DNA of 40,226 nucleotides from an uncultured Bacteroidota bacterium (GTDB taxonomy: Bacteria; Bacteroidota; Bacteroidia; JABEUT01): positions 1-40,226 of the forward strand of contig CAIPDV010000083.1 of NCBI GenBank assembly GCA_903863935.1, in the 5' to 3' direction. This document shows positions 1-40,226 of the stretch, one piece after another. The notes beneath the pieces are model-generated. The model did not search any database. It was not told where the DNA came from and saw only the letters and a program-made list of their open reading frames with translations. The number at the start of each line of letters is the position of its first letter. The first letter of the stretch is position 1. The translations under genes and the position numbers were made by a program.

Positions 1-132
1 ATAGTTTTTTTTGTCAAAAAAAGCAACTATCACAATACTACCGTAAATCCTTTTACTGATTTATTCAACAGCTTAATGTTATTTAGGAAAGATGTCTAAT
101 GACTTTTTAAGAAAGCACTTTTTCATACAGTA

Positions 133-140
133 TCTTTGTT
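133..140 (+). promoter_or_regulatory. Bacteroidota -7 box TATCTTTG
   Basis: The sequence TATCTTTG matches the TAnnTTTG -7 element used by the Bacteroidota primary sigma factor. No convincing -33 TTTG is seen. The nearest thing downstream is not a gene but a hairpin with a T-tract at 211-237, so the pair could define a transcript of about 95 nt. Confidence 0.4.
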
Positions 141-144
141 TCAT

Positions 145-237
145 GAATAAAAATATGGAAACAAAGAGAACATTTTTAAATGCATTAATTACAATACATC
201 TCCCTGTTTTCCTGTTATTAACAGGGGTGTTTTTTTA
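145..237 (+). ncRNA. candidate short transcript (unnamed small RNA)
   Basis: This interval lies between a perfect TAnnTTTG box and a terminator-like hairpin. The only reading frame in it (ATG at 143, 33 codons) runs through the hairpin and has no family resemblance I recognise. I therefore propose a small RNA or the tail of an upstream transcription unit. This rests only on the promoter-terminator arrangement; no known RNA family was recognised. Confidence 0.25.
211..237 (+). terminator. hairpin with T-tract
   Basis: CCTGTTA is followed directly by its inverse TTAACAGG, then GGTG and seven T residues. This fits a compact intrinsic terminator, although the loop is minimal. Confidence 0.5.
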
Positions 238-519
238 TAATTAGCTCATATTCAATACATGAAAAAAAAGCGCACTCCCTGTTATTCCCCTGTATTTTCG
301 CTGTTACTGCTCCTGTTAATTCCCTGTTATTTTGTTTGCTGCTTTAATTTTAAAAACGCAACTTTATGAACACATTTATGGAATTTATTATAACTTATTT
401 ATTTGCAGATCAAGTACTTGAATGTTTTTTTCAGTAAACAGGATGGAACAGGGAATTTTTGTAATATATTTGCAAAAACTCAAATAATCCCCCCGGAAAA
501 TCAACCTCCAACCATATAG
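238..519 (+). other. non-coding region upstream of rpoD with repeated CCTGTTA motifs
   Basis: No gene is visible here. Between 277 and 330 the motif CCTGTTA and close variants (CCTGTAT, GCTGTTACT, CCTGTTAAT, CCTGTTATT) recur about every 10-13 bp. Inverse AACAGG copies occur near 437-442 and 447-452, and another copy sits in the hairpin at 211-224. A TATATTTG box at 465-472 is a plausible rpoD promoter. Whether the iterated motif is an operator or a degenerate repeat cannot be told from sequence. Confidence 0.4.
465..472 (+). promoter_or_regulatory. -7 box of rpoD
   Basis: TATATTTG matches TAnnTTTG and lies 47 bp before the rpoD ATG. A -33 element is not obvious. Confidence 0.45.
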
Positions 520-1395
520 ATGAGACAACTAAAAATTACTAAATCCATTACGAACCGCGAAAGTGCTTCGTTAGACAAGTATTTACAGGAAATCGGCCGT
601 GAAGAGCTTATTACTGCGGAAGAAGAAGTAAAGTTAGCTCAGGAAATTCAAAAGAATGACAAGGATTCTGAAAAAGCTTTAGAAAAGCTTACCCGGGCCA
701 ACCTTCGTTTTGTGGTATCGGTTGCAAAGCAATACCAAAACCAGGGGCTGAGTTTACCCGATTTAATTAATGAAGGTAATTTAGGGCTTATTAAAGCTGC
801 CAAGCGTTTTGACCACACCCGCGGTTTTAAATTTATCTCGTATGCAGTGTGGTGGATCCGTCAGTCTATCCTTCAGGCGTTGGCCGAACAATCGCGTATT
901 GTACGTCTGCCTTTGAACCAGGTTGGTTCATTAAACAAATTGAATAAAACCTTCTCCCGTTTGGAACAGCAGTTTGAAAGAGAACCTCTTCCTGAGGAGC
1001 TCTCTGAAATACTGGAGTTGCCAATGGATAAGGTAAAAGATACCATGCAACTCTCCGGCAAACACGTATCGGTTGATGCGCCATTTGCTAATGGAGACGA
1101 TAACAACAGCCTGCTCGACGTATTGGTGAACCACGATTCACCGCGTGCCGACAGCATGCTTATTAAAGAATCACTGAAAAGGGAAATAGAACGTTCACTT
1201 TCTACCTTAAATGAAAGAGAAAAAGAAGTGGTAAAACTCTTCTTTGGCCTTGATGTTCCACACCCTTTAACACTGGAAGAAATCGGAGCTAAGTTTGCTC
1301 TTACCCGCGAACGTGTAAGACAAATTAAGGAAAAAGCAATTCGCAGGCTTCGCCATACTTCCCGCAGCAAATTACTAAAGGCTTATTTGGGATAA
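520..1395 (+). CDS. rpoD: primary RNA polymerase sigma factor RpoD (sigma-70 family)
   Basis: Housekeeping sigma factor that directs RNA polymerase to promoters. The 291-residue protein has region 1.2 (about residues 17-50), region 2 with the core-binding and -10 recognition helices (about 58-125, including [20 protein letters not shown] and the aromatic [15 protein letters not shown] stretch), region 3 (about 135-215) and region 4 with a helix-turn-helix at about 251-277 ([19 protein letters not shown]). Region 1.1 is absent and the length is near 290, both typical of the Bacteroidota primary sigma factor, which reads TTTG/TAnnTTTG promoters; such boxes occur throughout this window. The gene stands alone, followed by a strong terminator. 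Confidence 0.96.
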
Positions 1396-1423
1396 CAAGA
1401 TAACATCTTGTTGTCATGTGTTG

Positions 1424-1456
1424 AACCCCGACCCAAAAGGTCGGGGTTGTTTTTTG
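1424..1456 (+). terminator. intrinsic terminator of rpoD
   Basis: AACCCCGACC, the loop CAAAA and GGTCGGGGTT form a perfect 10-bp stem followed by GTTTTTT, 28 bp after the rpoD stop. Confidence 0.9.
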
Positions 1457-1545
1457 GTCGGAGCCCGACAGGCAATAATTTAGTCATCTCTTTATAAAAT
1501 GTCTCAAGATTTTAAAAATGAGGGTGTTCGGTATGATATAATTTA

Positions 1546-1553
1546 TATATTTG
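1546..1553 (+). promoter_or_regulatory. -7 box TATATTTG
   Basis: Perfect TAnnTTTG box 24 bp upstream of the start of the T9SS cargo gene at 1578. Confidence 0.5.
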
Positions 1554-1577
1554 TGCTAAAATCAAAAAGCTTTTACA

Positions 1578-4061
1578 ATGAAAATAAGGCATGTTTGTCT
1601 GGCTATTGCACTATTTTGTTCTTTAATCTCTTTCGGTCAAAGCCAATTGTTTTATGAAAGCTTTGAAACCGGGGGAGGCACCTTTACCTTAAATGGAGTA
1701 GGGCCCGGTACCAATTCCGGTACCAATGAATGGATAGTTAACAACACCTATACAGGTGGCGGCATTTATCCAAATACAATAAATGAGGATAGTACCTATG
1801 GAGGCACTATTGCCTATGCGCCTTTTGGGCATTACCTGCATATTTACGACGTGCCTTCAACACATACCAACGATAACTATAACCCCGCGAATGCCTCTGA
1901 CCGGTTTGCTTATTTAACAAATGGCATCTGCACAAAGCATTTAAAAAGCATCAATTTGAACTTCTTTTACCTGTGTCAGGGCTCCGGAACTGCCTACGGA
2001 CAGGTTTATTACAGCATTAATGGCGGAGCATGGACACAGACGGGCAGTGCGCAATACAATAACAAACACAAATGGCAATATACCACCATTACAGATCCCG
2101 CCTTCAGTAACGTTGACAATCTCCGGTTTGGTTTTCGCTGGCAAAATAATGCTGGTTCGGGCAAGGATACCTCGGCTTTTGGAATTGATGATATGAGCAT
2201 CTTCGGAACATACGATAGTGTTCCCAATCCTATTAAATGTACATGGACTAATTTGGGTGTGGATAGTTGCCTGGGGAATAATGATTATGTTTTCTTGCAG
2301 TATCAACTTTCCGATACGCTATGCGATGCCATTTGGGATATGGAAATGTCGGATGGTAATGGGAATTTTCCCGGGCCTTATACATGGTATCAAACCATTG
2401 GTAGGTCTTATAGTAATGACATCATAGGCTATTGGTATTTAACATTCCCTCCTAATTTTTCTACGGTTGGAGGCTGCTACAAGTTTAAAATGGTAAGAAC
2501 TACATACCCTTATTTAAGTTTTGAGGATTCAGTGTGCTTTCCATTTGACACCTGCGGTGGAAGTGTTACAGCTCATCAGCCTGTGGTAACAATGGATACC
2601 AACCCCGTTTGTGCCGGTAGTGTTATTGATGTTCCATTCAATTCATCGGGCACCTATACTATTAGTAATGTGTACTACGCTGAATTAATTGACTCCATTG
2701 GAAACAGTGCGATAATAGATACCCTTGGTAGTTTAGTGAGCAACTTGGCATATCCATCCACACCAACTGGCAGCGTACCCGGAATGATACCATTAACAGT
2801 TCCTGCAGGATGTAAGTACTATGTTAGGGTAATTTCTACCACCGGAGGAAGAATACCAAGCATGTGGGGGCCATTTTGCATACAGCATTGCGATATACTG
2901 AGTAACTCGCAACAGAGTATACAGGCATGCCTTGGCCGTTGCAGCAAGGATCCGAACGGCTTTAGCGATACATTAAATTATACTATTCACCAGTTTGATA
3001 ACAGGTCAAAGTATTCATCGGCTAATAAATTTAAAGTCCAACTTTTAAGTTTCACCAATTTAACAGCAGTAAATACAGGTGGTTTGGGACTTATTATTGA
3101 TACCCTATCGGGAAAAATAAGACTACATGTACCTTGCGATGATAGCTTAAACATAATGGGAATACCGCCGGGAGTATACTATATACGAGTAATTGCAACT
3201 AACTCCAACTTCCCCGACAGTTCATTGGGAAGCCTGGTTCATTTAACAATCGGTGAACCAGCCGACAGCCTCTTTCTTACTGTTTTGCCTGCAGGTAGTA
3301 CGTTCTGTCTTGGAAGCACCGTTACCTTTTATACGAATCCGGATCATGAATATTCACCTTATTACTCAACCTATACTTGGTGGTTAGGACAAAACAACGT
3401 TACCCAGCCCTTTGCCGGATGGAGTGGTGGAACCCTTGCACTATATGCAACTACTGCCGGAGAATTCCAAATTACGGTGCAGGAAAATAGTTATGGTTGC
3501 CTGGGCCCTAAAGTTTCCATGCCTGACTCTATGTATATAATGGGACATGCCAAAGTAAACATTACAATACCTTCTACAGCATGCCTTGGTGATACTATTT
3601 TGGCCTCCGTACCTTATGTACCCTATTGTATTTATAATTGGCATGTATACGGAAAATCGACCATGATTCCGTCGGGGAATAAAGTGAAAATTGTTTTTGA
3701 TTCCCTGGGAACTTTTAAAGTGAGTTTGCAAGGCTTGGATAGCTGTTTTGAGGATAGCGCATACAAAATGGTACATGTAACCGTTTGTGCTGGAATCCAA
3801 AACATAAACAATACATTAAACGTTTCCGTTTATCCTAATCCTTCCAATGGCCGGTTCAACTTTAATTTCACAGGAGTTATTACTGAGGGCTTAAAACTGG
3901 AGGTTTACAATATGATGGGTCAGGTAGTAAAAACAGAAGAAGTAACTAGCTCTTCCAGGATTCTTGACTTAAGTGAAAACCCCAATGGAATATACTACTA
4001 TCGAGTTATTGAAAACGATGGAAGCGAACTCAAGTCAGGAAAATTAATTATAGGGCATTAA
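1578..4061 (+). CDS. secreted multidomain protein with T9SS type A sorting domain
   Basis: An 827-residue exported protein. Residues 1-20 are a Sec signal peptide (MKIRHVCLAIALFCSLISFG, cleaved before QSQ). The first 200 residues resemble an Asp/Gly/Asn-rich adhesin-like beta domain (LFYESFETGGGTF start, ending in GIDDMSIFG, typical of MAM/jelly-roll modules). The middle contains several Cys-containing Ig/PKD-like beta repeats. The last ~75 residues, from VSVYPNPSNG to KLIIGH, are a T9SS C-terminal sorting domain with the YPNPxxG motif and the GIYYYRV strand. By family knowledge such proteins cross the outer membrane through T9SS and are attached to the surface or released. The ligand or enzymatic role is not apparent. 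Confidence 0.88.
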   Translation: MKIRHVCLAIALFCSLISFGQSQLFYESFETGGGTFTLNGVGPGTNSGTNEWIVNNTYTGGGIYPNTINEDSTYGGTIAYAPFGHYLHIYDVPSTHTNDNYNPANASDRFAYLTNGICTKHLKSINLNFFYLCQGSGTAYGQVYYSINGGAWTQTGSAQYNNKHKWQYTTITDPAFSNVDNLRFGFRWQNNAGSGKDTSAFGIDDMSIFGTYDSVPNPIKCTWTNLGVDSCLGNNDYVFLQYQLSDTLCDAIWDMEMSDGNGNFPGPYTWYQTIGRSYSNDIIGYWYLTFPPNFSTVGGCYKFKMVRTTYPYLSFEDSVCFPFDTCGGSVTAHQPVVTMDTNPVCAGSVIDVPFNSSGTYTISNVYYAELIDSIGNSAIIDTLGSLVSNLAYPSTPTGSVPGMIPLTVPAGCKYYVRVISTTGGRIPSMWGPFCIQHCDILSNSQQSIQACLGRCSKDPNGFSDTLNYTIHQFDNRSKYSSANKFKVQLLSFTNLTAVNTGGLGLIIDTLSGKIRLHVPCDDSLNIMGIPPGVYYIRVIATNSNFPDSSLGSLVHLTIGEPADSLFLTVLPAGSTFCLGSTVTFYTNPDHEYSPYYSTYTWWLGQNNVTQPFAGWSGGTLALYATTAGEFQITVQENSYGCLGPKVSMPDSMYIMGHAKVNITIPSTACLGDTILASVPYVPYCIYNWHVYGKSTMIPSGNKVKIVFDSLGTFKVSLQGLDSCFEDSAYKMVHVTVCAGIQNINNTLNVSVYPNPSNGRFNFNFTGVITEGLKLEVYNMMGQVVKTEEVTSSSRILDLSENPNGIYYYRVIENDGSELKSGKLIIGH

Positions 4062-4081
4062 GAAAAGAAAGGAGGATTAAT

Positions 4082-4525
4082 TCAAGCTTTGGTTTGTGAC
4101 AGCCATTCAGTCCGGGTCATTTCAAACTTCACCTCGCCACTTAGCAATATGCCGATCTTCCTCCAGCCCGTTAGCGTATAAAAATGCTCCGCTCTTGTAT
4201 TTTGAGCGGTACTAAGCCAAACGTAATCTTGCATGGAAAAATACCAATGGAGCATAAGGGCTTGCAACTGCTTACCGACTCCTTTATTCTCGAATTGAGG
4301 ATCAACAAAGAGTGCCCAAATGTTTTTGTCTTTTAAATCGGCTATTGCAAACCCGACAATCTCATTATCTATTTCACAAACCCAGCCTTTGCCGCGAATG
4401 GTAAGGTATTCTACACAGTCGGCATCTGTGACCAACGCAGGGTTCGACAACCTATTCTCATGAACCGAATGCCTCACAATTTGAATTTGTGGAATATCCT
4501 GAATAGTAGCTTCCCTGAAATACAT
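4082..4525 (-). CDS. GNAT family N-acetyltransferase
   Basis: A 147-residue GCN5-related acetyltransferase expected to transfer an acetyl group from acetyl-CoA to an unidentified amine. The acetyl-CoA binding motif A is visible as LFVDPQFENKGVGKQLQ at about residues 72-88 (the Q/RxxGxG/A loop is NKGVGK). The N-terminal FREATIQDIPQI strand-helix and the C-terminal FYTLTGWRKIG segment (WxxxG motif common in this family) complete the fold. Its ATG overlaps the stop codon of the upstream terC-like gene (TAATG), implying translational coupling. The substrate is unknown. Confidence 0.88.
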   Translation of the reverse strand: MYFREATIQDIPQIQIVRHSVHENRLSNPALVTDADCVEYLTIRGKGWVCEIDNEIVGFAIADLKDKNIWALFVDPQFENKGVGKQLQALMLHWYFSMQDYVWLSTAQNTRAEHFYTLTGWRKIGILLSGEVKFEMTRTEWLSQTKA

Positions 4526-5262
4526 TACCTACGGGTATTTCTGTTCTTTATTAATATATTAAGCCCAACCGCAACAATGCCAGTTGCCAGAGCGGCATAC
4601 AGAAATATTTTTGGAATTTCGAGGTGAAATGCTTCGGATACTAACATTAAGCCAACTGCAATTATAAAACACAATGCAAGGGTTTTAACAGCAGGATGTT
4701 TTTCGATAAACTTACTTGTATATCCGGCAAGGAATATCATAAAAACCATGCCTATCCCAACAGCCAGTGCCATAATAACAAGGTTTGGATTAAGACCTAT
4801 TGCCGTAAAAATGGAGTCGAAAGAGAATAAAATATCGACCATTACGATTTGAAAGATTATGGAATTATACGATTTATGTTTCTTGTCTTTTTCATCTTTA
4901 TGATGGCTTTTTCTTTTCAAATGTTCCGCTATTTCCTTTATCGTATTAAAGGTTAAGTAAGAACCGCCGATTAAATAAAGGACATCCCTTATAGTAACCT
5001 GAAATGTAGATACAGTAAATAGGGTAGTGGTAATGTGTGAAAGCCAGACAAGACAAAAGAGCATAATTATCCGCATTACAAAAGCGAGTGAAAGGCCAGT
5101 TACACGGGCTTTAAACCTTTTACCTTCGGGAAGCTTTATTACTAAGAGCGAAATAAAAATGATATTATCTACACCCAAAACAAGTTCAAGCAAAGCCAGT
5201 GTTAATAGACTAACCAACCCATTAAGCGAAAAGAGTGCATGCAAATCTGCCTGAAAATTCAT
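4525..5262 (-). CDS. TerC family integral membrane protein
   Basis: A 245-residue polytopic membrane protein of the TerC/Alx family, whose members are implicated in manganese or other metal export and tellurite resistance. About seven hydrophobic helices are seen. The two conserved acidic segments are present: LELVLGVDNIIFISLL in the first helix region (about residues 25-40) and VMVDILFSFDSIFTAIGL near 140-157. A His/Lys/Asp-rich cytoplasmic loop (KRKSHHKDEKDKKHK, about 115-130) separates the halves. The gene is followed by an overlapping GNAT gene. A near-consensus TATCTTAG lies at 5287-5294 on this strand. The metal cannot be assigned. Confidence 0.9.
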   Translation of the reverse strand: MNFQADLHALFSLNGLVSLLTLALLELVLGVDNIIFISLLVIKLPEGKRFKARVTGLSLAFVMRIIMLFCLVWLSHITTTLFTVSTFQVTIRDVLYLIGGSYLTFNTIKEIAEHLKRKSHHKDEKDKKHKSYNSIIFQIVMVDILFSFDSIFTAIGLNPNLVIMALAVGIGMVFMIFLAGYTSKFIEKHPAVKTLALCFIIAVGLMLVSEAFHLEIPKIFLYAALATGIVAVGLNILIKNRNTRR

Positions 5263-5341
5263 TTATAATTTACGGTTTTTTAAAAACTAAGATAGATGAT
5301 TCCGTTGGATTGAGAATAAATCTAATCCCCAAACAGGAAAT

Positions 5342-6022
5342 CTAATTCTTTGAGCTTTCTTCCTGCAACAGCAGGTTAATGTCAATAACCATTTTACCAA
5401 CCTCAGTGGAATCAGTACCGCTGTATATTCCACGAATGTGGCCTTTAGTATCAACCAGAGCCATGTTTTGCGTATGCACAAAATTGCCGCCTGCACTGTC
5501 TTCTACGGCTGCATAATATGATTTGCGTGCCAGGTTGTAAATCTCATTTTTATCTCCCGTAAGGAAATACCATTGATAGGGTACTGCATCGTGTGCTTTA
5601 GCATACTCGAGTAAAACAGGTACGGAATCTCTTCTGGGATCAACAGTATAGGAGACAAACTTAATGTTGTTGTTGCCTTTGAATTTTTTGGTGGCATCTT
5701 CTAACAGACTATTCATTCTTTTGCATATACCCGGGCAGGTTGCAAAAAAGAAGTTGGCTATAAAAACCTTATGCTTAAAGGTGTCCAGGGTTACGGTTTG
5801 GCCGAATTGGTCGGTGAGTTTAAAGTCCAATACTTTATGATATATCGTATCCACCTTATATTTTCCATCCACTTTTGTCGAATCAAGAGTTGGAATACCA
5901 ATATATGGTAAGGTTCTTAGAGGTGCTTTGCTGGTGTAACGCATAAAAGCAATACCTATGGCAGTAATAGCCAAAGCAAGCAGTACAATGTTTATGGTTA
6001 ATGTTTTTCCGGAAGTAGCCAT
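5342..6022 (-). CDS. SCO1/SenC family copper chaperone/thioredoxin-fold protein
   Basis: A 226-residue membrane-anchored thioredoxin-fold protein of the SCO family, which in other bacteria delivers copper to the CuA site of cytochrome oxidase or handles thiol redox. A single N-terminal transmembrane helix (about residues 8-27) precedes the periplasmic domain. The CxxxC copper site is TCPGIC (Cys96, Cys100) and the third ligand His183 lies in FVHTQNMALVD. No cytochrome oxidase genes are in the window, so the partner is inferred only from family. A perfect -7 box on this strand lies 23 bp upstream. Confidence 0.93.
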   Translation of the reverse strand: MATSGKTLTINIVLLALAITAIGIAFMRYTSKAPLRTLPYIGIPTLDSTKVDGKYKVDTIYHKVLDFKLTDQFGQTVTLDTFKHKVFIANFFFATCPGICKRMNSLLEDATKKFKGNNNIKFVSYTVDPRRDSVPVLLEYAKAHDAVPYQWYFLTGDKNEIYNLARKSYYAAVEDSAGGNFVHTQNMALVDTKGHIRGIYSGTDSTEVGKMVIDINLLLQEESSKN

Positions 6023-6045
6023 GTGAAATCAATAATTTGATAATG

Positions 6046-6053
6046 CAAAGATA
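6046..6053 (-). promoter_or_regulatory. -7 box TATCTTTG of the SCO gene
   Basis: Reading on the minus strand, TATCTTTG lies 23 bp before the ATG at 6022. Confidence 0.5.
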
Positions 6054-6159
6054 AATAATGCATACGACACCCAACCTTTGATATATATCATGCGTAATGG
6101 TGTTAGAAATCAGCAATAAATAAGATACTTAATAACTGAATAATTTAAACAGCTAAATC

Positions 6160-7098
6160 ATGAAATCAAACCATAACAGAATATTTGCATTAATTGCATT
6201 GTTTACCGGAGGTGTTTTTATGGCATGCCATAAGGATACAACTACCAATCCAGCCACAACCATAGGTACAACACAAACCATGACAATGCAGGCATTTTTT
6301 CAGCAATATGGGGTGCAAGTACAGAGTTTTACTATTAACGCAAGTGCTGGAGGAACAATAACAGGATCGCAAGGTACCAAGTTCATTTTCCAGCCAAACT
6401 CTTTCAGAACCGCTTCCAACCTAACTGTTACCGGAACAGTAAATATTCAGGTGAAAGAAATTTACAGTGCCGCAGATATGATATTATCCAATATGCCAAC
6501 TCTTTCTAGTTTTGGTCCATTGGTTTCAGGCGGAGAGTATTATTTAAGTGCAACCCAGGGTTCTAATAATTTGAAACTTGCCCCTGGAATGAAGTACACG
6601 GCCATTATGAATTCTTCCGACAGTGCTTATAATATGGGTGTTTATAATTTGAGTAAAGACTCTTCCTGGAGAAATATATGGATGCATAATAACGATAGTA
6701 GCAATTATGTGGTTCCCGACACTACCATTTACCCTTATTCGGTCTTACAATGCGATTCACTTGGCTGGGAGAATTGCGATGCCTATTATCCGGGGCCGTA
6801 TTATACCGATTCGGCAAGTTTAATAAGTTGTCCGAATATCAATAATGTTTGTGTGTTTGTTTACATTAATGGGCATCATTCCATGGACCCATGTTACTGG
6901 TATGGGTCAAAATTATGCTGTGGCTGGATTCCAGCCGGTACTCCATTCACTATGGTGGGGATATGCATTGATAAAAGCAACAAATTATATTCAGCTTTCT
7001 CAACCTTTACAAATCCCGGAAGCAATCAAACGGTTAATTTAACCTTTAGTGCTACAACTGAATCTGCTTTTAATACTCAGTTACAGGCATTGCATTAG
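6160..7098 (+). CDS. putative lipoprotein, function unknown
   Basis: A 312-residue exported lipoprotein. The N-terminus has a basic start, a hydrophobic stretch and a lipobox ending at Cys23 (GVFMAC). A low-complexity Thr-rich linker (about 26-42) follows, then a beta-rich segment (about 58-115) with the pattern GGTITGSQGTKFIFQPNSF and VTGTVNIQVKEIYSAADMI, a layout I have seen in Bacteroidota surface lipoproteins with ZU5/carboxypeptidase-regulatory-like folds. The C-terminal half has several Cys and Trp residues (QCDSLGWENCD, CYWYGSKLCCGW) that could form disulfides. No catalytic motif was found. It stands alone with its own terminator. Confidence 0.75.
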   Translation: MKSNHNRIFALIALFTGGVFMACHKDTTTNPATTIGTTQTMTMQAFFQQYGVQVQSFTINASAGGTITGSQGTKFIFQPNSFRTASNLTVTGTVNIQVKEIYSAADMILSNMPTLSSFGPLVSGGEYYLSATQGSNNLKLAPGMKYTAIMNSSDSAYNMGVYNLSKDSSWRNIWMHNNDSSNYVVPDTTIYPYSVLQCDSLGWENCDAYYPGPYYTDSASLISCPNINNVCVFVYINGHHSMDPCYWYGSKLCCGWIPAGTPFTMVGICIDKSNKLYSAFSTFTNPGSNQTVNLTFSATTESAFNTQLQALH

Positions 7099-7120
7099 AA
7101 AGTAAACAATTCGATTTTGA

Positions 7121-7150
7121 AGCCCCGCAAAATTGCGGGGCTTTTATTTT
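7121..7150 (+). terminator. intrinsic terminator
   Basis: AGCCCCGCAA and TTGCGGGGCT form a perfect stem followed by TTTATTTT, 23 bp after the stop of the lipoprotein gene. Confidence 0.9.
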
Positions 7151-7214
7151 GGGATAGCTTTGGCTTCAATCTATTATTTAATAATTTTTCCATTATCTTT
7201 ACCAAAAAAGAGTG

Positions 7215-8159
7215 ATGGTAAAGCCCCAATTCCTTACCCTGTCAGCAATTTTAATTTTTTCCGGTTTGTCTTTATGTAGCAGAGCCCAATCAGTTGATTA
7301 TGCTGCTTTAGCCGAACAAAACCGAACAAATGACCGGAATAGATTAGAGCAAAACCCTGCTGATACCATGGCTGGAATAGGAGCCCGATTAGCTATGGAC
7401 CAACGTTCACAAGAGGGCGAAGTGATGGAAGTATTTCAGGAAATGGGTGCAGATATTGCCGGCATGTTACCTGGAGATCGTATTGTGGAGGTAAATGGTG
7501 AAAATTGCATGGGTGCCAGCTTAATGCATCTTGTGCACATACTACGAGGGCCCTTAGACAGCCGTATTTTAATCAGGATTCACAGGGCGACAGATGATAA
7601 GGATTATATGATGAATGTTGTGAGAAAAGCCATGCCAGTTGAGGTACCACCGGCTAATAGTTCAACTCCGGCTCTTGGCCCTAAAAGTAATTTCTGTATA
7701 AACTTTGAAAAACTGCTTGATGCATCACTCAATAACTTTAGTTACATCATGGATTCTTTAACAACCAATGATAATGATGAATCGTATTATTTAAGTAAAG
7801 TAAAATTCGGAGGGGCTTATGAACAAGGTATTTATCGTGATAATGATACTATCCCTTTTTATTACCAGTGGCAATCCCCTAATTATAAAGATTCAGCTTT
7901 TACTATAACGCGATTCGACAACTTATTGAAAAGGATCCTTGGGTGCTTAACTAATAATGTTTGCACAAATTGTATTCAGGTCACACATGATGACTTTGGC
8001 GTTTTTAATCAACACACTGTAGAAATTCACTTTACAGATCTGAATAGTGCCTATACTGAGGACATGAAAAACACTTTCATAAGCGTAAGATGGAAAGTTA
8101 GTACGCAATATCATATCGGTTATGCGGCTTTTCAAGTGCTGCATATTAGTAAGAAGTAA
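7215..8159 (+). CDS. secreted PDZ-domain protein
   Basis: About 314 residues with a Sec signal peptide (about residues 1-25, ending CSRAQ) and one PDZ domain at about 53-137. The carboxylate-binding loop is degenerate (AGIGARL), but the core GADIAGMLPGDRIVEVNGENCMG and the following helix are typical. The C-terminal ~170 residues, with two Cys clusters (GCLTNNVCTNC), match nothing I recognise. I chose ATG 7215 over the adjacent in-frame GTG at 7212. There is no protease domain, so it is more likely a scaffold or substrate-binding protein than an HtrA-type enzyme. Confidence 0.75.
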   Translation: MVKPQFLTLSAILIFSGLSLCSRAQSVDYAALAEQNRTNDRNRLEQNPADTMAGIGARLAMDQRSQEGEVMEVFQEMGADIAGMLPGDRIVEVNGENCMGASLMHLVHILRGPLDSRILIRIHRATDDKDYMMNVVRKAMPVEVPPANSSTPALGPKSNFCINFEKLLDASLNNFSYIMDSLTTNDNDESYYLSKVKFGGAYEQGIYRDNDTIPFYYQWQSPNYKDSAFTITRFDNLLKRILGCLTNNVCTNCIQVTHDDFGVFNQHTVEIHFTDLNSAYTEDMKNTFISVRWKVSTQYHIGYAAFQVLHISKK

Positions 8160-8207
8160 TATTTCGTTCATGCGAATTTCATCTTGCAAAGCCATTTTGC
8201 TTGGTAG

Positions 8208-8626
8208 ATGAAACACATTTCTTTTACTGCACTTATTTTCTTTGCCTTTTCCTTAATGGCATCATTGCAAGCCCAAGCATTAAAGGACTTATAACCCTTG
8301 GTAGTTGGGCTCCTTCAATGCCAATAGATGCTTTAAATAATTCAGACACGCTGACAATGGAGAAAAAGTCTGGTCAAAACCAAGGTTGGCTGCAGTTTGA
8401 ACAAGATAGTGTAATACGTCAATGCCAGGCCCAACATCATTGCATAAGCGAAAGTAAAAACAGTCATAAAATGATGCTCGATTATCACTGGTATAGTAGG
8501 GGGAAGTGGTTTATGGATGGCGGGAGTTTGAAAATGATTCTTCAGGAGAAAATCTTAATCTTTAAGGTTGTCAACTGCACAACAACTCAAGTAAAGTTGA
8601 AAGTTATTGGGGTTAATACCCATTAA
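8208..8626 (+). pseudogene. small secreted protein interrupted by a frameshift
   Basis: ATG 8208 opens a frame encoding a textbook signal peptide (MKHISFTALIFFAFS, then LMASLQAQ) that stops at 8292-8294. From about 8288 the neighbouring frame continues without interruption to 8626 (LITLGSWAPSMPIDALN to KVIGVNTH) and reads as a small beta-rich lipocalin-like domain with GWLQF and KWFMDGG segments. Joining the frames after ALKD gives one coherent protein of about 139 residues. A single missing base near 8286-8290 explains the break. It could be a decayed gene or a sequence error. Its stop overlaps the convergent symporter stop by 4 bp (TTAA). Confidence 0.7.
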
Positions 8627-10362
8627 CTTTTACTGATTTTCCTTTTAGGAAGTATTGCCGCAAACAGGAACGAAAACAAAATTACAAGTATTACTCCCAA
8701 TGGATTGTACCATAGGAAAGATACCTTGGATGCAGATATGGCCGATGTATATCCGAAATAAGAAACAATCTTGTCAGAGAAAAATAGCAGGACTATGATG
8801 GTCTCCGATAGTATTGCCGCAGGAAAAATGGCTCTTCCTTTAATAGATTTGAAAAAGAAAGCCACAATAAATACACCAAGTATTGTTCCATAGAATATAG
8901 ACCCCAATTCGTTTACAGCCTGAATCAGGTTATCCAGGTGGGCTGCAGTTATGGCAAACAAAATGGTTATTCCTCCCCAAATTACTGTGGCAACTTTACT
9001 TGCATTTACATAATGCTTTTCACTTCCGTTTTTATGGATAGACCGCTTGTAATAATCAACTACAGTTGTTGAGGCCAGAGAACTTATCTGCCCTGCGGTT
9101 GATGACATGGCTGCGCAAAACATTACCGCTAATAATAATCCAATTAGCCCTACCGGCATGTGGTTTAAAACAAAAGAAAGGAATACATAATCCGTGTCCC
9201 TGGTTTCTATATCAGGTGCATTTTTATGGATAATTCTCTTCACATCTGCACGGATGGCCGTATCCTGCTGTTCATACTTTTTCAGGGTGTCCATTGCTGC
9301 AACTTCATTCGGCGTATTTTCAGTATGAAGAAGAGCCATAGCAGCTTTTGTGCGGTTCACTTCAATTGCATTATGCTGCTTTTCTTTATCAGCAAGTTGC
9401 TGCCTTACATCTGATGATAAGGCTGCCTTTTCAATCACTTTGTTATTGAAGAAAACGGGGGAGGAGTTAAACATGAAAAATACGTATGTCATTACCCCGA
9501 TAAAAAGGATAAAAAATTGCATGGGTATTTTCACAATCCCGTTAAAGAATAGGCCCATTTTACTTTCGTTGACTGACGTGCCTCCGAGATACCGTGAAAC
9601 CTGGGATTGGTCTGTACCGAAATAAGAGAGTGAAAGGAAAAATCCACCAAGTAATCCAGTCCAGATATTATAGCGTTCACTCAATGAAAAATTCGTGGTA
9701 ACTACTTTCATTTTGCCCATCTTTCCTGCAAGGTGAACCGCATTTTTCAGTGATACCCCTGCCGGAAGAAATTTAATAAGCATTACCAAAGCAATTGCCA
9801 TTCCTGAAAGGATTACCATCATTTGGAGCATCTGGGTTTGACTAACAGCTTTTTCACCTCCGACATAGATGTATAGTATTACTGCAACACCTATGCATAC
9901 ACAAAGCAGATTAAGATTCCAGCCAAGAATGGTGGAAAGAATAATAGCAGGTGCATAAAGTGTTAACCCAACTCCCAAGCCACGTGAAATAAGGAAGAGC
10001 AAGGCTATAAATTGCCGAGTACGAAGATTAAAACGTCCTTCAAGATATTCATAAGCAGTATAGACATTCAGTTTGTAAAATATGGGTATAAACACTGCCG
10101 AAATTACAATCATGGCTATAGGTAACCCGAAATAGATTTGCAAAAACCCCATACCTGACTCGTATGCCTGTCCCGGTGCCGACATGAACGTTATTGCACT
10201 TGCCTGTGTGGCCATTATTGATAAGCAAATTGCCCACCATTTTTTCTCTCCACTACTACGCAGGTAGCCATCCAAATCCTTTTGTCCACGGGTTTTTATT
10301 GCCCCGTAAATGATGATAAAACCAAGGGTTACTAATAATACTATCAGGTCGAGCGGACGCAT
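8623..10362 (-). CDS. sodium:solute symporter (SSS family)
   Basis: A 579-residue membrane transporter of the SSS (solute:sodium symporter) family, expected to import a small solute driven by the sodium gradient. About 13-14 hydrophobic helices are seen. Family features include the N-terminal GYLRSSGEKKWWAICLSIMATQAS region (about residues 32-55), the YEYLEGRF motif after helix 3 (about 104-111) and the MSSTAGQISSLAST sodium-site helix (about 424-437). A long hydrophilic insertion of about 60 residues at roughly 305-385 lies between helices, as in many Bacteroidota SSS proteins. It is probably the last gene of an operon with the PIG-L deacetylase, whose product may be its substrate; that link is inference. 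Confidence 0.9.
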   Translation of the reverse strand: MRPLDLIVLLVTLGFIIIYGAIKTRGQKDLDGYLRSSGEKKWWAICLSIMATQASAITFMSAPGQAYESGMGFLQIYFGLPIAMIVISAVFIPIFYKLNVYTAYEYLEGRFNLRTRQFIALLFLISRGLGVGLTLYAPAIILSTILGWNLNLLCVCIGVAVILYIYVGGEKAVSQTQMLQMMVILSGMAIALVMLIKFLPAGVSLKNAVHLAGKMGKMKVVTTNFSLSERYNIWTGLLGGFFLSLSYFGTDQSQVSRYLGGTSVNESKMGLFFNGIVKIPMQFFILFIGVMTYVFFMFNSSPVFFNNKVIEKAALSSDVRQQLADKEKQHNAIEVNRTKAAMALLHTENTPNEVAAMDTLKKYEQQDTAIRADVKRIIHKNAPDIETRDTDYVFLSFVLNHMPVGLIGLLLAVMFCAAMSSTAGQISSLASTTVVDYYKRSIHKNGSEKHYVNASKVATVIWGGITILFAITAAHLDNLIQAVNELGSIFYGTILGVFIVAFFFKSIKGRAIFPAAILSETIIVLLFFSDKIVSYFGYTSAISASKVSFLWYNPLGVILVILFSFLFAAILPKRKISKS

Positions 10363-10367
10363 GCTGA

Positions 10368-10496
10368 TTAGCTTAAATGAATACTAATGAACCAATACAA
10401 GGCAATCTGCGCCACCAGCCATACTGCAAGGGTGATGTAGTATGGCCTCCATTTTTTATTGGAGATTATTTCATCAGTGCTTTTCAAGCTCGACAA
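10368..10496 (-). CDS. small membrane protein between deacetylase and symporter
   Basis: A 42-residue frame starting at TTG 10496 (alternative TTG 10487). It overlaps the 3' end of the PIG-L gene by 23 bp and ends 5 bp before the symporter start. The peptide has a polar N-terminus (MSSLKSTDEIISNKKWRPYY) and one strong transmembrane helix (ITLAVWLVAQIALYWFISI). Tight packing on one strand and the transmembrane composition support a real gene; the non-ATG start weakens it. A role as an accessory subunit of the adjacent symporter is plausible, because some SSS transporters have a small partner subunit, but this is inference. Confidence 0.55.
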   Translation of the reverse strand: MSSLKSTDEIISNKKWRPYYITLAVWLVAQIALYWFISIHLS

Positions 10497-13260
10497 GGTT
10501 AGCCATTAAACGATAGGCTCCCACAACTCCGGCAGGCAACTCACGGAAAAAGGAAAGGCCTGTATAAACAAAGTTTCCTTTGCCGTATTGAGTCACAAGC
10601 AATGCACCTTTTAATGGTGCTTCTCCGGCATCATTCATTTCCAATATTGGGACATAGTGGGCAGTATCCCATTTATCCGGATAGTACAAACCCCGCTCCT
10701 GTACCCAGCCTTCAAAGTCCTTTTGGGTTATTTTATTTGGAGTATTCAAAACCGGATTATCGGTATTCAGGAATGTTATTTTGCAATCTTCTTCTGTCGT
10801 GCGCACATTGGCAGGATGTAAGAAATAAGGCCCAATGCTGTCAGTTACTAAACGGAAATTGTTGTTGTATTGAACGATGTAATTACCGCCATTCTTTACA
10901 TACTCCATCAGTTTGGCATTATCATATTTAAGCCTGTCAATGGTGTTGTAAGCACGTACTCCGGCAATAATGCAATCATATTTACTCAGATTAATTGTCG
11001 CAATTTGAGAAGGAGAAATCATCTCCACTTTGTACCCAATCTGCTCCAGCGAAGCAGGTATATCATCACCTGCACCGTTTATATATCCGATCAGTTTGGG
11101 ATGAGTAACAATATCCATCCTTACTACTTTTATTTTGCTTTTAGGCAATAATAATTGCTCTGGAATGTGGTCGTAGTTTATGTCTTCAAAGGAACGATTG
11201 TAGCTTGCAGTATCTTTATTAAATTCTGCACTTAAGTCTAAATAGGAACTATTTGTTTTACAATTTGGCTTCACCAAGATCGAAAAGGTCTGTTCACTAC
11301 CGTTACCTTTTAAAAATAGTTTTTGATGAAAATAGTATTCAGAATCTGTAACACCAGTTGATTCCCTAAGTGCATATCCATCATAATTCTTCCCACCATC
11401 ATTAGAAAGTTCCCATTTACCGGAAGTTATGCCAGAGATTTCTGCGCTATCTTTCTTAAACGATTTAACTTTAATAATTAATTCTTTCGGTTTATCATTT
11501 GCAAACACCAACAACTTCTCCTGCGGAATCACCACCGCCGGCGGCACTATCCTTGCAAGCGAATACATTTCACCTTTTACAGGGTCGGTATTTTTATAAA
11601 AAACAGGAATGTCTTTTTCAAAGGTTATTGGGTAGATGGTGCTAAGCGGAGGGCCTCCCATAGTATAGGAAAGGTGAACATACACCTGATGCGGGTTTTG
11701 AGGAAGTCCGCGCATCTGTTGGTCATCAACTTTATACATTCCAACAGTAGGGTCATTCTCTAACCAATATGGGCCGGTAATATTGGTGTTTTCCGGAATA
11801 AATCCATTTAGGGTAAGAGTCTTAATCTCGTTCGGGTTAAAATGCATAGCCCGATTTGTATTTCCCACTTGCTTTCCATCTATCATCAGGGTTGCAATAA
11901 CAGCAAGCTTCACTTGTTTTGGGCAGATTAGTCCAAGGGTTACATTAATACTGTCATTTACGGAAACATATTGTTTTGAACTGAGTGCTTCAAAATACAA
12001 TCCGGTACATTGAGTTATTATTTCCTGAAGTTCAGCTAGCTTGGAAGTTACAAGATAATTAGCAGTGTCTTGCAAGAGTAATCTGTAAACCTTCTCCAGG
12101 CTATTAATGGCTGTTGACGGGTCTTGTGCCGAGAAATTCTTTTCAGCATCTTCAATCATTGCAGGGACATCTTCACAACCTTTAATCCGGTTCCAATCCC
12201 AGTCAGCTACGCTGAAAATGTCCTTACCCACCGGCTTTTCCCCTTTCAGGTAAACATAATAATCTAAAATGTCGCCTCTTTTTGCAGGAACTCCAAAGCC
12301 TTGTGACTTATGCATGGTACGGCTTTCCGCAGCCATTTCACCGATTGATTTACCGAGCAAGGGCATATAAATCCCAATGTTGGTTTGGTAAAGCCCCGAG
12401 GTATCAAACTTATTGTCTTGAAAAAAGAAATAGGAAGTGTTCCAGAAAATGGATTTGGCTTGCCAGGTATCTACATACTTTAATTGCTCAGGAAACTTTT
12501 TTGGATTTGCAGCATCATCAAAGGCTTCCTGAGCCAGAATGGCCGAAGCCTGATGATGCCCATGGGTCTTGGTATAAGTAGGAGAGAAGCGGGTGATAAT
12601 TATATCCGGTTTAAATTGCCGTATCTTCCAAACAATGTCCGATAGAACCTGCAAACTATCCCACATGTGAAAGGTTTCTTTAGCAGTTTTTGAAAACCCG
12701 AAATCATTGGCACGGCTGAAAAATTGCTGCCCGCCGTCTACCGAGCGAGCCATTAACAACTCTTGAGTTCTGATAACACCAAGTTCTTCCCTTACCTCAG
12801 GGCCAATCAAATCCTGGCCGCCATCGCCACGCGTAAGCGACATATATGCCACATCAACCCCTTTTACATTTGCTAAATATGCAATCAGTTGTGTGTTTTC
12901 ATCATCTGGATGAGCCGCAATATAAAGCACCCTTCCTACATGTTTTAGTTTTTGTATCTCATGCAGGATGCGTGATGAATTCCACGTTTTATCCGGGACT
13001 TTTTGGGCGGAGGCAAAGATGGACGAACAGAGAATAAATAAAAAGGTAATTAGCTTAATTCTTTTAAAGCTATCGTCATTGCGAGGCTTTGCGAAGCAAT
13101 CTCTTATTCTAAAGGGATTAATTATATCGAATCGCGTTTTTAATAGAGATTGCTTCGTTCCTCGCAATGACGAATTGTCTCTCTGATTATCCTTAATAAA
13201 AGCCCAAACGTCTTTGGGAAGCTCAGAGAAGCAATCTTTACCATAATTGTACATCTTCAT
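10474..13260 (-). CDS. PIG-L family N-acetylglucosaminyl deacetylase-like protein with disturbed 5' end
   Basis: The catalytic PIG-L/LmbE domain has the zinc motif AHPDDE (residues 116-121 of the longest frame) and the distal HGHHQAS motif. Family members deacetylate GlcNAc-type sugars. After about residue 400 come beta-sandwich domains and a C-terminal GATase1/ThuA-like segment (YDCIIAGVRAYNT, VKNGGNYIVQYN). A clear signal peptide (KRIKLITFLFILCSSIFASAQ region) begins only at residue 66. The preceding 65 codons read through a terminator-like hairpin and a palindromic repeat (13074-13172), so ATG 13260 is probably not the ancestral start and no ATG or GTG lies directly before the signal peptide. 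The gene is first in a probable operon with a small membrane protein and the symporter. Confidence 0.85.
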   Translation of the reverse strand: MKMYNYGKDCFSELPKDVWAFIKDNQRDNSSLRGTKQSLLKTRFDIINPFRIRDCFAKPRNDDSFKRIKLITFLFILCSSIFASAQKVPDKTWNSSRILHEIQKLKHVGRVLYIAAHPDDENTQLIAYLANVKGVDVAYMSLTRGDGGQDLIGPEVREELGVIRTQELLMARSVDGGQQFFSRANDFGFSKTAKETFHMWDSLQVLSDIVWKIRQFKPDIIITRFSPTYTKTHGHHQASAILAQEAFDDAANPKKFPEQLKYVDTWQAKSIFWNTSYFFFQDNKFDTSGLYQTNIGIYMPLLGKSIGEMAAESRTMHKSQGFGVPAKRGDILDYYVYLKGEKPVGKDIFSVADWDWNRIKGCEDVPAMIEDAEKNFSAQDPSTAINSLEKVYRLLLQDTANYLVTSKLAELQEIITQCTGLYFEALSSKQYVSVNDSINVTLGLICPKQVKLAVIATLMIDGKQVGNTNRAMHFNPNEIKTLTLNGFIPENTNITGPYWLENDPTVGMYKVDDQQMRGLPQNPHQVYVHLSYTMGGPPLSTIYPITFEKDIPVFYKNTDPVKGEMYSLARIVPPAVVIPQEKLLVFANDKPKELIIKVKSFKKDSAEISGITSGKWELSNDGGKNYDGYALRESTGVTDSEYYFHQKLFLKGNGSEQTFSILVKPNCKTNSSYLDLSAEFNKDTASYNRSFEDINYDHIPEQLLLPKSKIKVVRMDIVTHPKLIGYINGAGDDIPASLEQIGYKVEMISPSQIATINLSKYDCIIAGVRAYNTIDRLKYDNAKLMEYVKNGGNYIVQYNNNFRLVTDSIGPYFLHPANVRTTEEDCKITFLNTDNPVLNTPNKITQKDFEGWVQERGLYYPDKWDTAHYVPILEMNDAGEAPLKGALLVTQYGKGNFVYTGLSFFRELPAGVVGAYRLMANLVELEKH
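13074..13172. repeat. palindromic repeat element with 13-bp perfect ends
   Basis: A 99-bp unit begins CGTCATTGCGAGG and ends CCTCGCAATGACG, exact reverse complements. The inverted similarity extends inward through GAAGCAATCTCT / AGAGATTGCTTC, and the centre is AT-rich. The right arm recurs at 13541-13575. Repeats of this kind are dispersed in many Bacteroidota genomes. Here it lies inside the open reading frame extending upstream of the PIG-L signal peptide. Confidence 0.85.
13141..13175 (-). repeat. 35-bp direct repeat, copy 1
   Basis: This 35-bp sequence (starts TAATAGAGATTGC, ends CGCAATGACGAAT) is identical to the one at 13541-13575, exactly 400 bp away. It doubles as the right arm of the palindrome. 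Confidence 0.9.
13193..13219 (-). terminator. terminator-like hairpin after the GIY-YIG remnant
   Basis: On the minus strand CCCAAA-GACG-TTTGGG is followed by CTTTTATT, 20 bp beyond the GIY-YIG stop. It fits an intrinsic terminator and argues that upstream transcription normally ends before the PIG-L gene. Confidence 0.55.
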
Positions 13261-13536
13261 ATAAATCTCTCCAACTCGGATTAAAAGAAGTTATTAATTC
13301 ATTTTTTGTTTTTCTGGAACCTGCTTTTATTTGTTTTTCTCTTGCAATGGCAACCTCAATTCTGTGAAATCCTTCGTAAAAGACTAGTTTATAGGTCTTA
13401 TAGTTTGAAGTAAATGAATCAGGATGCACATCATTTTATGCTCATAAACTCGTTTCTTTAAGTCAGAAGTAACTCCAGTATAAAGAACTGAATGTATCTT
13501 ATTTGTCATAATATAAACTGCACCGCCTCTTTTCAT
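13238..13536 (-). pseudogene. GIY-YIG endonuclease domain protein, frameshifted
   Basis: ATG 13536 starts a frame with the diagnostic first strand GGAVYIMTNK and YTGVTSDLKKRVYEHK, the GIY-YIG nuclease core with its catalytic Tyr and Arg. After 34 codons the frame is lost at a run of four A (13434-13437 on this strand). The rest (VHPDSFTSNYKTYKLVFYEG, REKQIKAGSRKTKNELI, NPSWRDLY) continues one frame over to the stop at 13238. Restoring one A gives a complete ~99-residue single-domain GIY-YIG protein. The Glu that coordinates metal is probably in REKQIK. The gene sits between two 35-bp direct repeats, suggesting a mobile origin. Confidence 0.85.
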
Positions 13537-13540
13537 TTGT

Positions 13541-13575
13541 TAATAGAGATTGCTTCGTTCCTCGCAATGACGAAT
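13541..13575 (-). repeat. 35-bp direct repeat, copy 2
   Basis: Identical to 13141-13175. It begins 5 bp upstream of the GIY-YIG start and ends 5 bp from the DUF2911 gene stop, so it marks one edge of the GIY-YIG module. Confidence 0.9.
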
Positions 13576-13580
13576 AATTC

Positions 13581-14453
13581 TTACTTCTTCTTTCCACCAG
13601 ATGCGGTACCGCAATCAGCAATCAATTTTGCGATCTTGTCACGGTAGTTGTTCTGGTAATTCTCATCATTCACTTTATCTCCTAATGTTTTGGCTTCGGT
13701 AGCATATTTAAGGGCATCTTTATTGTTGCCTTGCATATGCAATATTCTGGCGTAGGTGTAACAATTGGAATATTGTTCCTTCATGTTTACCGACATCATA
13801 GCCCAAGCTTGTGCTTTTTTAATATCCAGGTTATTGTCGAGATAGTAGTTAGCTGCTCTAGCGTACGTGCTCCAGGTTCCATTAGCATAATCATCAATGC
13901 TCTTTAAAACAATTCCTCTGGTATCAGCCATAATGTCAAAACTAACTTTCACTTTTTCCCAGCATAGGCATATAGTTGCGGTACTGTCGGAGTTTGCTTC
14001 AATCATAAATGTCATTCTTTCTTTCATGTCGCATGTTTGAGAAGAGACATTAAAACGTGCAACATCCAATGATTTCTTATAACTATAAACACCCCATTGG
14101 TCAGCATCCGAATTCAGGATTATTGTCCAACTCATTTTACCCGGAATTGTTGCAAGTGCATATCTGCCTTTTTTTACTTTTTGTCCGCCAACAGTTACAT
14201 CGGTATTGAAAGTAATGTCGGTTATTTTATTTGCTCCTGTGCGCCATACGGAATCGTAGGGTACCAAGGCTCCCCAAATTTGGCGGCCTTTTACGCCGGG
14301 AGATGAATAGTTGATGTCTACTTTGGTTAAACCAAAGGTTTGGCTAACGCTAGCCGCCGGGCTTGCTGCCGGATAGGTAGGGTTTTGAGAGTATACCGAA
14401 AAGCTTGTTAAGCTTATAATTGTTCCCAGAAGTAATGATTTCATGTTTTTCAT
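13581..14453 (-). CDS. DUF2911 domain-containing secreted protein
   Basis: A 290-residue protein with a Sec signal peptide (about residues 1-22, ending SVYSQ). The DUF2911 domain occupies about 27-165 and shows the family pattern ASVSQTFGLTKVDINYSSP, GRQIWGALVPYDSVWRTGAN and GRYALATIPG. The C-terminal ~110 residues are helical with TPR-like spacing (NYYLDNNLDIKKAQAWA, ALKYATEAKTLGDK). The biochemical role of DUF2911 is unknown to me. The C-terminal KKK and short length are normal for the family. A perfect -7 box lies 19 bp upstream. Confidence 0.9.
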   Translation of the reverse strand: MKNMKSLLLGTIISLTSFSVYSQNPTYPAASPAASVSQTFGLTKVDINYSSPGVKGRQIWGALVPYDSVWRTGANKITDITFNTDVTVGGQKVKKGRYALATIPGKMSWTIILNSDADQWGVYSYKKSLDVARFNVSSQTCDMKERMTFMIEANSDSTATICLCWEKVKVSFDIMADTRGIVLKSIDDYANGTWSTYARAANYYLDNNLDIKKAQAWAMMSVNMKEQYSNCYTYARILHMQGNNKDALKYATEAKTLGDKVNDENYQNNYRDKIAKLIADCGTASGGKKK

Positions 14454-14472
14454 AGAGTTGTTTTTAATAATT

Positions 14473-14480
14473 CAAAGGTA
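14473..14480 (-). promoter_or_regulatory. -7 box TACCTTTG of the DUF2911 gene
   Basis: A perfect TAnnTTTG match on the minus strand, 19 bp before the ATG at 14453. Confidence 0.5.
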
Positions 14481-14583
14481 AATATAATTGAGAACTTGAT
14501 GCAGACTTCAATTTAACTAGGTTGGATTTTCTCACGTGACCATTAATCTTTATCTTAGTTCCCTAAATTTAACAACCAATACA

Positions 14584-14898
14584 ATGGGAAAGAAAATTAT
14601 AGGAATTGATGGGTTAACCGCAAGAGATATCGATTTTGAAGTTCAGGGAGGAGCTAAATTTGTAACCTACATGTATTGTGTTTCAATACTAGTACTCTCA
14701 TTTAAACGTTATTCCGATATCTATTTTGTTAAGCCCGGAGACAAGACCCTTAAACATAGCCTGCCCTTTACATTAATAGCATTGGTTTTTGGATGGTGGG
14801 GAATTCCCTGGGGGCCAATCTGGACAATTATGGCAATTGGAACCAACGTTTCAGGTGGCAAGGACGTTACTAATGAAGTAAGAGTACAATTAAAATAA
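14584..14898 (+). CDS. hypothetical membrane protein
   Basis: About 104 residues starting at ATG 14584 (MGKKIIGIDGLTARDIDFEV). I prefer this to the upstream non-ATG start because TATCTTAG, one base from the -7 consensus, lies just before it. Two hydrophobic segments are seen (about 22-38 and 60-87, the latter with LVFGWWGIPWGPIWTI, Trp/Gly/Pro-rich). The gene is followed after 8 bp by the 226-residue secreted protein gene, so the two are probably co-transcribed. I do not recognise a family. Confidence 0.65.
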   Translation: MGKKIIGIDGLTARDIDFEVQGGAKFVTYMYCVSILVLSFKRYSDIYFVKPGDKTLKHSLPFTLIALVFGWWGIPWGPIWTIMAIGTNVSGGKDVTNEVRVQLK

Positions 14899-14906
14899 TT
14901 CAAATA

Positions 14907-15587
14907 ATGAAATCAAGCATTTTATTCATTCTTCTTTTTGTATTCAACGTTTCAATTGCACAGCAAATAGAGAAACTCACCGATGGCAAATTTATGTATT
15001 GCCTTACGTTAGAAAAGCTAGCAGCACCACATTATAGAACGTTTGCCAATGAACCACCCTCAAACTCGACTAAAAAGAAAACGCCCCGTCTGGGCTTTAC
15101 AGTTGGCACTGTGAAATCCATAACTATTTACCCTATAAATGATACAACCAAGAAACAAGTTATAATTCCGGATAAAAATGAATCAGCCTGGCCATGGACA
15201 GATGCCAACAAGGAAGAAAAATTCATATTGGAAGACATGAATTTCGATGGGAATAATGATTTCAGGTTTTTAAGCAGCTCCGATAATTTTATCTATTGCT
15301 GTTACGTTTATCAGCCGTCAACTGGGCAATTTGTGAAAGATACTGTGTTAAATAAATTAGTGGGAGCTCAGTTTGACCAGAACCAAAAACTAATTTATGA
15401 AAACTGGCAGGGGCTGACCAATAAAGGAACTGAAACCTTTAAATATATTGACGGTAAACTTACCCTTATAGAAGAAGAGGAAACCCGCGATGACATTTCT
15501 AAAAAGACCACCACCGTTACATTGAAAAAATTGGTGGATGGAAAAATGAAGGTGGTAAGCCAGGTCGTTAGCCCACACGAAAATTAA
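14907..15587 (+). CDS. secreted hypothetical protein, XAC2610-like
   Basis: A 226-residue protein with a Sec signal peptide (MKSSILFILLFVFNVSIAQQ). The central ILEDMNFDGNNDFRFLSSSDN segment (about residues 108-129) is the Asp/Asn-rich signature seen in XAC2610-type and FG-GAP-like secreted proteins, where it may bind calcium. The C-terminus is charged (EEEETRDDISKKTTT). Its stop overlaps the convergent YqeY stop by 4 bp. Role unknown; the XAC2610 label is a resemblance only. Confidence 0.65.
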   Translation: MKSSILFILLFVFNVSIAQQIEKLTDGKFMYCLTLEKLAAPHYRTFANEPPSNSTKKKTPRLGFTVGTVKSITIYPINDTTKKQVIIPDKNESAWPWTDANKEEKFILEDMNFDGNNDFRFLSSSDNFIYCCYVYQPSTGQFVKDTVLNKLVGAQFDQNQKLIYENWQGLTNKGTETFKYIDGKLTLIEEEETRDDISKKTTTVTLKKLVDGKMKVVSQVVSPHEN

Positions 15588-16030
15588 TTCCCGCTAAGCA
15601 TTTTCTTCACCATTTCCGAAATGGCTTTCCCTTCTGCTTTTCCGGCCAATTGTTTGGTAGCAACTCCCATTACTTTTCCCATATCTGCCATAGAAGAAGC
15701 ACCAACAGTTGTCATAATTTCTTTTACCGCTGCCTGAAGTTCTTCCGGGCTCATTTGTTTAGGTAAAAAGCTTTCAATTACACCAGCCTGAAAAAGTTCT
15801 GCTTCGGCCAGTTCAGGCCTGTTTTGCGAGGTATATATCTCAGCAGTTTCTTTGCGTTGTTTCACCATTTTCAGCATGGCTTTATTCTCGGCTTCTTCAC
15901 TACTGCCTTTTTCCGATGATTTCAGTAATAATATTTCCGCTTTTATAGCGCGCAAAGCTTCCAGCCGTTTGCTATCCTTAGCCAACATGGCTGTTTTAAT
16001 TTCTCCGTTTATTTTTTCTTCGAGGTTCAT
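15584..16030 (-). CDS. GatB/YqeY domain-containing protein
   Basis: A 148-residue YqeY-family protein, related to the tail domain of the GatB subunit of tRNA-dependent amidotransferases. The whole chain matches: N-terminal LEEKINGEIKTAMLAKDSKR and LRAIKAEILLLK, central QRKETAEIYTSQNRPELAEAE, and C-terminal ESFLPKQMSPEEL with MGKVMGVATKQLAGKAEGK. The family may act in tRNA charging or editing, but its role is unsettled. Upstream lies the rpe gene on the same strand, separated by a heptamer-built hairpin. Confidence 0.93.
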   Translation of the reverse strand: MNLEEKINGEIKTAMLAKDSKRLEALRAIKAEILLLKSSEKGSSEEAENKAMLKMVKQRKETAEIYTSQNRPELAEAELFQAGVIESFLPKQMSPEELQAAVKEIMTTVGASSMADMGKVMGVATKQLAGKAEGKAISEMVKKMLSGN

Positions 16031-16037
16031 CTTATTT

Positions 16038-16121
16038 AGTTATGAGTTATAAGTTATGAGTTATAATTAAGTAGTTACTTCCGCAAATTTGAAAATAATT
16101 CATAACTTATAACTCATAACT
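16038..16121. repeat. intergenic hairpin made of AGTTATA-type heptamers
   Basis: The left arm (16038-16068) has tandem AGTTATG/AGTTATA units. The right arm (16097-16121) has their complement (CATAACTTATAACTCATAACT). Together they form a stem of more than 20 bp with a loop of about 28 nt. The right arm ends one base before the rpe stop codon. A second hairpin of the same unit lies at 34100-34183. Confidence 0.85.
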
Positions 16122-16122
16122 A

Positions 16123-16776
16123 TTACAGTGGGTCTTTCAAAAACTTAATGGCTTCTTTTGGGTTAGGGGAGGAGAACACGGTATTTCCGGCAACCAAAAT
16201 ATCTGCTCCTGCGCGAATAAGCGGAAGCGCATTATCCAAATCAACACCTCCGTCAATTTCAATTTTCGCTTTGGAACTACTTTCTATAATGAGTTGTTTT
16301 AATCGCAAAACCTTATCAAATGTATGGTTAATGAACTTTTGACCTCCAAAACCTGGGTTCACTGACATAACCAAAACCACATCAATATCCTGAATAATAT
16401 CTTCCAGAACATTTACGGGAGTGTGTGGGTTAATAGCTACGCTGGCTTTCATTCCATGGTGCTTAATGGTTTGAATGGTACGGTGTAAATTGCGGCAAAC
16501 TTCGTAATGAACAGAAAGGCAACCGGCCCCGGCTTTTTTGAAGTCTTCGATGTATTTATCAGGGTCAATAATCATTAAGTGTACATCCAGAAGTTTTGTT
16601 GCATGCTTCTGTAATGCTTTCATTACCGGAAATCCAAATGAAATATTAGGCACGAAAACTCCGTCCATTACATCCACATGAAACCAATCAGCTTCGCTGC
16701 TGTTTATCATGTCAATAGCCGATTTCAGGTCGCTGAAGTCAGCCGATAAAATGGATGGGGCGAGCATTGCTGGCAT
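16123..16776 (-). CDS. rpe: ribulose-phosphate 3-epimerase
   Basis: A 217-residue TIM-barrel enzyme that interconverts ribulose 5-phosphate and xylulose 5-phosphate in the pentose phosphate pathway. Visible motifs are LAPSILSADFSDL (residues 5-17), the catalytic WFHVDVMDGVFVPNISFG (about 31-48), LDVHLMI (about 63-69), VMSVNPGFGGQKF (about 136-148), IEIDGGVD (about 172-179) and the phosphate-binding AGNTVF (about 196-201). Length is typical. A perfect TACTTTTG box lies 24 bp upstream. The alternative start Met4 would also work. Confidence 0.96.
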   Translation of the reverse strand: MPAMLAPSILSADFSDLKSAIDMINSSEADWFHVDVMDGVFVPNISFGFPVMKALQKHATKLLDVHLMIIDPDKYIEDFKKAGAGCLSVHYEVCRNLHRTIQTIKHHGMKASVAINPHTPVNVLEDIIQDIDVVLVMSVNPGFGGQKFINHTFDKVLRLKQLIIESSSKAKIEIDGGVDLDNALPLIRAGADILVAGNTVFSSPNPKEAIKFLKDPL

Positions 16777-16800
16777 AAGGTTTGTTTAAATCGTGAGTTA

Positions 16801-16808
16801 CAAAAGTA
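16801..16808 (-). promoter_or_regulatory. -7 box TACTTTTG of rpe
   Basis: Perfect TAnnTTTG match on the minus strand, 24 bp upstream of the rpe ATG. Confidence 0.5.
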
Positions 16809-16881
16809 GTGAATTTAGGGGAGAATAGCCTCTTAGTTTTATAAACACCAAAATGAAAATATTCTAATTTGATTAGTTTGG

Positions 16882-16889
16882 TATATTTG
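16882..16889 (+). promoter_or_regulatory. -7 box TATATTTG
   Basis: Perfect TAnnTTTG box 28 bp before the ATG of the 16918 gene. Confidence 0.45.
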
Positions 16890-16917
16890 TCATTACAAAT
16901 CACTTAGCTATTCTTTT

Positions 16918-17622
16918 ATGAGGCGATTATGCATCAAGGTTTTATTCCTATTCAGTATTCTCACCTTGCCGTACAATGCATTTTCGCAATGGAAAAGTAA
17001 AATAAAGTTCACTACTGAGCCTGATAATTCAATTCTTACAAAAAGGAAATTTTGGATTTCCGGAGCGTATGAATATAAGTTGTTTAATTTCCACGCACTT
17101 CACCATTCTTTTCCCCTAATCGGTCATACAGATTATAACATTGGAGACCCTTCGGTTGGTTATCTTACTTTTCCCCTTGATATTGGGTATACTTATTACT
17201 ATTTAAAAACATTAAAAAATGAAGCTCTTTATAGTTCAATTTTGAGTGGTGTTCTTGTTGGAAGGGGCCTTTCAAATAAATCTGATCACCCTATAGTTCG
17301 CCCATTCATTTCCGCGGGAATGGTGTATGCTTATTCTGTTTTGTTTGGTGGCACTAATAACATTAATGTAAACTATTATATTGGTAACTGGATGGCACGT
17401 TTTCAGCTTATGCTGGAATATCCTAAAGGACAATATGCAGTTGATAAGACAAAATCTTATCAAGGTTATAGAACTTTTGCATTTATTGCAGGATATGATT
17501 TACCTATAGTAAAAACGCACCTGTTCAATACGGATGCTTATGGCGCAAACCTATATCCGAACATGAATTCGGACGGATTCTATATTGGATTATGTGAAAA
17601 CATACACTATTTTAAGAAGTAA
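16918..17622 (+). CDS. secreted, possibly outer-membrane, hypothetical protein
   Basis: A 234-residue protein with a Sec signal peptide (about residues 1-23, ending YNAFSQ). The mature part has many alternating hydrophobic/aromatic stretches (FWISGAYEYKLFNF, FPLDIGYTYYYLK, RPFISAGMVYAYSVLFGG, FAFIAGYDLPI), a pattern compatible with a small outer-membrane beta-barrel, though the last residues FKK are not the usual terminal Phe signature. It has its own -7 box and is followed 44 bp later by the hydrolase gene. No family recognised. Confidence 0.65.
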   Translation: MRRLCIKVLFLFSILTLPYNAFSQWKSKIKFTTEPDNSILTKRKFWISGAYEYKLFNFHALHHSFPLIGHTDYNIGDPSVGYLTFPLDIGYTYYYLKTLKNEALYSSILSGVLVGRGLSNKSDHPIVRPFISAGMVYAYSVLFGGTNNINVNYYIGNWMARFQLMLEYPKGQYAVDKTKSYQGYRTFAFIAGYDLPIVKTHLFNTDAYGANLYPNMNSDGFYIGLCENIHYFKK

Positions 17623-17641
17623 AATACATTTATCGAAATAG

Positions 17642-17649
17642 TATTTTTG
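17642..17649 (+). promoter_or_regulatory. -7 box TATTTTTG before a 5-codon leader
   Basis: A perfect TAnnTTTG box. Three bases later ATG 17653 opens a five-codon frame (MKTNR) whose TGA overlaps the ATGA at the start of the hydrolase gene. Confidence 0.4.
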
Positions 17650-17666
17650 CCGATGAAAACTAACAG

Positions 17667-18566
17667 ATGAAAATTAAGCACTTTCTAGTACCCATCTTTC
17701 TTGTTGCTTTAACAATTGTATTTGCATTTGTCAATTGCTCCTTAAACAAAGGCAATTCATCTTACTCAAGGTTCGAAATTAAGCCATCGCAAACAGACAG
17801 TTCCATTTCTATTGCAAATGATCCGCATTTAGTGCTCTATAACCCAAAAACAAATCAAGGTAAGTTGATGGTCTATTTGCCTGGTACAGGAGGTATTGCA
17901 GCTAAAGGCCCCGAAGACTATTTTAATACAGTTGTTGAGCAAGGTTACAAACTAATTTCTCTTTCCTATAATGATGAAATTTCGGTAGCCGAAATATGCA
18001 GCGGTCATAATCTGAGAGTGGATTCGAATTGTGCAGAAGAATTTCACTGGCGCAGGATATATGGGGAAGGCCCATTTTCAAAGATAGATGATCAGGCTCA
18101 GGATGCCATAATACCGCGATTGATAAAACTGCTGGAATATTTAATGAAAACAGATAAAAAAGGAAATTGGAAGTATTATATAAAAGATGGTAAATTACGG
18201 TGGAGGGATATTGCATTCTCTGGTCAATCGCAGGGCGGTGGTATGGCTGAATTTATTGCCAAACACCAATCAGTATATAGAATCATTTCTTTCTCTGGTG
18301 GATGGGATTGGTCATTGCATGGCAGAATTGCCAATTGGTACTCGTCCGGAAATGCAACACCTGCTGAAGTCTGGTATAGCACTTACAATGTGAAAGAAAC
18401 CAATGGAAATGTGCTGTTAAAACAATATAAGTCCATTGGAATACCAAGCGGACATATATATGCCTTTGATCTTCCCGTTTCGAAAGATAGAACCCCACAT
18501 ACCGATGGTATAAGAAATACGGCTTACAAAGCAAAATGGATAGAGATGCTGGGTCGGGGGAATTAG
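17667..18566 (+). CDS. alpha/beta-hydrolase-fold protein (BPSS1187-like)
   Basis: A 299-residue exported protein, probably a lipoprotein with Cys24 following a hydrophobic signal (AFVNC). The nucleophile elbow GQSQG (186-190, Ser188) sits in DIAFSGQSQGGGMAEFIAKH. The oxyanion loop is probably LPGTGG (71-76). A catalytic His may be in HTDG near residue 277, and the acid residue is uncertain. The substrate is unknown; esterase or depolymerase are family-level guesses. Three Cys (111, 122 and the lipid anchor) are present. It runs convergently into the 677-residue lipoprotein gene 6 bp away. Confidence 0.75.
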   Translation: MKIKHFLVPIFLVALTIVFAFVNCSLNKGNSSYSRFEIKPSQTDSSISIANDPHLVLYNPKTNQGKLMVYLPGTGGIAAKGPEDYFNTVVEQGYKLISLSYNDEISVAEICSGHNLRVDSNCAEEFHWRRIYGEGPFSKIDDQAQDAIIPRLIKLLEYLMKTDKKGNWKYYIKDGKLRWRDIAFSGQSQGGGMAEFIAKHQSVYRIISFSGGWDWSLHGRIANWYSSGNATPAEVWYSTYNVKETNGNVLLKQYKSIGIPSGHIYAFDLPVSKDRTPHTDGIRNTAYKAKWIEMLGRGN

Positions 18567-18572
18567 GCTATT

Positions 18573-20606
18573 TTAATAGGTTGGAGTTGCATTACCATTT
18601 GTAGTTATAACAAACTTATCTATATCAATTTCGCCTTTAAGTGAGTTTATTTTTATAATATTCTCATCCCTGTAATCATAAGCCATACTGAGAGGAATTT
18701 TTAGCCACTTCCAATCATCTGTTTTAGTCAGATCTTTTTTCTCGAATATTCCAAGGTTAAAATGATTTGATATTTCCACCGAGATCTTTCCATTTCCTTT
18801 ATATCTGATCCATAGAAATCTATCCGTATTAATTGAATCTCTATTTGTGAAATAATAGAAGTATGATTTATCACTTTGCAAGTGAACATAGGAAACATAG
18901 TTCTTATAATCATCTTCATTTCCATCGTGCGTTGTGAAAATATCTGTTGCTCCAACTCCAGAGTCTGCAACCTCAGCTTCAAAACAATAGTCTTTACTCC
19001 ATCTCTGTGGATGCTTGTTTTCGTGCCATTTGTCAAGTTGGTAAAATATGCTGCGGTTATCGGGTGTTTTTTCATACACATAAACACTGCCTTGCCTGCG
19101 AATTTCAAACGAAAGTGAATGTCCATTAATAGTTATTGTTACATATTTACTTTCCGGAATTTCGCTCGAATCATTTGAAAAAGGTTGATAGGTGCCGGCA
19201 ATTACATATTTTTCTCCGCTGTTTAATTTGCGGGCAGTAATCAGCACATGGTTATCATCATCCGGGTAACTGATTATTGGGTTGTGGGCTTCATCAAAAA
19301 GCACATTACCATTTTTCAGTACATCTTCAAAGCGGCTTGTAATTGCCTGTGCATAAGCCGGCATGGCGGCCTGCCAAACATAGTCGGATGGATTACTGAA
19401 AGGAGCATTTAAATTAAAATATCCTACATAATAAAACTCAGCACCAGCAACCGAAAGGCACTTTAAAAGACCCAACCATTGTCCTGGTGAGATATTTTCT
19501 TCATATTTATTTGACCACCCGGCAGAAACAAATGGACTGAATAGATAATCTCCGTCTTTAATTTCATTTTTCCGGCCTGTTTCAATCCATTTCCAGCCAT
19601 GCCAGGCACCTTGCCAGTCTTTCCAGTTTTTTGGCCAGCGCGGATAAAAATCGGGTGTTGAATAATAAGTTCCATTAACAGGGGTCATGGCTTTCTTCAT
19701 AATTGCCCATTTGAACCTGTCAATTGGACCTCCCTCAATAGTATAAAAACTGAAAAAGGTATGATTCAGTTCAGGCACACCTTTCAGAAAGGCTGATGAA
19801 TACGTATTGCGCATGTCCAGTTTTCGTATAGCAATGAAATCTTCCCAGGAATCTATTTTCAAGGAGTCTTTCATTTTCACCATTAATGGATCATTTGCAA
19901 TAGTCCGTATCCTATATGCCCCCGGTGCTTCCTCACCATTTTCATTTATGCGGTTTATCGGGCGTTTAAGGTATGCCTGCATTTTCCTGAAGGTAAAAGC
20001 TTTAGCATCCCCGTCAATCTTTATTAACGAATCGGGGAAGTTAAAATTTATTTCCCTTGCATTCTTCCCGTAAAAATCAAAAGTTACGTATAAGGTCGAG
20101 TCGAGATTCTTCTTTCCAATTTCGGGTTTCCGGTCTTTAACTCCCATCCCGATTGGTTTTAAACTCTGCCAGTAGGTTATCACATCATATGATATGTTAG
20201 GGTATTTATTCGCCAGGCGTATCATTTCAGGGCAAGCGGTATCACTCATTTGATTTCCATCAATAGTTCCATTTACCATTGAACTGACTATTCCGTAATT
20301 CCAGTTTTTAGCTAATTCTTCAACCAGTAAAACCGAATTGGTTGTGTATTCTTTCTTTTTTAGCTTTTGCCCCATGCCTCCCATATAGTGAGGATCCATC
20401 CAATCAAATAGCCTTATTAAATGATTGCCTGGCAGATATCTTGGAGGTGGGTAATTTATTAATTGGGAAAGCGCAGGTGCCTCATTATCCGGGTAGCCAG
20501 GAGGATATTGAAGAATCTCAGGATGTATCCCTTTATTCTGGCAACTGCTAAAAGTAGTTACACTTAAAGCTAAACCCATGATTATGAATTGACAAACCTT
20601 GTTCAC
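18573..20606 (-). CDS. large lipoprotein, possibly glycoside-hydrolase-like
   Basis: A 677-residue protein starting at GTG 20606, with signal peptide and lipobox ending in Cys22 (TTFSSC). The first ~420 residues are Trp/Tyr/Pro-rich with segments such as RLFDWMDPHYMGGMG, YWQSLKPIGMG and LFSPFVSAGWSNKYEENISP, which read like a TIM-barrel carbohydrate-active enzyme. Next comes a beta-rich region (NVLFDEAHNPIISYPDDDNH, about 430-500). The C-terminal ~140 residues (FEAEVADSGVGATDIFTTHD, RFLWIRYKGNGKISVEI) look like a carbohydrate-binding beta-sandwich. I do not recognise the family and catalytic residues cannot be assigned. The -7 box TAAATTTG is only 4 bp from the GTG. Confidence 0.75.
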   Translation of the reverse strand: MNKVCQFIIMGLALSVTTFSSCQNKGIHPEILQYPPGYPDNEAPALSQLINYPPPRYLPGNHLIRLFDWMDPHYMGGMGQKLKKKEYTTNSVLLVEELAKNWNYGIVSSMVNGTIDGNQMSDTACPEMIRLANKYPNISYDVITYWQSLKPIGMGVKDRKPEIGKKNLDSTLYVTFDFYGKNAREINFNFPDSLIKIDGDAKAFTFRKMQAYLKRPINRINENGEEAPGAYRIRTIANDPLMVKMKDSLKIDSWEDFIAIRKLDMRNTYSSAFLKGVPELNHTFFSFYTIEGGPIDRFKWAIMKKAMTPVNGTYYSTPDFYPRWPKNWKDWQGAWHGWKWIETGRKNEIKDGDYLFSPFVSAGWSNKYEENISPGQWLGLLKCLSVAGAEFYYVGYFNLNAPFSNPSDYVWQAAMPAYAQAITSRFEDVLKNGNVLFDEAHNPIISYPDDDNHVLITARKLNSGEKYVIAGTYQPFSNDSSEIPESKYVTITINGHSLSFEIRRQGSVYVYEKTPDNRSIFYQLDKWHENKHPQRWSKDYCFEAEVADSGVGATDIFTTHDGNEDDYKNYVSYVHLQSDKSYFYYFTNRDSINTDRFLWIRYKGNGKISVEISNHFNLGIFEKKDLTKTDDWKWLKIPLSMAYDYRDENIIKINSLKGEIDIDKFVITTNGNATPTY

Positions 20607-20610
20607 ACAG

Positions 20611-20618
20611 CAAATTTA
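20611..20618 (-). promoter_or_regulatory. -7 box TAAATTTG abutting a GTG start
   Basis: Perfect TAnnTTTG box on the minus strand, separated from GTG 20606 by only CTGT. If used, the mRNA would have almost no 5' leader. Confidence 0.4.
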
Positions 20619-20708
20619 CAAGAAAATCAATTCTAATCTTTATTCGGGATATAAGGCGCAGATTATGCTATAATTGCAGTATTCTTGCTTTGATATAAAA
20701 ATTTGTAG

Positions 20709-20716
20709 TACATTTG
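20709..20716 (+). promoter_or_regulatory. -7 box TACATTTG
   Basis: Perfect TAnnTTTG match 137 bp upstream of the universal stress protein gene. If used, that gene has an unusually long 5' leader for this window. Confidence 0.35.
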
Positions 20717-20853
20717 CCGCCGGGTCAAGCCCTATCTACGCCGAATTGTAAAGGAAAATTAGTATAAAAATAGAGTCAGCTTTATTAAAAAAACAACCCC
20801 TGTTTGGTATATTTAATTGCCAGTATTAATTAATTTAATAAAACAAAGTTCGA

Positions 20854-21768
20854 ATGATCATAAATATTAAAAGGATCCTGGTTCCTACCGATTTTTCAGA
20901 AACAAGCAACTTTGCTATTGAAAAAGCATGCCGAATAGCATCTTTATTCAATGCTGAATTATATGTTATTCATGTTTTGGAAGGCTCACCGTATAAGTTG
21001 GTGAAGTCAGATGAAAACCCAAAAGAAAAGATTGTAATGCAGAAGTATGTTATGGATAAGCTTGCCTTGTTAGCTTCCTCCATAAGCGAAAAATTTCACA
21101 TTACTGTAAATACTTTATTGGGAGAGAACAGGGTGGTGGAAGTTATTGATGATGCCATTAAAGACAACAAAATTGACCTTATTGTTATGGGCACCAAAGG
21201 TGCCAGCGGCATAAAAGAAGTATTGATAGGCAGCAATGCCCAAAAAATAGTTAATGGTGCCGTATGCCCTGTTATTACTATTAAAAATGCACCATCTAAA
21301 CTTGATTTCAGTAATATTGTTTTGCCACTTGAAAGTTGGAACAATTCACTTGAAAAACTTGATTATGTTTCTTCCTTCGCAACTAACTACAAATCTGAAG
21401 TACATTTGTTAGGAATTATCGAATCTAGGAAAAGGGCCGATATGAGAAAGGTATTAACCCTTTTAAACAATGCGGAAAGCTATTTGAAGGTTCATAATAT
21501 TCCATGCGCAAGAAAGATTATTGCCAGTCAGAATTTGGCCAAAGAAACACTGGAGTATGCAAATGCTATTAAGGCAAACCTGATAATGGTTCTATCGGAA
21601 CGTGAGTCACGCTTAGGAAGCGTTCTGCCGGATGCATTTGCAAAACATATCATCAATCATTCCGAAATTCCGGTTATGAGTATTAAACCGGCCATGTACC
21701 ATTCGGATAGTGTTTCATTCCACAAAGAACCAGTACATCGCAGCCAGCATTCCAATATTAACAGATAA
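20854..21768 (+). CDS. universal stress protein with tandem UspA domains
   Basis: A 304-residue cytoplasmic protein with two UspA folds. Domain 1 (about residues 4-144) has KRILVPTDFSETSNFAIEKA and the ATP-binding motif GTKGASG followed nine residues later by GS (G113 to S127). Domain 2 (about 153-282) keeps the fold (IVLPLESWNN, NLIMVLSERESRLGSVLPDAFAKHIINHSEIPVMSIKP) but its glycine motif is degenerate, so only the first domain is expected to bind nucleotide. Tandem USPs of about 270-300 residues are common in Bacteroidota. The physiological trigger is not visible. Confidence 0.93.
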   Translation: MIINIKRILVPTDFSETSNFAIEKACRIASLFNAELYVIHVLEGSPYKLVKSDENPKEKIVMQKYVMDKLALLASSISEKFHITVNTLLGENRVVEVIDDAIKDNKIDLIVMGTKGASGIKEVLIGSNAQKIVNGAVCPVITIKNAPSKLDFSNIVLPLESWNNSLEKLDYVSSFATNYKSEVHLLGIIESRKRADMRKVLTLLNNAESYLKVHNIPCARKIIASQNLAKETLEYANAIKANLIMVLSERESRLGSVLPDAFAKHIINHSEIPVMSIKPAMYHSDSVSFHKEPVHRSQHSNINR

Positions 21769-21784
21769 TCCTGTTAGTTTAACT

Positions 21785-22237
21785 TTACATATTGGAGAAT
21801 TGCCCGCTTGAAACATTAACCGTTCCGCCACCGGCTGTAGGGCTTGTTTCGGTTGCAGTAAAATAAAATGTTCCGTTATAAAGTCCGCCCGAACTTCCTG
21901 CTGTAACAACCGCCTGACCTATACTGCTTGCACTGGTGCTGTATTTAGTGCCAAAATTATCGCTCACCATCGCATAGTATCCGGTAGAAGGATCTCCCAG
22001 AGTATATGTACCTCCGGAACCTGAAAGCCGCATGAAAAGCTGAATTGTATATGAACTGCCACTTCCCTGCATGGTTATAAGCCCGCTATTATTACTGAAA
22101 CTTGCACTGAAGGATATGGAGCCGGAGCCATTAACACTCGCACTCATGGCAGATGATGGGGTTGTGCTATTGCCTTTATTACAGGAGACTAACCAACCGC
22201 ACATTAATAAAACAGTGAGTAACTTAATTGTTTTCAT
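21785..22237 (-). CDS. small Ser/Gly-rich lipoprotein
   Basis: A 150-residue lipoprotein with signal and lipobox ending in Cys19 (GWLVSC). The mature part is rich in Ser, Gly and Thr and shows repeated short beta strands (SGSISFSASFSNNSGLITMQ, GGTYTLGDPSTGYYAMVSDN, GLYNGTFYFTATE), resembling DUF6252-type Bacteroidota lipoproteins that form a small beta barrel; this is a resemblance only. A perfect -7 box lies 19 bp upstream. It converges on the Usp gene with a 16-bp gap. Confidence 0.7.
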   Translation of the reverse strand: MKTIKLLTVLLMCGWLVSCNKGNSTTPSSAMSASVNGSGSISFSASFSNNSGLITMQGSGSSYTIQLFMRLSGSGGTYTLGDPSTGYYAMVSDNFGTKYSTSASSIGQAVVTAGSSGGLYNGTFYFTATETSPTAGGGTVNVSSGQFSNM

Positions 22238-22256
22238 TAAATATAATTATACACAG

Positions 22257-22264
22257 CAAAGTTA
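22257..22264 (-). promoter_or_regulatory. -7 box TAACTTTG
   Basis: Perfect TAnnTTTG match on the minus strand, 19 bp upstream of the small lipoprotein gene start. Confidence 0.45.
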
Positions 22265-22373
22265 AGGAAAATAGGGGAGTTGCAGACAAATCACCTTTTC
22301 CGGGTATTAGGGATAAAATATAGTTACTCTTAAAACCTGAAATAATTGGTACATTGCATTAGAATTTGAAAAG

Positions 22374-22964
22374 GTGAGAAAGCTGTTTTTTTTCATATTG
22401 ATTATTGCCATATGTTCAATACGATCTATTGGGCAAACACCTAATAATAAAAACACCCAACAGGTCAATTCTGGTAATTCGGTAAATCGTGATAAGGCTA
22501 AAAAACTTAATCGTGTTTGGCCAACTGATTATGTAAATGACTATGAAAATGTTTTTACCGAGAAAGAAACCGCCGGGCTTGATTCCCTAATAGTAGCCAT
22601 AGAGAAGGAATCTACTATTGAAATAGGGGTTGTAACGATAGATTCGTTATTTGTGAAAATATGGGATTCAACTTACCATCAAAAACTATCTTTCGATTCA
22701 CTTACATTACATATTGCCCAACGATGGGGAGTTGGTAAAAAAGGCAAAGACAATGGCATACTTATCGGGTTTTCAAAATCCATGCGAAGAATTAGAATCC
22801 AGAATGGCTTCGGAATTGAAAAGATTATCTCAAATGATGAAACAAAAACAATACTTGACGAAAAGATATTGACTCAATTCAAGAAAGGCAATTATTACGA
22901 AGGTGTGAAAGATGGTATTCTTGCACTTTATAAAAAACTTTACCCCACAAGCGTTATCCATTAG
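22374..22964 (+). CDS. secreted TPM-domain protein
   Basis: A 196-residue protein starting at GTG 22374 with a signal peptide (MRKLFFFILIIAICSIRSIG). The TPM (TLP18.3/Psb32/MOLO-1) domain spans about residues 45-190: WPTDYVNDYENVFTEKETAGLDSLI, then EIGVVTIDSL, RWGVGKKGKDNGILIGFS and the RIRIQNGFGIEKIISNDET strand. In plants a related domain works in photosystem II repair and has acid phosphatase activity; the bacterial role is unclear. The usual C-terminal transmembrane tail of YgcG-type TPM proteins is absent here. Confidence 0.85.
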   Translation: MRKLFFFILIIAICSIRSIGQTPNNKNTQQVNSGNSVNRDKAKKLNRVWPTDYVNDYENVFTEKETAGLDSLIVAIEKESTIEIGVVTIDSLFVKIWDSTYHQKLSFDSLTLHIAQRWGVGKKGKDNGILIGFSKSMRRIRIQNGFGIEKIISNDETKTILDEKILTQFKKGNYYEGVKDGILALYKKLYPTSVIH

Positions 22965-23022
22965 ACTATATGGGTTAGGAATAAAAAATCCTTAATAAAA
23001 TAGAATCAAACAGTTGTTAAGC

Positions 23023-23382
23023 CTAATTTTCTATTGGATTCTCCGGAAATTGAATATTATGGAACTGGTCTTTAAACTTGAGTACCACAGTATTCTTTTT
23101 TTCAACATTTAATGCTCCGTCAAAAAACATATGTAAAGGAGTTCTTGCTGTCTTAAAATAAGAGGCAATAACAATATACCTTTCCAAACGTGTCTCAGGA
23201 GCCTTTCCATTAATAGTTGCATTGCCTTCTGAAATTACAGATAAGGCTTCATTTATGAGTGCCAGGTCAACACCGCGGACAGTATTCCTGATTTTTTTGG
23301 GAAGATCATCCAAAAACTCTTTTCTGGCTGGTTGATTAGCTGAACTTGTAATATTAGGACGGTTGTGAATAGTAGGCTTCAT
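23023..23382 (-). CDS. hypothetical protein
   Basis: A 119-residue protein without signal peptide or membrane segment. The first ~20 residues are polar and probably disordered (MKPTIHNRPNITSSANQPAR). The rest is helical then beta (KEFLDDLPKKIRNTVRGVDL, RLERYIVIASYFKTARTPLH, KNTVVLKFKDQFHNIQFP). No family recognised. It stands alone, with 275 bp of non-coding sequence between its start and the tRNA. Confidence 0.6.
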   Translation of the reverse strand: MKPTIHNRPNITSSANQPARKEFLDDLPKKIRNTVRGVDLALINEALSVISEGNATINGKAPETRLERYIVIASYFKTARTPLHMFFDGALNVEKKNTVVLKFKDQFHNIQFPENPIEN

Positions 23383-23634
23383 GTAAATTGGAATTAAAAA
23401 AATTGGGCTTTTTGCTTATTCACGCAATATAGTATTAATTAACGGATATCCCAGTATTATTTGACAGTTTAGGGCACTTTGTTGAACAAATAAATCTGCA
23501 TTTATAAATTTAGATATGCGTTTCCTAAAAAAAGCAACAGCTTAGAAGCACATATCAATCTAATAATGTGTAAATTACAATGACTTTCGGAAATAAAAAA
23601 TTAAGAGTAATGTTATCGGTCACTAAAATAAGTG

Positions 23635-23642
23635 TATCTTTG
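23635..23642 (+). promoter_or_regulatory. -7 box of the tRNA gene
   Basis: Perfect TATCTTTG, 16 bp before the tRNA 5' end. Confidence 0.6.
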
Positions 23643-23658
23643 CAAACCTAAAAAATAT

Positions 23659-23730
23659 TGCGGGGTAGAGCAGAGGTAGCTCGTTGGGCTCATAACCCAA
23701 AAGTCGTTGGTTCGAATCCAGCCCCCGCTA
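23659..23730 (+). tRNA. initiator tRNA-fMet (CAT)
   Basis: A complete cloverleaf folds: acceptor TGCGGGG/CCCCGCT, D stem GAGC/GCTC, anticodon stem TTGGG/CCCAA with loop CTCATAA, and T stem GTTGG/CCAGC with loop TTCGAAT. The anticodon is CAT. Two initiator hallmarks are present: three consecutive G:C pairs next to the anticodon loop and an unpaired 1:72 position (T opposite T). The 3' CCA is not encoded. It has its own promoter box and a terminator, so it is probably transcribed alone. Confidence 0.93.
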
Positions 23731-23735
23731 CTTAG

Positions 23736-23763
23736 AAAAGGTGGTTAAATGACCACCTTTTTT
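23736..23763 (+). terminator. intrinsic terminator of the tRNA
   Basis: AAAAGGTGGT, loop TAAATG and ACCACCTTTT form a 10-bp stem that runs into a T-tract, 5 bp after the tRNA. Confidence 0.9.
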
Positions 23764-23845
23764 GTTTAAACTATTCTGAATCAATAAAATAATAGATAAA
23801 GAACACGAATGCCAAGCTCCCTGTTCATGCGCCGGAATTATAGCT

Positions 23846-23853
23846 TACTTTTG
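23846..23853 (+). promoter_or_regulatory. -7 box TACTTTTG close to the era start
   Basis: A perfect TAnnTTTG box whose last G is 8 bp from the era ATG. Transcription would begin within a few bases of the start codon. Confidence 0.45.
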
Positions 23854-23861
23854 CAGTCCTA

Positions 23862-24746
23862 ATGAATAAAGAATCACATAAATCCGGATGGGTAAGTGTA
23901 GTGGGTAGTCCTAATGTAGGTAAATCGACCCTTGTTAATGCATTGATAGGAGAGAAACTTTCTATTGTATCGAATAAGCCACAGACAACCCGACACCGTA
24001 TTACAGCCATTGCCAATGGCGAAGATTATCAGATGGTATTTTCGGATACTCCAGGCGTATTAAGGCCTAGCTATAAAATGCAGGAGGCTATGATGAAAAG
24101 GGTAGGGGAAGCACTTGAAGATGCGGATGTGATTATGGCTGTTACCGATGTAGGGGAGAAATATTTCGAGCATGGCTTATTCGAAAAGCTGAAAAGAACC
24201 AAGGTTCCGGTAATTGTTGTGTTGAATAAACTCGACCTGGGTGAACAGGATATAATTGCTAAAAAACTCACGTTACTTAAAGAACAGGTTAATCCAACTG
24301 CAATTATTGGAGTTTCGGCATTACATAATTTCAATATTAAAGAGTTAAAGGACCTTTTGATCAGTCATTTGCCGCAAGGCGAACCCTATTACCCAAAGGA
24401 ACAGATTTCCGATTTGCCTGAGAAATTCTTTGTATCCGAAATTTTGCGTGAAAAGATATTGATGTATTACCAACAGGAAATACCTTATTCAGTAGAGGTA
24501 GTTACCACCGACTTTATTGAAACTGAAAAAATCACACGCATTCGTTGTGAAATATTTGTAAACAGGCATACCCAAAAGGCCATAATTATTGGTAAAGCCG
24601 GTTCCGCCTTGAAAAGAACTGCCACTGCGGCCCGCCTTGATCTTGAAAAATGGTTGGATGCAAAAGTATTTTTAGAAGTGGATGTGAAGGTGAAAAAGGA
24701 TTGGCGGGATAATGATATGCACTTAAAGAATTTCGGATACTTATAA
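23862..24746 (+). CDS. era: GTPase Era
   Basis: A 294-residue GTPase that binds 16S rRNA near its 3' end and helps mature the 30S subunit. The G domain has G1 GSPNVGKS (15-22), the G2 region around QTTRHR (41-46), G3 DTPG (62-65) and G4 NKLD (122-125). The C-terminal KH domain (about 200-290) includes HTQKAIIIGKAGSALKRTAT with the RNA-binding GxxG-like loop. Length matches the family. It is followed by der, separated by a heptamer hairpin. Confidence 0.97.
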   Translation: MNKESHKSGWVSVVGSPNVGKSTLVNALIGEKLSIVSNKPQTTRHRITAIANGEDYQMVFSDTPGVLRPSYKMQEAMMKRVGEALEDADVIMAVTDVGEKYFEHGLFEKLKRTKVPVIVVLNKLDLGEQDIIAKKLTLLKEQVNPTAIIGVSALHNFNIKELKDLLISHLPQGEPYYPKEQISDLPEKFFVSEILREKILMYYQQEIPYSVEVVTTDFIETEKITRIRCEIFVNRHTQKAIIIGKAGSALKRTATAARLDLEKWLDAKVFLEVDVKVKKDWRDNDMHLKNFGYL

Positions 24747-24822
24747 TAATTAGGAATTAGGAATTAGGAATTAGTAATGAAATACGAATGATTCCTAATT
24801 CGTAATTCCTAATTCCTAATTA
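24745..24822. repeat. intergenic hairpin made of AATTAGG heptamers
   Basis: Three to four tandem AATTAGG units (about 24748-24774) face their inverse CCTAATT units (about 24791-24821) across a short spacer. The predicted stem is about 27 bp. It fills the era-der spacer almost exactly. A degenerate single-sided relative (AATTAGGAATTAATAATTAGG) lies near 38727-38751 upstream of glnN. Confidence 0.85.
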
Positions 24823-24830
24823 AAAAGAAA

Positions 24831-26153
24831 ATGTCAAGAATAGCAGCAATAGTAGGAAGGCCTAATGTAGGTAAATCGACCTTGTTTAACAGGTTAACGG
24901 AAAGCCGTGAAGCGATTGAAGACCCGACAAGTGGAGTAACCCGCGACCGCCACTATGGCCGTGTGGAATGGAATGGCGAAAACTTTACTCTGATTGATAC
25001 CGGTGGATATGTGCACGGAAGCGAAGATGTATTTGAAGCCAGTATACGCAAACAGGTACAGCTGGCTATTGATGAAGCCGACCTGATTATATTTGTTTTG
25101 GATGCAGTTGAAGGAATTACAGGTGCCGATGAAATGGTTGCAGACATGCTTCGCAAATCAAAGCAAGTGTTGAAAAACAAAAAGATATTGGTTGCCGGCA
25201 ATAAGGCCGACACGCACGAACGTGCGCATATGACCTCGGAGTTTTATTCCCTTGGGTTAGGTGAAGTTTACCCCGTTTCTGCTGTCAGTGGAGGTGGAAC
25301 AGGAGAATTACTGGATGAGATCATTACCATCTTCAAAACTGAAAAGGACGAACATCCTCCTGAAGGATTACCCCGTATTGCTATTGTAGGCAGGCCTAAT
25401 GTTGGCAAATCATCCTTTATAAATGCCCTGACAGGTGAGGAAAGAACCATAGTTACTGATATTGCAGGGACTACCCGCGATGCAATTGACTTACGTTTTA
25501 CAAAATTCGGGTACGATATATTATTGGTTGACACAGCCGGGCTTCGTAAAAAGAGCAAGGAGAAAGAGGATGTGGAGTTCTATTCCGTTTTGCGCAGTGT
25601 AAGGGCTATTGAACGTGCTGATATATGTATTTTGATTCTCGATGCTGTTCAGGGTTTTGAAGCCCAGGACATGGCTATTTTCAGCCTTGCGGTTAATAAC
25701 CATAAAGGAGTAGTTATTGTGGTAAACAAATGGGATCTGGTTGAAAAAACCAATCAGACCACCGGATATTTTACCGATTTTATTCAGTTGAAACTAGCCC
25801 CATTTAGTGATGTGCCAATTGTATTTACATCGGTGCATGAAAAGCAAAGGGTACTTAAGGTACTTGAAACTGCAATGCAGGTTTATAAAAACCGAAGCCA
25901 AAAAATACCTACTTCTAAATTAAATGATGTGATGCTTCCTATTATAGAAAGTAATCCACCGCCTGCTATAAAATCAAGGTATATTAAAATGAAGTACCTA
26001 ACCCAATTACCTACGCCATTCCCCGCTATTGCGGTGTTCTGCAGCCATCCGCAATATGTGCAGGAATCGTACAAGCGTTTTCTGGAAAATCAGATGCGTG
26101 AAAAGTTTAATTTGACGGGAACACCAATTGAGATATTCTTCCGCCAGAAATAA
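24831..26153 (+). CDS. der: ribosome biogenesis GTPase Der (EngA)
   Basis: A 440-residue double-GTPase needed for 50S subunit assembly. G domain 1 has GRPNVGKS (9-16), DTGG (56-59) and NKAD (124-127). G domain 2 has GRPNVGKS (187-194), DTAG (234-237) and NKWD (299-302). The C-terminal KH-like domain (about 355-440) ends LTGTPIEIFFRQK, typical of the family. Lying downstream of era, it is probably co-transcribed unless the hairpin between them attenuates. Confidence 0.97.
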   Translation: MSRIAAIVGRPNVGKSTLFNRLTESREAIEDPTSGVTRDRHYGRVEWNGENFTLIDTGGYVHGSEDVFEASIRKQVQLAIDEADLIIFVLDAVEGITGADEMVADMLRKSKQVLKNKKILVAGNKADTHERAHMTSEFYSLGLGEVYPVSAVSGGGTGELLDEIITIFKTEKDEHPPEGLPRIAIVGRPNVGKSSFINALTGEERTIVTDIAGTTRDAIDLRFTKFGYDILLVDTAGLRKKSKEKEDVEFYSVLRSVRAIERADICILILDAVQGFEAQDMAIFSLAVNNHKGVVIVVNKWDLVEKTNQTTGYFTDFIQLKLAPFSDVPIVFTSVHEKQRVLKVLETAMQVYKNRSQKIPTSKLNDVMLPIIESNPPPAIKSRYIKMKYLTQLPTPFPAIAVFCSHPQYVQESYKRFLENQMREKFNLTGTPIEIFFRQK

Positions 26154-26190
26154 CGTTTGATTTTTTTGCTTTTTATTTAACGGGGTAAGC

Positions 26191-27216
26191 CTACCTGCCT
26201 TTTGCACTGTCCGCGTTTAAAATAAAACGTATAGGAATTGTAAACCTTGTTCTTACTGGTTTTTTATCCTGTTTCCCCGGCACCCATTTGGGCATTGTTC
26301 TAATAACTTTCACGGCTTCCGAATCAAGCATCGCGTCAACTCCCCGTACAACCTTTACAGTGCTTACTTCTCCAGACTTTTCTACAATAAAACTGATATA
26401 TGTTGTGCCATGTATTCCTTTCTTCTGAGCCTCGTCGGGATAATTTATGTTTTTAGAAAGATATCCTGAAACATCATTGAAATGTGGCATGGTACTTGGA
26501 TTATAATAAACATCATTACTATCAATATGCGATTTTGGAGGCATTACAAGTACACCAACTGTAGCAGTTGGGTTAATACGCTTTATTTGCAATGTTATTT
26601 CCTTGTCAAATGGCAATTTATCAATGGTATATTTAACTTCACTCGATTGACCGGAATTATTTTCAAGTTTTAGAGTAATATCTCTGTTAATATTTTCAGG
26701 CACATATATTTTAAAAAATCCTTTAACATCGGTATATGCGTAAAGTCCAAACCATTTAATTGTAATTTTTATAGAATCCATCGGATTCTTATCTAAATCT
26801 ACCACACGCCCGGTAATGTAATTCGTATCTTTCTCCGGCGTTGTATTCACCTTCTCTGTTCCGCTTGAAAGATGCAGGGAAACCTCTTTGCCGGAATTGC
26901 CCGGGTTATGGCTATTGCATGCAACCAATGAAGTGGCAAGTATGGTACCGAATAAAAGCTTTTGCAGAAATGAGGAATTTTCAGGATTATAATGAATTAA
27001 TTCTCTGTTAAGCTGGTGGTTACTGAACTTACCACAAATGGTACCGTTATAACTTGAAACATAATCCAGCAACTGCGAGTCAGTGAATTGAGTAAAATCC
27101 GTAAGTGCTTTATTGCATTTTAAACATTGCCTGGTATTTCCTATCAATTTCATTTTATCCCAATCTTCTGAGCATGGTTGCGGAATAGCCAGAATAATGC
27201 TTTTACGTTTCTTCAT
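26191..27216 (-). CDS. TonB C-terminal domain protein with Cys-rich N-terminus
   Basis: A 341-residue protein with four parts. First, a cytosolic-looking head (about 1-75) with PQPCSEDWDKM, RQCLKCNKALTDFTQFTDSQ and GTICGKF, a possible zinc-binding module found in Bacteroidota envelope proteins. Second, a hydrophobic segment (LLFGTILATSLVAC, about 86-99). Third, a carboxypeptidase-regulatory-like beta domain (about 130-215; ITGRVVDLDKNPMDSIKI). Fourth, a TonB C-terminal domain (about 250-335; YPDEAQKKGIHGTTYISFIV, VRGVDAMLDSEAVKVIRTMP). TonB proteins energise outer-membrane receptors; no receptor or ExbBD lies nearby. Confidence 0.85.
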   Translation of the reverse strand: MKKRKSIILAIPQPCSEDWDKMKLIGNTRQCLKCNKALTDFTQFTDSQLLDYVSSYNGTICGKFSNHQLNRELIHYNPENSSFLQKLLFGTILATSLVACNSHNPGNSGKEVSLHLSSGTEKVNTTPEKDTNYITGRVVDLDKNPMDSIKITIKWFGLYAYTDVKGFFKIYVPENINRDITLKLENNSGQSSEVKYTIDKLPFDKEITLQIKRINPTATVGVLVMPPKSHIDSNDVYYNPSTMPHFNDVSGYLSKNINYPDEAQKKGIHGTTYISFIVEKSGEVSTVKVVRGVDAMLDSEAVKVIRTMPKWVPGKQDKKPVRTRFTIPIRFILNADSAKGR

Positions 27217-27459
27217 TAAGGTCTGATTAGTAAATAAAAAACGATGATATAGAACATTTATTGCAAAAGTTACAGACAGACCGAGAAAGATAGCCGTGGA
27301 ATGGACATAAGTACGTCTGTTATTATTAGGCTAATCATTAAAATTAGTTAAAAATCAAATAATAACCCAACCTTTTGGTGCAATCAATCGTTATAGCTAT
27401 TAACAAGGGTTTAAAAACAGATTCCAATAAAAAGTTTTGTTCCCCATTAAATCTGATGT

Positions 27460-27708
27460 ATGAATAACTTAAAGATTTTTTACAGCCGTAGCGGATCGAA
27501 TACTATCATTCATATTCCTACTTCACTAAAAAGAGAAAAGGCTGAATTGGCTATATTCGATATTTTAGGACATCAGGTTGCCATCGTTTCTGTACGTAAA
27601 GACAATACTGCTGTTATCGAAAGCGACACCGTTTGTAATGGAACTTACTTCTACCGCATTTTTAAAATGGGCAAACTTTTAGATTGCGGTAAGCTGGCAG
27701 TTGAATAG
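27460..27708 (+). CDS. orphan T9SS-sorting-domain-like polypeptide
   Basis: An 82-residue frame starting at ATG that consists of nothing but a T9SS-type C-terminal domain (ELAIFDILGHQVAIV, GTYFYRIFKMGKLLDCGKLAVE). It has no signal peptide. Aligned without gaps to the last 82 residues of the downstream protein (ending at 29299) it has about 35 identities, including the terminal CGKLAVE. The usual PNP motif is replaced (YSRSGS). It may be the remnant of a larger cargo gene or a recent partial duplicate. Confidence 0.55.
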   Translation: MNNLKIFYSRSGSNTIIHIPTSLKREKAELAIFDILGHQVAIVSVRKDNTAVIESDTVCNGTYFYRIFKMGKLLDCGKLAVE

Positions 27709-27874
27709 CTGCATTTAGAGTTCATTACCATCCATTCCATAATTTTTAAGGCAATACTATAGTAAAGTGAAACCTTCTTACAAAAGGTTAGTAATTTATT
27801 GCAGACCCAACGTTTGTTGTTTTCACTGCGTTTATTTACCTGAACAAGTAAATAACCAAATTTAATTTAACCCT

Positions 27875-29299
27875 ATGAAAACAAAATTACATTATACGTA
27901 TAAGCTTCTTCTTGTTGTTTGTTCCCTTACACCTGCAATCCTTAAAGCGCAATGGAGTGCCCCTGTGGATATTTCCCCGAGTGCAATTTCAGCAGGGTTA
28001 AATGAGAGTATGGGTACATGCATCGGAGTAAGTGGAGATACTGTTCATGTGGTTTATGCCGACAAGCATAGCACTAAAAATGTAATTGTTTATTATACAC
28101 GTTCTATTGATACCGGCCTCACATGGAGTAATCCGGTTGCAATTACTAGCCCTACTGGATATATTTATAATCCGGCAATAGCCGTAAATGGAAGAAATGT
28201 GCATGTTGTTTGGAGAGTAATTGACACGGTTACAAACAAACGTACCTCATGGTACAAACATTCGATTGATGGCGGCAATACTTGGGGGCCTAATGTTTTT
28301 CTTGACTCAACCGCCGATTGGCCTGCAGTAACTGTTTCCGGTGCAAATGTTTATATGGCAAATGATGTTGTAACGTCTATCTCTCCATTTAACTCAGAAA
28401 TATTTTTCATGCGTTCCACAGATAACGGTTTAACATGGAGTCCACGTAAGCAACTCACTTTTGCTCTTGGCCGTTCTGAAGATGAAGCAATCTTTGCACA
28501 GGGTTCTCACGTTCACATGTCATGGAATGACAATAGAAGTGGACAGTTCCAGATATTATACAAAGAATCGAAAGACTATGGAGTTACCTGGGATTCGGAT
28601 GTGGTAGTAATGCCCAAGACCGATTACGGTACTATGGTCTATAATGATGGAGCACATACTGATGTAATCGCCACCGGACATCCTACCAGCAATCATTACC
28701 AAGTATTATTAGTACAATCTGCTGATACAGGAGCTACATGGGCTTCGGATATGGATTTAACTAATAACGATACTGCCGATTCTTATTACTATCCGGATAT
28801 GGTTCGTAATGATTCCGATTTACATGTTGTGTTTGGCTCCAGTATTGGTGCGGAATATTTACACTCCGGCAATGGAGGTAAAACCTGGGATCCACCCTTT
28901 AAATTTACAGGAGGTTCAACCTTTGTAGCCTATACGGGATGCACTTTACATATCATTTGCATTAATGCTCCACATATATATTACCTGCGTAATCCAACAG
29001 GAAATGCAGGCCATTGTACTAGTTTAAGTTCAATTAATACCTTAGAAGTTATGAATACAGTGAAAATTTCCCCCAATCCGTTTACAACTCAAACCACTAT
29101 TGAGTTTGAAACTAACCAAAAATTGGATAATACAAAACTGGCTATTTTTGATGTATTAGGGCATGAGGTAACAACTGCAAACTTTGATAATGATAATAAA
29201 GTAAAGCTTAGCAGGGAGAATATGAGTACAGGTGTATACTTTTATCGGATATTCCAGAAAGACAAGTTGGTGGCTTGCGGTAAATTGGCGGTGGAGTAA
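27875..29299 (+). CDS. secreted Asp-box propeller protein with T9SS sorting domain
   Basis: A 474-residue exported protein: signal peptide (about 1-25, ending LKAQ), then a sialidase-type beta-propeller with at least six Asp-box motifs (SIDTGLTW, SIDGGNTW, STDNGLTW, SKDYGVTW, SADTGATW, SGNGGKTW), then a T9SS sorting domain (about 393-474, from MNTVKISPNPFTTQTTIEF to CGKLAVE). Asp-box propellers include sialidases and many non-enzymatic binding proteins; the Arg triad of sialidases is not evident, so glycan binding is at best a guess. Secretion through T9SS is well supported. Confidence 0.85.
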   Translation: MKTKLHYTYKLLLVVCSLTPAILKAQWSAPVDISPSAISAGLNESMGTCIGVSGDTVHVVYADKHSTKNVIVYYTRSIDTGLTWSNPVAITSPTGYIYNPAIAVNGRNVHVVWRVIDTVTNKRTSWYKHSIDGGNTWGPNVFLDSTADWPAVTVSGANVYMANDVVTSISPFNSEIFFMRSTDNGLTWSPRKQLTFALGRSEDEAIFAQGSHVHMSWNDNRSGQFQILYKESKDYGVTWDSDVVVMPKTDYGTMVYNDGAHTDVIATGHPTSNHYQVLLVQSADTGATWASDMDLTNNDTADSYYYPDMVRNDSDLHVVFGSSIGAEYLHSGNGGKTWDPPFKFTGGSTFVAYTGCTLHIICINAPHIYYLRNPTGNAGHCTSLSSINTLEVMNTVKISPNPFTTQTTIEFETNQKLDNTKLAIFDVLGHEVTTANFDNDNKVKLSRENMSTGVYFYRIFQKDKLVACGKLAVE

Positions 29300-29314
29300 T
29301 TAGTAATTTTTGGT

Positions 29315-29359
29315 GTAACCCTAAGCGATCATGCTGAACTTGTTTCAGCTTACGGTTAC
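29315..29359. repeat. nested palindrome
   Basis: GTAACCCTAAGC faces GCTTACGGTTAC with one mismatch, and inside lies GCTGAA-CTTGT-TTCAGC. There is no T-tract, so it is more like a dispersed palindromic element than a terminator. Confidence 0.6.
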
Positions 29360-29494
29360 ATGAGATTCATTAACCCCGCCATCAGGGTGCAAATCATGTT
29401 CCTTGTAAAATGTACCTAATAGTTGACCGGGAGTTTGGTCGGGGGATATTTTAGTTGCTGAATCCATTTGGTCATGATGAACTTACCGTGAAAA

Positions 29495-29689
29495 TTATGT
29501 TTTAGAAAGAATAAAAAGTCCAATAATTATTAAAATTACAATACAACCGAAAATGATGGCTATTCTTTTTATTCGTTTTGATTTTGGTACTGTTGGCAGA
29601 AATGAATCTATCAATCCAGTAAAGGCAATAGCTCCAAGAAGAAGAAAACTTCCCCAAAAAATTAAGATTGTTTCAATTTGACTATCCAT
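29495..29689 (-). CDS. small membrane protein
   Basis: A 64-residue protein with two predicted transmembrane helices (TILIFWGSFLLLGAIAFTGL and IAIIFGCIVILIIIGLFIL) joined by a basic loop (PKSKRIKR). It lies 44 bp downstream of pyrF on the same strand and may be the last gene of the prfA-pyrF unit. No function recognised. Confidence 0.55.
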   Translation of the reverse strand: MDSQIETILIFWGSFLLLGAIAFTGLIDSFLPTVPKSKRIKRIAIIFGCIVILIIIGLFILSKT

Positions 29690-29733
29690 AGTGTAAATCT
29701 AAAAAGCTTTACGCTATCTTGAATTTTCAATAA

Positions 29734-30555
29734 CTACTTCACAAACCCAATATCCATGCTCAATTTGAGGTTCATGGCTTCTTCCCGGGCTTTGGCTGCA
29801 AAATCCTTTTCGTTTCCTGCGTATATAATGCTTCTGGATGCATTTATTAAAAGTCTCCCTTCCTTGGTTGCACCGGCTTTAATTACTTCTTCCATATCTC
29901 CGCCTTGTGAGCCAACTCCCGGCACAAGCAGAAAGTGATTAGGTATTATTTTACGTATGCCGGTTAAAGCTTCGGCTTTGGTAGCACCAACTACATACAT
30001 CGTGTTTTCTTTATTTCCCCAATCTTTCGATGTATCTAAAACATGCTCGTAGAGGGCTTTTCCATCCTTCATCTTTTGCAGTTGAAAGTCTTTGGCACCT
30101 TCGTTGGAAGTTAATCCAAGCAGTATTGACCACTTACCTTTATGCTCTAAATATGGTGTAACAGAATCCTTGCCCATATATGGCGAGAGGGTTATTGCAT
30201 GTACATCCAAATCTTCAAAAAATGCTTTGGCATACATGGCAGAAGTATTTCCAATATCTCCGCGTTTTGCGTCAGCTATTATCAGAATATCTTTCGGTAT
30301 AAGTTCAATTGTTTGACGAAGGATATCCCAGCCTTTGGCCCCCATGGCTTCGTAAAAGGCAATATTGAGTTTATATGCCACACAAAGGTCGTGCGTTGAT
30401 TCAATTATTTGTCTGTTAAAACTTAAAACTGCAACAGGTGTCTTTGCAAAGTGGGTTGGCAGTTTGTTTATATCGGTATCAAGCCCAACACAAAGAAAAG
30501 TTTTTTTCTTTTTGATCTGGGCATCTATTTCTTTTAGGGAAAGTACTCTGGTCAT
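29734..30555 (-). CDS. pyrF: orotidine-5'-phosphate decarboxylase
   Basis: A 273-residue enzyme that makes UMP from OMP in the last step of de novo pyrimidine synthesis. The catalytic DAKRGD motif is at residues 95-100 (IIADAKRGDIGNTSAMYAKA). Other signature parts are CVGLDTDINKLP (22-33), AITLSPYMGKDSV and the phosphate loop LLVPGVGSQGG. The ~270-residue length matches the type 2 (UMP-synthase-like) subgroup common in Bacteroidota. Its ATG overlaps the prfA stop (TAATG), implying coupled translation. Confidence 0.95.
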   Translation of the reverse strand: MTRVLSLKEIDAQIKKKKTFLCVGLDTDINKLPTHFAKTPVAVLSFNRQIIESTHDLCVAYKLNIAFYEAMGAKGWDILRQTIELIPKDILIIADAKRGDIGNTSAMYAKAFFEDLDVHAITLSPYMGKDSVTPYLEHKGKWSILLGLTSNEGAKDFQLQKMKDGKALYEHVLDTSKDWGNKENTMYVVGATKAEALTGIRKIIPNHFLLVPGVGSQGGDMEEVIKAGATKEGRLLINASRSIIYAGNEKDFAAKAREEAMNLKLSMDIGFVK

Positions 30556-31634
30556 TAAACTGCAGTTGAATAGCCTTCTTGAAGGCGTTGTGCATTTTCA
30601 GCTAATTGAAGTGCATCCAGCACGTCCTGAATATCACCTTCCATAAAGGTTGGCAGGTTGTGGGCTGTAAAACCAATCCTATGGTCGGTAATACGGCTTT
30701 GAGGGAAGTTATATGTCCTGATTTTCTCTGAACGGTCACCACCTGAAACCAACGTTTTACGTTTGGCAGCATTGGCACTGTTGCGTTTTTCCATCTGCAT
30801 TTCATACATACGGGTACGCAGTACAGTCATAGCCTTATCCATGTTTTTTATCTGTGAACGCTCATCCTGGCATTGTACCACCAATCCGGTTGGGATGTGT
30901 GTAATACGTACGGCTGACTTGGTTGTATTTACCGATTGTCCGCCTTTACCTCCTGAACAGAACGTATCTTTTCGTAAATCAGTTTCTCTAATTTCAACAT
31001 CCAGTTCATCAGCCTCCGGCATAACAATTATAGTAGCAGCGGAAGTATGCACACGTCCCTGGGTTTCAGTAGCAGGAACCCTTTGCACACGGTGTACACC
31101 CGATTCATATTTCAAGGTGCCATAAACCCGCTCGCCATGAATTTCAAATACAACCTCTTTATAGCCACCCATGGTGCCTTCCGAGTGGTCGAGCAATTCG
31201 GTTTTCCAGCCTTTGGTCTCGCAATAACGCAGATACATATTAAATAACTCGCCTGCAAAAAGTGAAGCTTCATCACCACCGGTTCCGGCACGGATTTCCA
31301 CAACTACATCCTTATCATCTTCAGGGTCTTTCGGAACTAACATGATACGGATTTCCTCATCCAGTTTATCAAGTTTGGGCTGAAGTTCTTCCATTTCCGC
31401 CTTTGCCATTTCCTTAATCTCCTCATCCTTTTCCTTATACATCATGTCTTTGGCATTCTGTATATTAGAGGTAAGATTTCGGTATTCAATATAGGCATTG
31501 TGGACCTTGGTCAACTCTTTGTATTCCTTATTGAGCTTGGCAAACTTCTTGATATCCGACAAAGCATCGGGTTCCGAAAGCTGCCTTTCTATCTCAATAT
31601 AACGTTCTTCTATGGCTTCTAATTTATCTAACAT
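30555..31634 (-). CDS. prfA: peptide chain release factor 1
   Basis: A 359-residue factor that reads UAA and UAG stop codons. The codon-recognition tripeptide PAT is at 187-189 ([16 protein letters not shown]) and the hydrolytic GGQ at 231-233 ([19 protein letters not shown]). I place the start at ATG 31634 ([12 protein letters not shown]). The longer frame to 31661 runs through a perfect -7 box and is unlikely. The SPF motif of RF2 is absent. Confidence 0.96.
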
Positions 31635-31638
31635 GGCG

Positions 31639-31646
31639 CAAAGATA
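31639..31646 (-). promoter_or_regulatory. -7 box TATCTTTG abutting the prfA start
   Basis: Perfect TAnnTTTG on the minus strand separated from the prfA ATG only by CGCC. It predicts a nearly leaderless mRNA and decides the choice of start. Confidence 0.5.
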
Positions 31647-31721
31647 GGCAAAAACAGACAATTATTGTGGGTATGAGCTATGACGTATGAACGAGTTATT
31701 AACGCTAGTTGAATAATGATT

Positions 31722-31729
31722 TATATTTG
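31722..31729 (+). promoter_or_regulatory. -7 box TATATTTG
   Basis: Perfect TAnnTTTG match 16 bp before the MORN-repeat lipoprotein gene. Confidence 0.45.
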
Positions 31730-31745
31730 TTGAAGATAAAAAAGT

Positions 31746-32363
31746 ATGAAAAGGGTCCTGATTTTATTTTTAACAATCCTAGTTGGCTGTAATAATAATA
31801 TGAAGAAAGGTGTCGATGTTAAAGCAGAAGCAAAAAATCAAACAGTAAACGGGTTGAAAGAAGGAATTTGGCTACAGTTTATTGATAATGCACAACAAAC
31901 CACAAGCGATACAAATGCCCCGTTTTTCTATATCCATGATTATAAAAATGGTAAGCTGAACGGTAAAATTAAGGGTTATTATAAAAATGGAAAATTATGG
32001 GATGTGTTTACGTTTGTTGATGGGAGAAAGCAAGGTGAGGAAAAAGGATATTTCGAATCAGGAGTATTGCGTTGTGAATTATACTACGTTAATGGTAAAC
32101 TTGAAGGAATTCAAAAAACCTATTATGAAACAGGAATATTACACACAGAAGAACCAATGCAAGATGGTTTACCAAATGGAATACAGAGAAGCTATTATAC
32201 TAATGGAAAACTATATAAAGAAACTCCTTATGTCAGCGGTAAAATAGACGGGACCGAAACAACTTATAATGGAGATGGCAGTAAGTGGATGGAAGCAACC
32301 TATCAGAAGGGAGAAAGAATAGGAGGGAAATTGTATGACCAAAATGGAGATGAAGTTAAATAA
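31746..32363 (+). CDS. MORN-repeat lipoprotein (YwqK-like)
   Basis: A 205-residue lipoprotein with Cys15 in LVGC. The mature part is a ladder of MORN-type repeats of about 22-24 residues (YKNGKLNGKIKGYYKNGKLWD, YFESGVLRCELYYVNGKLEG, YYETGILHTEEPMQDGLPNG, YYTNGKLYKETPYVSGKIDG), each giving a beta hairpin. Databases often label such proteins YwqK-family antitoxin, but no toxin partner is nearby, so I do not infer a toxin-antitoxin system. A surface or periplasmic binding role is as likely. Confidence 0.8.
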   Translation: MKRVLILFLTILVGCNNNMKKGVDVKAEAKNQTVNGLKEGIWLQFIDNAQQTTSDTNAPFFYIHDYKNGKLNGKIKGYYKNGKLWDVFTFVDGRKQGEEKGYFESGVLRCELYYVNGKLEGIQKTYYETGILHTEEPMQDGLPNGIQRSYYTNGKLYKETPYVSGKIDGTETTYNGDGSKWMEATYQKGERIGGKLYDQNGDEVK

Positions 32364-32402
32364 TAGCCAGCCGGGTATCGGCCAAATATGGCGTTTTTTT
32401 GA
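32364..32402 (+). terminator. possible weak terminator
   Basis: GCCA and TGGC can pair around an inner GCCG/CGGC hairpin and are followed by seven T residues, immediately after the MORN gene stop. The stem is imperfect. Confidence 0.4.
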
Positions 32403-32407
32403 CTTTC

Positions 32408-32884
32408 TCACAATGCAGGATAAACTTGCTTAATTAGGTTTGCAATAAATATAAAACAAACAATAAATAAAATTAATCTAGTGGTTTTTTTCGTCTTTAA
32501 TTGAAAGGCAATAAAAAACGAGAGTATTGCTCCGAACAAGCTCATTCCAATCACGCCATGAGCAAAGATTATTATTTTTCCATGAAATGTGTCATCAATA
32601 AAAAAGGAATTTCTAATAATTTGGAAAATACTTTCAGAGGTAAAGCATATTAAAAAACCAATGAAAGTCAGCTTGGAAATAGTTATGTCGGGCTGACGTT
32701 TTAAAAGATTTTTATGGGAGAAGATTAACGTTGTTAAGATGATCCCACATAATAGAATTCCTGTTATTCTAATTCGTGAATGAAAAAAATCAACAGGTAA
32801 ATTTATCGGAGATTGGTGAAAAAGGAACTCAATAAATAAGGCAACCAGCAAAATCAAACTATATTTTAGCCAAATATCTTTCAT
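32408..32884 (-). CDS. hypothetical membrane protein
   Basis: A 158-residue protein with about four transmembrane helices (about residues 8-24, 43-56, 72-88 and a C-terminal pair near 104-125 and 133-152). There is a charged KNLLKRQPD loop after the second helix and no recognised motif. It lies 27 bp downstream of purM on the same strand, so it may be co-transcribed. Confidence 0.6.
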   Translation of the reverse strand: MKDIWLKYSLILLVALFIEFLFHQSPINLPVDFFHSRIRITGILLCGIILTTLIFSHKNLLKRQPDITISKLTFIGFLICFTSESIFQIIRNSFFIDDTFHGKIIIFAHGVIGMSLFGAILSFFIAFQLKTKKTTRLILFIVCFIFIANLIKQVYPAL

Positions 32885-32911
32885 TCATTTTATTGCCCTT
32901 CCGGCTTGAAC

Positions 32912-34096
32912 CTAATAAACAAACGTCCCTTTCTCGCTTGAAATAGTTAGCTTTTTACCGCTATTGCTTTTTACTCTGCCAATCACTTTGGCGGCAATGT
33001 TATACTTGGCTGCAACATCAATAATATGCTTGGCAGCATCGGGGTTAACATAGAGTTCAATTCGGTGGCCCATGTTGAAAACACGGTACATTTCGGAGAA
33101 GTCGACTCCTGAATTTTGTTGTATCAATTGGAATACGGGTGGCACTTCAAAAAGGTTGTCTTTAATGATGTGTAGGTTGTCTACAAAGTGAAGCACCTTA
33201 GTTTGGCCACCGCCGGTGCAATGTATCACTCCGTGAATATGATTTCTGTAGCCCCTCAAAATTTCCGTCATCACCGGAAAGTAAGTGCGGGTAGGGGATA
33301 GGAGCAACTTGCCGACATTGGTGCTATACTTTTTGCCATTCCAGCTTATTTCCATTCTATCAGTCAGCTTGCTTTTACCGGCATACACCAACTCATCGGG
33401 TATTAACGGATTGTATGATTCGGTGTATTTCGTGTAATAATGTTCCAATGCGTCATGCCTTGCAGATGTGAGTCCATTGCTTGCAATACCACTGTTATAG
33501 GTTTCCTCGTAGGTAGCCTGTCCGAATGATGCCAAACCAACAATCACATCACCGGCGGTAATCTTATCGTTCGAAATAACGGCATTCCGTCTTAAACGGC
33601 ACACAATAGATGAGTCAACAATTATAGTTCTTACAAGGTCACCTACGTCAGCAGTTTCACCACCTGTGGAAATAATATTCACACCGTACTTTCTAAGTTT
33701 ATCTAAAAACTCTTCGGTGCCATTAATAATGCCGGAAATAACTTCACCCGGAATAAGTTGTTTATTGCGGCCGATAGAGGAGGAGAGCAGCATATTATCT
33801 ACCGCACCGGCACAAAGCAGGTCGTCGGTATTCATTACTATTGAATCCTGAGCTATCCCGGCCCAAACGGAATCATCCCCGGTTTCTTTCCAATAAAGAT
33901 AGGCAAGTGAACTTTTAGTACCTGCACCATCTGCATGCATTATTAAACAATGGTCATTATCCCCTGAAAGGTAATCGGGGATAACCTTACAGAAAGCTTT
34001 CGGATATAGTCCTTTATCTAATTTCGAAATGGCTTTATGAACATCTTCTTTACCGGATGAAACTCCGCGTTTATTGTATAAAGTATTCTCGCTCAA
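32912..34096 (-). CDS. purM: phosphoribosylformylglycinamidine cyclo-ligase (AIR synthase)
   Basis: A 394-residue enzyme of purine synthesis that closes the imidazole ring of AIR using ATP. Signature parts are LIMHADGAGTKSSLAYLYW (about residues 51-69), DSIVMNTDDLLCAGA (about 84-98, with the catalytic Asp/Asn cluster), STGGETADVGDLVRT and the C-terminal HCTGGGQTKVLHFVDN and FNMGHRIELYV. It is longer than the ~345-residue E. coli enzyme because of insertions typical of the Bacteroidota form. An AGTTATA hairpin separates it from the upstream PorE-like gene region. Confidence 0.93.
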   Translation of the reverse strand: MSENTLYNKRGVSSGKEDVHKAISKLDKGLYPKAFCKVIPDYLSGDNDHCLIMHADGAGTKSSLAYLYWKETGDDSVWAGIAQDSIVMNTDDLLCAGAVDNMLLSSSIGRNKQLIPGEVISGIINGTEEFLDKLRKYGVNIISTGGETADVGDLVRTIIVDSSIVCRLRRNAVISNDKITAGDVIVGLASFGQATYEETYNSGIASNGLTSARHDALEHYYTKYTESYNPLIPDELVYAGKSKLTDRMEISWNGKKYSTNVGKLLLSPTRTYFPVMTEILRGYRNHIHGVIHCTGGGQTKVLHFVDNLHIIKDNLFEVPPVFQLIQQNSGVDFSEMYRVFNMGHRIELYVNPDAAKHIIDVAAKYNIAAKVIGRVKSNSGKKLTISSEKGTFVY

Positions 34097-34099
34097 GAT

Positions 34100-34183
34100 A
34101 GTTATAAGTTATAAGTTATAAGTTATGACCGTTAACACTTTCGAGTCAATTCGGAAATAACTCATAACTCATAACTTATAACT
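34100..34183. repeat. second AGTTATA-type intergenic hairpin
   Basis: Four tandem AGTTATA/AGTTATG units (34100-34128) face their complement (34158-34183) across a ~29-nt loop. The design and 84-bp size match the hairpin at 16038-16121, but the loop sequences differ. Confidence 0.85.
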
Positions 34184-34189
34184 GCTTTG

Positions 34190-36415
34190 TTAGTTATTCT
34201 TTGGTTTTGTTGCAGCACCTTTTGGAGCAGGAGGTGGGGTTGTAGCCTTTGGTGCCGAAGGAGCAGGAGTCTGCTTGTTAGGTGTGGCAGGTGTCTGATT
34301 CTTAACTGGAGGCACCGGGGTTCTTTCTTCTTCAGGAACCGGAGCAGCTTCAGTTGTATCTTGTTGAATAACCTGGCCTTCAACCTTCATTTGTTGACCC
34401 GCTTTCATTTTCAAGCTATCTTCTTTGGTCATGATCTTACCTTTTGGAACAAAATCCCAACGTAAAATTTCAAACTCAGTACGACGGTTTATGTGATATA
34501 AAGAATCTCTTTTCTTTTTATCCTTTTCCTTCATGATCTGAGGGGTTAGTATTTTCAACCTGGTGAAGCCCCAGCCTTTAGGAGTCATACGTGCTGAATC
34601 AACACCTTGGGAGATAAGATAATCAACACAAGATTTTGCACGGGCCCTGGAAAGAATCATATTATGATTATAATCTCCCTGTTGGTCAGTATGTGCATCC
34701 AATTGAATTGCAAGGGTCGGGTTATTGTTTAACAACCTTACCAGGAAGTTCAATGAATCTTTTGAATCAGGGTTCAGGGTAGCTTTATCTAAATCATAAA
34801 CCACTTCAGGGAAACGAATACCTACATTTACTTTTGGTTTTAGTAATTGGAAGTCATGAACAAAGGTTTCCGATTCGGTTTTAGCAACTGTAGTTTCATT
34901 TGCTTTTTCATCGCTGGCTAAGTAGTGCAGTTCGGTTGCTCCTGCAGATAGGATATATGAACTGTTGATCTTAACATAACGGTCGTTTGCTCCAAGTGTA
35001 CCAAACATATAATGACCTCCTGTATCGGTTTTTTGTGATACATCTGAACCATCAGAACCAACCATTCTAACGGTTGCTCCCGGTATTCCTCTGTGGGTAT
35101 CCTGATCATACACGGTACCTTCAATAACAAATAGGATAGGAGGCAGGTAGAATGAATAGATATCATCACCACCACGGCCACCGGCACGGTTTGATGTAAG
35201 ATAGCCTCTGTCTTTGGTGCCTTCGAATACAATTCCGAAGTCATCACCTTCCGAGTTAAGCGGTGAACCAAGGTTGGTAGGGTTACCCCATTTGTTATCG
35301 CCTAATTTAGCAGCCTTGAAAATATCCAGTCCGCCCATACCCGGTAATCCGGTAGATGAGAAATAAAGTGAACCATCAGCATGGATATAAGGAAATTCTT
35401 CCTCACCAGCAGTATTTATTTCAGGACCAAGATTTACCGGCTCACTCCAGGTTTTAGTCTTTTTAACATAGGTACTCATCCACAAATCATGTCCGCCTTT
35501 TCCGCCTTGAAGGTCAGAAGAGAAAATAATTGTTTGCTGGTCAGCAGAAATTGCAGGATGTCCGTATGTAACTGTATCAATCTGGAAGTTCAGCTTAACC
35601 GGATCGGTCCAGTTATTACCTCTGCGGTCGGTAGAAAATATTTTGCATCTTTCTCCCTTGTTCTTAACTACTGAGCAACGTGTAAAGTACATTGTTCTGA
35701 AGGTTTTGTCGAAAATAGAGGAACCTTCGTTGTCAGGAGTATTTACAGGAGCAGGTAATGGGAGCGGAGCACTGAATTTACCATTCTTATCTAACTTGGT
35801 AATAAAGATATCTGAAAAGTTCTGGCCAATACCCGGATCAGAACGGTCGCCGGTAACACCTTGACGGGTAGATGTAAATATGATCTCATCCATTCTTCTG
35901 TCGGAATAAGCCGGAGAAAAATCAGCGAACTTCGTATTTAACTGGGCCATATTGGTTACCACATAACGGGTAGGTGCATTCTTTAATTGTTGCGCTAACT
36001 GGCAAGATTTTACGCCATTTGGACCTCTTGGATCGGAAGGAACCTTAGCAGAATACTGCTGATAAGTGGTAACGGCATCATCATATTTACCTTGCATCAT
36101 TTGTGCATCGGCAAGATGAAGGATAGCAGACGCATCGTCATAATTAGCTTTTACAGCTTTACCATACCACTGTTCTTCCTGCTTAACATCTAATATCATA
36201 CGGTAGCATTCAGCCACCTGAAAAGTAATACGGGCTTTCTCTTCTTTCTTAATACCACCAGCAAGAGCCTTTTTATAGATCTCAATTGCGTTGTAGTATT
36301 CTTTGTTTTGAAAAGCCTTATCACCAGCCTTAATGAATGCCTTCTGGGCAGTTGCAGTTAAGGTGATGAATGATAATAATGCAAAACAGTAAAATGTAGA
36401 TTTTAATCTTCTCAT
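34190..36415 (-). CDS. PorE-like TPR / beta-propeller / OmpA family protein
   Basis: A 741-residue envelope protein. Signal peptide (about 1-24), TPR-like helices (about 25-110; AGDKAFQNKEYYNAIEIYKKAL, WYGKAVKANYDDASAILHLAD), PD40/WD40-like propeller repeats (about 150-400; KDRGYLTSNRAGGRGGDDIY, HDLWMSTYVKK), a carboxypeptidase regulatory domain (about 435-495; IEGTVYDQDTHRGIPGATV) and an OmpA C-terminal peptidoglycan-binding domain (about 535-650; LDAHTDQQGDYNHNMILSRA). This order matches PorE of the T9SS, which ties the trans-envelope complex to peptidoglycan. A Pro/Lys/Thr-rich tail (about 690-741) follows. T9SS cargo elsewhere in the window fits, but related non-T9SS proteins share this layout. 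Confidence 0.85.
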   Translation of the reverse strand: MRRLKSTFYCFALLSFITLTATAQKAFIKAGDKAFQNKEYYNAIEIYKKALAGGIKKEEKARITFQVAECYRMILDVKQEEQWYGKAVKANYDDASAILHLADAQMMQGKYDDAVTTYQQYSAKVPSDPRGPNGVKSCQLAQQLKNAPTRYVVTNMAQLNTKFADFSPAYSDRRMDEIIFTSTRQGVTGDRSDPGIGQNFSDIFITKLDKNGKFSAPLPLPAPVNTPDNEGSSIFDKTFRTMYFTRCSVVKNKGERCKIFSTDRRGNNWTDPVKLNFQIDTVTYGHPAISADQQTIIFSSDLQGGKGGHDLWMSTYVKKTKTWSEPVNLGPEINTAGEEEFPYIHADGSLYFSSTGLPGMGGLDIFKAAKLGDNKWGNPTNLGSPLNSEGDDFGIVFEGTKDRGYLTSNRAGGRGGDDIYSFYLPPILFVIEGTVYDQDTHRGIPGATVRMVGSDGSDVSQKTDTGGHYMFGTLGANDRYVKINSSYILSAGATELHYLASDEKANETTVAKTESETFVHDFQLLKPKVNVGIRFPEVVYDLDKATLNPDSKDSLNFLVRLLNNNPTLAIQLDAHTDQQGDYNHNMILSRARAKSCVDYLISQGVDSARMTPKGWGFTRLKILTPQIMKEKDKKKRDSLYHINRRTEFEILRWDFVPKGKIMTKEDSLKMKAGQQMKVEGQVIQQDTTEAAPVPEEERTPVPPVKNQTPATPNKQTPAPSAPKATTPPPAPKGAATKPKNN

Positions 36416-36490
36416 AAGGTATTAGCGTTTGATTTTTCGGCTGCTAATATATAAAGAAATTAGTAACCAAGCCTAAATTGAAAATAATTT

Positions 36491-38716
36491 TTATTTTATA
36501 AATAGCAACTCCCGGTATTTTGGAAATGGCCAGATAGTATCGTCAATAACGAGTTCCAGCTTGTCTGCATGGTAGCGTATTTCGTCAAAACAAGGTTTCA
36601 CATTTTCGCAATATGCAAAGGCTTTGGCTGTGGCTTCTTCAATTTTATTGGCTTTTTTCCGTTCCTCAATCATCTGTTCGGTTTTGTTTCGGATGATTGA
36701 AACACGGTCACTGATTTCCTTAATCATGGATAATTGTGAATCGGCAATATCCTCATACCGGCCTCCATCATGTGTGTTTTCGGTGCCTCCCGCAAATGTA
36801 TGTGAAGGGGTAAAGATCTCTTTAATGCCTTTTACATTTGTAATTAGCATGTTCTGATATTTAAGTGCTGTTGGAATGATCTGTGTCAGGGCCATATCAG
36901 CCATAATACGCGATTCGATCTGAATCTTTTTGGTGTAAATTTCCGCCTGTATCTCATGGCGGGCTTCCTGTTCTCGTTTATTAAATATACCCTGTTTTTC
37001 AAACAGGTTGATGGCTTTTTCAGTTACAAATGCTTCAAGAGCTTCTGGGGTGGTTTGAACATTAGGTAACCCGCGTCTTTCTGCTTCTTTCACCCATTCT
37101 TTACTATAGTTGTTACCTTCAAAACGGATGTTTGCTGATTCAGTAATATAAACGCGCAGGGTTTGAATGATTGCATCTTCAACTGAAGTTCCTTTCTTTA
37201 CTAATGCATCAACTGTTGCTTTGAACTGTGTTAGCTGCTCAGCTACAATTGTATTAAGAACCAACATAGACTGGGCACAGTTAGCTGATGAACCCACAGC
37301 ACGGAACTCAAACTTATTACCTGTAAAAGCAAAAGGTGAAGTACGGTTACGGTCAGTATTATCAAGTGTTAATTCAGGAATATGGCCGATATCAAGCTTA
37401 ATTGATTTCTTTCCGGCTGACTTTTCAACTTTTACTTTCTTTTCAAAGTTATCAAGCACCTTGGTTAATTGCTGGCCAATGAATACGGAGATAATGGCTG
37501 GTGGTGCTTCATTCGCGCCAAGTCTGTGTTCATTTCCGGCTGATGCAATACTTGCCCTTAATATATCTGAATAGTCGTGAACAGCTTTAATAGTATTAAC
37601 AAAGAAGGTAAGGAACTGTAGATTTGAATCAGGGGTTTTGCCGGGGCTTAACAGGTTTACACCTGTGTCGGTTGCCATACTCCAGTTATTGTGTTTACCT
37701 GAACCATTCACTCCGGCAAATGGTTTTTCATAGAATAAAGCTCTTAAATGATGACGCCGTGCTATCTTATCCATCAAATCCATAAGGAGTTGATTATGGT
37801 CGACAGCAATATTTACTTCTTCGAAGATAGGGGCTACTTCATATTGGTTAGGAGCTACTTCGTTATGCCTGGTCTTTAAAGGAATGCCCAGTTTATAGGA
37901 TTCGGTTTCAAAATCACGCATATATTCATTTACCCTTTCAGGGATAGATCCGAAATAATGATCTTCCAATTGTTGGCCTTTGGCAGGATTAGCTCCGAAT
38001 AAAGCTCTTCCGGCATGAACCAGATCAGGTCGCACATTAAAAAGGGCTTCATCAACCAGAAAATATTCCTGTTCCCATCCAAGTGTTGCAATCACCTTCT
38101 TAACATTCGGGTCGAAGTAATTACATACCGGAATAGCCGCTTTATTGAGTGCATTTAAAGCTTTAAGTAAAGGGGTCTTATAATCCAGAGCCTCACCAGT
38201 ATATGAAATATAAATTGTAGGTATGCAAAGAGTCTTTCCAAAGATGAATGCCGGGGAGGATGGATCCCATCCGGTGTAGCCGCGTGCCTCAAAAGTACTA
38301 CGAATTCCTCCGCTTGGGAAACTCGAAGCATCCGGTTCCTGCTGAACCAATTGTCCGCCTCCGAATTTTTCCATTGCTTTACCTTCCGGAGAAACATCCA
38401 GGAACACATCATGCTTTTCCGCAGTAGCACCTGTTAATGGCTGAAACCAGTGAGTATAGTGAGTAACCCCATTTTCCAATGCCCAGCTCTTCATGGCTAT
38501 AGCCACTTCATCGGCTGTTGCACGGTCAATTGCAACATTGTTGTCAATGGCTGCTTTTAAAGTCTTTAAAACACCATCGGAAAGGTATTTCGACATTACA
38601 TCGTGACTGAATACATTCACGCCGAAAAAATCGGATACTTTATTGGAAGGCAGTTCCACATTAATGGGTTGCCTCGAAATGGCTTCTTGTAAGGCTTTAA
38701 AGCGGATTGAGCTCAT
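36491..38716 (-). CDS. glnN: glutamine synthetase type III
   Basis: A 741-residue GSIII that makes glutamine from glutamate, ammonia and ATP. It has the ~730-residue length of the class, against ~470 for GSI. Visible landmarks are an N-terminal beta-grasp region, the GWEQEYFLVDE segment (about 213-223), RHNEVAPNQYEVAPIFEE, FAGVNGSGKHNNWS (catalytic core), NEHRLGANEAPPAIISVFIG, and NRTSPFAFTGNKFEFRAVGS. GSIII is the main glutamine synthetase in many Bacteroidota. A -7 box (TAAATTTG, 38791-38798) lies 74 bp upstream and a 34-bp palindrome further up. Confidence 0.96.
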   Translation of the reverse strand: MSSIRFKALQEAISRQPINVELPSNKVSDFFGVNVFSHDVMSKYLSDGVLKTLKAAIDNNVAIDRATADEVAIAMKSWALENGVTHYTHWFQPLTGATAEKHDVFLDVSPEGKAMEKFGGGQLVQQEPDASSFPSGGIRSTFEARGYTGWDPSSPAFIFGKTLCIPTIYISYTGEALDYKTPLLKALNALNKAAIPVCNYFDPNVKKVIATLGWEQEYFLVDEALFNVRPDLVHAGRALFGANPAKGQQLEDHYFGSIPERVNEYMRDFETESYKLGIPLKTRHNEVAPNQYEVAPIFEEVNIAVDHNQLLMDLMDKIARRHHLRALFYEKPFAGVNGSGKHNNWSMATDTGVNLLSPGKTPDSNLQFLTFFVNTIKAVHDYSDILRASIASAGNEHRLGANEAPPAIISVFIGQQLTKVLDNFEKKVKVEKSAGKKSIKLDIGHIPELTLDNTDRNRTSPFAFTGNKFEFRAVGSSANCAQSMLVLNTIVAEQLTQFKATVDALVKKGTSVEDAIIQTLRVYITESANIRFEGNNYSKEWVKEAERRGLPNVQTTPEALEAFVTEKAINLFEKQGIFNKREQEARHEIQAEIYTKKIQIESRIMADMALTQIIPTALKYQNMLITNVKGIKEIFTPSHTFAGGTENTHDGGRYEDIADSQLSMIKEISDRVSIIRNKTEQMIEERKKANKIEEATAKAFAYCENVKPCFDEIRYHADKLELVIDDTIWPFPKYRELLFIK

Positions 38717-38790
38717 GGATTTTTTAATTAAAAATTAGGAATTAATAATTAGGAATATGTTGGGAATTCTGGGACATCTGAAATCGTGCG

Positions 38791-38798
38791 CAAATTTA
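38791..38798 (-). promoter_or_regulatory. -7 box of glnN
   Basis: Perfect TAAATTTG on the minus strand, 74 bp before the glnN ATG. Confidence 0.45.
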
Positions 38799-38848
38799 TG
38801 GAATTTACACCGGAATTCATGGTTCAAAGTTGTAAGATTTTATTAACA

Positions 38849-38882
38849 GTTTAAAAAATTGACCCGGGCCAATTTTTTTAAC
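38849..38882. promoter_or_regulatory. 34-bp near-perfect palindrome in the glnN divergent region
   Basis: Centred on CCCGGG at 38863-38868, the arms GTTTAAAAAATTG and CAATTTTTTTAAC pair with only two mismatched positions out of 17. It lies between the divergent glnN gene and the small lipoprotein genes, so no gene reads into it as a terminator. Operator is the best guess. Confidence 0.5.
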
Positions 38883-38980
38883 AGATTTTGTATCTTAGCC
38901 TCCCTTAATAAAACCTAAAAACGCCTGATATAAATTCCTCTGTTTTTTTAAAACCGCGCCATTTTTTAAATCTCGCCATT

Positions 38981-39196
38981 TTGTTTTTAGTCCTTGCTTT
39001 TCTGTCCAATTGTACCTCAACACATAATAATTCAATATCTTTTGGGAAAAGAAAGTACACAAAAGGACATTTTTCAGACCCGGTTGCAAAACTAAAAATG
39101 AAGTACACGAATGATAAACAAAAGCAGAGTGTATCAACTGAAGCGAAAAGCGAAAAAATAAAAAATGAACTTGCAGGGAAGAAAACTAGAAAATGA
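38981..39196 (+). CDS. small YTKGHFSDPV lipoprotein, start uncertain
   Basis: The TTG 38981 frame gives 71 residues with a short hydrophobic stretch and lipobox (FLSNC) and the motif FGKRKYTKGHFSDPVAKLK, followed by a Lys/Ser-rich tail. The frame is open back to about 38912 and the stretch before TTG (HFLNLAILFLVLAFL) completes a signal peptide, but there is no ATG or GTG; a codon at 38954 (CCG) sits where a natural start would be. TATCTTAG (38891-38898) resembles a -7 box. The paralogue at 39589 shares the motif. The stop lies 32 bp inside the next gene. Confidence 0.6.
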   Translation: MFLVLAFLSNCTSTHNNSISFGKRKYTKGHFSDPVAKLKMKYTNDKQKQSVSTEAKSEKIKNELAGKKTRK

Positions 39197-39497
39197 TAGC
39201 TTTTCAAGCAATTCAATTGGGTCAGGTTATGGCGATAGTAGTTCGACAAAATCAGGTATTCTTTTACTGCTGGCCATTACTTGTTTGTTATTAGCCCTGG
39301 TAATGTATTGCCTTGTACTGGTGGCAGATATAGCAGGAGGCACGGGCTTGGGCTGCCTTTTAGTAGGAGCAACCATCATCCTTGGAGTTCTTGGCTTGAT
39401 ATTCCTGATTATGTGGCTTGTTTCGCTTAAACATCGATTTTACGGTTTAAATCATATTCAAAGGCCAGTGGGGCAGAAACTAGTTAAACCATGGTAG
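39165..39497 (+). CDS. small membrane protein downstream of the YTKGHFSDPV lipoprotein
   Basis: A 110-residue protein overlapping the preceding lipoprotein frame by 32 bp, suggesting coupled expression. A polar Ser/Gly-rich head (NSIGSGYGDSSSTKSG) is followed by two long hydrophobic helices (ILLLLAITCLLLALVMYCLV and CLLVGATIILGVLGLIFLIM) and a basic tail. The paralogous locus downstream has both features, motif and Gly-rich junction, in one frame. No function recognised. Confidence 0.65.
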   Translation: MNLQGRKLENDSFSSNSIGSGYGDSSSTKSGILLLLAITCLLLALVMYCLVLVADIAGGTGLGCLLVGATIILGVLGLIFLIMWLVSLKHRFYGLNHIQRPVGQKLVKPW

Positions 39498-39588
39498 CAT
39501 ATGGCTGAAATCCTAATTTTTAAGGTTTTATAATTACATATCATATAATTTGTACATTAGCCGCATAATTTCCTATTAACCACTTGCT

Positions 39589-40090
39589 ATGAACAACGAT
39601 TATTTCACCAGACTGAAACGCATTTTTTCACTCCTTATCTTACTTTGCAGCCGTTTCCATGCTTACCTATTGCACTTCGAATGGGGGAAGGCTGGCATCT
39701 TCGTTTAATAAAAGACATTATACCAAAGGGCATTTCTCCGATCCTGTTGGAAAGGTGAATACTACTTATAAAAACTATAAAAAACCTGCAATTGCATCAA
39801 CCACTCCTAAACAGGAAAGCACTACACCTAATGAAAAGGCGCAGTCAGCTTCTTCAGGGAACAATACTTCAGAAGGAGTTCAAAACAATAGCAACAGCAC
39901 AAACACTAAACAGGCAACCGCTACTACCGTTAATGATAATAACAATGCCCCTGTAACAGGAGATAATAATGCTTCTGCCGAAGAAAACGCATCTGCTTCA
40001 AACCCGGCAGTAGATTATACAGGCCATGGCGACCGAATGGCTGGGCCTCCAAATAATGCCAACGGACTTTTACTAGGGTGGATACTGTAA
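39589..40090 (+). pseudogene. second YTKGHFSDPV lipoprotein, frameshifted and truncated at the 3' end
   Basis: ATG 39589 begins a signal peptide (MNNDYFTRLKRIFSLLILL) whose frame is lost at a TTT run (39644-39646). Removing one T joins it to AAVSMLTYCTSNGG with a lipobox Cys and then FNKRHYTKGHFSDPVGKVN, nearly the same motif as the protein at 38981. A ~90-residue Asn/Thr/Ser/Ala-rich linker follows and the frame ends at GLLLGWIL, the beginning of a hydrophobic helix, where the IS-like sequence starts. A TACATTAG near-consensus box is at 39553-39560. Confidence 0.7.
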
Positions 40091-40226
40091 ATCTTCAGCA
40101 TAAAGTGGACTAAAAATAGTTAAAAATAAGATAGTGTTTCCAAAAACTATTAACTTTAAATAATTATGGAAACAAAGAGTAAACAAACATCCGAGAACTT
40201 CATTAAAGAAGTAAGAAGAAAGACAC
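40086..40226 (+). mobile_element. left end of an insertion sequence (partial)
   Basis: The transposase start at 40166 is preceded by ~80 bp of non-coding sequence beginning TGTAAATCTTCAGC, immediately after a hydrophobic helix breaks off in the upstream gene. TG at the end is usual for IS3-type elements. The right end is outside the window, so the boundary is an inference. Confidence 0.5.
40166..40226 (+). CDS. IS3-family transposase OrfA, 5' fragment
   Basis: The first 20 codons (METKSKQTSENFIKEVRRKT) resemble the N-terminus of OrfA proteins of IS3-type elements, which carry a helix-turn-helix and are made with OrfB by frameshifting. The window ends here, so domain and family cannot be verified. 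Confidence 0.6.
   Translation, partial: METKSKQTSENFIKEVRRKT

Follow-up and report, generated by a model that had tools for sequence, protein, structure and literature searches.

A short N-terminal tag and a C-terminal membrane hairpin mark an apparently undescribed lipoprotein family in Bacteroidota, with two probably decaying copies beside glutamine synthetase III

SlyB and the 17 kDa antigen are glycine-zipper 2TM lipoproteins that are not known to have a spacer of ~100 residues or a tag. The proteins described here likewise join a lipoprotein to a C-terminal two-helix segment, yet their helices are strongly hydrophobic, and no glycine-zipper family was among the nine Pfam families listed for 145 members. 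TonB-type linkers combine an inner-membrane helix, a long disordered spacer and a contact at the outer membrane; in the present family this orientation is reversed, the far end being the lipidated N-terminus, and the model has no folded domain. The C-terminal hairpins of some members resemble Pmp3/YqaE (PF01679), DUF5670/lmo0937 (PF18919, NF033488), TM2 (PF05154) or DUF4190 (PF13828), models that cover the hairpin only and leave the lipobox, the KR-Y--G tag and the linker outside. As a short conserved stretch past a lipidated Cys, the tag is reminiscent of the lipoprotein export signal (LES) of the same phylum, which the accessible parts of the source present as an acidic K-(D/E)2 stretch beside the Cys, at +3 to +5, with a critical position (PMC5080379), whereas the family tag is basic and aromatic, lies farther from the Cys and is variable in position. 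SHOCT, as far as the accessible text of its description goes, is another very short conserved element with many partners and is predominantly C-terminal (PMC3581485), while the family tag sits at the N-terminus and goes with lipoproteins. Neither the tag strings nor the architecture was described in the literature that we searched, which was largely free of subscription papers; these lipid-anchored, KR-Y--G-tagged hairpin proteins apparently constitute an undescribed family.

The window, a 40,226-nucleotide stretch from an uncultured Bacteroidota bacterium, ends with two tandem loci that carry the motif and adjoin, in divergent orientation, a gene for type III glutamine synthetase (36491..38716, minus strand; Pfam GSIII_N 1.3e-74), our synteny anchor. 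The first-pass annotation had described them as paired lipoproteins with unrelated linkers and an almost identical motif of 14 residues, the first being followed by an overlapping two-helix membrane protein as a second gene. The likeness of the motifs was borne out, albeit over 13 residues, 12 of which are identical between KRKYTKGHFSDPV in locus 1 (39047-39085) and KRHYTKGHFSDPV in locus 2 (39710-39748), and the linkers are indeed unrelated beyond them; in both loci the motif lies 12-13 residues past the lipobox Cys (39011-39013 and 39671-39673). The genes themselves turned out to be damaged. The N-terminal part of locus 1 (38930..39196, plus strand) comprises a degenerate signal peptide, the lipobox Cys, the motif and the start of the linker, aligns with residues 17-97 of the intact relative L282 (E 3e-19) and closes at a stop codon at 39194-39196. 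The end of the linker and a two-helix membrane hairpin follow in the next frame (39162..39497, plus strand; residues 156-231 of L282, E 2e-6), which is open from 39162 and holds an ATG ORF of 110 aa at 39165-39497. The frame changes between 39162 and 39196, most of the linker that corresponds to L282 residues 97 to 156 is missing, and no ATG, GTG or TTG stands upstream of the Cys at signal-peptide distance, the sole candidate being an ATA at 38930. In locus 2, the start codon and the first half of the signal peptide (39589..39628, plus strand; MNNDYFTRLKRIFSLLI... from the ATG at 39589) lie out of frame with the motif, the change falling near a T6 run at 39623. The remainder (39629..40085, plus strand; residues 26-176 of L282, E 2e-23) comprises the end of the signal peptide, the Cys, the motif, an Asn/Thr/Ala-rich linker and the first residues of TM1, ending at GLLLGWI where a repeated element enters at 40086. 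The beginning of a membrane helix noted earlier for this locus is thus a helix cut by the element. The missing half of locus 2, sought beyond the element, was not found.

L282 is a single intact ORF of 233 codons in genome G005, from the same genus, where it stands divergent from a glutamine synthetase III that is 89% identical to that of the window; it reads ...FLSYCTTSPKTASNFGKRKYTHGHFSDPVAKVKMEY... and then runs on to a C-terminal hairpin. A similar intact ORF in G007 (L043) is likewise divergent from glutamine synthetase III. Both L282 and L043 unite lipobox Cys, tag, linker and C-terminal TM in one ORF, parts which the window copies hold in broken frames; in locus 2 the series ends where TM1 starts. 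Because both ORFs of locus 1 align to the single intact L282, we read the locus as one gene with a frame change, and the supposed second gene as the C-terminus of its own protein. Two separate partner genes are ruled out by the same mapping of both halves to one intact ORF (G005, G007), and a programmed frameshift was not adopted, since relatives have no conserved split. Nor was non-AUG initiation taken as a family rule: several genus members use TTG, and only locus 1 and L006, among those listed, have none of ATG, GTG and TTG. Within the genus, 5 of 9 glutamine synthetase III loci carry a family member in the flank, divergently in the window's own genome, G005 and G007 and co-directionally in G006 and G010. 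The latter two members have the variant tag KRKY.NFK, and the hairpin of the one in G006 matches Pmp3.

The element at the end of the window (40086..40226, plus strand), which truncates locus 2 and at which the assembly breaks, starts with TGTAAATC... at 40086 and reads TGTAAATCTTCAGC...; the TAA stop of locus 2 falls inside it, and so does the start of an ORF, METKSKQTSENFIKEVRRKT, of which 20 codons are present. Its end recurs at eight places in the genome (the window and seven others), in differing contexts and several times at contig ends, which suggests an insertion-sequence-like repeat. A ninth match of the exact 14-mer, L197, falls within an unrelated coding region, and we ascribe it to chance.

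Judged from their sequences, the two window loci are probably decaying copies of one gene, likely after a tandem duplication, and in this genome neither copy beside glutamine synthetase III appears functional. For this pair only, the frame changes, which do lie near A/T homopolymers (the T6 run at 39623 and A-runs at 39153-39193), might instead stem from faults of the assembly, or from phase variation at homopolymers, in genes that otherwise work. We nevertheless hold this to be quite improbable, as the damage is of several types (a start codon, two frame changes and an element insertion), the paralogue L003 on contig C58 is damaged as well, by an in-frame stop, and the genes next to the window loci are intact.

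The motif is not a product of chance, because a two-row profile made from the window copies retrieves five further paralogues in the same genome (E 1.7e-7 to 6.7e-4), all of which show the same layout in translation. The genome thus holds seven copies, of which the two in the window and L003 are broken and L006 has no usual start. A family profile of 42 positions, derived from 31 N-terminal segments, matches at least 128 of 396 class genomes and at least 67 of 198 genera at E ≤ 0.01, in a survey that scored at most 18 candidates per genome, with correspondingly limited recall, and for which about four genomes are expected by chance. Phylum-wide, 2 of 392 genomes matched at E ≤ 1e-4, both from the same class, a count for which the share of the 392 outside the class is not given and which leaves class restriction unproven. 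No viral carriage was confirmed in the 85 pattern stretches examined.

From 181 loci we obtained 177 profile matches, 170 of which contain the motif as a regular expression; seven were left out for failing it (five KRKYLKNFK, one KRKYYNFK, one KRHNSTG), and L039 was later dropped as doubtful. We take as the family signature a lipobox Cys, KR[KRH]YxxG within ~25 residues, a linker of ~100 residues and a C-terminal TM, all in one ORF. The layout of the 170 candidates is constant: a lipobox Cys; a short, Ser/Asn-rich spacer of mostly 6-14 residues; KR[KRH]YxxG followed by aromatics, in its fuller form KR[KRH]YxxG[YFHW][YFH]; ~100 unconserved residues; and C-terminal membrane helices, which form a hairpin or at times number more than two. 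The lipobox is present in 167 of 169 members (L039 excluded), the exceptions being L058 and L037. A hydrophobic segment lies downstream of the motif in 161 of the 170 candidates. For most of the nine without one a reason is at hand, these being the two window copies, L003 and several truncated or short ORFs; L144 and L172 have no such explanation, and L039 is doubtful. Tandem arrays are common in the family. They reach up to four members with differing linkers and hairpins (L052/L049 in G001:C32, L053 in G003:C60, L054/L047 in G009:C8, L119 in G094:C2, L149 in G282:C34), which suggests rapid birth and death.

Column counts for the tag among the 170 candidates are 150 for K, 161 for R, 165 for [KRH], 150 for Y (with H in 14) and 167 for G. 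Across 145 full proteins only the G is invariant, C, K, R and Y reach 90%, and identity per column averages 8%. In a variant of the tag, NFK or HFK replaces GYY (e.g. KRKYLKNFK, KRKYYNFK); it was seen in L131, L136, L030, L155, L157, L222, L225, L233, L249 and L288, and several members tagged in this way carry Pmp3-type hairpins. In L058 (G008:C44) and L037 (G055:C16) the lipobox is lost; the signal peptide has a signal-peptidase-I-like end with a Gln near the mature start, and the motif is kept, still near the mature N-terminus. Since these two proteins keep the motif without a lipobox, the tag is not only a lipid-handling signal. We further related motif and TM in strict ATG lipoprotein candidates, drawn from stretches around family members and from part of the window's own genome (about 418 kb of 3.76 Mb, window included). 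A downstream TM was present in 71 of 73 lipoproteins with the motif and in 5 of 41 without it, motif counts being enriched in this sample because its stretches were chosen around family members. On our reading, three of the five cases without the motif carry a variant of it (KRKVNKGFF twice, KRTFNNGYY), and in the other two, which are polytopic, the lipobox is false.

Between tag and hairpin, length is the feature that stays narrow. The median distance from the motif Gly to the start of TM1 is 107 residues (IQR 102-115, range 82-162, n = 161), and 89% of the linkers fall within 85-125 residues. They are rich in Lys, Ser, Ala, Thr, Glu and Asn and have 0.35 4-mers in common per pair, against 0.27 when shuffled. 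The O-glycosylation motif D[ST][AILVMT] occurs 51 times in the linkers; shuffled sequences give 41 (sd 6), and the excess is too small to support glycosylation. At about 0.34 nm per residue, the shortest linker (82 residues) would extend to ~28 nm, enough for a periplasm. AlphaFold2, run on L050 with ten relatives, predicted a signal helix, a stretch at 42-144 with pLDDT < 50 for almost every residue, and a helical hairpin at 153-226 with a pLDDT of ~84 (mean pLDDT 58.8, pTM 0.29); a fold search with this model gave no useful match (best E 0.8). Length and predicted disorder are consistent with a periplasm-spanning tether, yet the length could have been inherited rather than selected, many members being related. 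The loop charge of 91 two-TM members (34 positive, 7 negative) weakly favours a hairpin with both N- and C-terminus out.

The hairpins themselves appear exchangeable. Pfam searches of the 145 members returned Pmp3 for 19, DUF4190 for 12, DUF5670 for 11 (E ≤ 0.001) and TM2 for 4, most members matching nothing; the lmo0937 model recognised 13 of the 145, and the hairpin of L059 scored 25.9 bits with DUF5670, for a cut-off of 23.5. The locus 1 hairpin has no match above cut-off to Pmp3, DUF5670/lmo0937, TM2 or DUF4190, and Pmp3 (PF01679) matched neither window locus nor anything else in the same genome. In the class, Pmp3 matches occur in 40 of 149 genomes. Thirty Pmp3 loci divide into 9 naked short ORFs, 15 with lipobox and linker, 3 that lack the motif and whose signal is non-lipidated, and 3 that could not be judged. 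The tag of the 15 lipobox loci is canonical in 10, of the NFK/HFK variant in 4 and diverged in 1, and among Pmp3 ORFs of at least 100 codons (n = 21), 15 have a lipobox, 14 of these with the KR-Y motif. Most DUF5670 matches in the class are naked, and naked DUF5670 genes adjoin fusions of lipobox and motif with DUF5670 or Pmp3 at G005:C145:33008-34081 and G016:C73:71161-71518, where they are a possible source of new fusions. Given that Pmp3 and DUF5670 are often naked short genes, very hydrophobic hairpins might work alone.

As to genomic context, the first-pass annotation had proposed looking for a two-helix protein beside each match and for a conserved neighbourhood. The former proved to be the C-terminus of the same protein, and the latter is generally absent, the largest neighbour clusters covering 6 of 94 loci, apart from the glutamine synthetase III locus, which is partly kept in the genus. 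One of the three largest clusters consists of DUF2752 membrane proteins, which stand beside members with TM2 or Pmp3 hairpins at 6 of 94 loci by clustering and also on contig C16 of the window's own genome (L005:2122-2421, L087:664-990, L141:4021-4347, L148:2558-2998, L083:691-1002); Pfam confirmed this identity at four of the six clustered loci and for the own-genome neighbour in L005. Other expectations fared better: as the profile survey of the class attests, lipoproteins of Bacteroidota do show the KRxYxxG form repeatedly. The motif is the only conserved part of the 145 proteins, and the suggested binding or sorting role is a reasonable one.

We tentatively put first, though at somewhat short of an even chance, a two-point envelope tether whose tag docks at the lipid end. 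The protein would be held at two points, with the hairpin in the inner membrane and the tag as the part that docks, recognised by a common receptor; the linker would serve as a ruler and the hairpin as an exchangeable effector or anchor, with the outcome that the envelope is tethered or that small hairpins of the Pmp3, TM2 or DUF5670 type are positioned. We prefer this reading for accounting at once for a spacer under constraint, a tag that stays constant and a hairpin that varies; L058 and L037, in which the tag persists although the lipobox is gone, are a further reason. The proposed common receptor would, in turn, explain why the tag alone is conserved. The main rival, somewhat unlikely in our judgement, takes the tag for an inner-membrane retention signal akin to Lol avoidance that would spare a lipoprotein with membrane helices from extraction by LolCDE, with the linker as a mere periplasmic loop. 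A conserved N-terminus alone would fit retention too, as would the near one-to-one relation of motif and TM (71 of 73 against no convincing case among 41 after inspection, in the family-enriched sample) and the Pmp3 proteins, in which 14 of the 15 longer lipobox ORFs bear the KR-Y motif and the three non-lipidated ones do not. Retention, however, leaves the narrow linker length unexplained and sits poorly with the two proteins that kept the motif despite loss of the lipobox. The aromatic-rich tag is, moreover, larger than known avoidance signals; that of E. coli is Asp at +2, a residue found there in 2 of 167 members.

Weight could instead be laid on the hairpins, as stress-type small membrane proteins (Pmp3, TM2, DUF5670, DUF4190) that modulate the membrane and for which lipid and tag are an extra anchor or stability signal. 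This is supported by known modules in as many as 46 of the 145 members (the sum of the four family counts), by the common occurrence of naked hairpin relatives in the class and by the naked DUF5670 genes next to fusions in G005 and G016. In these proteins, however, few parts vary more than the hairpin and none less than the tag, although the tag should drift if the hairpin were what mattered, and we consider the explanation improbable. A role of the tag in surface export or T9SS-related sorting, as the first-pass annotation had entertained, suits Bacteroidota lipoproteins with a motif near the Cys and is in our view very improbable indeed. The export signal of the phylum, going by the accessible parts of its description (PMC5080379), is acidic and lies at +3 to +5, and two or more acidic residues at +2 to +6 occur in 1 of 167 members, compared with 6 of 41 non-motif lipoproteins. 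SprA is present in 384 of the same 396 genomes, and motif-positive G067 has no SprA match; because SprA is nearly universal, no signal of co-occurrence with T9SS emerges. C-terminal helices would, besides, hinder release to the surface. To return to the tether, its most comprehensive form strikes us as doubtful: that in the class concerned, apparently Bacteroidia, a dedicated tag beside the lipidated Cys marks nearly all helix-bearing lipoproteins, that a shared receptor reads it, and that interchangeable inner-membrane hairpins are in this way joined through a disordered ruler of ~100 residues to the outer membrane or to a fixed periplasmic partner.

In summary, an apparent lipoprotein-plus-hairpin pair can be one broken gene, a lesson for the reading of such loci elsewhere. 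A simple profile now recognises the family and sets its hairpin proteins apart from surface-exported lipoproteins, by which lipoprotein retention or inner-to-outer membrane tethering in Bacteroidota becomes directly testable. Proteins that otherwise resist alignment share a five-residue signature in roughly one third of the class genomes sampled, with many copies in some of them, which points to a common and apparently undescribed envelope receptor or pathway. The comprehensive form of the tether, if true, would add an envelope tether of a new class, together with a new kind of address tag for lipoproteins.
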